Of a stretch of 64,000 nt of DNA, positions 1 to 64,000 are shown piece after piece. The stretch is from Paludisphaera mucosa. Its GTDB lineage: Bacteria > Planctomycetota > Planctomycetia > Isosphaerales > Isosphaeraceae. How positions within the stretch are numbered: the first letter of the stretch is position 1; every line of letters begins with the position of its first letter. A program made the translations under genes and the position numbers. The notes below the pieces were generated by a model that was not told where the DNA came from, did no database searches, and worked only from the letters and a program-made list of their open reading frames with translations. The stretch is taken from positions 1,736,001 to 1,800,000 of the forward strand of contig NZ_JARRAG010000002.1 of the NCBI RefSeq assembly GCF_029589435.1, in the 5' to 3' direction.

Positions 1-1
1 G

Positions 2-427
2 CACCCCAAGTCGGGCCGCTGCAAGCTGCAGCTCTCGGCCGAAGAGCTCGAGTCGCTCGACGCCGCCGCGATCGCCTCCTCGCCGAGGGCCGCCGCCGTC
101 CCCTCTACGGCCTCCCTCCCGGGGCCCTTCCTCGCCGCCCGCGACGTCCTCGCCGCCGCCCCGGCCCCCGCCTCGCGGTCGGCGACCGCCGCGGCGGGCG
201 TCGCCCGGCTGAACGTCACGACCCGTCGGTTCTTGGAGGACCCCCTCGAGACCCACGAGGCGGGTCGGGCCGTCGCCCTCTATTCGGCGGCCGCGGACCT
301 GGTCGAGTCGTCCGGCGACGACGTCGACGCGCTCGTCGAGCTGTTGCAGCTGCCGATCGCGCTCGAGATCGACGTCGAGGCGACGAGGCAGATCAGGTGC
401 GGGATCGACCGCGGGAGGGGCCTGTGA
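2..427 (+). CDS. Partial hypothetical protein, 3' end only
   Basis: The reading frame is open from base 2 to the stop at 425-427; the start lies before the window. About 141 residues are visible, with an Ala/Pro-rich low-complexity linker (about residues 20-65) followed by a more regular, probably helical C-terminal half rich in Asp, Glu, Leu and Ala. I recognise no family. The stop overlaps a GTG at 424 that probably starts the following DnaB-like ATPase, so the two genes look translationally coupled and this may be an accessory protein of the same replication or mobile module. An in-frame internal start at 233 is possible but unnecessary, because the frame continues upstream. Confidence 0.5.
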   Translation, partial: HPKSGRCKLQLSAEELESLDAAAIASSPRAAAVPSTASLPGPFLAARDVLAAAPAPASRSATAAAGVARLNVTTRRFLEDPLETHEAGRAVALYSAAADLVESSGDDVDALVELLQLPIALEIDVEATRQIRCGIDRGRGL

Positions 428-1222
428 TCGCCGACGCCGCCCCCGCCCCGCCCCCGTACCTCGGCGGCGACCAGCTCTACGAGGCCTGGTCGTCGTACCT
501 CGCCCCCCCCTCGACGCCCGCCTGGACCGACGGGATCCAGTCTTCCACCGCGCCGAGCTCAAGCCGGGCAAGGTGGTGGGCATCGTCGGGGCCCCCGGCG
601 CCGGCAAGACGGCCCTGTCGTGCCAGGTGGCCTTCGAGGCCGCCGCCCGCAATCCCGAGCTGCGGGTCCTGATTGCAAACGTCGAGATGCCGCCCCAGGC
701 GATCCTCGACCGCCAGCTGCTCCGGCTCTCGGGCGTCCAGCCCGCCGCCGCCCACTCGTCCGCCACGCCGGACGCACTCGCCCGGCTCGCCGCCGGCCGG
801 GAGGCCGTCTGGGGGCTTCTGAATCGAGTCGCCTTCTCTCGCGACCCCCACAAGATGCCGTCGATCGTCGCCGCGGCCGCCGCCTGGCGGGCCGACCTGA
901 TCATCATCGACTACGTGCAGCGGGTCCAGTCCGGACGGCTCGCGTGGGTGCCGACGAACGCGAGCAGATCAACGCGTGCGTCGCCGACGCCCGGCGGATC
1001 GCCGACTCCGGCGGCTGCGTCTTCCTGGTCTCCGCGAGCCGCCGCACCGGCGGGTCGGGGTACGGCCGGCCCGGCCTGGCCTCGTCCCGGGGATCGTCCG
1101 AGATGGAGTTCGGCTGCGACGACCTCTTCACGGTGGATTGCGACGAGGCCGCCGACCTCGAGGAAGCCCCCGAGGGGACCCCCCCGACCCCCCGGCGGGT
1201 CATCCTCGACCACGAAAAAAAC

Positions 1223-2921
1223 TAGGACGGTAGAGCCGGCTTGATCGGTAGTTTGCCATCGGTTCTCCTGGGGAAGCCCTCCAGGAGTCGACCGATGCCC
1301 AAGCCCAAGCGGACGCCACGACCGGCCCCCACTCGCACCGTCGAGCTGACGACCGCCACCCGCGTCTGCCCCGGGTGCGACCGGCCCCTCTGGGCCGCCT
1401 ACAAGGGCCGCCGCGTCGTCGCCACCCTCGAGGGGCTCACCCGATTCGCCGTCCAGGTCCGACGCTGCCGCGATGCCGACTGCCCCCGCCACAACGTCTC
1501 GCTCCGGGCCGAAGCCGAGGGGGCCATCGCCCTGCCGCAGCAGGAGTTCGGCCTGGATGTCATCGCCCTGGTCGGTCGCCTCCGCCATGTCGAGCACCGC
1601 GGCGTCGCCGAGATCCACGCCGAGCTGACCCGACGCGGGGTGGGCATCTGCGTGCGGAGCGTCTCCTGCCTGCTGGACCGCTACGACGAGCTGCTCGCCC
1701 TCTCGCTGTCCGACCCCGCCCGACTCCGCCGGGTCGTCGCCGAGGCCGGGCGGGTGATCCTGGCCATCGATGGGCTCCAGCCCGACGTCGGCCACGAGGT
1801 CCTCTGGGTCATCCGCGACGTCCTCTCCGGCGAGATCCTCCTGGCCCGGAGCCTTCTCTCCTCCTGCCGGGCCGACCTGGCCAAGCTGCTCGGCGAGGTG
1901 AGGTCCGCCCTCCAGCCCGAGGCCGAGGGGGCCGCCGGCGTGCCGATCGTCGGGGTGATCTCCGACGGCCAGCATTCCATCCGCGACGCCGTGGCCGAAG
2001 CCCTGCCCGGCGTGCCGCACCAGCTCTGCCAGTTCCATTACCTCCGCGAGGCGGCCCGGCCGATCTACGAGGCCGATCGCCACGCCAAGGTCACGCTCAA
2101 GAAGAAGGTCCGGGGCATCCGCCCGATCGAGCGGGCCGTCGAGGGCCGCGACGACGACGAGGCGACGGCGATCCGGGGCTACTGCGCCGCGGTCCGCACG
2201 TCGCTGACCGACGACGGCCGGCCGCCGCTGGCGGCCTCGGGCCTGGTGCTGCGGGACCGGCTGGCGAAGGTCGCCGAGGGCCTGGACGAGGTCGGCGCCA
2301 AAAGGGGCTCCCGAAAGAACTGACGCGGCTGCGTGCGATCCTGGCCGGGGGCCTGGAGGCGACCGATTCGGCGTGGCCCGAGGTGCGTGCGGCGTTCGGC
2401 CGGGTGCATCGCGCCGCGGCGATCCTGCGGAACAAGGCGGGGCTCGACGCCGCCGGGGTGCGGCGTCGGTTCGTCGGGCTGATGGGGGAGATAGGGCGGC
2501 ATCGCGATGCCGCCGGGGGGCTGGACGACGCGGTCGGCCATTTCCTGAAGGTGACGCGGAGCTACTGGCCCGGGCTGTTCGCCTGCTATGACACGGCCGG
2601 CCTGCCGCGGACCAACAACGACCTGGAGCAACTGTTCGGCTCGTATCGCCATCACGAGCGGCGTTGCAGCGGCCGCAAGGTGGCGTCGCCGGGGATGGTG
2701 GTGCGGGGCTCGGTACGGCTGGTCTCGGCGACCGCGACCCGGCTCCGGCCGATCGAGAGGGCCGACCTGGTGCCATCGGACCTCGCGGCGTGGCGGGCGC
2801 TCCGCGGTGGGCTGGAGCGGAGGCAGGAGGTCAGGAAGATGGGCCACCGCTTCCGCCGCGATCCCGCGGCTTACCTGCTGTCGCTTAAGGAGATCATGAT
2901 CAAGCCGGCTCTACCGTCCTA
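1223..2921 (+). mobile_element. 1.7-kb insertion sequence with 24-bp perfect TIRs and 9-bp TSD
   Basis: The left end (1223-1246, starting TAGGACGGTAGAGCC) is an exact reverse complement of the right end (2898-2921, ending GGCTCTACCGTCCTA). The flanks 1214-1222 and 2922-2930 are both GAAAAAAAC, a 9-bp target-site duplication. The element is 1699 bp and holds one transposase gene. Its insertion splits the DnaB-like ATPase gene, and precise removal restores that frame. The family is not certain: the zinc-finger N-terminus and the DDE layout resemble ISL3/MULE-type elements, but ISL3 usually gives 8-bp duplications. Confidence 0.93.
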
Positions 2922-2922
2922 G
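1294..2922 (+). CDS. DDE transposase of the 1.7-kb IS, with a frame change near 2300
   Basis: The N-terminus has a Cys pair (CPGCDRPLW) and a second Cys pair downstream, probably a zinc-binding domain. Acidic residues sit in AIDGLQPDVG, in GVISDGQHS before a CQFHYLREAARP block, and in TNNDLEQLFG, which fits a DDE/MULE-type catalytic core. The first frame (ATG 1294) stops at about 2323. The rest of the protein lies in the -1 frame and ends at 2920-2922, at the right TIR. The switch occurs at CCAAAAGGGG (2298-2307). The joined product would be about 540 residues. The site is not a canonical X XXY YYZ heptamer, so this may be an inactivating indel or a sequencing error rather than programmed frameshifting. 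Confidence 0.8.
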   Translation, partial: DAQAQADATTGPHSHRRADDRHPRLPRVRPAPLGRLQGPPRRRHPRGAHPIRRPGPTLPRCRLPPPQRLAPGRSRGGHRPAAAGVRPGCHRPGRSPPPCRAPRRRRDPRRADPTRGGHLRAERLLPAGPLRRAARPLAVRPRPTPPGRRRGRAGDPGHRWAPARRRPRGPLGHPRRPLRRDPPGPEPSLLLPGRPGQAARRGEVRPPARGRGGRRRADRRGDLRRPAFHPRRRGRSPARRAAPALPVPLPPRGGPADLRGRSPRQGHAQEEGPGHPPDRAGRRGPRRRRGDGDPGLLRRGPHVADRRRPAAAGGLGPGAAGPAGEGRRGPGRGRRQKGLPKELTRLRAILAGGLEATDSAWPEVRAAFGRVHRAAAILRNKAGLDAAGVRRRFVGLMGEIGRHRDAAGGLDDAVGHFLKVTRSYWPGLFACYDTAGLPRTNNDLEQLFGSYRHHERRCSGRKVASPGMVVRGSVRLVSATATRLRPIERADLVPSDLAAWRALRGGLERRQEVRKMGHRFRRDPAAYLLSLKEIMIKPALPS

Positions 2923-3091
2923 AAAAAAACAGATACGGCGCGCAGAGCCGGAAGGCGCTTGAGTTCGTCACCGACCGCCAGCTGTTCCGCCCCGCCGCGA
3001 TCGTCGCCGAGCCGACGATCGACCCCAGCACCGTCCCGCTCCCCGCCACGAAGGCCGCCGCCCCCGCCGCCCGTACCCCCGGAGGTGCCGT

Positions 3092-3587
3092 ATGGTGACC
3101 GAACGACGCCCGAGGTCCGCCCCCGACCGGATCAGCTACTCGGCGGCCAAGTGGTACGCGTCCAACCGCTTCGTCGACCGGGGGCTGCGAGCTGGTCTCG
3201 AGGCCGGCGGCCGTCGTCTACGCGATCCTGGTTCGCGACACGCAGCCCGACGGCCTCGCCCGGGCGGCCGTCGCCGACCTCCGCCGCCGGGGCTGCATGT
3301 CCACGTGCTCGACCTCGCGCGCAATCCGCGAGCTCATCTCGCTGGGCGGGCTCTACCTCCACACGCCGGGCCGCCCCGGCAGGGCCTCGATCTACTCGAT
3401 CTTCCACCCCGAGACCCTCGAGAGCTGGAACCCGGACGCCGCCGCGGCGATCCGGGCCAGGCTCGGGGCGATCCCCGCCGAGGAACTGGAAGCGATCGAG
3501 GCCCGGCGGGCGTCGTTCCCCGCCGAGGCCGCCGCCCGCCGGGCCGCGAGGACGGCCCGACTCGCCCCCCGAACCAATTCCGCCTGA
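3092..3587 (+). pseudogene. Frameshifted small DNA-binding-like protein (winged helix?)
   Basis: ATG 3092 overlaps the stop of the DnaB-like gene and is preceded by GGAGGT at 3081-3086, a strong Shine-Dalgarno. The first frame gives MVTERRPRSAPDRISYSAA and continues until about 3180. After a G5 run (3179-3183) the sensible frame is the next one, giving CELVSRPAAVVYAILVRD and continuing to the stop at 3585-3587. The joined product is about 165 residues. It contains a short helical region, then SRAIRELISLGGLYLHTPG, which looks like the recognition part and wing of a winged-helix domain. It ends in an Ala/Arg/Glu-rich helical tail. I do not recognise the family. The context suggests a plasmid or phage replication or regulatory protein. 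The break may be a real mutation or a G-run sequencing error. Confidence 0.5.
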
Positions 3588-3614
3588 TCTCCAAACGAAC
3601 CCAAAGACCGAACC

Positions 3615-3821
3615 ATGACCGCCAGCATCGCCCACCTCGCCGACGTCTACGCCCGCCGTCTCGCCGACCCGATCGCCGCCGCCATCGACGACTGGCTCGC
3701 CCAGCTCGACTGGGACGACCTTCGCGACGCCTCCGCCGACGTCGTCGGCGACCACGTCGAGGCGCGGGACCACCTCGACGGGGGCGTCGCCCACGGACTC
3801 GGCCCGGCTCGGCGAGCCTGA
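3615..3821 (+). CDS. Short hypothetical protein, probably truncated
   Basis: ATG 3615 opens a 68-residue frame beginning MTASIAHLADVYARRLADPI, preceded by an AAAGACCGAACC leader with no clear Shine-Dalgarno. The first 45 residues look like a genuine acidic helical protein (AAAIDDWLAQLDWDDLRDAS). After about residue 48 the composition changes to GGVAHGLGPARRA and runs into DNA that in another frame encodes a kinase tail. This looks like the 5' part of a gene from the replication module, cut off at about 3780-3800 and joined to unrelated sequence. Function unknown. Confidence 0.4.
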   Translation: MTASIAHLADVYARRLADPIAAAIDDWLAQLDWDDLRDASADVVGDHVEARDHLDGGVAHGLGPARRA

Positions 3822-4080
3822 GCGGGTGCGATGGCGGGATCAGGCGAGGCAATGGCTGCGGTCCGACCTGGCTGCCTTGAGGAAGGCCCTGGAAATCGAC
3901 CCGGATACGGCCCGCGACCTGGTCCGGACGACTCTGTCGCACTGGAGGGGCGAGCCCGACTTGGCGGGCTTGCGCGAGCCGCCCGAGCTGATCGAGCGGT
4001 CCGTCGATGAGCGGAAAGACTGTCTCTCGCTCTGGAATGAGGTGGGCCTCGTCGAAGAGCGTGCCGGGCAAGCCAGATGA
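3799..4080 (+). pseudogene. 3' fragment of a Ser/Thr kinase-TPR gene
   Basis: In the frame of GTG 3826 the protein reads RVRWRDQARQWLRSDLAAL, then HWRGEPDLAGLREPPEL, then DERKDCLSLWNEVG, stopping at 4078-4080. This is clearly homologous to the C-terminal repeat region of the kinase encoded at 31829-35710, which has ERARWREQARAWLLADLAL, HWQVEPDLAGIRDLKAL and EERNDCFALWDEVG. The same frame extends upstream to about 3799 and then loses similarity. No kinase domain is present, so it is a tail fragment joined to the replication module by some rearrangement. The recombinase element copy I starts 82 bp downstream. Confidence 0.75.
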
Positions 4081-4082
4081 AC

Positions 4083-4104
4083 ATTTAATTTCTCCAAATT
4101 AAAT
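4083..4104 (+). terminator. AT-only hairpin after the kinase fragment
   Basis: ATTTAATTT (4083-4091) and AAATTAAAT (4096-4104) form a perfect 9-bp inverted repeat around a CTCC loop, directly after the kinase-fragment stop and followed by TTTAG. It could be an intrinsic terminator left from the parent kinase gene. It is weak because it is all A-T, but the surrounding 60 bp are far more AT-rich than anything else in the window. Confidence 0.4.
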
Positions 4105-4168
4105 TTTAGTGAAGAATTTAACTATGTTTTTGGATGTGGCTTTCGCCGAGATCTTGAAGCGCGCTTCG

Positions 4169-4179
4169 GTGTCGTCGCC
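4169..4179. repeat. 11-bp target duplication (GTGTCGTCGCC), left copy
   Basis: GTGTCGTCGCC occurs at 4169-4179, again between the two IS4 copies at 5717-5727, and again after the second at 7265-7275. All three copies are identical and abut the IS ends. An 11-bp duplication fits the IS4 family. Confidence 0.9.
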
Positions 4180-5716
4180 GAATGGCACTTAGATTTTGCT
4201 AGCTCGTTTGAGCATATGGAGTTTGATCTCCCTTCGCGGCCGCTTCAATTCCTCATACCCTCTCGGCCCCTTCCTGGTCATGCGGGGCTCGAACCGGTCG
4301 GGCCGGTCGGCCACGCGATGCACGGCGATGGCCCCGAGCAGTTGCTCGTAGAGTTCCTCTTGGTCGTCCGCACCGCTGTGCGCCCGGTAGGCGATCAGCG
4401 GCCGGAACGCTTCGAGAACCTGGAGCGTCGCTTTGAAGCTGATCGAGCGAGGTTCCACATTTTCGATGGTCGCCGCCTGTGCCATCACCGTGCGGATCAG
4501 GTTGTACGCCAGGACGTGGGCCCAGATCTCCTTGCGCACCAGCTCCGGCGTCTTGCACCGCAAAACATCCATCTGCAAGGTGATTTTGATCGAACGCAAA
4601 TCCAACTCGTTGTTCCACCTGGCCCGGTAGAGCGAAGCCAGCTCCTCCGCACTCGCCAGCCCGGGGTCCAGGATGGTCGTCACGACGACGACCGACCGCG
4701 TCCGGAACCCGGGCTGCACTACGCGGAAGCGAACCTCGCGGACGGTGATCGCCTCGGGCAGCGCGTTGTACGTCGCCCGGTCCACCGAGCGGATCGACGA
4801 CGGCTTCTTCCACACGACCACGTGATCGTCCTTGCCCAGGCGGGTCCCCTTGCGGAAGTCGGCCCGGCGGTGCGCCGACAGGCGGCTGACGGTGTCGACC
4901 CCGCGTTGCTTGAGCAGGTACATTCCGACCCAGCCCGACATCAGGCGGTCGCCCAGCAGCACGTCGCCGGGGCGGAGCACGTCCCACAGCTGGCGCAGCA
5001 GGCTGACCTCGCCCTGGCCCTTGCCGGCGTAGCGGCAGACGCCCAGGTCGAGGATCGCGCCGCAGGACAGCGAGATGATCGCCCCGATCCGGGCGGGGGC
5101 GAAGCTCGTCCCGGGCACTTGGTTGTAGGCCAGAGGGTATTCCCGGCGGTTCTCCGGGGTGTCGGGCATGGAGACCGTCGAGCCGTCGAACAGGCAGACG
5201 CGGCGGCCCTTCCAAAGCCACTGCGGGTCGACTCGCGCGTCCAGGTTCCGCCCCACGAGGCGGGCCACGGCGGCGAAGAACCGCTCGGGCAGGCGCTTCC
5301 GCGCCTGGCAATACGCCCCCGTCTCGGAGCTGCACGGCTCGAGCCCCTGTGAGACCCGGTGGGCGATCAGCCGCGCGACGGCGGCGCGGCAGGACTGGTC
5401 GGCGTTGAGCACCTGTCCGATGAACACCCAGAGGGTTACCAACGGGGCGTAGATGCGGTCATTCCAGGTCGCCTCGATCTCACGGAGGGCCTCCTCGAGG
5501 CCGCTGGCGGATAGGACGTCGGCGAAGGGGAGTCCGCCTTCCTGGACGAACTGTTGGCGGAGGAGGTCGATCTGATGCCGAAGACGTCCCTGCGCGTAGT
5601 TGAACATCAATCTGGCTCCGAGCCGGTGAGGGTTGTACGCCCTCATCAGAGCCAGAATGCCCGTGGCTTCCTATCCTGCGGCGGGGGAACCGTTTGTGAA
5701 AATCTAAGTGCCATTC
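4180..5716 (-). mobile_element. IS4-family element, copy 1 (1537 bp)
   Basis: The element starts GAATGGCACTTAGATTTT and ends with its inverse (AAAATCTAAGTGCCATTC), an 18-bp terminal inverted repeat. It carries one transposase gene on the minus strand. It is followed, after the shared 11-bp duplication, by an identical copy in the same orientation. The pair sits inside the 3' end of recombinase element copy I. Confidence 0.95.
4189..5646 (-). CDS. IS4-family transposase (copy 1)
   Basis: A 485-residue DDE transposase. The first Asp is in LFDGSTVSMPD (about residue 152), the second in LLGDRLMSG (about residue 231), and the Glu is in YRARWNNELDLRSIK (about residues 323-337). That last segment matches the IS4-family Y-(2)-R-(3)-E-(6)-K signature exactly. 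It catalyses cut-and-paste transposition of its own element. The start codon lies about 70 bp inside the element end. The protein is identical to copies 2 and 3, so transposition or recombination here is recent. The gene is intact and probably functional. Confidence 0.95.
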   Translation of the reverse strand: MRAYNPHRLGARLMFNYAQGRLRHQIDLLRQQFVQEGGLPFADVLSASGLEEALREIEATWNDRIYAPLVTLWVFIGQVLNADQSCRAAVARLIAHRVSQGLEPCSSETGAYCQARKRLPERFFAAVARLVGRNLDARVDPQWLWKGRRVCLFDGSTVSMPDTPENRREYPLAYNQVPGTSFAPARIGAIISLSCGAILDLGVCRYAGKGQGEVSLLRQLWDVLRPGDVLLGDRLMSGWVGMYLLKQRGVDTVSRLSAHRRADFRKGTRLGKDDHVVVWKKPSSIRSVDRATYNALPEAITVREVRFRVVQPGFRTRSVVVVTTILDPGLASAEELASLYRARWNNELDLRSIKITLQMDVLRCKTPELVRKEIWAHVLAYNLIRTVMAQAATIENVEPRSISFKATLQVLEAFRPLIAYRAHSGADDQEELYEQLLGAIAVHRVADRPDRFEPRMTRKGPRGYEELKRPRREIKLHMLKRASKI

Positions 5717-5727
5717 GTGTCGTCGCC
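5717..5727. repeat. 11-bp target duplication between tandem IS4 copies
   Basis: GTGTCGTCGCC, identical to 4169-4179 and 7265-7275. It is the only sequence between the two tandem elements. Confidence 0.9.
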
Positions 5728-7264
5728 GAATGGCACTTAGATTTTGCTAGCTCGTTTGAGCATATGGAGTTTGATCTCCCTTCGCGGCCGCTTCAATTCC
5801 TCATACCCTCTCGGCCCCTTCCTGGTCATGCGGGGCTCGAACCGGTCGGGCCGGTCGGCCACGCGATGCACGGCGATGGCCCCGAGCAGTTGCTCGTAGA
5901 GTTCCTCTTGGTCGTCCGCACCGCTGTGCGCCCGGTAGGCGATCAGCGGCCGGAACGCTTCGAGAACCTGGAGCGTCGCTTTGAAGCTGATCGAGCGAGG
6001 TTCCACATTTTCGATGGTCGCCGCCTGTGCCATCACCGTGCGGATCAGGTTGTACGCCAGGACGTGGGCCCAGATCTCCTTGCGCACCAGCTCCGGCGTC
6101 TTGCACCGCAAAACATCCATCTGCAAGGTGATTTTGATCGAACGCAAATCCAACTCGTTGTTCCACCTGGCCCGGTAGAGCGAAGCCAGCTCCTCCGCAC
6201 TCGCCAGCCCGGGGTCCAGGATGGTCGTCACGACGACGACCGACCGCGTCCGGAACCCGGGCTGCACTACGCGGAAGCGAACCTCGCGGACGGTGATCGC
6301 CTCGGGCAGCGCGTTGTACGTCGCCCGGTCCACCGAGCGGATCGACGACGGCTTCTTCCACACGACCACGTGATCGTCCTTGCCCAGGCGGGTCCCCTTG
6401 CGGAAGTCGGCCCGGCGGTGCGCCGACAGGCGGCTGACGGTGTCGACCCCGCGTTGCTTGAGCAGGTACATTCCGACCCAGCCCGACATCAGGCGGTCGC
6501 CCAGCAGCACGTCGCCGGGGCGGAGCACGTCCCACAGCTGGCGCAGCAGGCTGACCTCGCCCTGGCCCTTGCCGGCGTAGCGGCAGACGCCCAGGTCGAG
6601 GATCGCGCCGCAGGACAGCGAGATGATCGCCCCGATCCGGGCGGGGGCGAAGCTCGTCCCGGGCACTTGGTTGTAGGCCAGAGGGTATTCCCGGCGGTTC
6701 TCCGGGGTGTCGGGCATGGAGACCGTCGAGCCGTCGAACAGGCAGACGCGGCGGCCCTTCCAAAGCCACTGCGGGTCGACTCGCGCGTCCAGGTTCCGCC
6801 CCACGAGGCGGGCCACGGCGGCGAAGAACCGCTCGGGCAGGCGCTTCCGCGCCTGGCAATACGCCCCCGTCTCGGAGCTGCACGGCTCGAGCCCCTGTGA
6901 GACCCGGTGGGCGATCAGCCGCGCGACGGCGGCGCGGCAGGACTGGTCGGCGTTGAGCACCTGTCCGATGAACACCCAGAGGGTTACCAACGGGGCGTAG
7001 ATGCGGTCATTCCAGGTCGCCTCGATCTCACGGAGGGCCTCCTCGAGGCCGCTGGCGGATAGGACGTCGGCGAAGGGGAGTCCGCCTTCCTGGACGAACT
7101 GTTGGCGGAGGAGGTCGATCTGATGCCGAAGACGTCCCTGCGCGTAGTTGAACATCAATCTGGCTCCGAGCCGGTGAGGGTTGTACGCCCTCATCAGAGC
7201 CAGAATGCCCGTGGCTTCCTATCCTGCGGCGGGGGAACCGTTTGTGAAAATCTAAGTGCCATTC
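5728..7264 (-). mobile_element. IS4-family element, copy 2 (1537 bp)
   Basis: Same ends, length and orientation as copy 1, from which I can see no difference. It is bounded by the 11-bp duplications at 5717-5727 and 7265-7275. The tandem TSD-IS-TSD-IS-TSD arrangement is unusual and could also be an assembly artefact. Confidence 0.92.
5737..7194 (-). CDS. IS4-family transposase (copy 2)
   Basis: A 485-residue DDE transposase identical to copy 1, with the same acidic triad and Y-(2)-R-(3)-E-(6)-K motif. It is intact and oriented like copy 1. Two active identical copies in tandem can act as substrates for composite transposition or for deletion by recombination. Confidence 0.95.
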   Translation of the reverse strand: MRAYNPHRLGARLMFNYAQGRLRHQIDLLRQQFVQEGGLPFADVLSASGLEEALREIEATWNDRIYAPLVTLWVFIGQVLNADQSCRAAVARLIAHRVSQGLEPCSSETGAYCQARKRLPERFFAAVARLVGRNLDARVDPQWLWKGRRVCLFDGSTVSMPDTPENRREYPLAYNQVPGTSFAPARIGAIISLSCGAILDLGVCRYAGKGQGEVSLLRQLWDVLRPGDVLLGDRLMSGWVGMYLLKQRGVDTVSRLSAHRRADFRKGTRLGKDDHVVVWKKPSSIRSVDRATYNALPEAITVREVRFRVVQPGFRTRSVVVVTTILDPGLASAEELASLYRARWNNELDLRSIKITLQMDVLRCKTPELVRKEIWAHVLAYNLIRTVMAQAATIENVEPRSISFKATLQVLEAFRPLIAYRAHSGADDQEELYEQLLGAIAVHRVADRPDRFEPRMTRKGPRGYEELKRPRREIKLHMLKRASKI

Positions 7265-7275
7265 GTGTCGTCGCC
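7265..7275. repeat. 11-bp target duplication, right copy
   Basis: GTGTCGTCGCC directly after the right end of IS4 copy 2. It lies inside the original end region of recombinase element copy I, which fixes the insertion point of the IS pair. Confidence 0.9.
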
Positions 7276-7279
7276 CGCT

Positions 7280-8326
7280 TCAGCCGGCATCGGCGTATCT
7301 CCGTCGGCAGCAAGGGCACTCGCTGCCGCTGCCCTTCACCAGTGCATGGAAGGCAGTCGGCTGCGGCAGCGACTTGATGGCCCGGAACGCCAGAGGTGCC
7401 CGGTGGGCGTAATGGCGATAGGTGATCCCGCCGATCGAGTGGCCCAGGATCTCCACCGACGACTCCGGCACGTTCTCGTCGTGGTACGTCGCGCAGGTCT
7501 TTCGGAGGTCCTTCAGCTCCCAAGACTCCTCCCGACCGGTCTCGATATCCAGCCTGGGTTTGATGCCGGCGAGCGAACAGAGCGACTGGAACCGGGAGTT
7601 CGGGCGGGCCCCGCCGCCGAGGAAGACCCGAGAGTCGGGTCGCGGGTCGGCCGGCATGATGTCCCGGAGGTGAGCGTGGACCACCCGGTTCATCGGGCGA
7701 TGGAACGCCTTGCCCGTCTTCACCCGCCGGTAGAACAGCCAGCCCCACGGCGACCGCTCCTTGACCTCGCGGTCGGGCGAGGGCCGTTCCCACGAGACGT
7801 GCCGCCAGAGCATGGGCTCGTGGGACGGCGTCGATTCCCAGACGGTCCCTGTGTCCACGCCGTAGTTGAAGAACAGGACCAAGGCGGAGCGCCAGTACCG
7901 GCCGATCGGCAGCGGGGCGTCCCAGCCGCGAGGCCGCGACATTGCGTGGGTGGCGAAGTAGAGGGCGTTGATCTCGGCCTTGGTCAGGTAGTGGCGGCCG
8001 GCGACGTCGCGCTGGTCCCTGGGACCGGGGAATCGCGGCGGCGCCTCGATCAACTCCTGCTCCCAGGCCCAGGAGAGCACGGCCCTGAGGTGCTCGCGGG
8101 CCTTGTTTGCGGTACGACCCGGGTTGGTCCCCTCGTCACTGACGGCCTGCTCGTGGACCCAGTCGAGGAACTCGCGGACGTCCTTGCGCCTCAGCTGCTC
8201 GATCGGCCCCGCGCCGCCCCACCGCTCCCACTTCCGGATGGTCGAGGCGTACTCGTTGCGCGTCCCGCGGGATAAGCCCTTGGCGCGGGCATAGCTCTCG
8301 GCCGCCGACTTGAACGTCGTCGACAT
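7280..8326 (-). CDS. Tyrosine recombinase of element copy I
   Basis: A 348-residue protein starting at ATG 8326. The N-terminal half (about 1-110) is a SAM-like core-binding domain (STIRKWERWG, REFLDWVHEQ). The C-terminal half is the catalytic domain. It has a Lys in YRRVKTGKAF, an Arg in ELKDLRKTCATY, a His in EILGHSIGG and the Tyr nucleophile in TYRHYAHRA. The usual first catalytic Arg is not evident: its region reads NYGVDTGTVWES. The His of the HxxR box is replaced by Lys (KDLR). The C-terminus has a CPCC motif that may bind metal. The protein is identical to that of copy II. It presumably mobilises its 1255-bp element, but activity is unproven given the altered residues. Confidence 0.82.
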   Translation of the reverse strand: MSTTFKSAAESYARAKGLSRGTRNEYASTIRKWERWGGAGPIEQLRRKDVREFLDWVHEQAVSDEGTNPGRTANKAREHLRAVLSWAWEQELIEAPPRFPGPRDQRDVAGRHYLTKAEINALYFATHAMSRPRGWDAPLPIGRYWRSALVLFFNYGVDTGTVWESTPSHEPMLWRHVSWERPSPDREVKERSPWGWLFYRRVKTGKAFHRPMNRVVHAHLRDIMPADPRPDSRVFLGGGARPNSRFQSLCSLAGIKPRLDIETGREESWELKDLRKTCATYHDENVPESSVEILGHSIGGITYRHYAHRAPLAFRAIKSLPQPTAFHALVKGSGSECPCCRRRYADAG

Positions 8327-8497
8327 TCCTCGGCCCCCATCCATGAGGTCCGTTCGCCGAACGGGGAATCTCACGATCACGTAAGTTCCAGACCTCTGAA
8401 TCGGGCGATGGCGTATGGAACGATCGTGAAAATCGCCGCGAGGGCAACCGAGCCTGCAGAAGGTTCCTGCTGGGGCGAGTTGCACGAGGACACGGCC

Positions 8498-8512
8498 TGG
8501 CGGACCGACGCG
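8498..8512 (-). repeat. Variant of recurrent 15-mer CGCTTCGGTCCGCCA
   Basis: On the minus strand this reads CGCGTCGGTCCGCCA, one mismatch from the exact copies at 12096-12110 (-), 30423-30437 (+) and 57566-57580 (+). It forms the 5' end of recombinase element copy I, so the motif may be an end or recombination site of that element. Confidence 0.55.
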
Positions 8513-8883
8513 CTTCCGAACGGGTGAGTTCGGAGTCGGTGCGATACGCAGTCCGCCGGAGGCGGGTTCTCCGTGAGCCTTCCACCCGCCCCACGCTCCC
8601 TCAACGCCTCGTCGCCCGAGTCCTTTCCACGGCGGGTCGCGCCGCCGAAGCCTGATCGTTCCGTCGCGCCAAGTCGACGCGAGGGCCAGCCCACCCGTAG
8701 ACGACGAGACGGCGTTCGCGCGTGGGGGATGGCGGTCCTGCGTCGGCCGACGCCTGAAACACCAGGTTCTGCTCTGCCGGTCGGCACGGCGACATGCGAA
8801 ACCGCCGATCACCTTCGCCCCCCCTGCAGGCTGGGTTTCCAACCGGCCTTCCGCAAGTCTGATTCGGCGGGCTTCCCCCGCCG
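8513..8883. other. Intergenic, no gene seen
   Basis: Between recombinase element copy I and the PEP carboxylase stop. High GC, with only low-quality open frames. I see no conserved protein, RNA gene or repeat here. Confidence 0.5.
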
Positions 8884-11646
8884 TCAGCCGGTGTTCTTCA
8901 GGCCGGAAGCAATCCCGTTGACGCTCTCGAGGACTCCGGCGAGCAGGTCCTCGTGCGGGCTTTCCTCGGCGCGGAGGCGTCGGAGCAGGACGAGTTGGAT
9001 GAAGCTGAGCGGGTCGACGTAGGGGTTGCGTTGCTGGATCGAGCGTTCGAGGATCGGCATCTTCTCCAAGAGCGTCGATTGGCCGGTGATCCGGCCGACG
9101 ACCTCGACGGCGCGGCGGTATTCCTCGGAGATCCGGGCGAAGATCGCGTCGGCGAGGGCGGGATCGTCGACGAGGTCCGCGTAGAGCCGGGCGATGGTCA
9201 TGTCGGCCTTGGCCAGGATCATCTGCGCGTTGTCGATCAGCGTCCGCCAGAACGGCCAGCGGCGGTACATCTCCTGCAACGTCGCCAGTGTCTCTGGCCG
9301 CTCGGCGAGGAATTCCTCGACCGCGCCGCCGAGCCCGTACCAGCCGGGGAGGGTGTGTCGGCATTGCATCCAGCTGAAGACCCAGGGGATCGCCCTGAGA
9401 TTCTCGAGCGCCGTCGACTTGCCCCGCCGCGCCGGCCGCGAGCCGATCTTGAATTCGGCCATCTCGCCGATCGGCGTGGCCTGCTGGAAATACGTCAGGA
9501 ACTCGGGCGTCTCGTAGACGAGCCCGCGGTAGATCCGGCACGCGGCGGGCGCGAGGCGGTCGAGGACCCGGACCCAGGCCGGCTCGGGCTGCTCCCCCTC
9601 GTGAGGGAAGCTCGAATGGAGGACGGCGTGGATCAGCTGCTCGAGGTGCCGCTCGGCGATCCCGGGATGGCCGTAGCGGTCGGCGATCACCTCGCCCTGC
9701 TCGGTGATCCGGAGCCGGCCGTCGACCGTCCCGCGCGGCTGGGCGAGGATGGCGTGGTTCGCCGGACCGCCGCCCCGGCCGATCGCGCCGCCCCGGCCGT
9801 GGAACATCTGCATGGTCACGCCCGCATTTCGGCCCGTCTCCACCAGATCGACCTGGGCTCGGTAGAGGGCCCAGGCCGACTGGAGGGACCCGCTCTCCTT
9901 GTTGCTGTCGGAGTACCCGATCATCACCTCCTGGAGGTTCCCGCGAAGCTCGAGGTGGCGGCGGTAGATCGGCAGGCCGAGGAGCTTCTCCATGATCGGC
10001 GAGGCGTTCTGGAGCGGCTCGAGCGCCTCGAAGAGCGGGACGACGTCGAGCCGGCTGATCCCCTCGGCGGGCCGGAAGAGCCTCGCCTCGCGGGCGAGCA
10101 GGAGGACTTCGAGCAGGTGGGCCGGCTCGGTCGTCGAGCTGATGATGTACTTGTCGATCGCCTCGGGGGTCCGCTCCTCGAGCAGGGCGGCGACCATCCG
10201 GAACGTCTCGACGACCTCGTTCGTCGCGTCTGAGTAGGCCAGGCGGGTCGGGATCATGGGGCGCGTCCCCTCGAGCTCCCGGGCGAGGACGTCGAGCCGG
10301 GCGTCGGGCGAAAGCGAGGCGTAGCCCTCGCAGACGCCGGCGTCGCGGAGGATCTCGTCGAGCGCCGAGGCGTGCCGGGCGCTGTGCTGGCGGAGGTCGA
10401 GCGTGAGCAGGTGGACGCCGAAGACCTCGACGAGCCGGATCACGTCGCGGATCGACCCGTTCGCGGCGGCCCGGGCTCCGACGCGACCCAGATCGTCGGC
10501 GATGAGGCGTAGGTCGGCGAGCAGCTCGTCCCGCCCGAAGTAGACCCCCGGCGTCGGCGTCCTGGCCGCGTCGGCCCAGGCCGGGGTCGACCGGAGGGAT
10601 TCGAGCGTCCTGCGGAGCTTGGCCCCGATCAGCCTACACTTCGCCCGGTAGGGCTCGTGCACCGGCGGGCGAGGCGACTCGGGGAAGAGCGCGGCGTCCT
10701 TCGCGATCGACTCGAGCAGATCCTCCCCCGGCTTGAACGATCGGTCCGAGTGGCTGAGCCGCCACCAGAGGGCGTCCATCCGCTCGATGTAGTGGCCGAG
10801 CAGGGTCTCGGCCTGGAGCCGGATCGCCTCGGCGGTGGCGCGGGGGGAGACGCCGGGGTGTCCGTCGCGGTCGCCGCCGATCCACGAGCCGAAATGGAGG
10901 AAAGGCGGGGCCCGCCACTCGCGGTCGGGATAGGCGTCGCGGAGGCTCGCCTCGACCGTCCGGTAGACCCGAGGGACGACGTCGAGCAGGTTCTCCTCGA
11001 CGATGTTGAGGCAGTGGCGGACCTCGTCGAGGACCGTCGGCCGGGTCCCCCGGATCGCGTCGGAGAGCCAGAGCGCCTCGACCTCCTCGGCGATCGCCTC
11101 GGCGGCCCTCGCCCGCTCGGCGGGGACGGGGTCGCCGCGCTCCATCCGATCGAGCTCGCGGGCGATGGCGGCGAGCTTGCCGAGGATCGTCCGCCGTCGA
11201 GCCTCGCTCGGGTGGGCGGTGAAGACCGGGCAGATCAGCGCCCGCGCCAGGTGATCGGCGATCTCGTCCGCCGTCACGCCCCGGTCGCGGAGCGCCCGAA
11301 GGGCCTCGCCGGGGCTCTCGGCGTGGGGCGCGTCGTCCGCCCCTCGCCGGCGGGCCCTGAGAGCCCGGACGCGGGCCTGCTGCTCGGCGAGGTTGATGAG
11401 GTCGAAATAGATGCTGAAGGCCCGGATCAGCGTCCGCAGCTCGGGCAGATCGAGCCGGCCGAGGCGGTCGCGGAGCCGCCGCGCCTCCTCGACCGACGGG
11501 TCGGCCCGGAGCCCCTTGGCCGTGCCGCGGACGTCCTCGACCAGGTCCAAGGCCTCCGGCCCGGCGAGCCGGCGGATCGTTTCGCCGAGCAGGTCGCCGA
11601 GCAGGTGGATGTCGTCGCTGAGCGCTTCCAGGGCCTCGGGCTGCAT
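8884..11646 (-). CDS. ppc: Phosphoenolpyruvate carboxylase
   Basis: A cytoplasmic enzyme that carboxylates PEP with bicarbonate to oxaloacetate, replenishing the TCA cycle. At about 920 residues from ATG 11646 it has the usual family length; an upstream start at 11685 is possible but adds a basic tail. Family motifs are present: VFTAHPSEARRRT (active-site His), FGSWIGGDRDGHPGVS, VMIGYSDSNKESGSLQSAW and MFHGRGGAIGRGGGP (catalytic loop with Arg and Gly residues). The C-terminus NGIASGLKNTG is also canonical. The gene stands alone, with no obvious operon partner. It appears complete and is the only clear central-metabolism gene in the left third of the window. Confidence 0.97.
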   Translation of the reverse strand: MQPEALEALSDDIHLLGDLLGETIRRLAGPEALDLVEDVRGTAKGLRADPSVEEARRLRDRLGRLDLPELRTLIRAFSIYFDLINLAEQQARVRALRARRRGADDAPHAESPGEALRALRDRGVTADEIADHLARALICPVFTAHPSEARRRTILGKLAAIARELDRMERGDPVPAERARAAEAIAEEVEALWLSDAIRGTRPTVLDEVRHCLNIVEENLLDVVPRVYRTVEASLRDAYPDREWRAPPFLHFGSWIGGDRDGHPGVSPRATAEAIRLQAETLLGHYIERMDALWWRLSHSDRSFKPGEDLLESIAKDAALFPESPRPPVHEPYRAKCRLIGAKLRRTLESLRSTPAWADAARTPTPGVYFGRDELLADLRLIADDLGRVGARAAANGSIRDVIRLVEVFGVHLLTLDLRQHSARHASALDEILRDAGVCEGYASLSPDARLDVLARELEGTRPMIPTRLAYSDATNEVVETFRMVAALLEERTPEAIDKYIISSTTEPAHLLEVLLLAREARLFRPAEGISRLDVVPLFEALEPLQNASPIMEKLLGLPIYRRHLELRGNLQEVMIGYSDSNKESGSLQSAWALYRAQVDLVETGRNAGVTMQMFHGRGGAIGRGGGPANHAILAQPRGTVDGRLRITEQGEVIADRYGHPGIAERHLEQLIHAVLHSSFPHEGEQPEPAWVRVLDRLAPAACRIYRGLVYETPEFLTYFQQATPIGEMAEFKIGSRPARRGKSTALENLRAIPWVFSWMQCRHTLPGWYGLGGAVEEFLAERPETLATLQEMYRRWPFWRTLIDNAQMILAKADMTIARLYADLVDDPALADAIFARISEEYRRAVEVVGRITGQSTLLEKMPILERSIQQRNPYVDPLSFIQLVLLRRLRAEESPHEDLLAGVLESVNGIASGLKNTG

Positions 11647-12195
11647 GGCGACTCCGCGTCGGGGGCGTATCCGGGACCCAACCACGAGCTGCGACTATAG
11701 CATCCCGCGGCCCGTTCCATCACTCCTAGCTGCCGATGGGTCGGCGCGACGACGTCGAGTCCGTCCGTAAGGCTGCGTCGCGGCCGGGCGAGCGGAGGCC
11801 GGAGGCGGCCCGCGACGGGTCGCGGGGCTCGCCCCCTCGCGCCTCGCCCCCCGCGGCCGTTACTCCGAGCAGGTCATGGAACGCGCGGCGGAGCCGTTCC
11901 CGTGAGCGGGACGCCAGGGCGCCATGGGCAGGGCCGCCGGTGCAGGGCCGCGTCTCGCGGGGAGGATGTCGACGTAACGCTGCATTCGTCGGGACGCCGC
12001 CTCGCCGGGCTCACGCTCGGCCGCCGGTACTGCGGCGGGCCGTTATGGCGCAGGTGTAGTCGGCCGAAGCCACTCCTGATTTATCCGCTTCGACTTGGCG
12101 GACCGAAGCGCGCATTGCAGCCTCGCGGCGATCGACCCCCGTGGCTCAACAGTGCTGCACGGCCGGTCGTAATAATCACTCGGACATGGGCCAAA
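11647..12195. other. Intergenic, no gene seen
   Basis: About 550 bp upstream of ppc and downstream of the decayed IS1-like element. Open frames here are Arg/Pro-rich and look like GC-driven shadows. The ppc promoter should lie in its first 100 bp, but I cannot point to a convincing -35/-10 pair. It contains one exact copy of a recurrent 15-mer (12096-12110). Confidence 0.5.
12096..12110 (-). repeat. Exact copy of recurrent 15-mer CGCTTCGGTCCGCCA
   Basis: The plus strand reads TGGCGGACCGAAGCG. CGCTTCG a few bases upstream (12086-12092) and CGAAGCG (12104-12110) form a 7-bp inverted repeat around an 11-bp spacer, giving a recombination-site-like layout. The same 15-mer is found at 30423 and 57566. 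Confidence 0.5.
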
Positions 12196-12204
12196 CATGG
12201 TCTG

Positions 12205-13209
12205 TCAACCCGCCGCCATCGCCGGGCTGCGTCTCATCCAGCAGCCTTCGTCATCCTTGGACGTCAGGGTCCGCACTCGCCAGCAGAAACCGTAGGTATA
12301 GAGGCTCAGGAACGTGAGCGCCTCGTGATACAGCCAGTCTTCGAGGATCGATAGGACCTTCGGCTCTTGCGGGCGTTGCGGTGGCGATTCGTCCCGTTCT
12401 CGCGCTCCACAAGCGCCGTGTTGATCGCGCGGCAGACCTTCGACATCCCCAGGGCCAGGAGTACCGCCGCGACGATCACGAAGTCGGCCCGCGTGCCGAT
12501 CTCGATCACACGACCCTTCTCGCGCCGATTCGTCACAGTCGCGTAGGTCAGGCTCGGCGGCACGGCCTGGTACGGAGCCTTGGGGCACCCGGGCCGACCC
12601 GTCCGGGGCGGCGTGACCGTCGCACCGTAGGCGTGGGGGATCGCCGTCTCGCAGGCCGGGTAGCCGTCTCTGCTCATCAGATTCATGACCCGGCCCCCGG
12701 TCCCGCGGCGGAAGTCGGCGAGGAGTGCCTCGGTATTCTCGATGGCCTGCGCCCCGGCACGACGGCGACGACCAGCTTGTGCTCTGTGTCGAGGGCTGCG
12801 TAGTCCGAGTAATCTCCCCTGTGGTCGTCGAACGGATTGGTGCGGTCGCAGTGGGCCTTCGTCGCCAAGAAGAAGGCCCACTTCTCATGAATCCGGACCT
12901 CGGTCGTCAGGGGGGAAACCGCCACGAGGTCGTCGCAGGCGGCCCCAGCGTGTGCGCTGGCGAGGCGGCCGTAGGGGGCGACAGTGTTGGGTCGACCCAG
13001 CAGAGTCGGCCGGTCTGGCGGACGCGGCAGCCTTCGGCGACGTGCTCCAGGACCGATTTGACCTTCGCGGAAGGGAGCCGGGCGTCGAACAGGCGCGTCC
13101 CCTGCGCTCGGTGAACGGGGCCTTGCAGGTGCCGCAGCGGAGCATGCGGCGCGTCGTGCCGGGGCCGTAGCGGCCGGTCACGGTCATCAGTGGAACGGTC
13201 CATTACCAC
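12205..13209 (-). pseudogene. Decayed IS1-like transposase
   Basis: Fragments in different minus-strand frames join into one IS1-like transposase. From about 13187 there is an N-terminal zinc-ribbon piece (MLRCGTCKAPFTERRG). A helix-turn-helix segment with AEGCRVRQTGRL follows, then IHEKWAFFLATKAHCD and YAALDTEHKLVVAVVPG (DDE core region). Next come NTALVERENGTNRHRNARK and finally FLSLYTYGFCWRVRTL with SPAMAAG at about 12205. At least three frame changes are needed, so it cannot make a full protein. I could not identify terminal repeats or a target duplication. Confidence 0.75.
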
Positions 13210-13295
13210 ATGCTCTCCGGGACCTTATCGGCGCATCCCGCAGCTCGTAAGATATCCCCCGTAGCGTTTGCAGAGGCCGATAGGATTTTTCGGCT

Positions 13296-16200
13296 TTAGC
13301 GCACAACTTCGTCTTTTAAGGCGGCCCGCAACAGCATCCGGGGCGTAGCAGTACGGTTTTCGACTTGGCCGTTCCGGAGAATGGAGACCTCCGCCCCTTG
13401 ATCCCAGTTCTCTTCCGAACGGAGGCGCGAGACGAGCTTCGAGACGATGTCCAAATTCTCGTTCTTGTAGGAGAGCAAGGCGTCCTGGAACCTCAGGCCG
13501 AAGGCCTCGTCTCGTTCGTCGGGAACACTGATGACCACGATCCGGGTCGGAAGCTCGCGGTCCATTGCGTCGAGGCACGTCGCTTTCACGCGGGTCCCCC
13601 GATCGTCATAGGCGTAGACGGCCCTCGAATAACCCCAGAAGGAATGCACCACCCGCTTGCCTTCGGGGTCGAAGTACGCCTCCTCAACCTGATTCCCGCG
13701 GCGGTCATACGCGCGGGTGTTGCTCGCTACGCCGCCGGCATTCGGTGAGCGCTCGCCGTCTACCCCGTAGGAATCCTCCCGGGTGATGTTCCCCCAGGTA
13801 TCGTACTCATACTTGACCATCGCGTTGCCGTGGAGCCGGTGCCTGGCGGGCTGCCCCGCCGGGTCGAAATAGCGTATCTGTAGGACCCGGCCGTGGGCGT
13901 CGTAGGTCGACTCCGACCTTGCGACCTCAATCCCGTTGTGGCTAACCAGCCCGTTCGGGCCCCAGTACGCTTCCTCGGTGACGTTCCCGTGGTCGTCGTA
14001 CGCCTTGGAGAGCTTGATATACCCGCCGGGGCAGGGCATCGGCCTCCGCAGGACATCCAGGTACGACTGGGAGGTCGTGTTTCCGCGCTCGTCGAAGGTC
14101 TCGACGACTACGGCCACTCCTTCGGTAAGATTGATGACCGGCCTTTCATCTGCCCCGAGATAGGTCAGCTCGACCGCGTTGCACCGCGCGTCGTACGCCG
14201 CGGCGATCGCTGCAATCCCGTCGGCCGACGGGGTGAGCTTTTCTTCCTTGTCAAAGTTCCGAACCTTCGTGGTATTCCCTCTCGAATCGAATTCCTTCTG
14301 GATCCGGTGGACCGGGGCGTAGCTCGACTTGATACCGCTGGTGATGGTCGGGAGGCCCTCCGTGTCCCAGAAGGCATCTTGGATCGGGTTGGATTGGTTG
14401 TCGTAAACCCATGTTTCGCTCGCGTACCCGTCGTTCAGCAGGGTCGGTCGGCCTTTCGTGTCCAGATAGAGTTCCTTGATCACGTTCCCGCGTGAGTCGT
14501 TAGTCGACCGGATGCCGGCGTACCCGTCGGAGTGCAGCACCGGTTCGCCGCCCACCCCCAGGTAATCCGTCGCGAGGATGTTGCCGCGGTTGTTGAACGA
14601 CCGCGTGCATCTGGCGTAGCCCCGCTTCCCCAGGGTCGGACGCCCGGACGCGTCGAAGTATGCCTCGACGAGCGCGTTGCCCCGGTTGTCGAATTCCCAC
14701 CGGATCTCGTGGAAGCCCTCGGCAACGATCGTCGGCGAGCCGCCGGCGTCGAAGTAGGATTCGCCCGTCCGATTGCCCCGCTCGTCGAACGTGGACCGCA
14801 TCTCGTGGACTCCCTCCTTGCGGGCCATCGCTCTTCCGTCCGTATCAAAATACGTTTCATTGATCACGTCACCCCTCGCGTTGTGGCGAGCGCGGAGCGT
14901 GGCGTACCCGTTGTTGTGGCGAGCCGGCCGGCCATCGGCGCCGAAGTACGCCTCCTCGACCCGGTTCCCCCTCGCGTCGAACTTGCACTCGATCCTCGCG
15001 TAGCCGTCCTTGCTCGCCGTCGCGCGTCCGCGCTCGTCTAGGTACGATTCCGACACGCGGTTGCCGCGGTTGTCGTAGGTTCGCGCCACGCTCGCGTAGC
15101 CGTTGCGGTGTTGCGTCGGCCGGTCCTTCACGTCGAGATAGGTCTCGGCGACGACCTTGTTGTCCTGGCTGTACGTGTACGTCACCTTGGCGTAACCGTC
15201 CTTGTTCGGCGTCGGGCGGTCGTCGGGGCCGGAGAACGCCATCCAGGCCTGATTACCCCGGCCGTCGTAGCCGCAGGTCAGGCTCGCCATGCCCGACTTC
15301 TGGACCGCCCGATTCCCGTGTACGTCGAAATACTCCTCTTTTTTCATGTTGCCGCGTTCGTCATACGTGTGGGCCAGCTTGGTGAATCCGAACTGATCGA
15401 GGGCCGGCTTCCCTTCGGCGTCGAAGCACGTCCCGCTGGTCTCGTAGCCCCGGTCGTCGTGGACCAGCTCCACGCGGGCGTAGCCGTGCTTCTGGACGAT
15501 GGGCTTCTCGTCGACGCCGAGGTAATCCTCGGTTCGGACCTCGCCCCAGTCGTCGAGTGTCAGCCGCCTGACGGCGTATCCGTCTGCGTTGAGGGCCCGC
15601 CGGCCCTCCGCGTCGAAGAACGCTTCTTCGACCAGGTTGCCCCACTTATCGCGAGTCCATGTGAACCGCGCATACCCCGCCTTGTGCGTAGCGGGTCGAT
15701 CCGCCTCGTCCAGTAACGAGACCGAGGTGTTCTGGCCGAGCGCGTCGTAGGTGAACCTCCTCTTGACGTACCCGTCGCGGCAGCACACCGGATTCCCGGT
15801 CTCGTCGAGGAAGGTCGCCTCCGTGACCTGCCCGGAGGCGTCCAGGACGTAGGAGAGCCCGAACACCCCGTTCGAGTCCGTCTGCGGCGCCCCGTCTCGG
15901 TCCACGAACCGGACCTCGTTCGCGAACCCCTCGTCCGTCAACGAAAAGACGACGGCCGCCGCCCCCGACCCCAGCCGCGCGCGGGGGAACCCGGCCGAGT
16001 CCGTGTACAGGCCGGTCGTCGGCGGGATGTTTGTGTAGCGCAGCGACCAGACGACCTCCCCCATCCGGTCTCGGGCGGACTCCTCGACCAGAAATCTTCG
16101 CTGGTCATACATGTAGTGGTATTTGCATTCGAGCTTATTGGTGACCCCGTCGGTCGGCGGCTGGAGGATGGCATTCACGCCGTGGTTGATCGTCAACTTG

Positions 16201-17222
16201 CCGTGACCGCTGACGATCTCGACGTCCTCGACCAGGCCGTTCCTGGAGATGAACTTATAGGAAGCCGCCCGGGCCTGAGCCTGCCTCGGGCTCAGGGGCC
16301 CGATGCCGACGGGGACGCCGTACCGCTTGACGACGCTGGCAAAGTACTCGACCTCCTCCTCGCCGCGGTCGCGTTCATACTGTCGCCTGTTGCGCTCGAT
16401 CTCCCGGCGCGTCGCCGCGCCATCGCGGGCCTGCTTCTCCGAGCCGCCCGCGGGAGGGGCAGCCGGGACGGCGAGCAGGTCCTGATACACCTGGAACAGC
16501 GGGTCCTTCGCGGGCTCTCGCAGCATGACGGCTCGCCAGGGCACCGCCCAGCCGATGTTCTTTTCGTCCATTCCGCCGTCGACGACCGCGACCACCCGGT
16601 TGAGGCTGTCGAGGACGGGGGCTCCTGAGTGGCCGGGAAAGACATTGCCATGGATGGGCAGCATCAGGACGTTCAGCCCCGGTGTCTTCCGCACCTTGAA
16701 GCCGTCCCGGAGGTCCTCATTGATCAGCCTAGTCAGCGGGAACAGAGGCCCTTCAGGCCCCTTTTCGACGTTGACGTCGTCCGGCGTCGGCCGTGGGACC
16801 CCTTTGGGATGGCCGATGAAGGTGAGCTTTTCCCCCCGGAGTGCCTCCCAGTCGACGTCTGTCGCCTGCTCGAACCCCTGGGCGTCCAGCCCCGAGAACT
16901 CGGGAGACGAGAGCACCGCGACGTCGCTGGCCACGTCAACCTGGACAATCGTCAGCGGTTTGGTGAGCTTCGCCCCCTTTTCCGAGACGGCCTCGATCGT
17001 CGCGTCGGAGACCAGGACGCCGTGGAGCGCCGTGACGATGCCGCGGATATGGCGCAGCCGGAATCCCGTCTGCGTGGCGACGATGCGAGGCTCCTCCTTG
17101 CTCGGGTCCTTCTGCTTGACCGTGACGAAGTAGATGAATTCGTTCTGGGCGTGCGCCGGTCCGGCCGCGCCAAGGATCGAGAGGGCCCCCAGAATTAGGG
17201 CGAGCGCCGGTTGCCTGGACAT
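13296..17222 (-). CDS. Secreted trypsin-like protease with about 22 YD-type repeats and a C-terminal PDZ domain
   Basis: From ATG 17222 (GAGG six bases upstream) the protein has about 1308 residues and begins with a signal peptide ending in AGPAHAQ. A trypsin-like domain follows, with His in VTALHGV, Asp in VDVASDVAVL and Ser in FPGHSGAPVLD, a complete catalytic triad. From about residue 470 to 1200 there are about 22 copies of a 32-residue repeat of the form GYA-x6-YDxRGNxxEExYFDxxGRP. These resemble RHS/YD repeats. The C-terminal 80 residues (FGLRFQDALLSY, GAEVSILRNGQ) look like a PDZ domain. Thus an HtrA-like protease-PDZ protein has a long repeat stalk inserted. It is the last gene of the inhibitor/papain/trypsin operon, 48-80 bp after the papain gene. 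The substrate is unknown. Confidence 0.85.
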   Translation of the reverse strand: MSRQPALALILGALSILGAAGPAHAQNEFIYFVTVKQKDPSKEEPRIVATQTGFRLRHIRGIVTALHGVLVSDATIEAVSEKGAKLTKPLTIVQVDVASDVAVLSSPEFSGLDAQGFEQATDVDWEALRGEKLTFIGHPKGVPRPTPDDVNVEKGPEGPLFPLTRLINEDLRDGFKVRKTPGLNVLMLPIHGNVFPGHSGAPVLDSLNRVVAVVDGGMDEKNIGWAVPWRAVMLREPAKDPLFQVYQDLLAVPAAPPAGGSEKQARDGAATRREIERNRRQYERDRGEEEVEYFASVVKRYGVPVGIGPLSPRQAQARAASYKFISRNGLVEDVEIVSGHGKLTINHGVNAILQPPTDGVTNKLECKYHYMYDQRRFLVEESARDRMGEVVWSLRYTNIPPTTGLYTDSAGFPRARLGSGAAAVVFSLTDEGFANEVRFVDRDGAPQTDSNGVFGLSYVLDASGQVTEATFLDETGNPVCCRDGYVKRRFTYDALGQNTSVSLLDEADRPATHKAGYARFTWTRDKWGNLVEEAFFDAEGRRALNADGYAVRRLTLDDWGEVRTEDYLGVDEKPIVQKHGYARVELVHDDRGYETSGTCFDAEGKPALDQFGFTKLAHTYDERGNMKKEEYFDVHGNRAVQKSGMASLTCGYDGRGNQAWMAFSGPDDRPTPNKDGYAKVTYTYSQDNKVVAETYLDVKDRPTQHRNGYASVARTYDNRGNRVSESYLDERGRATASKDGYARIECKFDARGNRVEEAYFGADGRPARHNNGYATLRARHNARGDVINETYFDTDGRAMARKEGVHEMRSTFDERGNRTGESYFDAGGSPTIVAEGFHEIRWEFDNRGNALVEAYFDASGRPTLGKRGYARCTRSFNNRGNILATDYLGVGGEPVLHSDGYAGIRSTNDSRGNVIKELYLDTKGRPTLLNDGYASETWVYDNQSNPIQDAFWDTEGLPTITSGIKSSYAPVHRIQKEFDSRGNTTKVRNFDKEEKLTPSADGIAAIAAAYDARCNAVELTYLGADERPVINLTEGVAVVVETFDERGNTTSQSYLDVLRRPMPCPGGYIKLSKAYDDHGNVTEEAYWGPNGLVSHNGIEVARSESTYDAHGRVLQIRYFDPAGQPARHRLHGNAMVKYEYDTWGNITREDSYGVDGERSPNAGGVASNTRAYDRRGNQVEEAYFDPEGKRVVHSFWGYSRAVYAYDDRGTRVKATCLDAMDRELPTRIVVISVPDERDEAFGLRFQDALLSYKNENLDIVSKLVSRLRSEENWDQGAEVSILRNGQVENRTATPRMLLRAALKDEVVR

Positions 17223-17300
17223 TTTCGGCCTCAAGAGATGTTGCCCATTCATCGCGCCCCGGACGTGGCCACCCCGACCCCGGCCTGCCGCCCGGACCGG

Positions 17301-18434
17301 TTACTGCTGGGCCTGCGCCCTGACCCAGGCGGCGGCGTACCCGACGTTGTTGCAGTCGAAATCGATCCACATGTAGCCGCCGGAGCCCCAGTCGGAGCCC
17401 CAGGAGTTCTTGATCAGCCAGGCACGCCTGGCGTCGTCCCAGCCGACGATCGTCACGGCGTGGTTCACGTTGGCGTTCACGTCCGTCCGGTCGCTCACGA
17501 CCTTGGTCTTGAACACCCCGGCCCCGGCGTAGGCCAGGAAAGCCTCGTCGACATACACCGCGACGGAGAGCGGGCCGTACTGGCACAAGGCCTCCTTGAT
17601 CGCCTCGCGGTCCGGGATGGGCTTGCCGCTATCGACCAGCCCGAACGCCTCGACCTTGTAGGGCGTCGGCACCGAGCCGCCGCACGCGCCGACGACGCCC
17701 TTGTAGGGCACGGTGTCCTCGGTCGCGGTGCCGCCGGCCTTCATGAACTGCCACGCCGTCCAGTACCAGTCCCCGTCGCACCCGCCAGTCTTGCCGCAAT
17801 CCAGGATGTGCTGCTCGGACGCATCGACCTTGTCGTTGCTCTCGCGGGTCCGCAGGATGCGGCTGCTCTCGAAGGCGGCGGTAGCCGCGAAGCACCAGCA
17901 CGAGCCACAGCTCCCCTGGCCCGTGTTCTGAAGGTACGGGCGCACGGGAGTCACTGCGTTCGCGGTCCGCCAGTCGAAGGACCTGGCCTTGGGGTCGGGC
18001 TTGGTCCCGAGTTCCTCGGGGGCGATTTTCGGCTCGATCTTGCCCTGCTGGAGGAAATCCTTCGGAATCCGCAGGCCGGTGACCTGACGGACCGCGAATT
18101 CGAACGCCTTCCTTTCCAGTCGGAACCGTTCCTCCTCGGTCGGCTTCGCGGGGTCGGCATAGAGGGCGTGGCTCGTGAGCTTGAAGTTATTCTTGAGCGT
18201 GATCACAGACTGGAAGACTTTATTGAACCGGACTTCGAACCGCGCGTTCGACCGCTGGAGTTCGTCCCGGAGCCGGTCGAACTCGTCGAGCGCCTGCGCG
18301 GCCGCGTCCTCCTGGGCCCCCTGCGTATTCGGCCCGGCCTCGCCGCCCGGGGTGATCGTCCCGATGACGGCGATCCCCGCCAGGGCGGCGAACGCGATCC
18401 CCGGGGTTACGAGCGTTCGGAGTGTTTTCCTCAT
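17301..18434 (-). CDS. Secreted papain-family (C1A) cysteine peptidase
   Basis: A 377-residue protein with an N-terminal signal or anchor ([18 protein letters not shown]) and a charged helical propeptide-like region (about 45-150). The mature peptidase domain follows. The active-site Cys is in [12 protein letters not shown] (about residue 180), the His in [11 protein letters not shown] (about 320) and the Asn in [15 protein letters not shown] (about 340). Further Cys pairs suggest disulfides and export. The gene lies between a chagasin-like inhibitor of this same peptidase class (upstream) and a trypsin-like protease (downstream), all on one strand with short gaps, so co-expression is likely. 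The role may be extracellular or periplasmic protein degradation. Confidence 0.93.
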
Positions 18435-18557
18435 GACCGTCTCTTGTCCTGGGAGAATTGGGAGCCCGCCCGTACGCGTCCGGCGGAACGACTCGATGCG
18501 GAAAGCTGGGCGGTCGCCCCGGCGCGACCCAACATGAGATCGGCGGCGCAGGACGTA

Positions 18558-19385
18558 CTACCTCGCCAGTTCGATGTGCAGGCGCAGGTCCTTCGGGTCC
18601 GGATTGCCGAAGGGTCGCGCGAGCTGGAAATCGAGGTCTCCTTCGTCGAGCACCTGAAAACGGAACACCTTGTACTCCCGTCCGCCGGGCTTCTTGTCCT
18701 GACTCTCCGTCGTGACTTCCCCATCGGGCTTCAGCCGATTCGGGTCGTGATTCTTGAGCTTCCAGGTGTATCCCGTGGCCTTCAATTCCAGCCGGACTTC
18801 GAGCAGGTCTCCCTTCGCGGCCGTCCCCTCCAGCCGGGTGCGGCTCTGCGTGAGCTGGCTCTGGTCGACGGTGATCCGCACGATTGCCAGTTCGATGTGC
18901 AGGCGCAGGTCCTTCGGGTCCGGATTGCCGAAGGGTCGCGCGAGCTGGAAATCGAGGTCTCCTTCGTCGAGCACCTGAAAACGGAACACCTTGTACTCCC
19001 GTCCGCCGGGCTTCTTGTCCTGACTCTCCGTCGTGACTTCCCCATCGGGCTTCAGCCGATTCGGGTCGTGATTCTTGAGCTTCCAGGTGTATCCCGTGGC
19101 CTTCAATTCCAGCCGGACTTCGAGCAGGTCTCCCTTCGCGGCCGTCCCCTCCAGCCGGGTGCGGCTCTGCGTGAGCTGGCTCTGGTCGACGGTGATCCGC
19201 ACGACTTGGCCCCCGTCGCGAACCGGCGGGACGACGGCCGCAATGACACATATGAAGACTGCGGAAGCGGTCGCGAGTCTCCGCCGGGAGGGAGGCCGGT
19301 CCCGCTCGCGAATACGTCCGTGGAGCCGGGGTGTGATTCCGCAGCTGGCCGGATCTCCGGCCGCGACCGCGTTCGACCGACACAT
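18558..19385 (-). CDS. Tandem-domain chagasin-like (I42) cysteine-protease inhibitor
   Basis: A 275-residue exported protein starting at ATG 19385, with AGGAG eight bases upstream. A signal or anchor segment (ASAVFICVIAAVVPPV) precedes two 107-residue domains whose sequences are identical. Each has the three inhibitory loops of the chagasin/ICP family in altered form: LKATGYTW for NPTTGYxW, KPGGREYKVFRF for the GxGG loop, and LARPFG for the RPW/F loop. Chagasin-type proteins block papain-like peptidases, and the next gene encodes one, so self-protection or activity control is inferred. The two domains come from a perfect 321-bp in-frame tandem duplication. An assembly collapse or expansion error at this repeat should be kept in mind. 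Confidence 0.8.
   Translation of the reverse strand: MCRSNAVAAGDPASCGITPRLHGRIRERDRPPSRRRLATASAVFICVIAAVVPPVRDGGQVVRITVDQSQLTQSRTRLEGTAAKGDLLEVRLELKATGYTWKLKNHDPNRLKPDGEVTTESQDKKPGGREYKVFRFQVLDEGDLDFQLARPFGNPDPKDLRLHIELAIVRITVDQSQLTQSRTRLEGTAAKGDLLEVRLELKATGYTWKLKNHDPNRLKPDGEVTTESQDKKPGGREYKVFRFQVLDEGDLDFQLARPFGNPDPKDLRLHIELAR
18565..19204 (-). repeat. Perfect 321-bp tandem duplication inside the inhibitor gene
   Basis: The unit 18565-18883 recurs at 18886-19204 with an offset of exactly 321 bp and no mismatch I can see. 321 is divisible by three, so the frame is kept and each unit encodes one whole inhibitor domain. The absence of silent changes means the duplication is very recent or is being homogenised. 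Confidence 0.92.
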
Positions 19386-19572
19386 GTCGGGGTACTCCTT
19401 GGATCGCGGGACGCCGGGTCACCGGGCCGTCTGTCAGGAATCGCCGGAAGCTGCGCTATCCCGATACCTCTCAACAAATCTCCTGTGATCCCTCCGGAAG
19501 GAGAAGCACCGCAGCGGCCAGTCGCCTCATCTTCGAAGGCCAGTACCATCATGTCAAGGATCGGGAAAAGGC

Positions 19573-20025
19573 TCACGAGGCCGGGCGGGTGCCCGCCCCC
19601 ATGCGGAAGCAGATGACGCCGACAGCGAGTGTCGTCCAGGCGTCGATGATCGTCCCCGGGGGGGCGTAACGCACCCGCAGCCGGCGCAGCCCCTTCAACC
19701 AGCTGATCGTCCGCTCCACGACCCACCGGACCTTCCCCAGCCCGATGCCGTGCGGCGTCCCCCCTTGGCGATGTGCGGATCGGCCCAAGCCAGCGTAGCA
19801 ACGCCCACGTCCCCTCGCTGTCATACCCGCGATCGGCGTACAGCTCGTCGGGCAATTCCTTCGGCCGGCCCAGCGTCCCCTTTACCCGGGGGAAGTCGAG
19901 CACCACGGGCAGGACCTGGCGGTGGTCGCTGGCGTCCGCCCCGGCCCTGCGAATCGCCAGTGGCACCCCGTGGCAGTCGACCAAGGGAGTGTACTTCGTG
20001 CCGGATTTGCTGAGGTCTGGCGGAC
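19573..20025 (-). pseudogene. IS5-type transposase fragment, cut by IS4 copy 3
   Basis: Minus-strand sequence reads GPPDLSKSGTKYTPLVDCHG, then ELPDELYADRGYDSEGTWAL. After a frame change near 19785 it continues GLGKVRWVVERTISWLKGLR and ends VICFRMGAGTRPAS. These are typical C-terminal blocks of IS5-group DDE transposases: the DRGYDS Asp and the ERTISWLKGLRR Glu region. The 5' part is interrupted at 20026 by IS4 copy 3, whose 11-bp flank GTCTGGCGGAC reappears inverted at 57573-57583. Re-joining 57566-57583 to this fragment restores the GPPDLSK codons. So this gene was hit by IS4 and then separated by the 36-kb inversion. Confidence 0.8.
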
Positions 20026-21562
20026 GAATGGCACTTAGATTTTCACAAACGGTTCCCCCGCCGCAGGATAGGAAGCCACGGGCATTCTGGCTCTGATGAG
20101 GGCGTACAACCCTCACCGGCTCGGAGCCAGATTGATGTTCAACTACGCGCAGGGACGTCTTCGGCATCAGATCGACCTCCTCCGCCAACAGTTCGTCCAG
20201 GAAGGCGGACTCCCCTTCGCCGACGTCCTATCCGCCAGCGGCCTCGAGGAGGCCCTCCGTGAGATCGAGGCGACCTGGAATGACCGCATCTACGCCCCGT
20301 TGGTAACCCTCTGGGTGTTCATCGGACAGGTGCTCAACGCCGACCAGTCCTGCCGCGCCGCCGTCGCGCGGCTGATCGCCCACCGGGTCTCACAGGGGCT
20401 CGAGCCGTGCAGCTCCGAGACGGGGGCGTATTGCCAGGCGCGGAAGCGCCTGCCCGAGCGGTTCTTCGCCGCCGTGGCCCGCCTCGTGGGGCGGAACCTG
20501 GACGCGCGAGTCGACCCGCAGTGGCTTTGGAAGGGCCGCCGCGTCTGCCTGTTCGACGGCTCGACGGTCTCCATGCCCGACACCCCGGAGAACCGCCGGG
20601 AATACCCTCTGGCCTACAACCAAGTGCCCGGGACGAGCTTCGCCCCCGCCCGGATCGGGGCGATCATCTCGCTGTCCTGCGGCGCGATCCTCGACCTGGG
20701 CGTCTGCCGCTACGCCGGCAAGGGCCAGGGCGAGGTCAGCCTGCTGCGCCAGCTGTGGGACGTGCTCCGCCCCGGCGACGTGCTGCTGGGCGACCGCCTG
20801 ATGTCGGGCTGGGTCGGAATGTACCTGCTCAAGCAACGCGGGGTCGACACCGTCAGCCGCCTGTCGGCGCACCGCCGGGCCGACTTCCGCAAGGGGACCC
20901 GCCTGGGCAAGGACGATCACGTGGTCGTGTGGAAGAAGCCGTCGTCGATCCGCTCGGTGGACCGGGCGACGTACAACGCGCTGCCCGAGGCGATCACCGT
21001 CCGCGAGGTTCGCTTCCGCGTAGTGCAGCCCGGGTTCCGGACGCGGTCGGTCGTCGTCGTGACGACCATCCTGGACCCCGGGCTGGCGAGTGCGGAGGAG
21101 CTGGCTTCGCTCTACCGGGCCAGGTGGAACAACGAGTTGGATTTGCGTTCGATCAAAATCACCTTGCAGATGGATGTTTTGCGGTGCAAGACGCCGGAGC
21201 TGGTGCGCAAGGAGATCTGGGCCCACGTCCTGGCGTACAACCTGATCCGCACGGTGATGGCACAGGCGGCGACCATCGAAAATGTGGAACCTCGCTCGAT
21301 CAGCTTCAAAGCGACGCTCCAGGTTCTCGAAGCGTTCCGGCCGCTGATCGCCTACCGGGCGCACAGCGGTGCGGACGACCAAGAGGAACTCTACGAGCAA
21401 CTGCTCGGGGCCATCGCCGTGCATCGCGTGGCCGACCGGCCCGACCGGTTCGAGCCCCGCATGACCAGGAAGGGGCCGAGAGGGTATGAGGAATTGAAGC
21501 GGCCGCGAAGGGAGATCAAACTCCATATGCTCAAACGAGCTAGCAAAATCTAAGTGCCATTC
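20026..21562 (+). mobile_element. IS4-family element, copy 3 (1537 bp), flanks not matching
   Basis: Same 18-bp TIRs and length as copies 1 and 2, but on the plus strand. The left flank is GTCTGGCGGAC (20015-20025) and the right flank is GTCGACCACAC (21563-21573); they do not match. Each is the reverse complement of one flank of copy 4, so this is a recombinant junction of an inversion. Confidence 0.95.
20096..21553 (+). CDS. IS4-family transposase (copy 3)
   Basis: A 485-residue DDE transposase identical in sequence to copies 1 and 2, with the YRARWNNELDLRSIK signature. It is intact. Its orientation is opposite to the other three copies, making it the partner for inversions within this window. 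Confidence 0.95.
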   Translation: MRAYNPHRLGARLMFNYAQGRLRHQIDLLRQQFVQEGGLPFADVLSASGLEEALREIEATWNDRIYAPLVTLWVFIGQVLNADQSCRAAVARLIAHRVSQGLEPCSSETGAYCQARKRLPERFFAAVARLVGRNLDARVDPQWLWKGRRVCLFDGSTVSMPDTPENRREYPLAYNQVPGTSFAPARIGAIISLSCGAILDLGVCRYAGKGQGEVSLLRQLWDVLRPGDVLLGDRLMSGWVGMYLLKQRGVDTVSRLSAHRRADFRKGTRLGKDDHVVVWKKPSSIRSVDRATYNALPEAITVREVRFRVVQPGFRTRSVVVVTTILDPGLASAEELASLYRARWNNELDLRSIKITLQMDVLRCKTPELVRKEIWAHVLAYNLIRTVMAQAATIENVEPRSISFKATLQVLEAFRPLIAYRAHSGADDQEELYEQLLGAIAVHRVADRPDRFEPRMTRKGPRGYEELKRPRREIKLHMLKRASKI

Positions 21563-21608
21563 GTCGACCACACCGACGCAGGCTGCGTCGACACGCGATC
21601 GAAGCGGG

Positions 21609-22634
21609 TCAGCGGCCGCGCGGACGATCCTGATTCGACGGGGGAGGAGCCGTGGAGCGTCGCGTCACCAGGACTTCCGGCAGGCGGATCTCCCTCATCC
21701 GGGCCGGCCCTCGCGCCGCCAGGCTGTGAAGCAATTGTTCGGCGCCGGTCCGCCCCATGTCCCGCGCCGGCACGCTCACCGCGGTCAGGGGCGTCGGCAA
21801 CAGCGAGACGGGGAAGACGTCGTTGAAGCAGATGAGGCTGAAGTCCCCGGGGATTTCCAGGCCCAACCCCGCCGCCGCGCCGACGAGCGTCACGGCGATC
21901 TGGTGGTCATAGCAGAGCACGACCGTCGCGCGTCGGTCGATCACGGCCTCGCGAAGGAACTCGTCGCCGCTCGCGAAGGGGGCGTCGTGGCGCTCGTCGA
22001 GCTCGATCCCGAGCTCCTTCGAGGCGGTCGTCAGAGCGTCGTGGCGCTCGGCGATCGAGTAGTGGGGCAGGGACGTCGCCCGCGCATTGGCATACGCAAG
22101 GCGACGGTGGCCGAGCCGGGCCAGATGCTCGACCGCAAGACGAACGCCCATCCGGTCGTCCGCCAGGACCTGCGCCGCGGGGGCGCCCACGGTCTCGTTG
22201 ACGCACACGTACGGGACGCGGCGGCGGTCCAGTTCCGCGACGATCTCCGGCCGCGGGCTCTGGAGCAGCAGGGCCCCGTCGAAGCGAAAGAACGGGGCCC
22301 GACGCCTGCTGCCGGCGCTCAGGTCGAAGAACACTTCGTAGTCGCTGGCGTGGAGGACCTCCAAGACGCCCTCGATCAACGGCTCGTACACGCCCTCCGC
22401 GACATGGATCGTGGGCGTGGCGAAGAGGCTGACGACGCGCGAGGTCCGCTGGATCAGGCCCCGCGCCGCCAGGTTCGGCACGTAGCCGAGTTGCTCGGCC
22501 ACGTCGAGGATCTTCTGGCGAACGGCCGGGGTGGCCGAAAACGACCCTTTCCGGTTGAGGACGCGGCTGACCGTCGAGGGGGCCACCCCGCAAAGCCGGG
22601 CGACGTCGGAGAGGGTCGGGGGACGTCCCAACAA
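21609..22634 (-). CDS. LacI/GalR-family transcription regulator
   Basis: About 341 residues. The N-terminal helix-turn-helix reads PPTLSDVARLCGVAPSTVSRV with the hinge helix at AARGLIQRTS. The C-terminal periplasmic-binding-like domain reads VVSLFATPTIHVAEGVYE, DDRMGVRLAVEHLARLGHRR and GDFSLICFND. I place the start at TTG 22634 because GAAAGGA lies four bases upstream and the HTH begins a few codons later; GTG 22646 is an alternative. It is divergent from the GH10 xylanase gene, and a LacI-type operator (22772-22785) overlaps that promoter. It probably represses the xylan locus and is released by a xylo- or arabino-oligosaccharide; the ligand is inferred from context. Confidence 0.9.
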   Translation of the reverse strand: MLGRPPTLSDVARLCGVAPSTVSRVLNRKGSFSATPAVRQKILDVAEQLGYVPNLAARGLIQRTSRVVSLFATPTIHVAEGVYEPLIEGVLEVLHASDYEVFFDLSAGSRRRAPFFRFDGALLLQSPRPEIVAELDRRRVPYVCVNETVGAPAAQVLADDRMGVRLAVEHLARLGHRRLAYANARATSLPHYSIAERHDALTTASKELGIELDERHDAPFASGDEFLREAVIDRRATVVLCYDHQIAVTLVGAAAGLGLEIPGDFSLICFNDVFPVSLLPTPLTAVSVPARDMGRTGAEQLLHSLAARGPARMREIRLPEVLVTRRSTAPPPSNQDRPRGR

Positions 22635-22737
22635 GGTTCCTTTCACAAATCGCCACGTCGGCGAGGTGACGACGTCTCCCGGATCGGCGAGCGTTCGCCC
22701 CGGGCCCGAGAGCGCCGGCTCCCGGGCATGATGGGTG

Positions 22738-22765
22738 TTGACAGCGGGATTTGTCAAGTTACACT
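22738..22765 (+). promoter_or_regulatory. Sigma70-type promoter of the xylanase operon
   Basis: TTGACA at 22738-22743 and TACACT at 22760-22765 are separated by 16 bp, directly upstream of the GH10 gene. The -35 is a perfect consensus. A LacI-type operator begins seven bases after the -10. Confidence 0.65.
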
Positions 22766-22771
22766 CGCGTA

Positions 22772-22785
22772 GGCAATCGTTTGCC
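22772..22785 (+). promoter_or_regulatory. LacI-family operator
   Basis: GGCAATCGTTTGCC is a 14-bp imperfect palindrome centred on CG, the standard layout of LacI/GalR operators. Its position over the expected transcription start would block initiation. The divergent lacI-type gene next door is the obvious regulator. Confidence 0.65.
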
Positions 22786-22806
22786 CATGCTTCCCTGGCC
22801 TCAGGA

Positions 22807-24030
22807 ATGGCGGACGCGACACCCATGCCTTCTCGACCCCTGGTCTCGCGCCGCCGCATCGGCCTCCGTGGCTGGTGGCGCCCGGCGTTCGCACTTCTGA
22901 CGGCCGCGGCGATGGGCTCCGATGGCCCCGGCCCAGGGGCGGCGCACCCGGGCGACTCGGGCGTCCCGATGGGCATCGAGGCGGTCGATCCCGAGGCCGG
23001 GACCTTGTGGCAGGCCGCAAGGGGGCGACTCCTCATCGGCGCGGCGGTCTCGTCGCGGCAATTCGACGATGCCGGGCTGGCGGCGCTGATCGCGGAGCAG
23101 TTCGATTGCCTGACCGCCGAGAACGAGTTCAAGCCGATGTCGCTCCAGCCGCGTCCCAACCAGTTCCGCTTCGAGGCGGCCGACCGGATCGTGGAATTCG
23201 CGCGGCGGCATGGCATGAAGGTGGTCGGGCACACCCTCTGCTGGCACAGCCAGTCGCCCCGATGGTTGTTCGCTGGCGACGACGGCAAGCCGCTGCCGCG
23301 CGACGAGGCGCTGAAAAACCTCGAAGCCCACGTCGCCGCGGTCGTGGGCCGTTACCGGGGTCGGGTCCTCGGCTGGGACGTGGTCAACGAGGCGATCGGC
23401 GACGCCCCGAACGCGCACCTCCGCGACACGCCCGCACTCCGAGCCATCGGCGGCGACTACATCGTCAAGGCCTTCCAGTTCGCCCGCGCGGCCGATCCCG
23501 ACGCCGAGCTGTATTACAACGACTACGGCAACGAGGCCCCCGCGAAGCTCGAGAAGACGCTCCGGCTGGTCCGCGAGCTGAAGGCCGCGGGCGTGCGCCT
23601 CGACGCCGTCGGCATCCAGTCCCATTTCGTGCTGGGCGATACCGACGCGACGGACCGCCTGAAGCGGGCCGTCGAGGCTCTCGCCGCCGAGGGCGTGAAG
23701 GTCGCCGTCACCGAGCTGGATGTGGACGTCCTGCCGCGCCGCGGCCGGGGCGCGGACGTCGCCGCCCGCGAACAGGGCGGCGCGGATCCCTACACCGAGG
23801 GGCTGCCTGCCGAAGTCGCCGAGGCGCAGGCCCGCTTTTACGCCCGGATCTTCCGCGTCGCCGTCGATCACCCCGGCGTGGTGGCCCGCGTCACCTTCTG
23901 GGGCACGCACGACGGGACGTCCTGGTTGAATTTCTATCCGGCGGGGCGGCGCACCAATCACCCGCTGCTGTGGGATCGCAAGCTCAAGCCCGCCTTCGAG
24001 GCCGTCCTAAAGCTTCTGAACACGCCTTGA
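22807..24030 (+). CDS. Secreted GH10 endo-beta-1,4-xylanase
   Basis: About 407 residues from ATG 22807, with an N-terminal export segment (RRRIGLRGWWRPAFALLTAA). The GH10 barrel follows. It has the TAENEFKP block (about residue 105), HTLCWHSQ (substrate-binding His/Trp), the acid/base Glu in WDVVNEAIGD (about 200) and the nucleophile Glu in VAVTELDVD (about 307). Near the end is FWGTHDGTSWLNF. It cleaves xylan backbones outside the cytoplasm. It is the first gene of a four-gene polysaccharide operon: the next gene starts 45 bp downstream. Expression should be controlled by the promoter and operator just upstream. Start at 22825 is an alternative. Confidence 0.95.
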   Translation: MADATPMPSRPLVSRRRIGLRGWWRPAFALLTAAAMGSDGPGPGAAHPGDSGVPMGIEAVDPEAGTLWQAARGRLLIGAAVSSRQFDDAGLAALIAEQFDCLTAENEFKPMSLQPRPNQFRFEAADRIVEFARRHGMKVVGHTLCWHSQSPRWLFAGDDGKPLPRDEALKNLEAHVAAVVGRYRGRVLGWDVVNEAIGDAPNAHLRDTPALRAIGGDYIVKAFQFARAADPDAELYYNDYGNEAPAKLEKTLRLVRELKAAGVRLDAVGIQSHFVLGDTDATDRLKRAVEALAAEGVKVAVTELDVDVLPRRGRGADVAAREQGGADPYTEGLPAEVAEAQARFYARIFRVAVDHPGVVARVTFWGTHDGTSWLNFYPAGRRTNHPLLWDRKLKPAFEAVLKLLNTP

Positions 24031-26145
<2,115 letters not shown>

Positions 26146-26201
26146 GAGCCGCCGAACGACCCGACGAGGCCCGCGGTCACGAACCGGAGCTGGAGACCCT
26201 C

Positions 26202-28787
26202 ATGCGGAGAATCACCTCGATTTGGCGCGGATCGACGGCTGCGCCGACGCTCGTCGCGATCGCCCTGCTCGCCCGCGCCGGCGCGGGACACGCCCAGGCG
26301 CCGGCCACGCTGGAGGTGGACGTGAGCAAGCCCGGCGTGACCATACCGGCGGAGTTCTTCGGACTGATGACCGAGGAGATCAACCACGCCTACGACGGCG
26401 GCCTGTTCGCCGAGCTGATTCAGAACCGCACCTTCCAGGACCCTCGGCCCGAGCGCCGCGGCCCCGGCGGCGGCGGCCCCGGCGGCCCCCGCGACCGCCT
26501 GCCCATCCACTGGTCGGTCCTCGGCACCGGAAAGGCCGCGATCGACGACGCCGACCCGGTGAGCCCCGCCCTGCCGCTGAGCCTCCGGCTCGACTTCGCC
26601 GGCGGCGAATCCGGCGTCGCGAACGACGGCTTCTGGGGCATCCCGGTGCGCCCGGACGCGACCTACACCGCCACCTTCTACGCGAAGGCCGCCGGCGGCT
26701 TCGACGGCCCCGTCACCGCATCGATCCGGCTCGACCAAGGGGACGCCGTCGTCGCCTCCTCGCCGTCCCCGCCGATCACCGGCGCGTGGAAGAAGTACAC
26801 CGTCAAACTCGCCACCGGACCCGACGCCCCGACCACCGCGAAGGCCCGCTTCGTCCTCTCCGCCGACGGCGCGGGGAGCGTCGCCTTCAGCCTGGTCTCG
26901 CTGTTCCCGCCCACCTATCAGGGCGCGCCGAACGGGCTGCGGCCCGACCTGATGGAGCTGATGGCCGAACTGCGTCCGAAGTTCATACGCCTGCCGGGCG
27001 GGAACTATCTCGAGGGGAACCGGTTCGCCGACCGGTTCAACTGGAAGAAGATGATCGGCCCGGTCGAGTCGAGGCCCGGACATATGGCGCCCTGGGGCTA
27101 TCGCTCGTCCGACGGGTTCGGCCTGCCGGAGTTCCTGCTCTGGTGCAAGCAGCTCGGGGCCGAGCCGATCCTGGGCGTGTTCGCCGGCTACGTCCTGAAC
27201 GGCGACCACTTCGACGCCGGCAGCCCGGAGATGGCCGTCTACACGCAGGAGGCGCTCGACGAGATCGAGTACATCGCCGGCCCGGCGGACGGCGCGTGGG
27301 GGGCCAAGCGGGCCGCCGACGGCTTCCCCGAGCCGTTCCCGCTGCGCTACGTCGAGATCGGCAACGAGGACTGGTTCGACCGCTCGGGGAGCTACGACGG
27401 CCGGTTCACGCAGATGGCCCGGGCGATCCGGGAGAAGTACCCGCACCTGAAGATCATCGCGTCCGCGCCCGTGAAGAGCTTCAGGCCGGACCTCGTCGAC
27501 GATCACTTCTACCGCAGCGCCGGCCAACTCTTCGGGATGTCGAGCCTCTATGACCCGCGGCCCTCCGGCTCGCCGCCGCCGGCGTTCGCCGGCGGCGGCT
27601 GGAACGGGCGACAGCCGGACGGCGTCAAGACGTTCGTCGGCGAGTGGGCCACGCAGGAGGGGCGTCCGACCCCGAACCTCAACGCCGCGCTGGCCGACGC
27701 CGCGTTCATCATGGGCCTGGAGAAGAACTCCGACGTCGTGCCGATGCAGTGCTACGCGCCGCTGCTCGTGAACCTGAACGAGGCCGATCCCGCCAGGGGG
27801 TACCCCCGCGCCTGGCAGTGGAACACGAACCTGATCGGGTACGACGCCCTGCGCAGCTTCGGCTCGCCGAGCTACCACGCGCAGGTCATGCTCGCCCAGA
27901 ACAAGGGCGACGTCGTCCTGCCCGCGCGGTTCGAGGTCCCGCCGGCCCCGGCCGGCGAGGAGCCGGCGCGCGGGCGCATCGGCGTGGGCTCGTGGCGTAC
28001 CGAGGTCGAGTATGCGGACCTCTCCGTCACGGCCCCCGACGGCCGCGCGCTGCTCAACTCGGAGCAGGCCCGGGACGTGAGCCGCTGGCGATCCGCCGGC
28101 GGCGACTGGACCGTCCGGGACGGGTCCATCAGGCCCGCCGCGCGCGACGCCGAGACGTGGGCTTTCACGGGCGATGCGGGCTGGACGGACTACACCCTCC
28201 GGCTGCGGGCCCGCAAGGTCCGCGGCTCCGAGGGCTTCATCGTCATCTGGCACGCCGCCGACGACGATCACTACCGTTGGTGGAACGTCGGCGGCTGGGA
28301 GAACACCCTGGCCCGCTGCGAGGCCGCCGACGGCGGCGGCCGGACGCCCTATGGGACCGGGGCCCCGTTCACCGTCGAGGCCGGGCGCTGGTACGACCTG
28401 CGATTGGAGGTCGCCGGCCGCCGCATGCGCGGTTTCATCGACGACAAGCTCGTGACCGAGGCCGCCGACGAACGACCGGCCGCCGCCCCCGCCTCGACGC
28501 TCGCCACCGCCACCCAAGACCGGGCGGATCACGCCGTCCTGGTGAAGGTGGTCAACATGGGGCGGACGCCCGTAGTCGCGACCGTCGACATTCGCGGCGT
28601 CGGCCGCATCGAGCCGGACGGGACCGCGCTGGTGATCGCCGGCGACCCCGGCGCCGTCAACACGCTCGACGACCCGAAGAAGGTCGCACCCCGGCGGGAG
28701 ACGCTCGCCGGCGCCTCCACGAGCTTCCCGCACACCTTCCCGCCCCACTCGTTCACGATCCTGAGGCTGAAGACGGCGGCCGAGTGA
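26202..28787 (+). CDS. Secreted GH51-type alpha-L-arabinofuranosidase with C-terminal concanavalin-like module
   Basis: About 861 residues from ATG 26202, signal peptide ending in GHAQAPA. After an N-terminal segment (IPAEFFGLMTEEINHAYDGG) there is a carbohydrate-binding-like beta-sandwich (about 100-220). The catalytic barrel follows, with FIRLPGGNYLEGN, the acid/base Glu in RYVEIGNEDWFD (about 388) and the nucleophile Glu in FVGEWATQEG (about 482). After about residue 590 a LamG/DUF1080-like sandwich (DVSRWRSAGGDWTVRDG) precedes a small final beta domain. It removes arabinose side chains from arabinoxylan. It sits 56 bp after the esterase gene and 33 bp before the GH43 gene, in one operon. 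Confidence 0.9.
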   Translation: MRRITSIWRGSTAAPTLVAIALLARAGAGHAQAPATLEVDVSKPGVTIPAEFFGLMTEEINHAYDGGLFAELIQNRTFQDPRPERRGPGGGGPGGPRDRLPIHWSVLGTGKAAIDDADPVSPALPLSLRLDFAGGESGVANDGFWGIPVRPDATYTATFYAKAAGGFDGPVTASIRLDQGDAVVASSPSPPITGAWKKYTVKLATGPDAPTTAKARFVLSADGAGSVAFSLVSLFPPTYQGAPNGLRPDLMELMAELRPKFIRLPGGNYLEGNRFADRFNWKKMIGPVESRPGHMAPWGYRSSDGFGLPEFLLWCKQLGAEPILGVFAGYVLNGDHFDAGSPEMAVYTQEALDEIEYIAGPADGAWGAKRAADGFPEPFPLRYVEIGNEDWFDRSGSYDGRFTQMARAIREKYPHLKIIASAPVKSFRPDLVDDHFYRSAGQLFGMSSLYDPRPSGSPPPAFAGGGWNGRQPDGVKTFVGEWATQEGRPTPNLNAALADAAFIMGLEKNSDVVPMQCYAPLLVNLNEADPARGYPRAWQWNTNLIGYDALRSFGSPSYHAQVMLAQNKGDVVLPARFEVPPAPAGEEPARGRIGVGSWRTEVEYADLSVTAPDGRALLNSEQARDVSRWRSAGGDWTVRDGSIRPAARDAETWAFTGDAGWTDYTLRLRARKVRGSEGFIVIWHAADDDHYRWWNVGGWENTLARCEAADGGGRTPYGTGAPFTVEAGRWYDLRLEVAGRRMRGFIDDKLVTEAADERPAAAPASTLATATQDRADHAVLVKVVNMGRTPVVATVDIRGVGRIEPDGTALVIAGDPGAVNTLDDPKKVAPRRETLAGASTSFPHTFPPHSFTILRLKTAAE

Positions 28788-28820
28788 TCGGATCGAACCA
28801 AACCGGACGGGAGGATCGAG

Positions 28821-30416
28821 ATGCGCTCCAGGTTCGCGGCGGTCGTACTCTCGCTCGGGCTCGGGTCCGGCGTCGCGGGCCCCTCGACGGCCCCCGCGCA
28901 GGAGGTCCGAGCCCGGGCCGGCGACCCGATCCTCTGGGCCGACGTGCCGGACCCCGCGGTCGTCCGCGTGGCCGACGCCTACTACATGAGCAGCACCACG
29001 ATGCACATGAGCCCGGGGCTGCCCATCATGAAGTCGCACGACCTCGTGGACTGGCGGCTCGTCGGCTACGCCTACGACGTCCTCGACGACGACGATGCGC
29101 TGGCGCTCCGAAATGGGAAGAGCGCCTACGGCAGGGGCTCGTGGGCGAGCAGCCTGCGGTTCCACGAGGGCGTCTTCCACGTCACGACGTCCTCCGGAAC
29201 CACCGGCAAGACCTACGTCTACCGGACGAAGGACCCCGAGAAGGGCCCCTGGGAGAAAACGTCCTTCCGACCCGCGCTGCACGACCAATCCCTGTTCTTC
29301 GAGGACGACGGCCTCGTCTACATGGTCCACGGAGGCGGCGACATCCGGCTGACCGAGCTGAACCCCGACCTCTCGGGGATCAAACCCGGCGGGATGGACC
29401 AGGTCATCGTCCCGAACGCCGCCGCCGTGGCCGGACCGAACATCGGCCTGCCCGCCGAGGGCTCTCAGCTGCGCAAGATCGACGGGAGATACTACCTCTC
29501 GAACATCACCTGGCCCCGCGGCGGCATGCGCACCCAGCTCATCTTCCGGGCCGACCGCCTGACCGGCCCTTACGAGGGCCGGGTCGCGCTGCAGGACCGG
29601 GGCGTCGCCCAGGGCGGCCTGATCGACACGCCCGAGGGCGGCTGGTACGCGATGCTCTTCCAGGATCACGGCGCGGTCGGCCGCGTCCCGTTCCTCGTCC
29701 CCGTGAAGTGGGAGGACGGCTGGCCCGTCATGGGGGTCGAAGGCAAGCTGCCCGCGACGCTGGATCTTCCCCCGAGTACCCTCGGCGTGCGGGGCGTCGT
29801 CGCCTCCGACGACTTCGACAGGGCGCCCGGCGAGCCGGCGCTCCCCCTGGCCTGGCAGTGGAACCACAACCCCGAGGACGAGCACTGGTCGCTCACGGCG
29901 CGTCCCGGGTTCCTTCGACTCACGACCGGGCGGGTCGACGCCGATTTCCTGGCCGCTCGCAACACCCTAACCCAGCGGACCTTCGGCCCGACCTGCTCGG
30001 CCACGGTGGCCTTGGACGCGGCCCACATGAAGGACGGCGACGTCGCCGGCCTGGCCACGCTCCAGAAGCGGTACGGCTTCATCGGGGTCAAGGCGGCAGA
30101 GGGTGCGAAGTCCCTCGTCACGGTGAGCGCGGAGTCCGACCCGCCGAGGGAGGTCGAGGTCGTGCCGCTGACCCAGGACACCGTCTTCCTCAGGCTGGAA
30201 TGCGACTTCCGGGGTCGGGCCGACACGGCCCGCTTCGCCTACAGCCTCGACGGCGAGAGTTGGTCGGACATCGGCAGGCCGCTCAGAATGACCTACACCC
30301 TGCCGCATTTCATGGGTTACCGCTTCGCCCTGTTCCATTTCGCGACCAGCACGCCGGGCGGTGTGGTCGATTTCGACGATTTCCGCATCGGCGGCCGGAT
30401 CCACGACCCCAAGTGA
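28821..30416 (+). CDS. Secreted GH43 beta-xylosidase/arabinofuranosidase
   Basis: A 531-residue protein with a signal peptide (VVLSLGLGSGVAG) starting at ATG 28821 after GGGAGGATCGAG. The five-bladed propeller begins with the catalytic-base Asp in ADVPDPAVVRV. The acid Glu is in LPAEGSQLRKIDGRYYL, and HDQSLFFEDDGLVYMVHGGG provides further conserved contacts. A C-terminal beta-sandwich (about 330-525), of the type appended to many GH43 enzymes, follows. It should release xylose or arabinose from oligosaccharides made by the GH10 enzyme. It is the last gene of the operon: recombinase element copy II begins only seven bases after its stop, so any natural terminator or further operon genes may have been displaced. 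Confidence 0.9.
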   Translation: MRSRFAAVVLSLGLGSGVAGPSTAPAQEVRARAGDPILWADVPDPAVVRVADAYYMSSTTMHMSPGLPIMKSHDLVDWRLVGYAYDVLDDDDALALRNGKSAYGRGSWASSLRFHEGVFHVTTSSGTTGKTYVYRTKDPEKGPWEKTSFRPALHDQSLFFEDDGLVYMVHGGGDIRLTELNPDLSGIKPGGMDQVIVPNAAAVAGPNIGLPAEGSQLRKIDGRYYLSNITWPRGGMRTQLIFRADRLTGPYEGRVALQDRGVAQGGLIDTPEGGWYAMLFQDHGAVGRVPFLVPVKWEDGWPVMGVEGKLPATLDLPPSTLGVRGVVASDDFDRAPGEPALPLAWQWNHNPEDEHWSLTARPGFLRLTTGRVDADFLAARNTLTQRTFGPTCSATVALDAAHMKDGDVAGLATLQKRYGFIGVKAAEGAKSLVTVSAESDPPREVEVVPLTQDTVFLRLECDFRGRADTARFAYSLDGESWSDIGRPLRMTYTLPHFMGYRFALFHFATSTPGGVVDFDDFRIGGRIHDPK

Positions 30417-30422
30417 CCGGCC

Positions 30423-30437
30423 CGCTTCGGTCCGCCA
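30423..30437 (+). repeat. Exact copy of recurrent 15-mer CGCTTCGGTCCGCCA
   Basis: Forms the 5' terminus of recombinase element copy II; the match to 57566 extends to 16 bases. See also 12096-12110 and the variant at 8498-8512. Confidence 0.6.
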
Positions 30438-30608
30438 GGCCGTGTCCTCGTGCAACTCGCCCCAGCAGGAACCTTCTGCAGGCTCGGTTGCCCTCGCGGC
30501 GATTTTCACGATCGTTCCATACGCCATCGCCCGATTCAGAGGTCTGGAACTTACGTGATCGTGAGATTCCCCGTTCGGCGAACGGACCTCATGGATGGGG
30601 GCCGAGGA

Positions 30609-31655
30609 ATGTCGACGACGTTCAAGTCGGCGGCCGAGAGCTATGCCCGCGCCAAGGGCTTATCCCGCGGGACGCGCAACGAGTACGCCTCGACCATCCG
30701 GAAGTGGGAGCGGTGGGGCGGCGCGGGGCCGATCGAGCAGCTGAGGCGCAAGGACGTCCGCGAGTTCCTCGACTGGGTCCACGAGCAGGCCGTCAGTGAC
30801 GAGGGGACCAACCCGGGTCGTACCGCAAACAAGGCCCGCGAGCACCTCAGGGCCGTGCTCTCCTGGGCCTGGGAGCAGGAGTTGATCGAGGCGCCGCCGC
30901 GATTCCCCGGTCCCAGGGACCAGCGCGACGTCGCCGGCCGCCACTACCTGACCAAGGCCGAGATCAACGCCCTCTACTTCGCCACCCACGCAATGTCGCG
31001 GCCTCGCGGCTGGGACGCCCCGCTGCCGATCGGCCGGTACTGGCGCTCCGCCTTGGTCCTGTTCTTCAACTACGGCGTGGACACAGGGACCGTCTGGGAA
31101 TCGACGCCGTCCCACGAGCCCATGCTCTGGCGGCACGTCTCGTGGGAACGGCCCTCGCCCGACCGCGAGGTCAAGGAGCGGTCGCCGTGGGGCTGGCTGT
31201 TCTACCGGCGGGTGAAGACGGGCAAGGCGTTCCATCGCCCGATGAACCGGGTGGTCCACGCTCACCTCCGGGACATCATGCCGGCCGACCCGCGACCCGA
31301 CTCTCGGGTCTTCCTCGGCGGCGGGGCCCGCCCGAACTCCCGGTTCCAGTCGCTCTGTTCGCTCGCCGGCATCAAACCCAGGCTGGATATCGAGACCGGT
31401 CGGGAGGAGTCTTGGGAGCTGAAGGACCTCCGAAAGACCTGCGCGACGTACCACGACGAGAACGTGCCGGAGTCGTCGGTGGAGATCCTGGGCCACTCGA
31501 TCGGCGGGATCACCTATCGCCATTACGCCCACCGGGCACCTCTGGCGTTCCGGGCCATCAAGTCGCTGCCGCAGCCGACTGCCTTCCATGCACTGGTGAA
31601 GGGCAGCGGCAGCGAGTGCCCTTGCTGCCGACGGAGATACGCCGATGCCGGCTGA
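30609..31655 (+). CDS. Tyrosine recombinase of element copy II
   Basis: A 348-residue protein identical to the copy I enzyme. It has an N-terminal core-binding domain, then a catalytic domain with Lys (RRVKTGKAF), Arg (LKDLRKTC), His (LGHSIGG) and Tyr (TYRHYAHRA). The first catalytic Arg is not evident in NYGVDTGTVWES. The start is ATG 30609; an in-frame ATG at 30591 is possible. The 185 bp before the start and the 20 bp after the stop are part of the repeated unit, so the element is a single-gene mobile unit. It is intact, unlike copy I, which carries IS4 insertions downstream of its gene. Confidence 0.82.
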   Translation: MSTTFKSAAESYARAKGLSRGTRNEYASTIRKWERWGGAGPIEQLRRKDVREFLDWVHEQAVSDEGTNPGRTANKAREHLRAVLSWAWEQELIEAPPRFPGPRDQRDVAGRHYLTKAEINALYFATHAMSRPRGWDAPLPIGRYWRSALVLFFNYGVDTGTVWESTPSHEPMLWRHVSWERPSPDREVKERSPWGWLFYRRVKTGKAFHRPMNRVVHAHLRDIMPADPRPDSRVFLGGGARPNSRFQSLCSLAGIKPRLDIETGREESWELKDLRKTCATYHDENVPESSVEILGHSIGGITYRHYAHRAPLAFRAIKSLPQPTAFHALVKGSGSECPCCRRRYADAG

Positions 31656-31828
31656 AGCGGGCGACCTCACCGAAGCGTTCTAGCGTCCGGCAGCTCAGGC
31701 CATCCGGCTCTCGGTCAAACGTCCTCTTCCGCACGGCTACAGGCTGCGTGGACAAAGCGAAAGGATGAGGCGGGTGCTCAGCTGATAATACAGGGATTAA
31801 TCCCGCGACCATCAACCGCTCGCAAGGG

Positions 31829-34800
31829 CTATTCGGGCATGGTCACCGGGGGGATCAGGCCTTCGGCCTCGCGACGGAGCACGTGGCAGATCCAGGCTCC
31901 CTGATCGCGAGCCTGATCCACCCGCCAATCATATGACAGGATGGCTGTTTCAAGCATCTTACGGGCCTCGACGAACTGTCTCTTCTGGTGCAGCGCCATC
32001 GCGAGGACGAGGCGGGGCATGGGCCCGTCGAGGCGGAAGGCATCGCCGCGCATCGTAGCGATTGACTGATCGAACTTTCCCTCACGGTATTCCGCCAGGC
32101 CTCGGGCGAACACGAACCAGGAATAGTCCCCGCCATGAGCCGATGGGTTGGACTCCGCGGCGCGTCGGGCGAGGGCGACAGCCTGGCGCAGTTCGTCACC
32201 CGTCGCGGGGCGGAGCAGGAACGCCCGGCTAGTTCGTTCCGCGAAGTACGAATTGTTGGTTGTAAAAAACCTCGCGAGCAACGCCTGCCGGGCGCGGCGG
32301 TATTCGTCCTCCCGGCCGAGGAACAGGCACAGCTCGGCGTATCCGAACCAGGCATCGTGATCGAGCGGGTTGCGCTCGAGGGCGCTCTGCCAGGCGATCC
32401 GAGCCTCTTCCAGCCGTCCTTGCCGCATCAGCTCCGTTGGTACGGACCGTCGAGGGTCCGCTCGTTTGGGGTCGAGGACGATGGCGCGCTCCAGCACCGC
32501 GATCCGCCGGAGCACAGTGCCGACTTCATCCCATAGCGCGAAGCAATCGTTTCGCTCCTCCGCGGACGCCGAATCCAGGGCCTTCAGGTCACGTATCCCG
32601 GCCAGGTCGGGTTCGACCTGCCAGTGCGTCAACATCTTCCTGGCCAGGCTGAGGTCCCGCTCGGAACCGCCCTCCAGCGTCTTCCCCCACAGGGCCAGGT
32701 CGGCCAGCAACCACGCGCGCGCTTGCTCGCGCCAGCGTGCTCGCTCGGCTCGGCTCAACTCCGCCCCATCCTTTCCCAGCCCGCACCCGGCGACCGCGGC
32801 GCAGCGAGCCGCAATGTACCTGGTCTCCGTGTTCACGCACTCCATTCGTTCGTAAAAGGGCTCCTCTTCGGTCGACCGGTAACGGCACTCCGTGGTCAAG
32901 TTGTCGGCCAGGTCCGGGTCGGCTGCAAACGCCGCGGCGTATAAACGCGCCGCACGATGGTAGCGGCCCTGGGACTGGCAAGACCCCGCCAGCACAAGAC
33001 GCTCGTCGTTGTCCTGCGGCTCATACACTCCCCGGAGGAACGCGGGCCGGTTCGAGAGGATCATCGCCTCGGCCTCGGAGCGCAGCACGTGACTGGCCCA
33101 CGCCGCAGGGTGGTCTGCCTGAGAATTCATCCAGTTGTAGGCCCGGATGGCTGCCGCCAACGTCTTGCGAGATTCCGCCTCAGAGCCGGATCGGAACTGG
33201 GCCATGGCTAGCACCAACCTCGGACTCGCGCGGTTGGGAATCAGTGCGGCCGACTCCTGCAAGATGGGCACGGCTTGCAGCGGTCGACCCTGGCGATACG
33301 TCGCCAGTCCCTTTGCGAACTGGGGCCAAGCTCTCTCGGGTAGGAACTTCGGGCCCGTCGCCACGGCTTGGTCCGCGATCGCGACCGCTCGTCGGAGTTC
33401 CTCCCCGGAAGCCGGGAGCAGCAGACAGGCCAGGCTGTCGCGCTCGGCGATGGACCAATGGTCGGCTCCGTTTCTGGCGCGCTCGAGTAGGGCCTTGCGG
33501 GCCCAGCGGTACGCGTCGTCGTTTCCGAGGAATGCGCAAAGTTGTGCGTAGCCATCCCAAGGGTCGTAATCCGGCGGAGACGTCTTCAGGAACTTCGCCC
33601 AGACGTCACGCGCCTCCTCCAGCCCGCCCCTTTGGGCCAGGGCGCGTGCCAGGTCTCGGGCGCCCGCGCGATTCGACGTAAGTGGAACGGCCTTGCGGAA
33701 GGCGGCGACGGCTCCGTCGACGTCGCCGGCGTCATGTAATGCTCGGCCCAGCAGGATGAGGGCCTGACTACTCTGTGGACGACTGGCCACCGCGGCGCGA
33801 AGGTAGCCGACGGCTTCCTGCGGGCTCTCCTCCAGTATGAGGTAACCCAGGTGGAAGTTGATCCAGAAATCCTCAGGGTGGCGGCGCTGAGCGGTTCGCA
33901 CGAGGGCCCGCGCTTCCTCCCGCTCCGCGCTACGGTTCATGATCGCGTACGCCAGCCCACCGAGGATCAGCGGCGGTTGGTCGGGAGCCTCCTTGGACCG
34001 TAACAAGGCCATTCGCTCGCCGGCATCATAGGCCCCCCGCACTGTATTGCGTAATCGGCGGCGCCAAGGATCGTCGTCCACACGCTCCAGCACGGCCCAC
34101 AACCGATCCCTGTCCGCATTGGATCCCCAGAAGAACATCCAGTCGTGGAGGAACGGCAACAGCGTCTCGCGGATGGTCGAATTGCGGATCTGCGACGCCG
34201 CCTGCTCGGGATCCGGCGCCGGCAGCGTAATTCCGTACTGCCGAAAAGCCTCGGCGTACAGCCGATGTCCGGAGGGTGCTCTGCCTTCCACAAGGCGTAG
34301 CGGGATCTCCTCCAACTCGGTCATCAAGTGCGCGTCGGCGAGCGCATGGAGCACTCGCCGGCGAAGCTCCGTCAGGGCGGGGGTGTCCACCAGGCTCGGC
34401 GCCGCCTCCAGCACGGCCCTCGCGTCCGGCCACCGACCTTGCTTCTCGAGGGCCGCGGCCTGCTCCAGAACGGCCTCTCCGGCCTTTGACTGCTGCCCCT
34501 CCCGTCGTGCCGTCTCCGCTCGCCGCACGGCCTGCTGTCGTTGCAGCCAGAACCCGCTGCCCACGACAACGCCGAGGAAGGCCAGCGCCGTGACCAATAG
34601 GGCCGTACCCGTCGGGTTGCGCCGGCACCATCTCCACAATCGCTCACTCGAGCTCACGGGCCGAGCCTGGATCGGCCGGCCCTCCTCGAGCCGTCTCAGA
34701 TCGTCGCCCAGCTCCGCGGCGCTGGCGTAGCGACGTTGCGGCTCCTTGGACAAGCACTTCAGGCTGATCGTCTCGAGGTCTCGAGGAACCTTGGTGTTCA

Positions 34801-35710
34801 ACCGCGATGGGGACACCGGCTCGTCATCGACGACTTGCCGTTGCGTGTCGGTCGCGCTCTCGCCTCGAAACGGCGGGCGGCCGGTGAGCATTTCATAAAG
34901 CAGGGCGCCGAGGGCGTAGATGTCGGCGGCCGGCCCGATCGTTCCCGTCTTTCCGTTCACCTGCTCGGGGGCCATGTAGCTGGGAGTTCCGATGCGAGCT
35001 CCGCTCCATGTGAGCTCCGGCGCTGCATCGAAATGCCGCGCCAGCCCGAAATCGGCGATCTTGGGCGTGCCGTCGGCTGTGAGCAGGATATTGGCCGGTT
35101 TCAGGTCGCGATGGACGATCCCGGCCCGGTGGGCCGCCTGCACGGCCTCGGCCAGCGTGATCAGGAGCTCGGCCGACTGACGGGAGGGCTGCGGCACGCC
35201 CCCCAGGGCCTGCGCCAGGCTGCCGCCCTCGAGGAGCTCCATGGTGAAATACGGGCACCCCTCGTGGTCGCCCACGTCATAGACGGCGACGATGTTCGCG
35301 TGGCGCAGGCTCGCCACCGCCTCCGCCTCGCGTTGGAACCGCGCCCGCTCGGACGGCCCGGCGTAGGCGCCGGCGATGAGCATCTTGAGGGCGACCGGGC
35401 GGTTGAGGGGGAGGTGCCGGGCCTTGTAGACGACGCCCATGCCCCCGCGGCCGAGCAAAGCCTCCACGTTATAGCCCGGGATCCGCGGCAAGTTGGCGCC
35501 GCCGTGCCCAGAAGGGCTGGTATCGGCGTCGGGGCCATGTCCCGACACAGGGAAGAACGCATCGAGCTTCGCCTCGACGGCGCAAATCTGCCTCCAGCGT
35601 CGACGGACCTCCGGGAGCAACTCGGGGCAGGCGCAGCAGACCTCTTCCGGAGCGCGCCCGGTGTCCGAGATCTCGTCGAGTAATTGCTGGACCAGCGATT
35701 CGGCAGCCAT
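31829..35710 (-). CDS. Membrane Ser/Thr protein kinase with long TPR-like C-terminal region
   Basis: A 1293-residue protein starting at ATG 35710, with AGGGGGG six bases upstream. A short N-terminal region precedes the kinase domain (about 80-350): GRGGMGVVYKA (P-loop), VALKML (ATP-binding Lys), IVHRDLKPANIL (catalytic Asp), ADFGLA (metal-binding Asp) and YMAPEQ. A single membrane helix (LLVTALAFLGVVVGSGFWL, about 378-397) is followed by about 870 residues of helical repeats with TPR character. This is the classic planctomycete one-component kinase layout: cytoplasmic kinase, probable extracytoplasmic repeat sensor. The ECF sigma gene lies 71 bp upstream on the same strand. A fragment of a paralogue's tail lies at 3799-4080. 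Confidence 0.93.
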   Translation of the reverse strand: MAAESLVQQLLDEISDTGRAPEEVCCACPELLPEVRRRWRQICAVEAKLDAFFPVSGHGPDADTSPSGHGGANLPRIPGYNVEALLGRGGMGVVYKARHLPLNRPVALKMLIAGAYAGPSERARFQREAEAVASLRHANIVAVYDVGDHEGCPYFTMELLEGGSLAQALGGVPQPSRQSAELLITLAEAVQAAHRAGIVHRDLKPANILLTADGTPKIADFGLARHFDAAPELTWSGARIGTPSYMAPEQVNGKTGTIGPAADIYALGALLYEMLTGRPPFRGESATDTQRQVVDDEPVSPSRLNTKVPRDLETISLKCLSKEPQRRYASAAELGDDLRRLEEGRPIQARPVSSSERLWRWCRRNPTGTALLVTALAFLGVVVGSGFWLQRQQAVRRAETARREGQQSKAGEAVLEQAAALEKQGRWPDARAVLEAAPSLVDTPALTELRRRVLHALADAHLMTELEEIPLRLVEGRAPSGHRLYAEAFRQYGITLPAPDPEQAASQIRNSTIRETLLPFLHDWMFFWGSNADRDRLWAVLERVDDDPWRRRLRNTVRGAYDAGERMALLRSKEAPDQPPLILGGLAYAIMNRSAEREEARALVRTAQRRHPEDFWINFHLGYLILEESPQEAVGYLRAAVASRPQSSQALILLGRALHDAGDVDGAVAAFRKAVPLTSNRAGARDLARALAQRGGLEEARDVWAKFLKTSPPDYDPWDGYAQLCAFLGNDDAYRWARKALLERARNGADHWSIAERDSLACLLLPASGEELRRAVAIADQAVATGPKFLPERAWPQFAKGLATYRQGRPLQAVPILQESAALIPNRASPRLVLAMAQFRSGSEAESRKTLAAAIRAYNWMNSQADHPAAWASHVLRSEAEAMILSNRPAFLRGVYEPQDNDERLVLAGSCQSQGRYHRAARLYAAAFAADPDLADNLTTECRYRSTEEEPFYERMECVNTETRYIAARCAAVAGCGLGKDGAELSRAERARWREQARAWLLADLALWGKTLEGGSERDLSLARKMLTHWQVEPDLAGIRDLKALDSASAEERNDCFALWDEVGTVLRRIAVLERAIVLDPKRADPRRSVPTELMRQGRLEEARIAWQSALERNPLDHDAWFGYAELCLFLGREDEYRRARQALLARFFTTNNSYFAERTSRAFLLRPATGDELRQAVALARRAAESNPSAHGGDYSWFVFARGLAEYREGKFDQSIATMRGDAFRLDGPMPRLVLAMALHQKRQFVEARKMLETAILSYDWRVDQARDQGAWICHVLRREAEGLIPPVTMPE

Positions 35711-35781
35711 GTCCGGGCCCCCCTAGGCGGCTGCGTCCGGGACCGCGACCCCCAGCGAGCCCCCGTGCCGCCGGCATGCAC

Positions 35782-36399
35782 CTACACCGACTCGGGCGGC
35801 TCCTCGCCGGGGCGGAGGTCGGCCAGTTGCTCCGCCAGGTGCCGCAGGCCGCGGCTCAAGCGACGCTTCACCGTCACCGTCGAGACGCCGAGCAACTCGG
35901 CGGCCTCCACCTGGGTCAGCCCCTGGATGCGGACCAGGTCGAAGGCTTCCCGCTGGTCCTCCGGCAACTCGTCGATCGCGCGGAGCATGCGGAGGCCGTC
36001 CGGGGTTAGGCCCGAGGCGCTGCTGGCGGCCCACGGCACGAGCTCGTCATGCAACTCCGCGGCGGCCGGCTGTTCATCTAAGCGGCGGGCCAGGTCATTG
36101 AGCTCCCAGCGCATGTGCTGGTTGGCCAGCGCGAAGAGCTGGCGGACGGTCCGGGGACGGGCCTCGCGGAGCGCCTTGAGCAGCCGTTCCGCCACGGCGC
36201 CCAGCAGTTCCTCGGCCTGTACGTTCAACGGCGGCTGCGTCAGGCGCGGATAGCTCCGGTGCAGCAAGGTGGCGCACAGCAGGCGAAGTCGTTGGACGGA
36301 CCGGTCGAGCAAGGCCCGGACGATCGGCTCGGCGGGCGAATCCCCGTCCAGCTCGTCGAGGTAGCGCTGGACCACGGCGGTGGTGCGCTCTTGACTCAT
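35782..36399 (-). CDS. ECF-type RNA polymerase sigma factor
   Basis: About 205 residues from ATG 36399, chosen because GAAGG lies eight bases upstream; ATG 36441 would add 14 residues. Region 2 (ALANQHMRWELNDLARRL) and region 4 (IDELPEDQREAFDLVRIQG, then QVEAAELLGVSTVTVKRRLSR) are both present. The latter is a helix-turn-helix that reads the -35 element. No anti-sigma gene is adjacent. Instead a Ser/Thr kinase follows, an association typical of planctomycete ECF groups in which phosphorylation is thought to control the sigma factor. Confidence 0.92.
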   Translation of the reverse strand: MSQERTTAVVQRYLDELDGDSPAEPIVRALLDRSVQRLRLLCATLLHRSYPRLTQPPLNVQAEELLGAVAERLLKALREARPRTVRQLFALANQHMRWELNDLARRLDEQPAAAELHDELVPWAASSASGLTPDGLRMLRAIDELPEDQREAFDLVRIQGLTQVEAAELLGVSTVTVKRRLSRGLRHLAEQLADLRPGEEPPESV

Positions 36400-36876
36400 T
36401 TTCCAAACCTTCGGATCGAGTGTCGTTGCATCCATCTCCATCCTACTTCGGCGGGGTGCGCGCTCGCCACGCTTAGTACTAACGACCGGGGAAGCGGGGA
36501 TGCGACGGAGGCTCCCTTCGCCCCCCGAGCGTCGGCCTCGAATCGCCCGGGCGGGGCGGGCCAGTTCGGGTTCGGGCCGGCCTTTACATCAGCGGTTCGA
36601 TGTTTCCTCCGTGAAGGATAGTGCTCGGCTTGAAGAGCAGATCCGGGCCGGGTTCGGTTCCCGGAGTACAGCCCTGGTCGAGGCCCTCCACGAGGTGCAG
36701 CTCTGTGTCGAGTTCCCGGACTGCTAAGCCGCGATCCTTCAAATGCACCCCGATGTAACGCCCAGCGGAGCGATCCTGCGAGTGGCCTCCACCCGAGGCG
36801 AGCAATGGCTGACCCAGTGTCATGGCCCCCCACAAAGATTCGTTGAAACAGGGGTCGATTATTCGGAGAAGATCCA
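36400..36876. other. Intergenic region, one doubtful minus-strand frame
   Basis: Between the ECF sigma factor and the TPP-enzyme gene. A minus-strand frame (36584-36925) would give about 113 residues including AVRELDTELHLVEGLDQG, with a composition less Arg/Pro-rich than typical shadows. It overlaps the next gene's start and has no recognisable domain. Promoters for both divergent genes should lie here. Confidence 0.35.
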
Positions 36877-38534
36877 ATGAGTCAGCAGCCGACTGTCGCG
36901 GATTACATCGTCCGACGGCTCGCACGCGAAGGGATCAAAGACTGCTTCGGCGTCCCGGGGGACTTCGCGTTCAAGCTCTGCGACGCGGTCGCCCGGAGCG
37001 AGATGATCCGCTGGATCGGCTGCTCCAACGGGCTCGGCGCGGCCTACGCCGCCGACAGCTACGCACGCGTTCGGGGCTGCTCGATGCTCTTGACCACGTA
37101 CGCCGTCGGCGAGCTGTCCGCGCTCAACTGCGTGATGGGGGCCCTGGCCGGGCGGTCCTGCGTCTTCCACCTCATCGGCATGCCGGCGACGCGCAAGCGG
37201 CGGACCCGACAGGTCGTCCATCACACGCTCGGCGACGGCGAGTTCCAGAACTTCGCCAACATCTCGGCCCAGGCGGCGTGCGTCTCGGCCGTGATCACTC
37301 CCGACAACCGCGCCCACGAGATGGAGCGGGTGATCGCCACGGCGCGGGCGGAGAGCCGGCCCGCCTACATACTCGTCGCCGCAGACTACGCCGTCACGCC
37401 GGTCAACGGTTCCGCCCCGGCCCCATACCCGAGGCCCGCGAGCGGCCCCGACCTGGCCAAGGCCGTCGCGGCGATCGCCGAGAGGGTCGAGGCCGCCAGG
37501 TCGCTGGCCGTCATCCCCGTCTACACGGTCTCGCGGTTCCAGCTCCAGGAGAAGCTCCAGGCGCTCATCGAGGCGCTGGGCTGCCCGTTCGTCGCGATGG
37601 CGATGGACAAAGGGGTGCTGTCCGAGGCCCATCCCCAGTTCGTCGGGATTTATTCCGGGGCTGCGTCGTCTTCCGCCGTCCTCGAGGCGGTCGAGCGTGC
37701 GGACGTCGATATCGACGCCGGCGGCGTCAGCTTCAACGAGGTCAACACGTCCGCCTGCACGAGACGCATTGATCCCGAGAAGCTCATCACCATCGATGTG
37801 GATCACGTCCGGATCGCGGATCGAATCTATAACCCCGTCCGCATGGGCGACGTCTTCGACGGCCTGGCCCGTGCCGCCAAGAAGAAATTCGGATACACGG
37901 CGCCGCCCAAGGAAGCGCCTGGCAAGCCCGGTGGGCTGCCGGACGACCCGATCTTCGCGGTGAGCATGTACCCCCGGTTTCGAGACTTCCTGAAGCCGCT
38001 GGATCGGATCGTGCTCGAGAGCGGCAGCATGAGTTCCGGGATGATCCCGCTCCCGCTCCCCGAGGATTCGGAAGTACAGCTTCAACCCATCTGGGGCTCG
38101 ATCGGTCGGGCCACCGGGGCCACGCTGGGCATCGCGTCCGCGGACCCGTCGCGGCGGACCGTGCTCTTCACCGGGGAGGGCTCGCACCAGATGACCGCCG
38201 CCGACGTCGGGACCATGGCGCGTCACGGGCTGAAGCCGATCATCTTCGTCCTCAACAACGGAGGCTACATGGTCGAGCGGGCGCTCGAGGCGGACCCTGA
38301 CTGGTCTACAACGACCTCGCCCCCTGGATCTACCACGCCCTGCCCGCCGCCCTGGGCTGTCAGGGCTGGCTCACGTCGAAAGTCATCACGCTCGGCGAGC
38401 TCGACGCCGCGCTGGCCAGGGCCGCCACGGGGGAATCGGCGAGCTACTTCGAGGTCGTCGGAGGCGGGATGGATCTCCCGGCGGGATTCGCCATGGCGCA
38501 TCAACGCCTGGACGTTCTATACGGGAATGATTAG
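36877..38534 (+). pseudogene. Pyruvate/indolepyruvate decarboxylase-like TPP enzyme, frameshifted near 38304
   Basis: The protein follows the decarboxylase family: CFGVPGDFAF (with the conserved Asp), the VVHHTLGDGEF double-His motif, a middle domain ending IDPEKLITIDVDHV, and the TPP-binding FTGEGSHQMT through VLNNGGYMVE. After LEADPDW (about 38304) the frame breaks. The next frame resumes perfectly with VYNDLAPWIYHALPAALG and ends at 38534, so one base (G of a GG) appears missing. The TPP-activating Glu is replaced: the motif reads CSNGLGAAYAAD instead of xxNELxAxYAAD (Gly52). With the frame repaired it would be about 552 residues, the normal length. Activity is doubtful or altered. The neighbours downstream are a redox operon. 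Confidence 0.8.
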
Positions 38535-38662
38535 GGCGCGGACCGGCGCCTCATGAAAGCGGTGGCAGGCACAGCATGGGCTGCGGAACGGCCCTAGGGA
38601 AACCCGCGTGCCGTCCGGCAGTGCGTCCCTGATCGCGCCCGACATCAACGAGAGGAGCAATC

Positions 38663-40975
38663 ATGAACATTCGGAGCTCGCGAATCGTCGCAAGCGGCGC
38701 CATGACCGCGTTTGCCCTGGCGGCCCTGTGGAGTCTCGGGGGGGGGCGCGCCGCCGCGCTCGCCGCGGAGGGCGACGAGGTCGATTACACCTTCGGTCGG
38801 CCAGTGAAGGACGGCGAGCAGACGTACGACTGGTATCGGAAGACCCATACCGACGAGGCCGCCAGGCGCTATGGCGTCGATCCGGCGAAGGTCGGCGACG
38901 GCATGGACACCTGGCACTGGTGGTGCGGCGTCGATAACCCGGGATTCTGGCGCGAGCAGGCCAAGCTAACCAGCAAGAAGGCGAACGTGCTCACCGCCCG
39001 GATTGATCTGTTTCGGATGCTGCAGACCGTGCCGCGTCCCGAGCGGTGGGAAAAGATCGGGCTCATCAACGACCCCGACTGCGTACCCGCGGACAAACCC
39101 GACCAGTACGGCCTGAAGATCGACCGGATGAAGGACGGCGCGCTCACCTGGGACCCCGAAGTCTTCGGCTTTTCCAGCGGCGTCGTCGGCCTGCAGCTCT
39201 TCAAGAACAAGAGCTTCGACGCGAAGAAATGGTCCATCGACAAGTACCTCGACGACGCGAGCAGCGTGGAGCCGCCGTACCTCGTCGGGATGGCCTGCAC
39301 CTTCTGCCACACGGCCTTCAACCCCAACCGGCCGCCGAGGAATCCGGCCGAGCCGAAGTGGGAGAACCTGGATTCTCATATCGGCAGCCAGTATTTCCGC
39401 GAAGGCATGTTGTTCGGTTACGACATGCCGAGGGACACCTTCGCCTGGCAGTACCTGCACAACCAATCGCCGGGAACGAGTGAGACGACGCGCTTCCCGT
39501 CGGACTTCATCAACAACCCCGTCCTGATCAACTCGATTTACCGCCTGAACGATCGACTCAAGCTTGCTCATGCGGACCGAATTTCGCCCGAGCAGAAGGC
39601 CATGTTGCATTCGGTCAATAAGCACGTCGGCCTGCCCGAAAACGACGGCTTCGGCGGAACCGACCGCGAGCCGACTTACCGTGCCCCGAGAGTCCTGGCC
39701 CCCGGAGGCGACTCGATGGGCCTGGTGGTCGCCGCAACCCGCGTCTACGTCAACGAGGGGTCCGGCTACAAGGATTTTTTCCCGACCTGGGCCCTGAACC
39801 CGTACGACCTCAAGGGGAGCATGGAACGCGGCTTCAAGCAATCGGAATTCGATATTCTCGGCAAAGTGCGCAAGGATCCCAAGAGTCCGTGGATGCAGAC
39901 CGAGGCTCGGATGCCGAACATGGCGCTATACCTGAGCACCCACGACGGCTTCCCCCTCAAGGATGCCGTCGAGGCCGAGGGAAAAGGGGATAAGAACGGC
40001 AAGGACTATCTCACGACGAACTCGGATGTACTCCGCAAGGGAAAGCTCGCCTTCGCCGACCACTGCGCTAGCTGCCACAGCAGCAAGAAGCCGGCGGACC
40101 TTCCGAAGGACCCCCGAGACGTCGAGGGACGGAAGAAGGCCTGGCGCGACTTCGTGCTGCGGGACGACTTCCTCACGAACAACTTTTTGTCCGACGACGA
40201 GCGCTATCCGTGCTCCGAGCTGGGTACGCAGGTCGCGAGGACCTTGAGCCCCAACTGGGATGCGGGCGGCGGCTACGGGCAGATGTCGAGCCTCGGGTTC
40301 AAGCTGAACGAGGCAGGCGCCGAGCAAGTGTTCGACCATGACGAGGACGGCAAGCCGATCCCGCTCTACAACCCACTGACCGGCAAGCACGACATCAAGT
40401 TCACCGCCAAGAAACTCTTTTACCGAACGCCGCCCCTGGTGAGCATCTGGGCCACGGCGCCCTACCTGCACAACAACTCGGTTGGGTTATACAACGGCGA
40501 CCCGTCCGTGGCCGGCCGGATGGCCGCCTACGAGGACGGCATGAACAAGCTGCTCCGGCCCGAACGGCGGCCGGGAGTTCGTTCGATGGTGGTCACCACG
40601 CAGGCCAGCAAACTGCCGGACTTTCTTCCGATGCTGATGAAGCAGATGCCGGATTTCTCGGACTTGCCCGGCCTGGACCTTGACCTGATCAACGTCCCCA
40701 AGGGCACACCTGTCAACTTGATCATGAACCTACACCCGAAGGACGTGAAGACGGTTCTGCAGGCCTATGTGGACGGCGTCTTGCAGGGTCAACCCAGAGA
40801 GGCGTTCGCCGAGCTGCTGACGAGGAACCACGCCCTTGGCGAGCAGCGGCTGATGGAGAAGCTCGTCGAGGTCAACGTGTGCCCGGACTTCATCGAAGAC
40901 CGGGGCCACAGCTACGGGCGTGAACTCGGTGACGACGACAAGCGGGCACTCGTCGAGTACATGAAGCACTTCTAG
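38663..40975 (+). CDS. Exported di-haem cytochrome c, possibly RoxA/MauG-like oxygenase
   Basis: A 770-residue protein starting at ATG 38663 after GAGAGGAGC, with a signal peptide ending AAALAAEG. Two covalent haem sites are present: ACTFCHTAFN (about residue 212) and HCASCHSSKK (about 468). The size, two widely spaced CxxCH motifs and the second block (VLRKGKLAFADHCASCH, then TPPLVSIWATAPYLHNNS) resemble the di-haem peroxidase/MauG superfamily. That group includes the rubber oxygenase RoxA. The substrate is not determinable from sequence. It heads a set of genes including cupredoxin, aldehyde dehydrogenase, FAD monooxygenase, lipase and NDH-2. It could also be a plain electron-transfer or dehydrogenase subunit. 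Confidence 0.75.
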   Translation: MNIRSSRIVASGAMTAFALAALWSLGGGRAAALAAEGDEVDYTFGRPVKDGEQTYDWYRKTHTDEAARRYGVDPAKVGDGMDTWHWWCGVDNPGFWREQAKLTSKKANVLTARIDLFRMLQTVPRPERWEKIGLINDPDCVPADKPDQYGLKIDRMKDGALTWDPEVFGFSSGVVGLQLFKNKSFDAKKWSIDKYLDDASSVEPPYLVGMACTFCHTAFNPNRPPRNPAEPKWENLDSHIGSQYFREGMLFGYDMPRDTFAWQYLHNQSPGTSETTRFPSDFINNPVLINSIYRLNDRLKLAHADRISPEQKAMLHSVNKHVGLPENDGFGGTDREPTYRAPRVLAPGGDSMGLVVAATRVYVNEGSGYKDFFPTWALNPYDLKGSMERGFKQSEFDILGKVRKDPKSPWMQTEARMPNMALYLSTHDGFPLKDAVEAEGKGDKNGKDYLTTNSDVLRKGKLAFADHCASCHSSKKPADLPKDPRDVEGRKKAWRDFVLRDDFLTNNFLSDDERYPCSELGTQVARTLSPNWDAGGGYGQMSSLGFKLNEAGAEQVFDHDEDGKPIPLYNPLTGKHDIKFTAKKLFYRTPPLVSIWATAPYLHNNSVGLYNGDPSVAGRMAAYEDGMNKLLRPERRPGVRSMVVTTQASKLPDFLPMLMKQMPDFSDLPGLDLDLINVPKGTPVNLIMNLHPKDVKTVLQAYVDGVLQGQPREAFAELLTRNHALGEQRLMEKLVEVNVCPDFIEDRGHSYGRELGDDDKRALVEYMKHF

Positions 40976-41128
40976 CGGTCCGACACGCGGACCCGACGTC
41001 CAACAGGTCCGTTCTTGCAAGGTGTCGTCACGTCGGCGCGGCGCGCGCACTTCCGTTGACCGCGCGCCTCCGGGACTGCGGCGATCGCGCAACGGCTCGA
41101 TGTCGCGAACCATCGAAAGGAAATGAAC

Positions 41129-41503
41129 ATGAAGAACAAGTGGGCCTTTCCCGTCTGCTACGCGGTCACGATTTTCGCGGTGCTCTGCCCCCAGGCTCCG
41201 GGGGGGGACGGCAGCAAGCGCTCCGACGGCAAGAAAGTCACCGTCACGATGAAAAGCCTGAGCTTCAGTCCCAAGACGCTGGAAATCGAGGCCGGCGACT
41301 CGGTCGTCTGGAGCAACGAGGCGCGGACGAAGCACACGGCGATTTCGGATGACGACGGGAAGTCGTTCGACACGGGCGAGATCGAGCCCGAGAAGTCGTC
41401 GAAACCCGTGAAGTTCGATACGGAGGGTGAGTTCAAGTACCACTGCAAGGTGCACGGCAAGTCCATGAGCGGGACGGTCGTCGTCAAGGCAAAGTCGAAA
41501 TGA
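41129..41503 (+). CDS. Exported cupredoxin (plastocyanin-like blue copper protein)
   Basis: A 124-residue protein with a signal peptide (WAFPVCYAVTIFAVLCPQA). The mature part is a single cupredoxin fold. The type-1 copper ligands are readable: His in RTKHTAISDD and the cluster YHCKVHGKSM, which supplies Cys, His and Met. I prefer ATG 41129 because GAAAGGA is eight bases upstream; ATG 41123 is possible. It follows the di-haem cytochrome and is a likely electron partner for it. Its stop overlaps a potential ATG of the aldehyde dehydrogenase (ATGA at 41500). Confidence 0.9.
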   Translation: MKNKWAFPVCYAVTIFAVLCPQAPGGDGSKRSDGKKVTVTMKSLSFSPKTLEIEAGDSVVWSNEARTKHTAISDDDGKSFDTGEIEPEKSSKPVKFDTEGEFKYHCKVHGKSMSGTVVVKAKSK

Positions 41504-41523
41504 CCCCAATTCGAGGCGCACCG

Positions 41524-42918
41524 ATGGCATCGCAACTTATGAATACGGGATCGTCGGTCGTCGAGGCGGTCGCCAAGGCGCGGGCAAGCTTCCGCAGCGG
41601 CCGGACGCGCGCCGTCTCGTGGCGTCGCTCTCAGCTCGAGGCCCTGAAGCGGCTCCTGAAGCAGGAAGAGTCCGCGATCTTCGAGGCGTTGTGGGCCGAC
41701 CTCCGCAAGCCCCGTCTCGAAGGCTACCTCACCGAGGTCGGCTTCGTGATCAAGGAGATCGACGATGCCCTGCGGCATCTCGACGGGTGGATGAAGCCGG
41801 AGCGGAAGCACACGTCGCTCCTGGCCCAGCCCGGGCGGTCCTGGACGACCCACGATCCGCTCGGCGTGGTCCTCATCATCGGCACCTGGAACTACCCCGT
41901 CCAGTTGCTCCTCGCGCCCCTGGCGGGCGCCCTGGCGGGCGGGAACGCGGCGGCCCTGAAGCCGTCGGAGATCGCGTCGCACACCTCCGCCTTGATGGCG
42001 GACCTGTTGCCGCGGCACCTCGACCCGGAGGCCGTCGCGGTGATCCAGGGAGGCGCCGACGAGACGCAGGCCCTGTTGGATGAGCGGTTCGACATGATCT
42101 TCTTCACCGGGGGCGGCCGGGTCGGCCAGGTTGTGCTCGAGAAGGCCGCCAAGCATCTCACCCCCGTCGTCCTCGAGCTCGGCGGCAAGTCGCCGTGCCT
42201 GGTGGATCGGGACGCGTCGCTGGAGGTCGCCGCCCGGCGGATCGCCTGGGGCCGGTTCAGCAACGCGGGCCAGACCTGCGTGGCCCCCGACTACGTGCTG
42301 GTGCACGAGGCGGTGGAGTTGGAGCTGCTCGCCCATCTGCGTGCCGCGGTGACGGCCTTCTACGGCGACGACCCCCGGACGAGCCCCGATTACTGCCGCA
42401 TCGTCAACGATCGCAACTTCGAGAGGCTGTCGAAGCTGCTCCACGACGGCGAAGTCATTTGCGGCGGCCAGGCCGATGCCAAGGAACGCTATATCGCCCC
42501 GACGGTCCTTCGAGGCGTGTCGCCCGACGCTCCGGTGATGCGCGATGAGATCTTCGGCCCCATCCTGCCCGTGCTCGCCGTCCCCAGCATGGACGCGGCG
42601 ATCGAGTTCGTGACGGACCGACCATCGCCCCTCGCGCTGTATGTCTTCTCGAACGTCGAGGCGACCCAGCAGAAGGTCATCGACCGGACGAGTTCCGGCA
42701 ACGCCTGCATCAACGACGTCCTGATGCACATGGTCGTGCCGGAACTGCCCTTCGGCGGGGTCGGCGAGAGCGGCATGGGGCGCTACCACGGCCGATGGAG
42801 CTTCGAGACGTTCACCCACCGCAAGGGGGTGCTCGCCAGGTCGATCCACCTGGACCTGCCCGTTCGCTATCCGCCGTATTCCGACGGTCACTTGGCTTTG
42901 CTGAAGCTCATCGATTGA
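41524..42918 (+). CDS. Aldehyde dehydrogenase (class 3-like)
   Basis: About 464 residues starting at ATG 41524 (GAGG seven bases upstream); ATG 41500 overlaps the cupredoxin stop and is an alternative. NAD(P)-dependent oxidation of aldehydes to acids is shown by IIGTWNYPVQ, FFTGGGRVGQ (nucleotide-binding loop), the general-base Glu in VVLELGGKSP and the catalytic Cys in NAGQTCVAPDY. Also present are EIFGPILPVL and a C-terminal PFGGVGESGMGRYHG. The short N-terminus and overall length fit the class 3 (fatty or aromatic aldehyde) group. It is placed in the middle of the redox operon, where it could consume aldehydes made by the upstream di-haem enzyme. Confidence 0.93.
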   Translation: MASQLMNTGSSVVEAVAKARASFRSGRTRAVSWRRSQLEALKRLLKQEESAIFEALWADLRKPRLEGYLTEVGFVIKEIDDALRHLDGWMKPERKHTSLLAQPGRSWTTHDPLGVVLIIGTWNYPVQLLLAPLAGALAGGNAAALKPSEIASHTSALMADLLPRHLDPEAVAVIQGGADETQALLDERFDMIFFTGGGRVGQVVLEKAAKHLTPVVLELGGKSPCLVDRDASLEVAARRIAWGRFSNAGQTCVAPDYVLVHEAVELELLAHLRAAVTAFYGDDPRTSPDYCRIVNDRNFERLSKLLHDGEVICGGQADAKERYIAPTVLRGVSPDAPVMRDEIFGPILPVLAVPSMDAAIEFVTDRPSPLALYVFSNVEATQQKVIDRTSSGNACINDVLMHMVVPELPFGGVGESGMGRYHGRWSFETFTHRKGVLARSIHLDLPVRYPPYSDGHLALLKLID

Positions 42919-42935
42919 TCCGAGGAGGGTATGAG

Positions 42936-44108
42936 ATGAGAGGTAGGTCGGAGGGTCGATTGAAGATCGTGATCGTCGGCGCGGGGATCGGAGGCCTCTC
43001 CGCGCACCTCGCCTTCGCCGGGGTCGGGTTCGAAGTGGCGCATTACGAGCGCCGATCCGAGCTCGGGCCCGCCGGCGCGGGGATCTTCATCTGGCCGGAC
43101 GGGGTGAAGGTCCTCAGGACACTCGGGCTGGGCGAGCGTCTCGCCGCGATCGGCAATCGACCGGACTTCCTGGTAATGCGCGGCCCGGACGGTCGGCCTC
43201 TCTCGGAGCTGCCGCTCAAAGAAATCTGGGACCGAAGCGGGGCCCCGGGCTACGTCGTGAGCCGAACGAACCTGCAGGATCTCCTCCTCGACGCCGTGGG
43301 ACCCGGGCGACTTCAGTTGGGGATGAGATGCATCGGCCTCGACCAGTCCGACACCGAGGTGATCGTGCACTTCGACGGAGGACTCGAGGCGATCGGCGAC
43401 CTCGCCGTGGGCGCGGACGGCATCCATTCCGCCGTACGCAGCGTGGTTGCGCCAGATGTCGAGCCCTCCTACGCCGGCATCGCGAGCTGGGTCGGGATCG
43501 TCCCGAACGACGGCGTGCAGCCGGAAGATACCGTGGTGGAATACCTGGGCGAGGGAAAACGCTTTGGCCTCCTGCCACTCTCAAACAACCGGGTCTACTT
43601 CAATTTCGCGGCCGCGTGGGACAGGGGGCGGCCTCGCCCCGCGACGGGCTGGAGCGGCTTTCTCGAGCGGCTGTTCGCAGGTTGGCCCCCCCAGGTTCCG
43701 GCCGTGCTCCGACGCCTCGAGGGCCGGGAGCCGATCCACCTCGAGATCTGCGACCTGCCGCATCTCGACCGGTGGAGCTCGGTGCGGGTGGCCCTCCTGG
43801 GCGATGCCGCCCACGCGACCACGCCGACGGTCGGCCAGGGGGCTTGCCAGGCGCTGGAAGACGTGGACGTCCTCGTCCGATGCCTCCAGAGCGATCCGGC
43901 CGACGTGGACGGCGCCCTACGCCGTTACGAGTCGGAGCGAAAAGGGCGGGCCGAGGAGATCGTCGCGTTCTCGCGAAGGGGCCTCGAGAGACTCCACGCG
44001 AGGGACGAGTCGATCTACGGCGAGACGTATCGCGCCATTCACGCATCGTCCGCCCCCCGGACCGCTATGACGATCGAAGGCTGGCTTGCACGGGGACCGA
44101 ACGGATGA
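42936..44108 (+). CDS. FAD-dependent monooxygenase (PHBH fold)
   Basis: A 390-residue protein starting at ATG 42936 after GAGGAGGGT. It has the N-terminal Rossmann GxGxxG (IVIVGAGIGGLSAHLAF), an AVGADGIHSAVRS block (DG motif) and VALLGDAAHATTPTVGQGAC (the GD motif binding the FAD ribose). These define the class A flavoprotein monooxygenases. Close relatives hydroxylate or epoxidise aromatic or isoprenoid substrates using NAD(P)H and O2. The substrate here is unknown. It starts 18 bp after the aldehyde dehydrogenase stop, and its own stop overlaps the lipase start (ATGA at 44105), so translation is coupled. Confidence 0.9.
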   Translation: MRGRSEGRLKIVIVGAGIGGLSAHLAFAGVGFEVAHYERRSELGPAGAGIFIWPDGVKVLRTLGLGERLAAIGNRPDFLVMRGPDGRPLSELPLKEIWDRSGAPGYVVSRTNLQDLLLDAVGPGRLQLGMRCIGLDQSDTEVIVHFDGGLEAIGDLAVGADGIHSAVRSVVAPDVEPSYAGIASWVGIVPNDGVQPEDTVVEYLGEGKRFGLLPLSNNRVYFNFAAAWDRGRPRPATGWSGFLERLFAGWPPQVPAVLRRLEGREPIHLEICDLPHLDRWSSVRVALLGDAAHATTPTVGQGACQALEDVDVLVRCLQSDPADVDGALRRYESERKGRAEEIVAFSRRGLERLHARDESIYGETYRAIHASSAPRTAMTIEGWLARGPNG

Positions 44109-45292
44109 GAGGCGATCGGCTGATGATGACTTTGAGGTTGTTCTCCGCTCGTCCGGGGGCGGCCCGGAGGAAGGAACTCCCGCTTCCTCCGCTCGCGATG
44201 CGGATCTTGTCGGGTGTCCTCTTCGTGGCGGCCATCGCGAGCGAGCCACGCGCGTCGGCACAAGTCCTGGTATCGCCGACGAGATCCGTCGATCACGCGG
44301 GGCAAGGCCCGACCGGGCTGTCCGTACCCCGCCCCTACGAGCGCGGCAAGATCCCCGTCGTCCTCGTCCACGGCCTCTGGGGCAGCGACCGGCAGTGGGA
44401 TCGGATGGTCCGGGACCTCGAGGCCGTCGAGGCGATTAGCAGCCGGTACCAGTTCTGGACCTTCGGCTACGCGACGGGCGACTCGATCCCGTTCTCGGCC
44501 CTGAGACTCCGGCGGGCGATCCGGCGGGCGCGGGATGTATTCGACCCCGCCGGCACCGACGAGGCATTCGATCGCATGGTCGTCGTCGGTCACAGCCTCG
44601 GAGGGCTGGTGGCGAAGATGACCGCGCGGACGACCGGGCCGACGCTCTGGAGGACTGTCAGCGCGAAGGATCCCGTCGGGATGTCCGGCCCGGCGGCGGA
44701 CGTCCGGTTCCTGCGCGAGGCGTTCATCTACGAGCGTCTGCCCGAAGTGCGGCGCGTCGTCTTCATCGCGACCCCCCACCGCGGAAGCCCGCTCGCGCGG
44801 GGGGTGCTTGGCGACCTGGGGAATCGCATCTGCCGCGTGACGGACGGCGCGGACGACGTGCGCCGGCGGCTGCTCGTATGCAACGACGCCGGTTTCTTCG
44901 AGCCCGGCTTCCGCCTGAACTCCCAGACCAGCGTCGGGGGACTCGAGCCAGGCAGCCCACTCCTCACGGCCCTCGACGAGCTTCGGATTGACCCCGCCGT
45001 GGCCTTCCATTCCATCATCCCCTCGCGCGGGAGGGGGAGGGGCGACGGGATCGTTCCCCTTGGGAGTGCACGCGTCGAGGGTGCCGCATCGGAACTCCTC
45101 GTCCGCGCAGAGCACGCTTGCCTCGAGGAGCAGGAAGTCATCCGTGAGACCGCCCGTATCCTCGCCGAGCACGGCAGGATGTCCGGCAAGGACTCATCGC
45201 ACATTGTGCTCGGCGTGGCCGAGCTCCGGGGCGAGTCGTGGGCCAAGGGTCGATCGAGCGGCGAAACGCCGGCCACCGGGGGGATGCCATGA
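44105..45292 (+). CDS. Exported alpha/beta-hydrolase (lipase-like)
   Basis: About 395 residues from ATG 44105, overlapping the previous stop. An N-terminal export segment (RILSGVLFVAAIASEPRASA) is followed by a lipase-type hydrolase. It has VVLVHGLWGSDRQWDRM (oxyanion region), VVVGHSLGGLVAKM (nucleophile Ser), FIATPHRGSPLA, an Asp in RGDGIVPLGSA and a His in VRAEHACLEE. It may release fatty acids or other acyl groups outside the cytoplasm and feed the operon's oxidative enzymes. Its stop overlaps the NDH-2 start. The class I/II lipase subgroup cannot be settled from sequence alone. Confidence 0.88.
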   Translation: MRGDRLMMTLRLFSARPGAARRKELPLPPLAMRILSGVLFVAAIASEPRASAQVLVSPTRSVDHAGQGPTGLSVPRPYERGKIPVVLVHGLWGSDRQWDRMVRDLEAVEAISSRYQFWTFGYATGDSIPFSALRLRRAIRRARDVFDPAGTDEAFDRMVVVGHSLGGLVAKMTARTTGPTLWRTVSAKDPVGMSGPAADVRFLREAFIYERLPEVRRVVFIATPHRGSPLARGVLGDLGNRICRVTDGADDVRRRLLVCNDAGFFEPGFRLNSQTSVGGLEPGSPLLTALDELRIDPAVAFHSIIPSRGRGRGDGIVPLGSARVEGAASELLVRAEHACLEEQEVIRETARILAEHGRMSGKDSSHIVLGVAELRGESWAKGRSSGETPATGGMP

Positions 45293-46701
45293 GCGACGGA
45301 CGGGTCCACCGGGTCGTGATCGTCGGAGGGGGATTCGCGGGGTTGCGGGCCGCCAAGTCGCTCCGAAGTCCCGCGGTGCAGGTCACGCTCATCGACCGAC
45401 GCAACCATCACGTGTTCCAGCCGCTCCTCTACCAGGTCGCGACCGGGTTATTGTCACCCGCGAACATCGCGACGCCGCTCCGCACGGTCTTCCGGCGGCG
45501 ACGCAACGTCGAGGTGCTCTTGGAGGAGGTCGTCGACTTCGACCTCGTCGGCAAGCTCGTGCGGTGCCGCGGCCGCGACTTCCCCTACGACACGCTGGTG
45601 CTGGCGGCCGGGGGCCGCAACCACTACTTCGGCCGCGACGACTGGGAGGCGGTCGCGCCGGGACTGAAGTCCCTCGAGGACGCGACGACCCTCCGGCGGC
45701 GGATCTTGTCTGCGTTCGAGGCGGCCGAGCTCGAGGACGACCCCGAGGCGCGGGAGGCTTGGCTGACGTTCGTGGTGATCGGCGCCGGGCCGACCGGCGT
45801 CGAGATGGCCGGCGCCATCGGAGAACTCGCCCGCTCGATCCTGCCGCGGGAGTTCCGGAGGATCTCCGCGGCCAGGCCGCGAATCCTGCTTCTCGAGGGC
45901 GGGGAGGACATCTTGTCGTCCTTCGCCGTCGAGCTTACCCGTGCGGCCGTGGAATCGCTCGCCCGCCTGGGCGCGACGGTCCGCACAGGTTGCGTCGTCA
46001 CGGAGGTGCGCCCGGGCTTGGTCGCATTCCGGCGCGGCGAGGCGATCGAGGCGGTCGCCGCCCGTACGGTGGTTTGGGCCGCGGGCGTGAAAGGGTCGCC
46101 CCTCGGGAGCGTGCTGGCCTTGGCGGCCGGGTCGGAGGTGGATCCCTCCGGCCGTGTGAAGGTCCTCGCCGACTTCTCGCTGCCGGGCCACCCCGACGTC
46201 TTCGTCATCGGCGACCTCGCGGCGTACGAGGCTACCGCCGGCCGGCCGCTGCCGGGAGTCGCCCAGCCGGCCCTCCAGGCGGGCGCGTACGTCGCCCGGC
46301 TCATCCTGGCGCGTCGGCGGGGGCGGACGCCGCCGGCCTTCCGATACGACGACCGCGGCAGCATGGCCACGATCGGCCGCAACGCCGCGATCGCCCAGGT
46401 CGGCCGGTTCCGATTCTCGGGCTTCATCGCCTGCGGGATGTGGATGTTCATCCATCTCCTCTTCATCGAACAGTGTCACAACCGGCTGCTGGTGCTCGCC
46501 CAGTGGCTGCGGAGCTATTTTACGGGCGCCCGCTCCGCTCGCCTGATCGAAGGAGCGAACGGCGAGGGGGAGGTCCTTCTCGGTTCATATGGGGACGACG
46601 GAGTGCGCATTTATCCGGCCTCGGCGTCGCAGGCTGCTTCGGGCCGCTCGCGGCCGGTGGGCGCCGGCGCCTCGACGGATGAGGACGGGGGGCCACGATG
46701 A
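45289..46701 (+). CDS. ndh: Type II NADH:quinone oxidoreductase (NDH-2)
   Basis: A 470-residue membrane-associated flavoenzyme that passes electrons from NADH to quinone without pumping protons. It has two dinucleotide folds: FAD at VVIVGGGFAGLRAAKSL, and NADH at FVVIGAGPTGVEMAGAI. TVVWAAGVKGSPL and PDVFVIGDLAAY complete the family blocks. The C-terminal membrane-binding segment reads GMWMFIHLLFIEQCHNRLLV. The start overlaps the lipase stop (ATGA, 45289) and the stop overlaps a truncated cydA start (46698). It reoxidises NADH made by the aldehyde dehydrogenase, and the original downstream partner was probably cytochrome bd. Confidence 0.94.
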   Translation: MSDGRVHRVVIVGGGFAGLRAAKSLRSPAVQVTLIDRRNHHVFQPLLYQVATGLLSPANIATPLRTVFRRRRNVEVLLEEVVDFDLVGKLVRCRGRDFPYDTLVLAAGGRNHYFGRDDWEAVAPGLKSLEDATTLRRRILSAFEAAELEDDPEAREAWLTFVVIGAGPTGVEMAGAIGELARSILPREFRRISAARPRILLLEGGEDILSSFAVELTRAAVESLARLGATVRTGCVVTEVRPGLVAFRRGEAIEAVAARTVVWAAGVKGSPLGSVLALAAGSEVDPSGRVKVLADFSLPGHPDVFVIGDLAAYEATAGRPLPGVAQPALQAGAYVARLILARRRGRTPPAFRYDDRGSMATIGRNAAIAQVGRFRFSGFIACGMWMFIHLLFIEQCHNRLLVLAQWLRSYFTGARSARLIEGANGEGEVLLGSYGDDGVRIYPASASQAASGRSRPVGAGASTDEDGGPR

Positions 46702-46776
46702 GCGACGCCCAGTTCTGGCACCGCATCCAGTTCGCCTTCACGAGCACCTTCCACTGCCTGTCCCCCCAACTCACCA
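46698..46776 (+). pseudogene. Truncated cytochrome bd oxidase subunit I (cydA), N-terminal stub
   Basis: ATG 46698 overlaps the NDH-2 stop. The first 26 residues, SDAQFWHRIQFAFT through HCLSPQLT, match the start of CydA, including the WHRxQFAFT motif and the FH that provides the haem b595 ligand region. After about 46776 the similarity ends abruptly, and the frame continues as Arg-rich sequence to 47120 that is not CydA. The rest of cydA, and cydB, are absent before the acyl carrier protein gene. A deletion or insertion has removed the oxidase. Confidence is limited by the short match. Confidence 0.6.
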
Positions 46777-47116
46777 GGGCGGAAATCGTGGCGCCGCGCG
46801 GCAGCACGCGGCTTATTCTTCCCATAATTGCAGCCCGAACCGCCGCGAAATCTCGCTTGCGTTGGCTCCCCGGGCGGCATCCAAATCGGTTCGCGGAACC
46901 GGAAACGCATCACCCCCCCCGGGATCGTTCGACGGGCGAACGGACCCGTCCTGCCCATCGGGCCTCGAGGAGTAGCCGGGCTCACGGTGGACGGACCCCG
47001 TCCCGTCTTTCCCGGGGCATCACCAGCGTCGGCTCTCGACGACCCTGCGGCACCTCGCAGGACCGGGAGGCGATCATCACTGAGCCTCAGCACCGCCTAG
47101 AGAGGAAGAAAAAATC
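46777..47116. other. Region after the cydA stub, no gene recognised
   Basis: About 340 bp whose open frames are Arg/Pro-rich. A segment near 46856-46985 in another frame (GGIQIGSRNRKRITPPGIVRR) could be a remnant of an unknown gene. I see no mobile element ends. Confidence 0.35.
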
Positions 47117-47593
47117 ATGACATTATGCCGAGACATTCATGCGAAGGTGGGGAGCATCCTCGCGGCATCCCTGGGGGTGGACGAAGCCGACGTCATCCCG
47201 TCGGCCACCCTGCAGGGCCAGCTGGGTGCGGAGTCGATCGACTTCCTCGACATCGTCTTCCGCCTGGAGCGCGGGTTCGGGATCAAGATCCTCCAGGGCG
47301 AGCTGTTCCCCGATTCGATCCTCGGGGGACGGGCCGATCTCTTCCAGGAGGGAAGGGTCACCGACCTGGGCATGGTCGAGTTGCGGTCGCGGATGCCTTA
47401 CGCCGACCTCGACGACCTCGAGCGCGACCGACGCCTCGGCTCCGTCGCCGATCTCTTCACGGTCGGGCTGGTCGTCCGGTATGTCGAATGGAAGCTCGGC
47501 CGGGACGGCCGGACGGTGACGGTCGATCGCGCGGACCCTCTCGAGGTGTGCGACCCACCGTCCGTACACCAGCCACTCTCGCCGGGTCGTTGA
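47117..47593 (+). CDS. Long acyl carrier protein
   Basis: A 158-residue protein starting at ATG 47117 after AGAGAGGAAG. It has an acyl-carrier fold with the phosphopantetheine Ser in LGAESIDFLDIVFRLERGFG (about residue 40; the DSL motif is ESI). The C-terminal half (GRVTDLGMVELRSRMP, then SVADLFTVGLVVRYVE) is longer than in AcpP (about 80 residues), and the final helix comes late. Long carrier proteins of this type occur in planctomycete lipid or polyketide-like clusters; I infer a role in specialised lipid synthesis. The expected ketosynthase neighbours are not in the window. The last 20 residues are Arg/Pro-rich and may not be part of the fold. Confidence 0.82.
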   Translation: MTLCRDIHAKVGSILAASLGVDEADVIPSATLQGQLGAESIDFLDIVFRLERGFGIKILQGELFPDSILGGRADLFQEGRVTDLGMVELRSRMPYADLDDLERDRRLGSVADLFTVGLVVRYVEWKLGRDGRTVTVDRADPLEVCDPPSVHQPLSPGR

Positions 47594-48068
47594 CCGGGGA
47601 GGGGCTGTGCGAGCCATTCGAGTGGGATCGCACCAGGTCCCACGGCGAGGCCCAGACGTCAGTCGCTGAAACCAAGGATGCGGCATCGCGATTTCGTCCT
47701 TGGGTGCGGGCCTCGAGTCGGCTCGGATGCCGAATCTCACCGATATCACGAAGAGTGTCCGGCGTGGCGACCCACAGTCCACGCGATGTACGTCCCGCGA
47801 AGTGCCCTCCTTGCCTGAGTCCGAGCCGGATGAGGGCACGGCTCTGCTCAGCAGGCCGGGCGCGATGGTGAAAGCCGTACTCCCCCCGAGGCGGAATCGG
47901 TGCAGCTTGCGCCATTGCGCGGCTCAACGCCACGGACGCCCCAGGTCCACAATCGTCACCAGAGACGATCGCATCAAGTTTCGACGATAGGATTCCCGGT
48001 CTCGGCGTGCCCCCCATCCAACCCCACGACTGGCATCAACGGTTCTTTAATCAACCAGGAGTTTTGAC
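47594..48068. other. Intergenic, no gene seen
   Basis: About 475 bp between the carrier protein and the giant propeller/lectin gene. There is no credible frame. The end holds the leader of the next gene, including CCAGGAGTTTTGAC before its ATG. Confidence 0.45.
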
Positions 48069-51000
48069 ATGAGAGTTCTCAGTTCCGCGTCGAAGTCGGT
48101 TCGTAGCGACCGCCGCAAGGGGATGCCCGCGCGGAAACCTCCCGGGTACCGGCTCGTGATTGAGGCGATGGAAGAGCGTAGTCTGCTCTCCGCAGTCGTG
48201 CTTCAGACGAACCTGGTGTCGGACCTGCCGGGCGTCGCCCAGGTCCTGGACCCCAACCTGGTCAACCCGTGGGGCATCTCGGAAAGCAGCGCCAGCCCGT
48301 TCTGGATCTCGGACAACAACGCCGGCGTCTCCACGCTCTACAATGCCCCAGGCGCCGACGACACGCCGGTCTCGATCAACCCGCTGGTGGTGAACATCCC
48401 GACGCCCGGCGCCCCGCTCGGCGCCACCGGGACTCCCACCGGGACCGTCTTCAACCTCGACGGGGGCGCGACGGGGGGGTTCAAGGTCAAGGGGGTCGAC
48501 AAGAACGGAAAGCCGATCACCGCCTCCGCGGCCTTCCTGTTCGCCACCGAGGACGGCACCCTCGTCGGCTGGAACCCCGCCGTCAATCCCAAGGGTTTCG
48601 TCCCGGCGAAGGCCGGCACGAACGGTATCATCGCCGTGGACAACTCCGGGAACAATTTCAAGAAGTCCAATCCCGCCAGGCAGACCGGGGCGGTCTACAA
48701 GGGCCTGGCCACCGCCAGCAGCGCGACCCCGATCTTCGCGTCCGACCGCAACTCGGCGACGGTGCTCTACGCCGCCAACTTCCGCTCCGGCAAGGTCGAG
48801 GTCTACGATACCAACTTCAAGTCCGTCAAACTGAATGGTCGTGCGTTCGCCGACCCGAACCTCCCCAAGGGCTACGCCCCGTTCAACGTGCAGGTCCTGG
48901 GCGGCAAGGTCTATGTCACCTACGCCAAGCAGGACGCCAAGAAGCACGACGACGTGGCCGGAAACGGCAACGGCTTCGTCGACGTGTTCAACCTGAACGG
49001 GACGCCCGGCCTGCCTGGCGGGAGGGCGCGCCTGGTTTCACGGGGCCCGCTCGACTCGCCGTGGGGCCTGACGCTGGCGCCGTCGAGCTTCGGGGCCCTC
49101 GGCGGCGACCTGCTGGTGGGCAATTTCGGCGACGGCATGATCAATGCCTTCGACCCCACGACCGGCGCGGCCCTGGGCAGCCTGATCGGCGCCGACGGCA
49201 AGCCGATCCGGGTCGACGGGCTGTGGGCGCTCCAGGTCGGCAACGGCGGCAGCGGCGGCGACGCCAACTCGGTGTACTTCACCGCCGGCCTCGACCACGA
49301 GCAGCACGGCCTGTTCGGTTCGCTGGCGCCGGTTGCGCCGGCGGCCGGAGGTGCGGACGTCCTCACGTATCACAACGATACTTCCGGGACCGGGGCCAAC
49401 CTGAACGAGACGACGCTGACGCCGCAGAACGTCAACGCGTCGAGCTTCGGGAAGCTCTTCAGCTACAAGGTCGACGGCCAGGTCTATGCCCAGCCCCTGG
49501 AGGTCGGCCAGGTGCGTATGAGCGACGGCCAACTCCACAACGTCCTGATCGTGGCCACAGAGAATGACAGCGTCTATGCCCTCGACGCCGACGACCCGAC
49601 CGCGGGCCCGAGGCACAACGGCGTCCTCTGGCAGGACAGCTTCATCGACCCGGCGAACGGCGTCACGACCGTCCCCTCCCAGGACGTCGAGAATAACGGC
49701 GTCGGGCCGACCTACGGCATCACGGCCACGCCCGTCATCGACAGGGCTACGGGGACGATCTACGTCGTCAGCCAGGTGAAGGAGCAACCGACCGACGCGG
49801 GCGGGCCGCACTACGTGCAGCAGTTCCACGCCCTGGACCTCATCACCGGCAAGGAGAAGGACGGCGGCCCGGTCACGATCGGCGACACCACGCTCCACCC
49901 CGACGGCAGCTTCACCAACGACACCCAGATCTCCGTCCCCGGCACCGGCGCCGGATCGGCCGACGGGGTGGTCAAGTTCAACGCGCTGCGGCAGCTCCCC
50001 CGGATGGGCCTGGTGCTCGACATGAACGTGCCGGGGCATCCCGACGGCGTCGTCTTCACGGGCTCTGCATCGGATGGCGATATCGACCCGTACCACGGCT
50101 GGCTCATCGGCTACGACGCGAAGACCCTTAAGTTGGTCACCATCTTCAACACCACGCCGAATGGCGACTTCGGGGGGATCTGGCAGTCAGGAGCGGCCCC
50201 CACGGTTGCGTCCAACGGCGACCTGATCCTTGGGGACGGCAACGGTACGTTCGACGCCTTCACCACGACGACCCCGCCCGGCCCGGCCGCGCAGGGCGAG
50301 TCCGGCTTCGGCCTCGGTTCCAGCGGGATCCACCAGAGCGCGGCCGTCAGCTTCGCCGCCTCCATACCGAGCACCGGCGTCGGCTCGACGGGCCTGTTCT
50401 TCAACGGCGACACCCCCACCGACCATCCGCTCGCGCCCGACGTCAACCAGCCGCTGGCCGGGACGGGCATCAACTTCACGGCGGGGGCCGAGGACCCCAA
50501 CGGACCGCACACCTACCAGGCGACCCTCTCGTATCACGGCGCCACGCTCACCGAGACGATCACCGATCAGACCACCGGCGCCTCCTTCAGCCGCGACTAC
50601 GCGAACGTGGACCTCCCCAACAGCGTCGGCGGCGACACCGCCTTCGTCGGCTTCGGCGCCGGCACCGACGGCCGGACGGCGACGAACGCGATCACCAGCT
50701 GGACGTACTCCAGCGGTGGCCAGACCCTCATCGACCACTCCGGCGGCTTCGCCAGCAACGGCGACCTGACGGCCACCGGGATCACGACGTTCAACGGCTC
50801 CGCGGCCGACCTGACCACCGATGATGGCCAGCAGGCGGGCAACCTCTTCGCCAACACGCGCGTGAACATCCGGGACTTCTCGACCACGTTCACCTTCCAG
50901 ATCCAGCATCCGGGCTCGGGCCCGATCGGCGATGGCCTGACCTTCATCATCCAGAACGACACCGGCCACCGGCCCGGCCCGGACTTCGGCGAGTCGAGCC

Positions 51001-51974
51001 TCCGGCTCAGCCCGACCCCCGGGACAATGACCGTCGTCGACTCCTTCACCCCGTTCGACTTCAAGAACCGGGACATCCACGACACCGACACGAGCTCGAC
51101 CGGCATGACGCTGCTGCCCGCCTTCCCGGGAACGGCGCATCCGAACCTGGCGGTCACGGCCGACAAGTCGGGGACGATCCGCCTGATCGACATCGACAAT
51201 ATGGGCGGGTTCAACCCCGGCGGCCCGGACAACGTCCTCCAGGAGTTCACGGCCAACCCCCACGGCCTGATCTATAGCTCACCGGTCTACTTCGACGGCA
51301 AGGTCTATATCCATGGCGTGGGCGATGTGCTCAAGGCCTTCGCCCTCAAGCTCGACCCGGCGACGAACACGATGCTGCTGGACGAGACCCCGGTCAGCCA
51401 GGGCACGTCGGTCTCCGGCTTCCCCGGGGAGGTGCCGAGCGTTTCGGCCGACGGTACGAGCAACGGGATCGTCTGGGACCTGCAGGTGGATGGCTTCGCC
51501 ACGGGCAGCCCGGCGATCCTCCGGGCCTACGATGCGAACGACCTGTCGACGCCGCTGTACGCCAGCAACCAGGCCGGTCCGCGCGACACGGCCGGCGGTG
51601 GGATCAAGTTCAGCACGCCGACGATCGCCAACGGGCACGTCTACCTCGGGACGCAATTCGAGGTTGACGTCTACGGACTCCTCCCGCGGGCGGGTGGCGC
51701 GGCCGTCGCCGCCGCCCCGCAGGTCGGCGGCGACATCGGCCTCACCATCAACCCGGCCGCCCCGCCGAGAAGCAGTTCCATGGCGGAGGCTGGCGGCGGC
51801 GCGGCGGACCTGCATGCTGCGGCGCTCGACGCCATCGGTAGCGGGGGCGGCTTGAGCCGCCTGAGCGTGCTGACCGACCAGGAGGCGTTGAAGCACAAGA
51901 GCCGGGGGGTTGGCCGGCTAGCCGCCGCCGCTCGAGGTACCACAGAGATGCGACGCGCGGAACCCCATGCCTAG
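48069..51974 (+). CDS. Giant secreted protein: TIGR03118-like domain, beta-propeller and L-type lectin modules
   Basis: A 1301-residue protein from ATG 48069, with AGGAG nine bases upstream. The basic N-terminus leads to IEAMEERSLLSAV, the EERSLLS motif found near the start of many large exported planctomycete proteins. Residues about 40-420 match the TIGR03118 type (LVNPWGISESSASPFWISDN, then FNVQVLGGKVYVTYAK). From about 430 a PQQ/propeller-like region follows (VLIVATENDSVYALDADDP). Two L-type lectin-like blocks are inserted: FVGFGAGTDGRTATNAITSW (about 858-880) and FSTTFTFQIQ with GDGLTFIIQND (about 935-965). Propeller strands then resume (TADKSGTIRLIDIDNMGG). The C-terminus is Ala/Gly-rich. 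It probably binds sugars at the cell surface; the function is unknown. Confidence 0.8.
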   Translation: MRVLSSASKSVRSDRRKGMPARKPPGYRLVIEAMEERSLLSAVVLQTNLVSDLPGVAQVLDPNLVNPWGISESSASPFWISDNNAGVSTLYNAPGADDTPVSINPLVVNIPTPGAPLGATGTPTGTVFNLDGGATGGFKVKGVDKNGKPITASAAFLFATEDGTLVGWNPAVNPKGFVPAKAGTNGIIAVDNSGNNFKKSNPARQTGAVYKGLATASSATPIFASDRNSATVLYAANFRSGKVEVYDTNFKSVKLNGRAFADPNLPKGYAPFNVQVLGGKVYVTYAKQDAKKHDDVAGNGNGFVDVFNLNGTPGLPGGRARLVSRGPLDSPWGLTLAPSSFGALGGDLLVGNFGDGMINAFDPTTGAALGSLIGADGKPIRVDGLWALQVGNGGSGGDANSVYFTAGLDHEQHGLFGSLAPVAPAAGGADVLTYHNDTSGTGANLNETTLTPQNVNASSFGKLFSYKVDGQVYAQPLEVGQVRMSDGQLHNVLIVATENDSVYALDADDPTAGPRHNGVLWQDSFIDPANGVTTVPSQDVENNGVGPTYGITATPVIDRATGTIYVVSQVKEQPTDAGGPHYVQQFHALDLITGKEKDGGPVTIGDTTLHPDGSFTNDTQISVPGTGAGSADGVVKFNALRQLPRMGLVLDMNVPGHPDGVVFTGSASDGDIDPYHGWLIGYDAKTLKLVTIFNTTPNGDFGGIWQSGAAPTVASNGDLILGDGNGTFDAFTTTTPPGPAAQGESGFGLGSSGIHQSAAVSFAASIPSTGVGSTGLFFNGDTPTDHPLAPDVNQPLAGTGINFTAGAEDPNGPHTYQATLSYHGATLTETITDQTTGASFSRDYANVDLPNSVGGDTAFVGFGAGTDGRTATNAITSWTYSSGGQTLIDHSGGFASNGDLTATGITTFNGSAADLTTDDGQQAGNLFANTRVNIRDFSTTFTFQIQHPGSGPIGDGLTFIIQNDTGHRPGPDFGESSLRLSPTPGTMTVVDSFTPFDFKNRDIHDTDTSSTGMTLLPAFPGTAHPNLAVTADKSGTIRLIDIDNMGGFNPGGPDNVLQEFTANPHGLIYSSPVYFDGKVYIHGVGDVLKAFALKLDPATNTMLLDETPVSQGTSVSGFPGEVPSVSADGTSNGIVWDLQVDGFATGSPAILRAYDANDLSTPLYASNQAGPRDTAGGGIKFSTPTIANGHVYLGTQFEVDVYGLLPRAGGAAVAAAPQVGGDIGLTINPAAPPRSSSMAEAGGGAADLHAAALDAIGSGGGLSRLSVLTDQEALKHKSRGVGRLAAAARGTTEMRRAEPHA

Positions 51975-52205
51975 GCCCTCGTTGCCTGATGGGTGTTGAG
52001 TAGACGGACGCCGGCCCGATCCAGTGCCCGGCCGTGGTCCTCCGCGTGGACGAGTCCAGGACCTGGAAGATCGCCGCCGAGCGGAGCTTCTCCAGGACCC
52101 CGTGATCGAGTAGCCGACGCGCCACCCCCTGCGTGCCAGAACCGAGGGACCGTATTAGCCGGTTTGCAAGATGCTTGTCATGGAGGCCGTGGCCGTTTCT
52201 CTCGC

Positions 52206-52670
52206 TCAAGGGGCTGCATCACCCTGCTGCCCCTTGAGCCGCAATTCGATCAGCCGACTCGTCACGGCGAACATGGCGGAGGCCGACACGCCGAACATCA
52301 GGACGCCGTTCGCGGCCTCGAGCGGGCCGAGCAACCGCCAATCGGGCGCCATCACGATATCGCCGTAGCCGAGGGTCGTGAAGTTCACGGCCGAGTGGTA
52401 GAAGGCCGTCGCGAAGTCCGGGAGGGCGCCGCAGATCACGAAGGCGACGGCCCAGAGGGCGACCTGCGTCAGGAGGGCCGTCATGAGGATCAGTATGACC
52501 CCGGTCGTGACGCTGACGTTCCGCAGGAAGCTCCGGCCGGCATAGCCGATCCTGTGGAGCCACGCCACGAACCGGACCGTCAAGGCGATGGCCATCGACT
52601 GGACCAGCATCGAGGCCGGCAGGACGACCAAGACGACGAGGAGGAAAGCCATCATGAGAATTCGATCCAA
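52206..52670 (-). CDS. Two-helix potassium channel subunit
   Basis: A 154-residue membrane protein with an N-terminal hydrophobic stretch (ILMMAFLLVVLVVLPASMLV), a second helix (VILILMTALLTQVALWAVAF) and a pore loop. The filter reads VNFTTLGYGDIVM, which contains the potassium-selectivity sequence TLGYGD. A last helix (LEAANGVLMFGVSASAMFAV) lines the pore. It matches the Ion_trans_2 family of simple bacterial K+ channels. There is no regulatory RCK domain, so it is either unregulated or relies on another subunit. It is convergent with the giant lectin gene and divergent from the efflux operon. Confidence 0.88.
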   Translation of the reverse strand: MDRILMMAFLLVVLVVLPASMLVQSMAIALTVRFVAWLHRIGYAGRSFLRNVSVTTGVILILMTALLTQVALWAVAFVICGALPDFATAFYHSAVNFTTLGYGDIVMAPDWRLLGPLEAANGVLMFGVSASAMFAVTSRLIELRLKGQQGDAAP

Positions 52671-52798
52671 TCCGGTGCGTCGAGGTCCTCGCGGCGGCCG
52701 GTAGATTTTTCCTGATCCTCAGGACCGGCAGGGCCGAAAACAGAACAGAGCATTCCTGTAACACTGGGGATCATACCCTGTCCGGAGGTCGTCGACGG

Positions 52799-54409
52799 AT
52801 GGCGTGTTTCGGGGCCGATCGCCGTTGCCGAGTCCTTTGCATCCTGGTCCCGCTGCTGACCGGGGGCTGCATCCGGCCGCGCGCGGACGTCCGCAGTTCG
52901 CTCGAAGCACGCGTATTCCCGGTCCTGGACCAAACGATCCCGGCCGACGCGATAGTCCGTCCGGCGGTCGCCGATCGCCCCGAGGGTCTCGACCAGACCC
53001 TTCCCCCGGCGCTGGAGGCGGCCCCGACCGCCGCGCCCCGGCCGAACGAGGCGGCCGGCTCGGCGCCCACTGCGACGGATGCGTCGGAGGAACCGGCTGG
53101 CCAGCCGCTCACGCTCCCCGAGGCGATCGGGCTCGCGTTCCGCCTCCAGCCACGCCTGCGCGCCCAGTTGGAGAGCATCGCCCAGGCCCGGGGCCGGGGC
53201 GGGGTCGCCTTCTCGATGTTCCTCCCCACCGTCGCCGGCAACTACGATGTCGGCGGGTTCACGCTCGGCGTCGGCGGCGAGCCCATCGGGGTCGGGGGGG
53301 GGACCCAGAACTTCAACTTCATCCCCTTCACCGGCGCCGTGCCCGTCGGCCTGAACATCAAGTCGGGATACGAGCTCGCGGAGCTGAAGGTCCAGTGGCT
53401 GCTCCTGGACTTCGGCCGCCGGCTGGGCCGGTACGAGCAGGCGAAGCTCGCGGTGGACGTCGCCCAGCTCCAGACCGATCGTGCCTTCCAGACCGTGTCG
53501 AACGAGGTCTCCGTCGCCTACTACGGCGTACTGCGGGCGAAGGCCCTGCGGCGGACCTTCGAGGACGCCGCCCGACGCGCCGAGATGCAACTGGCCGACG
53601 CCCGCAAGCTGCTTGGCGAAGGGGTCGTGGAGCGTGAGACGGTCCTGCGGGCCGAGGTCCTGCGGGCCGAGACCCGGCAGCAACTCCATGCCGCCGTCGA
53701 GTCAGAGTACGTGGCCCTGGCGGAGCTGGACCTGGTGATCGGCCTGAAGTGCAACCAGCCGGTCGGCGTCGTCGAGCCCCCCGCGATCCCGTCGTTCGAC
53801 CGGTCCCTGGCCGATTGCCTCCAGACCGCCGTCCGGGAACGCCGGGAATTCCACGTCGCTCGGCGTGCGGTCGAGATCGCCCGGGAAGGGACCCGCGTGG
53901 CGCGGGCGGACTTCGCTCCCAAGGTCATCGCCGACGGGACCCTGCTCAACTTCCAACAGTCCAGCCCCACCGGGTACGCGGATTTGGCCGTCGGCTTCAT
54001 CCGTCTCGACTGGACCTTGTTCGAGGGAGGGCGGAGAATCGCCGAGGCACGCGTGGCCGATTCGCGCGTACGGGAGGCGATGGCCCAGGCCGAGTCGATC
54101 GTCGACAACATCGCGTTTCAGGTCAACGAGGCGTACCGGCGCATGGTCACCGCCCGGCTCGGGATCGAGGACGCGCGCCCGGCGGTGGAGCAGGCCCGCG
54201 AGAACTTCCGCCTCGTGCGCTCGCGCTCCCTGGAGGGGGACGCCACGCCGACCGAGATCACCGACGCCCAGGCCTCATTGACCCGTGCCGAGCAGAGCTA
54301 CCTCAATGCCGTGTACAACTACCTGTCGGCGATCGCCCGGCTGGAGTATGCGATGGGCGACGGTCGGACCCCGGCGACCGCGGCCCACGAACACCCGCCT
54401 TCCGGGTAA
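52799..54409 (+). CDS. TolC-like outer-membrane efflux lipoprotein
   Basis: A 536-residue protein with an N-terminal lipobox (CILVPLLTGGC; Cys about residue 25), so probably a lipoprotein. After a Pro/Ala-rich linker come two outer-membrane efflux repeats: PLTLPEAIGLAFRLQPRLRA through the DFGRRLGRYEQAKLAVDVA helices, and the second half with FIRLDWTLFEGGRRIAEARV and LEGDATPTEITDAQASLTRAEQSYLNAVYNYLSAIARLE. Such proteins form trimeric channels across the outer membrane. It is the first gene of a tripartite efflux operon: the HlyD-like adaptor starts 20 bp after its stop. The start at 52799 is the first ATG; Shine-Dalgarno support is weak. Confidence 0.92.
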   Translation: MACFGADRRCRVLCILVPLLTGGCIRPRADVRSSLEARVFPVLDQTIPADAIVRPAVADRPEGLDQTLPPALEAAPTAAPRPNEAAGSAPTATDASEEPAGQPLTLPEAIGLAFRLQPRLRAQLESIAQARGRGGVAFSMFLPTVAGNYDVGGFTLGVGGEPIGVGGGTQNFNFIPFTGAVPVGLNIKSGYELAELKVQWLLLDFGRRLGRYEQAKLAVDVAQLQTDRAFQTVSNEVSVAYYGVLRAKALRRTFEDAARRAEMQLADARKLLGEGVVERETVLRAEVLRAETRQQLHAAVESEYVALAELDLVIGLKCNQPVGVVEPPAIPSFDRSLADCLQTAVRERREFHVARRAVEIAREGTRVARADFAPKVIADGTLLNFQQSSPTGYADLAVGFIRLDWTLFEGGRRIAEARVADSRVREAMAQAESIVDNIAFQVNEAYRRMVTARLGIEDARPAVEQARENFRLVRSRSLEGDATPTEITDAQASLTRAEQSYLNAVYNYLSAIARLEYAMGDGRTPATAAHEHPPSG

Positions 54410-54429
54410 TATCCGCGCGGAGTCGCATC

Positions 54430-55866
54430 GTGAGCTCATCACCGCCGCCCGCAGCCCCGCCAGCCACTCCCCCATCGCCGGAGACCCGGCCCGCTCAGGG
54501 ACCGCCTCCGAATGGAACCATCGCCGGTCTGCTGCGGCGGATCGTGCTTTTTGCCCTCATACTCGCCGTCGCGGGCGTGGGAATCTGGTTTCTCGCCGGC
54601 TGGATCCAGTACCGAGGCAGGCACTCGATCACCGACGATGCCTTCGTCGAGGCCCACATCGTGAACGTCGCCCCGGAGCTGGTCTCGGGGCGGATCGTCC
54701 GCTTGCTCGTCGAGGAGGACGACCGGGTCGAGAAGGGGCAGGTCCTGGCGGAGGTCGACGCGGTCCCCTACCGCGACCGGGTCGATTTGGCCCGGAGCAG
54801 GGTTGACGCGGCCGAGGCCGAGCTCGCGCGGCAGCGGGCCGACCTGGAGCGGGTCCGCAAGGAAGTGCCCATCCAGGTGGAGATCGCCCGGCGAACGGTC
54901 ACCTCGGCCGACGCCGACCGCGCCCGTGCCGAGTCGTCGCTCGGGTATACCAGGGACGAGGTCGATACGGGCATCGACGAGGCCCGGGCCGGCCTCAAGG
55001 CGGCGCGGGCCGACCTGACGCTATCCCAGGAGGAATACGGCCGATTCACCCGGCTCTATCAACAGGAGGCCTCGACGCAGAGGCGGGCCCAGGAGGTGAC
55101 ACGGGCCCACGACGCCGCGCAGGCGCAGGTCGACCTGGCCCAGGCCCGCCTGGCCAAGGCCCTCGCCTCGCGCACCCAGGTCGACGTCGCCCGGCGTGCC
55201 CTCGAGGCGGCACAGGCCTCGCGGAATAAGGCGGAGAAGGGCATCGAGCTGGCGGAGATCGGCTTCGAGCAGATCCACGAGGTCGAGCTCCTGGTCAAGG
55301 TCAAGCAGCAGACGGTCGAGGAAGCCCGGACTTCGTTGCGAGCGGCCGAGCACGACCTCGAATACACCCGGGTCCGCGCCCCATTTCCCGGCGTGATCGT
55401 GAAGCGCTACCGCCATCTCGGCGACTTCGCCTCGGCGGGGGTGGCGGTCCTGAGCCTGTACAACCCCGACCTCCTCTACGTGGAGGCGAACCTCGAAGAG
55501 ACCCGCCTGCCGGGGGTCGCGCCGGGGAATCCGGTCGCGATCGAGCTCGACGCGTTCTCCCGGCCGTTTCGCGGACGGGTCGTCTGGGTCAACAAGTCCA
55601 CGGGCGCCCAGTTCGCGCTGATGCCGCGGAACGTGGTCTCCGGCGAGTTCACGAAGGTGGTCCAGAGGGTGGCCGTCCGGATCGCGATCGAGCGTGACGA
55701 CCGCTGGCCCCAGCTCCGCGCGGGATTGTCGGCGCAGGTCGTCATCGCGCACGGGCCCGGCGATCCCGACTGGGCCGCGAAAGAGGCTCGCCGCCTGGCC
55801 GAGGCCGAGTCCCGCTTCAATCTGGCAGGCACAGACCCTGTACCTTCCGAACGAGGGTCGAGATGA
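54430..55866 (+). CDS. HlyD/EmrA-type membrane fusion protein
   Basis: A 478-residue periplasmic adaptor from GTG 54430 (CGGAG seven bases upstream). A Pro-rich cytoplasmic tail precedes one membrane helix (IVLFALILAVAGVGIWFLAG). Then come the first lipoyl half (ITDDAFVEAHIVNVAPELVSG), a very long coiled-coil hairpin (about 125-300) and the second lipoyl half with the barrel (YTRVRAPFPGVIVKRYRHLGDF). The hairpin is longer than in typical EmrA. The adaptor bridges the inner-membrane MFS pump and the TolC-like channel encoded beside it. Its stop overlaps the MFS start (ATGA, 55863). Confidence 0.92.
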   Translation: MSSSPPPAAPPATPPSPETRPAQGPPPNGTIAGLLRRIVLFALILAVAGVGIWFLAGWIQYRGRHSITDDAFVEAHIVNVAPELVSGRIVRLLVEEDDRVEKGQVLAEVDAVPYRDRVDLARSRVDAAEAELARQRADLERVRKEVPIQVEIARRTVTSADADRARAESSLGYTRDEVDTGIDEARAGLKAARADLTLSQEEYGRFTRLYQQEASTQRRAQEVTRAHDAAQAQVDLAQARLAKALASRTQVDVARRALEAAQASRNKAEKGIELAEIGFEQIHEVELLVKVKQQTVEEARTSLRAAEHDLEYTRVRAPFPGVIVKRYRHLGDFASAGVAVLSLYNPDLLYVEANLEETRLPGVAPGNPVAIELDAFSRPFRGRVVWVNKSTGAQFALMPRNVVSGEFTKVVQRVAVRIAIERDDRWPQLRAGLSAQVVIAHGPGDPDWAAKEARRLAEAESRFNLAGTDPVPSERGSR

Positions 55867-57461
55867 GCCAGGTCGTCGCCCGGGAACCTACCACGACGGT
55901 GTCCGTCGAACGGCAGCGAGTCTTTGCCGCCCTGGCCGTCGTCCCGATCCTGGCGACCGTCTATCAGACGATCGTCCTCACCGACGTCACGGCCGACGTC
56001 ATCCGCAAGGGGATCGAGGCCGACTCCTACCAGATGATCTGGACGAACCTCGCATGGGCCCTCGCGACCCTCTACGGGATCTTCCTGGGGATGTGGGGCA
56101 TGGCCCGGTTCGGCCAGCGCCTGAGCCTCTGCGTCGGCCTGGTCCTGTTCGCCCTCGGCAACTTGCTCTGCGGCTCCGCGATCGACGTCGCCACGATGTC
56201 GGGCGCGAAGGTCGTCGAGGGGATCGGCAAGGGCGTCACGATCGTCCTCTGCCGGAGCATCCTCTACCACCAATTCGACCGCGCGCTGCTCGTGGCCGTG
56301 GGGTTCTACGGCGTGGGTGCCTACTCGACCCGGAACGTGACGCCGTTGGTGACGGCCTACGTCAACGACTGGCTCTCCTGGCGCTGGATCTTCTGGATCA
56401 ACGTGCCGATCGCCGCGCTCGCCATCCCAATGGTCCTGCGCTTCATCCGGCCCGATCGGGCGGCGGTGCCGAGGTCGCTTCGAATCGACTGGGTCGGCGT
56501 GACCCTCTTCGCGGCGTGGGTCTCCTGCCTACTGTTCGCCTTCGGCTGGTACCGAAAGTGGGGCGGCTGGACCTCCAACGAGTTCGCAGTGACGGCGACC
56601 TTGTGCCTCCTTCTCCCGATCGCCACGGTGGCCTGGGTCGGCTCGGGACTCTCGGCGGATGAGCACCTCCGCCGAATCCTCCGCGTGAGGACCTACGTAT
56701 TGGCGATGGGCGTGCGGGGACTGCTCCTTCTGAACATCTCCGCCGTGCTCGCCGTCCTGTCGAAGTACATGACCGAGCTGCGCGACTACCCACGCGAGGT
56801 CGCCGGCTGGGTCCTCGCCCCCGCGTCGCTCATGATGGCCGCCTCGACCTTGCTGACGACCTACTTCCATCGCCGCAATATGCGGCACATCTGGCTGCTC
56901 GCGGGCGTGCTGGGGAGCGCGGGCTGCGTCTGGTGCCTATCGTCGATCGACAATTTCACTCCGAAGGGGCACATCGCCACCATCCTGGCTTTCTGGGGCC
57001 TGTTCCTCGGCCTGCTCCCCCCCGTCTTCCTCACCGACGAGGTCGAGAGCCTGGAACCGAAGGACGCCCTTTACGCCGGGGGCCTGGCGATCGTCTGCAT
57101 CATCACCATGTTGCTCATCATCCCGGTCGCGACCAGCACGACCATCAGCGCCTGGTCCGATCGCGCCCTCGACTCCCAGCGACTGAACCTCCGCGGAGAT
57201 CGCGTCGTGGTCCGCGAGGCCCAGGCCCGCCTGGCGGACGAGTACCGCCGGCGCGGCCTCGCCGGCCCCGATCAGGCCGCACTGATCGGCACGACCCTCG
57301 CTGCCTTCGCCAAGACCGAGAGCGTGGCCCGCGGCATCCAGGACGGGCTCAAGTTCCTCAGCCTCGTCATGCTCGGGCTCGGATTGACTCTCGCCTCGCT
57401 CCGATGCATCTCGCCACCACGGCAGAATCTGATCCCGGATCCGCAACACCGAGTCGCTTGA
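55863..57461 (+). CDS. EmrB-type MFS efflux transporter (DHA2-like)
   Basis: A 532-residue inner-membrane protein with about 14 hydrophobic helices, starting at an ATGA overlap with the adaptor gene. Recognisable pieces are LAWALATLYGIFLGMWGMARFG (helices 2-3 with the loop Arg), RSILYHQFDRALLVAVGFYGV, and YVNDWLSWRWIFWINVPIAALA, the motif typical of EmrB relatives. A soluble helical stretch near 430-480 precedes the last helix. It exports small amphipathic compounds using the proton gradient, through the adjacent HlyD-like and TolC-like proteins. After its stop only 122 bp remain before the inversion breakpoint. Confidence 0.9.
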   Translation: MSQVVAREPTTTVSVERQRVFAALAVVPILATVYQTIVLTDVTADVIRKGIEADSYQMIWTNLAWALATLYGIFLGMWGMARFGQRLSLCVGLVLFALGNLLCGSAIDVATMSGAKVVEGIGKGVTIVLCRSILYHQFDRALLVAVGFYGVGAYSTRNVTPLVTAYVNDWLSWRWIFWINVPIAALAIPMVLRFIRPDRAAVPRSLRIDWVGVTLFAAWVSCLLFAFGWYRKWGGWTSNEFAVTATLCLLLPIATVAWVGSGLSADEHLRRILRVRTYVLAMGVRGLLLLNISAVLAVLSKYMTELRDYPREVAGWVLAPASLMMAASTLLTTYFHRRNMRHIWLLAGVLGSAGCVWCLSSIDNFTPKGHIATILAFWGLFLGLLPPVFLTDEVESLEPKDALYAGGLAIVCIITMLLIIPVATSTTISAWSDRALDSQRLNLRGDRVVVREAQARLADEYRRRGLAGPDQAALIGTTLAAFAKTESVARGIQDGLKFLSLVMLGLGLTLASLRCISPPRQNLIPDPQHRVA

Positions 57462-57565
57462 CTCCGACCGGCCGCTTGAAGCGGCGGGTGCACTGGCACT
57501 GGTCCGAAAAGCCGGCGCGCGGTGCCCCCAGCGGCAGCTCGGTCGCCACGGCTTGAAGCCAGCAG

Positions 57566-57583
57566 CGCTTCGGTCCGCCAGAC
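57566..57583 (+). other. 15-mer motif and severed IS5 segment at the inversion breakpoint
   Basis: CGCTTCGGTCCGCCAGAC contains an exact copy of the recurrent 15-mer and ends in the 11-bp IS4 target GTCCGCCAGAC. Read as TTC GGT CCG CCA GAC (57569-57583) it continues in frame into the minus-strand IS5 fragment at 20014 and below, so these bases were next to that fragment before the inversion. Upstream, an in-frame TGA at 57554-57556 shows the IS5 gene was already truncated. Confidence 0.65.
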
Positions 57584-59120
57584 GAATGGCACTTAGATTT
57601 TGCTAGCTCGTTTGAGCATATGGAGTTTGATCTCCCTTCGCGGCCGCTTCAATTCCTCATACCCTCTCGGCCCCTTCCTGGTCATGCGGGGCTCGAACCG
57701 GTCGGGCCGGTCGGCCACGCGATGCACGGCGATGGCCCCGAGCAGTTGCTCGTAGAGTTCCTCTTGGTCGTCCGCGCCGCAGTGCGCCCGGTAGGCGATC
57801 AGCGGCCGGAACGCTTCGAGGATCTGGAGCGCCGCTTTGAAGCTGATCGAGCGAGGTTCCACATTTTCGATGGTCGCCGCCTGGGCCATCACCGTGCGGA
57901 TCAGGTTGTACGCCAGGACGTGGGCCCAGATCTCCTTGCGCACCAGCTCCGGCGTCTTGCACCGCAAAACATCCATCTGCAAGGTGATTTTGATCGAACG
58001 CAAATCCAACTCGTTGTTCCACCTGGCCCGGTAGAGCGAAGCCAGCTCCTCCGCACTCGCCAGCCCGGGGTCCAGGATGGTCGTCACGACGACGACCGAC
58101 CGCGTCCGGAACCCGGGCTGCACTACGCGGAAGCGAACCTCGCGGACGGTGATCGCCTCGGGCAGCGCGTTGTACGTCGCCCGGTCCACCGAGCGGATCG
58201 ACGACGGCTTCTTCCACACGACCACGTGATCGTCCTTGCCCAGGCGGGTCCCCTTGCGGAAGTCGGCCCGGCGGTGCGCCGACAGGCGGCTGACGGTGTC
58301 GACCCCGCGTTGCTTGAGCAGGTACATTCCGACCCAGCCCGACATCAGGCGGTCGCCCAGCAGCACGTCGCCGGGGCGGAGCACGTCCCACAGCTGGCGC
58401 AGCAGGCTGACCTCGCCCTGGCCCTTGCCGGCGTAGCGGCAGACGCCCAGGTCGAGGATCGCGCCGCAGGACAGCGAGATGATCGCCCCGATCCGGGCGG
58501 GGGCGAAGCTCGTCCCGGGCACTTGGTTGTAGGCCAGAGGGTATTCCCGGCGGTTCTCCGGGGTGTCGGGCATGGAGACCGTCGAGCCGTCGAACAGGCA
58601 GACGCGGCGGCCCTTCCAAAGCCACTGCGGGTCGACTCGCGCGTCCAGGTTCCGCCCCACGAGGCGGGCCACGGCGGCGAAGAACCGCTCGGGCAGGCGC
58701 TTCCGCGCCTGGCAATACGCCCCCGTCTCGGAGCTGCACGGCTCGAGCCCCTGTGAGACCCGGTGGGCGATCAGCCGCGCGACGGCGGCGCGGCAGGACT
58801 GGTCGGCGTTGAGCACCTGTCCGATGAACACCCAGAGGGTTACCAACGGGGCGTAGATGCGGTCATTCCAGGTCGCCTCGATCTCACGGAGGGCCTCCTC
58901 GAGGCCGCTGGCGGATAGGACGTCGGCGAAGGGGAGTCCGCCTTCCTGGACGAACTGTTGGCGGAGGAGGTCGATCTGATGCCGAAGACGTCCCTGCGCG
59001 TAGTTGAACATCAATCTGGCTCCGAGCCGGTGAGGGTTGTACGCCCTCATCAGAGCCAGAATGCCCGTGGCTTCCTATCCTGCGGCGGGGGAACCGTTTG
59101 TGAAAATCTAAGTGCCATTC
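57584..59120 (-). mobile_element. IS4-family element, copy 4 (1537 bp), flanks not matching
   Basis: Same TIRs, length and orientation as copies 1 and 2. Flanks GTCCGCCAGAC (57573-57583) and GTGTGGTCGAC (59121-59131) differ, and each is the reverse complement of a flank of copy 3. Compared with copy 1 it has six substitutions, all between 57776 and 57884. Confidence 0.95.
57593..59050 (-). CDS. IS4-family transposase (copy 4)
   Basis: A 485-residue DDE transposase with the same catalytic residues as the other copies. It differs in a short C-terminal stretch: ALQILEAFRPLIAYRAHCGAD here against TLQVLEAFRPLIAYRAHSGAD in the others. The gene is intact. The clustered changes suggest a conversion tract from a slightly different family member elsewhere in the genome. 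Confidence 0.94.
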   Translation of the reverse strand: MRAYNPHRLGARLMFNYAQGRLRHQIDLLRQQFVQEGGLPFADVLSASGLEEALREIEATWNDRIYAPLVTLWVFIGQVLNADQSCRAAVARLIAHRVSQGLEPCSSETGAYCQARKRLPERFFAAVARLVGRNLDARVDPQWLWKGRRVCLFDGSTVSMPDTPENRREYPLAYNQVPGTSFAPARIGAIISLSCGAILDLGVCRYAGKGQGEVSLLRQLWDVLRPGDVLLGDRLMSGWVGMYLLKQRGVDTVSRLSAHRRADFRKGTRLGKDDHVVVWKKPSSIRSVDRATYNALPEAITVREVRFRVVQPGFRTRSVVVVTTILDPGLASAEELASLYRARWNNELDLRSIKITLQMDVLRCKTPELVRKEIWAHVLAYNLIRTVMAQAATIENVEPRSISFKAALQILEAFRPLIAYRAHCGADDQEELYEQLLGAIAVHRVADRPDRFEPRMTRKGPRGYEELKRPRREIKLHMLKRASKI

Positions 59121-60028
59121 GTGTGGTCGACCGAGGTTTCACTCGGGACGGGGAGCGTGGACCGACCTGGCCAATTCCATGCCTGCGGTTCTTTCGTAGA
59201 GGGGGAGGACCCGGTGGAGTTGGGCCTGTTGCGCCTCGTTCCTCATGGGGCTCGTGAGTGCAGGTCAGTCGAGCCGGGCGGAGCCCAGGCCGTCTAGGTG
59301 CGTGGCCTTACTGTCGTCCGGTCATGCCGCTCCGCGCATCTGCCAGTTGGGAACTTCCGGTAGCTCGCCGGATCCTTGGCGACCGCCCGCTTCGTTCGGC
59401 AGAACCAGCCAGTCTACCGCTGAATGGGGGGCGGCCGAGGGCCCTGCGGTTCTCGTGGTCGCCCATGTTCGATGATCGTTCGCTTGCGGCGAGGCGGACT
59501 GGATCGCCGAATCTATACCGGGGAGGCCTCGTTGGTGGCCTTATGGGGGTTTTGAGGGTGGTCGACCCGGCCGCCGGCCCCTCGAATTGCCAGATCGACA
59601 ACCCGGGGACGAGTGCCACGACCCCCACGCCGACACCTTCTCGGCCGCGGCGGGACCAGGGCACGGGAGGCCGGCCCTCCGGGTCTTCCTTGATAGGAGC
59701 GTGCTCCACCCTCAGCGCTCGCCCCGGCCTCGGGGTCCATAGTCCGCACGGAGCTTTCTCCCCGCCACCGACGAACCGCACGCCACGCAGGAGGCGGATA
59801 CGTCAAGGCCGGGGACCTGCATAACCTTCAAAAGCCTCGCGGACCTCGCCCCCTCCCGAGCGTCCGAGGGGGGCGAGCGGCGTCTCGCGGCGGACCGGGC
59901 GTCGGCCGGCCTCGTCTGCTTAATTCCCGCGGATATCGCGTCATAGACGCATGTCGAAGCTCCTAGCCCTCGCCCTCTGGGCGAGCCGATCCGGCGTCTT
60001 GCTCCACTGACTTCGAGAGGAAAAACTT
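59121..60028. other. Long region without a convincing gene
   Basis: About 900 bp between IS4 copy 4 and the DUF1257 gene. Open frames exist on both strands (for example 59258-59824) but show no domain and look like GC-driven shadows. Before the inversion its left edge adjoined the region downstream of the LacI-type gene. It contains one strong hairpin (59845-59877). The promoter for the DUF1257 operon should lie at its right end. Confidence 0.45.
59845..59877 (+). terminator. Strong GC-rich hairpin
   Basis: CTCGCCCCCTC (59845-59855) pairs with GAGGGGGGCGAG (59866-59877) with one bulged base and a 10-nt loop. There is no T-run after it, so a classical terminator is uncertain. It could end a lost upstream transcript or act in the leader of the DUF1257 operon 150 bp downstream. 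Confidence 0.35.
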
Positions 60029-60397
60029 GTGAGCCATATCGTGACGATCATGACCCAGCTGCTCGACCCGGCGGCGGTCGCGGCCGCCTGCCGGCGGCTC
60101 GGCCTGCCCGAGCCGGTGCAGGGCGTCGCCAAGCTCTACTCCGGCGAGGCCGCAGGTCTGCTGGTCCGGCTGCCCGGCTGGGTCTATCCGGTGGTGGTCG
60201 ACGCGGCCGCCGGCCGGGTCCGCTACGACAACTTCGACGGGGCGTGGGGGGCGCCCGAGCACCTCCACCGCCTGGCCCAGGCGTACGCGGTGGAGAAGGC
60301 CAAGATCGAGGCGAGGAAGCGAGGCTGCTCGGTCGTCGAGCATGCGCTGGCCGACGGCTCGATCAAGCTGACCATCAGCGTCGGGGGTGCGTCATGA
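60029..60397 (+). CDS. DUF1257 (Ycf35-like) protein
   Basis: A 122-residue protein from GTG 60029, preceded by GAGAGGA. The N-terminus SHIVTIMTQLLDPAAVAAAC, the central LLVRLPGWVYPVVVDAAAGRVRYDNFDG and the C-terminal VEHALADGSIKLTISVGG are the typical blocks of DUF1257, named for chloroplast Ycf35. The biochemical function is unknown. It forms an operon with a DUF2997 protein (ATGA overlap at 60394) and a Ycf46-like AAA ATPase. The same trio recurs in planctomycetes and cyanobacteria, so these products probably work together. Confidence 0.85.
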   Translation: MSHIVTIMTQLLDPAAVAAACRRLGLPEPVQGVAKLYSGEAAGLLVRLPGWVYPVVVDAAAGRVRYDNFDGAWGAPEHLHRLAQAYAVEKAKIEARKRGCSVVEHALADGSIKLTISVGGAS

Positions 60398-60588
60398 GCA
60401 AGACCATCGAGATCGTCGTCGACCCCAGGGGCGGGGCGACGGTGCGGACGTCGGGCTTCGCCCGGTCGGCGTGCCGCGAGGCGAGCCGGTTCGTGGAGGA
60501 GGCCCTGGGCCTCAGGACGGCCGAGACGCTCACGGCCGAGTTCCACCAGGGCCTGCAGGCCGCCCCGCGGCTCGAGCAGTCCAACTGA
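60394..60588 (+). CDS. DUF2997-like small protein
   Basis: A 64-residue protein whose ATG overlaps the DUF1257 stop. The sequence SKTIEIVVDPRGGATVRTSG through CREASRFVEEALG fits DUF2997: a short beta-hairpin with a Gly turn, then a helix carrying CxEAxxFxExALG. The function is unknown. The tight coupling to the DUF1257 gene and to the AAA gene 55 bp downstream indicates a shared role. Confidence 0.8.
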   Translation: MSKTIEIVVDPRGGATVRTSGFARSACREASRFVEEALGLRTAETLTAEFHQGLQAAPRLEQSN

Positions 60589-60643
60589 CTCCGCCCTTCA
60601 CACCTCTCCACCCCACTTCCCCTTCACCAACGAGGAGCATCCG

Positions 60644-61776
60644 ATGACGCTCGCCGAGCGCCTCGCGGAGCACGTGCGCGCCTGCTTCACCGGCCTGTGG
60701 ATCCGGTCGGCCGAGCACCAGGACGCCCTGGCCGAGATCGCCGCCCTCTGCCGCTCCGAGGGCTGGTCGCTCGCCGCCTGGGACGTCGACGGCGGGCTGC
60801 GGGCCCTCGCCGGCGCGGCCGCCTCCGGCGTCGACGCCGCCGACCCGCTGGCGGCGGTCCGGTCGCTGGACGCCATGGCCTCGCCCGACGGCGCGGCGCT
60901 GCTGGTGCTGGTCAACTTCCACCGATTCCTCGCGAGCCCCGAGGTCGTCCAGGCGCTGGACTCGCGAATCCACTCCGGCAAGCAGGCCCGGACCTTCGTG
61001 GTCGTGCTGTCGCCGGTCGTGCAGGTCCCGGTCGAGCTGGAGACGCAACTCGTCGTGATCGAGCACGACCTGCCGGGCCGCGGCCAGATCGAGGCGATCG
61101 CCCGCTCGATCGCCTCCGAGCCGGGCGAGATGCCCGAGGGCGACGAATTGGGCCGGGTCCTGGACGCCGCCGCCGGGCTGACGCGGTTCGAAGCCGAGGG
61201 GGCGGTCAGCCTCTCGCTCGTGCGCCACGGCCGGGTCGCGGCCGGGCCGCTCTGGGAGCTGAAGTCGGGCATGCTCAAGAAGAGCGGCCTGCTCACGCTG
61301 CACCGCGGCGGCGGGACGTTCGCCGAGCTGGGCGGCCTCGGGGCCCTCAAGGCGTTCTGCACGAAGGCCCTTCGGCCGGGCCGCGAGGCCGGCGTCCGCG
61401 CCCGCGGGATCCTCTTGCTGGGCGTGCCGGGGACGGGCAAGTCGCAGTTCGCGAAGGCGCTGGGCGCCGAGACGGGCCGGCCCACGCTCGCGCTCGACGT
61501 CGGGGCGCTGCTCGGCTCGCTCGTCGGCGAGACCGAGCGGAACGTCCGCCAGGCCCTGCGGATCGCCGACGCGATGGCGCCCTGCATCTTGTTTTGCGAC
61601 GAGGTCGAGAAGGCCCTCGGCGGCGCGGCCTCGGGCTCCCACGGGGACTCGGGCGTAGGCTCGCGGCTCTTCGGCTCGCTGCTGACGTGGCTGTCCGATC
61701 ATATGTCGGACGTCTTCTTCGTCGGCACCTGCAACGACGTCTCGAAGCTGCCGCCGGAGTTCGGTCGGGCCGAGAG
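60644..61776 (+). CDS. Ycf46-like AAA+ ATPase, 5' exon, interrupted by a group II intron
   Basis: From ATG 60644 (AACGAGGAG upstream) 377 codons plus two bases are visible. The N-terminal region (about 1-235) resembles the Ycf46 N-domain (FTGLWIRSAEHQDALAEIAAL, then TFVVVLSPVVQVPVELE). The AAA+ core has Walker A GVPGTGKSQFAKALG (about 263-277), Walker B CILFCDEVEKAL (about 313-324) and a sensor-1-like FFVGTCNDVSKLPPEFGRAE. At 61776/61777 the Arg codon following GRAE is split. In family members this position continues into RFD with the arginine finger, so the 3' exon lies past the window. The gene can be functional only if the intron splices. Confidence 0.87.
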
Positions 61777-64000
61777 GTGTGCGCCGTTTTACGGTTGATC
61801 TCGATTGAGTCTCAGACTCCCGGGGTGTGGACAATCCCCCCGGAGGGCACCGGGCTAGGCGATCCCCGAAAGGGGTGACCTGAACATAGCATTCCCGGAA
61901 AGTAGGCGGGGGTCGGCAGTCAGCGAAGACCCCGCGCCGCGAGCCCTGCAAGGAGTGGACAAGGCTGTGCCTGCTTGAACCCGGAGAACCCATGAGTCTG
62001 GCGCCTCACCAACCTACGCTGTCTATCGGTTGGGATGCATCGCCGATCCCCGATTTGAAGCTTTTATCGGGGGAAGGTCCACCGGCGGTGAAAGGGTCTC
62101 AACGAGAGACCTGAAGGGTTCGAAACGGGGTCCTGATCCCTTGCTCGACACGTCGGATCAACCGGAATACGGGATCGCCTAAAGGGCGCGAGCCCCATGG
62201 CGACGGAGCCCCCATAGTAGCCAAACGCCCGGGGTAACGCCCGGGACACGACGAAGGGGGGCAGGTGTTGGGAGGACCGGAGATCAACCTCGATTAGGAG
62301 TGCTGCGAATGCAGTCGATCCATAAGTTGATCGAAGTCCTCTCGGACCGAGGACGACGGGAGCTCTGTCTGGAGCGGGTGTACCGACACCTCAGCCGTGA
62401 AGACCTCCTGATCGAGGCGTACGCCAAGATCGGGAAGAATGATGGTGCCCTGACCCGAGGGGTCGACGGCGAGACCGTCGACGGGATGAGCCTGGAGAAG
62501 GTCCAAACGATCAGCCAGCTCCTGCGGGACGGTGATTGGATCTGGAAGCCCGTCCGGCGCATCCACATTCCCAAGAAGGACGGCAAGACGCGTCCCCTGG
62601 GGATACCCACCTGGTCGGACAAACTGGTCCAGCAGGTGATCAAGTTCATCCTGGAGGCTTACTACGAGCCGCAGTTCAGCCCTTTCAGCTTCGGCTTCCG
62701 AAGCGGACTCGGCTGCCATCACGCCCTCAAGGAGATCGTGGACCGTTGGCGAGGAGTCAAGTGGTTCATCGAGGGCGACATCTCGAAGTGCTTCGACGGC
62801 ATCGACCATCAGGTCCTGCTCTCGATGCTGACCGAGAAGATCCACGACGACAGGTTCATCAAGCTTGTGCGGACGATGCTTGAGGCCGGATATCTGGAGG
62901 ATTGGCGTTACGGCGAGACCCTCAGCGGCACGCCGCAGGGGGGGATCGCCTCACCCGTCCTCGCCAATATCTACCTCGACGCACTCGACAAGTTCGTCGA
63001 GACCACCCTGCTCCCACGGTACAACCGGGGGAGCAAGCATCGGGTCAACGAAGAATGGCAACGGTTGAACAACATGATCAACCACCACCGCTCCACGTTG
63101 ACGGCCGAGGAGTATCTCGGCCTGGTGAAGGAACGGAGGAGGCACCCGTCGAGGGACCCTCGCGACCCGAACTTCCGGCGCCTGCACTACGTCCGGTACG
63201 CCGATGACTTCCTGCTGGGGTTCGCCGGGCCGAAAGTGGAAGCCGATGAGATCAAGGCTCAAATCCGGGGCTTCCTCACCGAGAGGCTGAGGCTCTCGCT
63301 CTCGGAGGAGAAGACCTTGATCACGCACGCGACCACGGAAAAGGCCCGGTTCCTCGGCTATGAACTCCGCTCGATGCGCTCCGACACCAAGGTCAGCCCG
63401 TCGAAAGGCGGCGGATTGAGGCGGAGCGTCAACGGGCTGATCGGGCTGTACGTCCCCAAGGACGCGATCGAATCGCGCTGCAAGGCGTACATGGCGGACG
63501 GGCGACCGACCCAGAAGACGAACCTGCTCCACGCGAGCGATTACCAGATCGTCACGCGCTACCAGGGCGTATTCCGGGGGCTGGTCAACTACTACGCCAT
63601 GGCACACAACGCCTCGAAGCGGTTGGACCGGCTTCGATGGGTGCTCGAGACTTCGCTCGTGCACACCCTCGCGGGTAAACATCGTTGTTCCGCGGCCTCA
63701 CTCTGGCGCAAGCACAAGGTGAAGGTCCCGACCGAGCACGGCCACGTGAACGCCTTTCGGATGCTCTTCCCGAGGGACGGGAAACCGCCCCTCATCGCAC
63801 AATTCGGGGGCCTATCGCTCCGGCGACGCGAGTTCGCGACCGCCGAGGACTTTGGGATGGGGATGGTCTTCGCCAAGTCGACCGACCTCATCCAGCGGAT
63901 CGCCGCCCGGGAGTGCCAGGTATGCGGTGCGACCGGGGTTCCGATCCAGGTCCACCACATCAAGAGACTCGCCGACCTGAAAAAGGGAGGCAGGCGGAGG
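61777..64000 (+). mobile_element. Group II intron inserted in the AAA ATPase gene, 3' end outside the window
   Basis: The 5' boundary is inferred at GTGTGCG (61777), matching the GUGYG consensus and lying exactly where the AAA coding sequence stops making sense. About 530 nt of structured, non-coding sequence precede the intron-encoded reverse transcriptase at 62309. Domain V and the 3' splice site are beyond base 64000. The intron has the same orientation as its host gene, as required for splicing to restore the mRNA. Confidence 0.85.
62309..64000 (+). CDS. Group II intron reverse transcriptase/maturase with HNH endonuclease, partial
   Basis: ATG 62309 follows AGGAG by nine bases. 564 codons are open to the end of the window. 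RT blocks are clear: IPKKDGKTRPLGIPTWSDKL (about 90), FSFGFRSGLGCHHALKEI, EGDISKCFDGIDH (catalytic Asp), LSGTPQGGIASPVLANIYLD and the YVRYADDFLLGF catalytic box (about 295-306). A maturase domain X follows (YQGVFRGLVNYYAMAHNASK). The C-terminal HNH endonuclease begins at CQVCGATGVPIQVHHIKRL (about 536). It therefore encodes splicing help, target-strand cleavage and reverse transcription, and the intron appears mobile-competent. It lacks a visible stop because the window ends. Confidence 0.94.
   Translation, partial: MQSIHKLIEVLSDRGRRELCLERVYRHLSREDLLIEAYAKIGKNDGALTRGVDGETVDGMSLEKVQTISQLLRDGDWIWKPVRRIHIPKKDGKTRPLGIPTWSDKLVQQVIKFILEAYYEPQFSPFSFGFRSGLGCHHALKEIVDRWRGVKWFIEGDISKCFDGIDHQVLLSMLTEKIHDDRFIKLVRTMLEAGYLEDWRYGETLSGTPQGGIASPVLANIYLDALDKFVETTLLPRYNRGSKHRVNEEWQRLNNMINHHRSTLTAEEYLGLVKERRRHPSRDPRDPNFRRLHYVRYADDFLLGFAGPKVEADEIKAQIRGFLTERLRLSLSEEKTLITHATTEKARFLGYELRSMRSDTKVSPSKGGGLRRSVNGLIGLYVPKDAIESRCKAYMADGRPTQKTNLLHASDYQIVTRYQGVFRGLVNYYAMAHNASKRLDRLRWVLETSLVHTLAGKHRCSAASLWRKHKVKVPTEHGHVNAFRMLFPRDGKPPLIAQFGGLSLRRREFATAEDFGMGMVFAKSTDLIQRIAARECQVCGATGVPIQVHHIKRLADLKKGGRRR

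Follow-up and report, generated by a model that had tools for sequence, protein, structure and literature searches.

Why should a planctomycete carry the gene for a cysteine protease inhibitor directly beside genes for a papain and a second protease? Three consecutive genes raise this question in a 64,000-nucleotide stretch of Paludisphaera mucosa DNA, here called the window. An earlier note, made from the sequence alone, described them as a double chagasin, a papain and a trypsin-like protein with a YD stalk and a PDZ domain. The chagasin-type (I42) protein is favoured as a cognate inhibitor by its place next to the papain, its single copy, the recurrence of the pair and a fusion of the two, and we consider it likely that it protects the cell from its own papain.

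Gene layout and genomic setting

The three genes follow one another on the minus strand exactly where the earlier note placed them (19385-18558, 18434-17301 and 17252-13296). Gaps of 123 bases (I42 to papain) and 48 bases (papain to trypsin/repeat) separate them. The features of the locus are as follows:

18558..19385, minus strand: gene for the tandem I42 protein, 275 aa (Pfam PF09394, E 2.7e-21, two stretches)
18886..19204, minus strand: first I42 unit (exact 319-base repeat; loops placed by alignment A1)
18565..18883, minus strand: second I42 unit, same as the first (319/319 bases identical at offset 321)
17301..18434, minus strand: gene for the C1A papain, 377 aa (Pfam PF00112, E 2.2e-45; catalytic residues; PDB relatives)
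13296..17252, minus strand: gene for the trypsin-like/repeat protein, 1318 aa (Pfam PF13365, E 3.1e-9; self-match; residues)
20014..21574, plus strand: IS4-family insertion sequence directly upstream of the operon (NCBIfam transpos_IS4_1, E 2.1e-62; inverted repeats)
19560..20013, minus strand: upstream of the I42 gene, a decayed reading that resembles a transposase (frames read; IS5-type by eye only)

An AAGGAG ribosome-binding motif precedes the ATG of the I42 gene. All three proteins begin with a hydrophobic stretch close to the N-terminus; in the I42 protein it lies behind an unusually long lead of 37 aa. The earlier note called all three exported; the stretches bear this out as far as they go, and export is probable on their account.

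A Pfam search of the 8.2 Mb Paludisphaera genome finds a single I42 gene, with two domains, and a single C1 gene adjacent to it. Four near-identical copies of the IS4-family element lie in the window (4163-5718, 5717-7266, 20024-21579 and 57552-59134; identity 98.9-100%). A 1.24 kb integrase-gene stretch (7270-8512) recurs inverted at 30423-31665 with 99.9% identity, and these inverted copies flank the operon and could allow inversion. I42 is missing from the five congeners searched, and their C1 matches are at best weak (in G004 and G005). No clean empty site is seen in G003, where 19 kb around PEPC share PEPC alone with the window, or in G005, where the sequence reaches 1.7 kb upstream of PEPC. 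Given the IS copies and repeats around it and the five congeners that lack I42 and a strong C1 match, the cassette was probably acquired or often lost.

The tandem chagasin protein

The double chagasin is borne out by profile search. The Pfam I42 model scores 76.1 bits against a cut-off of 27.2, in two stretches, which places the protein in the family. Searched against the PDB, profile A1 matches P. aeruginosa ICP and chagasin first; the window I42 as a single sequence retrieves no chagasin from the PDB with phmmer. The L6 loop reads RPF and fits the RPW/F motif, and L4 reads PGG against a GxGG motif (both motifs described for chagasin in PMC2607524, cited in part). L2 is KATGY, one residue shorter than NPTTGY, with TGY and the W kept, and the exact NPTTG motif is absent there (KATG in alignment A1). 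Because many Pfam-found rows of A1 likewise lack an exact NPTTG, this motif does not decide membership, and the window inhibitor is filed on its profile match as a divergent I42.

The two units arise from a tandem duplication of 321 bases that is exact and keeps the reading frame. Their identity may reflect a recent duplication, ongoing conversion or an assembly artefact. That the assembly doubled a gene with one true domain would fit the perfect agreement of the units over 319/319 bases, but another tandem I42 protein, in G173 (L108 169-1776), has similar, non-identical copies; tandem I42 arrays therefore occur, and we regard the artefact as unlikely. G173 itself gives no C1 match in a Pfam C1 search of 392 phylum genomes.

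The papain

The identification of the second gene as a papain also stands. Its Pfam match (E 2.2e-45) and the Gln-Cys-His-Asn set, recognized by motif as Q173, C179, H325 and N343, place it in C1A, and its PDB relatives are procathepsin K, cathepsin L and papain. An N-terminal pro-like region is plausible because the alignment to procathepsin K begins at residue 68. In the papain tree, the window sequence belongs to a 12-member group whose branch has support 85/87 and is not starred; the tree gives no firm order within it. Nine of the 12 rows have an adjoining I42 (eight loci and the second G014 papain); G144a, G162a and G162b have none beside them.

The trypsin-like repeat protein

The third protein is assigned to the trypsin-like proteases by Pfam Trypsin_2 (PF13365, E 3.1e-9) and by H77, D110 and S209, located by motif. 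A self-match reveals repeats with a 32-aa period after this domain. The proposed YD stalk survives in part: the repeats are real and, judged by sequence, RHS/YD-like, but their profile matches stay under the cut-offs (RHS_repeat of Pfam, 18.6 bits against 22; TIGR01643, 14.8 against 15.8). The PDZ domain is not supported: Pfam returns nothing up to E 10 for the last 110 aa, and the last 120 aa find no PDZ chain among PDB sequences. A GLRFQDALLSY stretch is PDZ-like by eye only. For residues 270-1318, the structure model is too poor to use (pLDDT 33).

Relatives of this protein are few. Of 40 relatives, one has a partial match (128 aa), and repeat-region matches occur in four of 392 phylum genomes besides its own, with at most two candidates scored per genome. 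The best relative, in G223, shares mainly repeats at 24-31% identity, with a short 38% match at 299-353. The trypsin/repeat protein is to all appearances a local addition. An anti-phage role was considered and rejected: the PADLOC match of its trypsin-like part (RT-Protease_XI, 4.9e-9) is read as general trypsin homology, and PADLOC reports nothing up to E 0.01 for the I42 protein and the papain.

I42-papain linkage within the family

PF00112 matches 17 of the 45 genomes in the window's family. A gap divides the C1 matches into eight strong loci in seven genomes (E <= 3e-35) and 15 weak loci (E >= 1.8e-16); this division, like the other cut-offs, was fixed after the hits were seen. In all seven genomes with a strong C1A papain, an I42 or I42-like gene lies beside it. 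Pfam alone sees I42 in two of the seven, the window and G014, which are also its only I42 matches in the family. Custom profiles recover six, and the seventh, G022, is assigned on a modest structure model. G028, one of 40 relatives searched and outside the family, has a Pfam I42 and no C1 match.

The custom I42 model was built from 31 Pfam-found domains and run on six frames of the papain neighbourhoods. Beside the papain, its seeds score 5e-38 (window) and 4.1e-24 (G014, fused), and the non-seeds 3e-7 (G017), 2.2e-6 (G009), 4.9e-6 (G041) and a weak 0.013 (G057), with the best reversed-sequence control at 0.52. The G009 and G057 I42 domains score below the Pfam cut-off. When divergent rows are added, all six fall below 1e-13 because those rows are included in the model. 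An ORF occupies the same place in G022 (L029 10234-10764) and is found by neither the Pfam nor the custom I42 models. Its structure model (pLDDT 61, from an alignment that included I42 rows) has chagasin/ICP as all of its first 11 PDB hits.

Across the 45 family genomes, profile A1 finds I42 in six, each with a strong C1A neighbour, at up to 117 candidates scored per genome; the profile contained divergent I42 rows from beside papains, which favours recovery of just those. Its other family match is a single weak, ImmA/IrrE-linked one in G041. Co-occurrence of I42 and C1A in the family has a hypergeometric p of 8.6e-7 with kinship ignored; the genomes are related, so this and the other p-values are too small. 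The distances of I42 are correlated with those of C1: r is 0.55 at n=10 (permutation p 0.003) and 0.43 at n=7 (p 0.026).

The earlier note gave weight to the inhibitor coming first and proposed a search for conserved synteny of all three genes. Inhibitor-first order is no rule: in five of the seven family genomes (G009, G017, G041, G057 and G022) the I42 gene follows the papain downstream on the same strand, in one it is fused to it, and in the window only is it upstream. In the family, synteny is conserved for the I42/C1A pair; for the three-gene set it is not supported, as the third protein has partial relatives only and a crude motif scan sees no serine protease in the vicinity of 10 further I42-C1 loci.

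The G014 fusion (L025 7372-8907, plus strand) carries its I42 domain C-terminally, and in its papain part the catalytic Cys is replaced by Asp (GCGSDWAF); it is followed by a paralogue that is very similar but intact. Alignment A2 of this fusion places I42-only rows on the papain domain. The family's weak-type C1 loci number 15, several of them on short contigs; I42-like domains occur at two, both in ImmA/IrrE fusions. These ImmA/IrrE-like proteins (L047 3646-4662, plus strand, in G041; L048 5631-6647, minus strand, in G043) have the I42-like domain at the C-terminus and lie near a weak-type C1. L047 matches Peptidase_M78 at 6e-11 and I42 at 20.2 bits, below cut-off, and L048 is I42-like by custom profile and by near-identity to L047. 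At L027, L029 and L039, long Q-rich and PKD-like secreted proteins, alike between genomes as judged by eye, lie near the papain-I42 pair; a Q-rich one at L027 has a weak thioredoxin match.

Beyond the family

In 392 phylum genomes, Pfam finds C1 matches in 83 and I42 matches in 33. C1 at E < 1e-24 is present at 15 loci in 10 genomes. I42 adjoins three of these 15 (the window; G380, upstream; G221, downstream), which outside the family amounts to two of 14 strong loci, several of them on contigs that end within a few kb, where neighbours may be cut off. Because only three of the 33 I42 genomes are among the 10 with a strong C1A (p 0.043, kinship ignored), I42 in the phylum would mostly have other partners or roles. 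A weak-type C1 has a convergent I42 in G304. A MAG contig (L024 7626-10669, plus strand) has a papain, an I42 and a caspase-domain gene in a row; it is the one relative found in a named genome collection by a search confined to close relatives.

Cystatin (PF00031) is present in five of the 392 phylum genomes, and four of the five belong to the set of 10 that carry a strong C1A (p 1.1e-6, kinship ignored), although never on the contig that holds the strong C1A gene. Directly behind the G162b papain, after 10 bases and on the same strand, comes a tandem-cystatin gene (L087 4505-5458, minus strand) with two cystatin stretches at 26.9 bits against a cut-off of 22.2. A motif scan sees no other cystatin-like gene in the papain neighbourhoods. 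I42 or cystatin is found by search in seven of the 10 strong-C1A genomes (p 3.7e-6, kinship ignored), or eight when G162 is included; G119 and G370 have a strong C1A and neither inhibitor.

A probable cognate inhibitor and its alternatives

A cell with a cognate chagasin would secrete its papain-like peptidase and export the dedicated inhibitor alongside it. The three chagasin loops would enter the active-site cleft of any papain that is active too early or misplaced, in the periplasm or at the cell surface. The cell would thereby be spared, and papain beyond the reach of the inhibitor would digest protein food or competitors. That this I42 binds this papain, and where each acts, are predictions of the model. 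Tandem duplication might raise the inhibitor dose or allow two enzymes to be bound at once.

The third gene invites a different account, a three-step cascade like that of S. aureus sspABC, in which I42 would restrain pro-papain until the trypsin-like protein activates it. Such activation is possible by analogy to SspA and SspB. The cascade is consistent with three closely spaced genes on one strand, with catalytic residues in both proteases, with the plausible pro-like region and with the existence of a described operon of such make-up (PMC3454333, in part). Both the crude scan of the 10 other I42-C1 loci and the partial relatives of the third protein argue against it. No promoter-like site is found (0, with 0.7 the mean for shuffled sequence), and terminator-like sites are about as many as chance gives (5, with 4.3 for shuffled sequence), so that co-transcription is neither shown nor excluded. 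On balance we find the full cascade doubtful.

Alternatively, I42 could defend against foreign papains of predatory protists, hosts or competitors, and its adjacency to a papain would then mark an attack-and-defence island. Tomato proteases are inhibited by Cip1 of P. syringae, and C1A is absent from most Pseudomonas genomes (PMC5014320, in part). A strong C1A is also missing from 30 of the 33 phylum genomes that have I42. Yet in the A1 search, with its 117 candidates at most per genome, every family genome found to have I42 has a C1A neighbour to it, and the fusion in G014 joins the two outright, which makes foreign defence an improbable reading. Chance could have brought two secreted gene types together in an IS-rich, recently rearranged region, as the four IS4 copies and the 19 kb of G003 that match the window in PEPC only might suggest. 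The same neighbours recur in six other family genomes and in G380, G221 and L024, and coincidence is accordingly very hard to credit.

A cognate inhibitor would bear on an old proposal. Chagasins were called natural inhibitors of prokaryotic C1 proteases in 2009, in a paper that allowed for action on either the bacteria's own or host proteases and noted that tests existed only with a eukaryotic enzyme (PMC2784779, in part). With its single-copy chagasin next to the only C1 gene of the genome, the locus offers a clean pair on which to test this long-standing idea. What seems new is the chagasin as gene-pair partner of a papain in a protease-inhibitor role. At the level of titles and abstract openings, the literature searched does not name a bacterial C1A-I42 gene pair, and the portion of PMC10380794 consulted does not mention chagasin.

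More speculatively, and with less expectation that it will hold, the data hint at a transferable bacterial papain module that usually travels with an inhibitor of exchangeable fold: chagasin in the window's family, tandem cystatin at G162b (one case) and, in G014, a dead papain-chagasin fusion beside an active papain, perhaps a decoy-like inhibitor. If so, self-protection would be an original job of bacterial chagasins, and some bacterial cystatins would gain an endogenous target. Bacterial cystatins were considered unlikely to regulate the bacteria's own proteases (PMC2784779, in part), a view that the G162b papain-cystatin pair, if confirmed, would contradict.

Comparison with known systems

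The earlier note knew of no described system with this set, which is too strong a statement. The sspABC genes of Staphylococcus aureus resemble it, as one operon encodes a serine protease (SspA), a cysteine protease (SspB, staphopain) and an inhibitor of that cysteine protease (SspC, staphostatin), and SspA activates SspB (PMC3454333, in part). Staphopain belongs to family C47, however, and staphostatin is lipocalin-like, not I42 (PMC2873492, in part); the window inhibitor is an I42 and not a staphostatin, which sets the locus outside sspABC. It also comes first, with its own N-terminal hydrophobic stretch, and long repeats are attached to the window's serine protease.

In SpeB-Spi and in Bfp-Bfi of Bacteroides fragilis, a cysteine protease gene likewise adjoins an inhibitor gene, and in both the two are co-transcribed. 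Bfi is predicted to act in the periplasm or membranes, and two Bfp genes sit on mobile elements (PMC2873492, in part). Those proteases are C10 enzymes, in contrast to the window's papain, and in place of a chagasin they have Spi, which resembles a propeptide, or Bfi, which resembles staphostatin and is predicted to inhibit.

The papain itself shares with family C1A the Pfam match, the catalytic Gln, Cys, His and Asn, and cathepsin and papain relatives in the PDB, but belongs to a group of bacterial sequences that have a pro-like region of their own and an I42 link in 9/12 tree rows. Compared with T. cruzi chagasin, P. aeruginosa ICP and Cip1, the inhibitor is of the same I42 family by profile, with an L6 that fits and an L4 that resembles the family motif; it differs in being tandem, in its shortened L2 loop and in lying beside a papain gene. 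No such I42-papain pair appears in the parts of the chagasin-family literature consulted for comparison (e.g., PMC2607524). On the best reading, I42 would act on the papain by analogy as staphostatin, Spi and probably Bfi act on other bacterial cysteine proteases.
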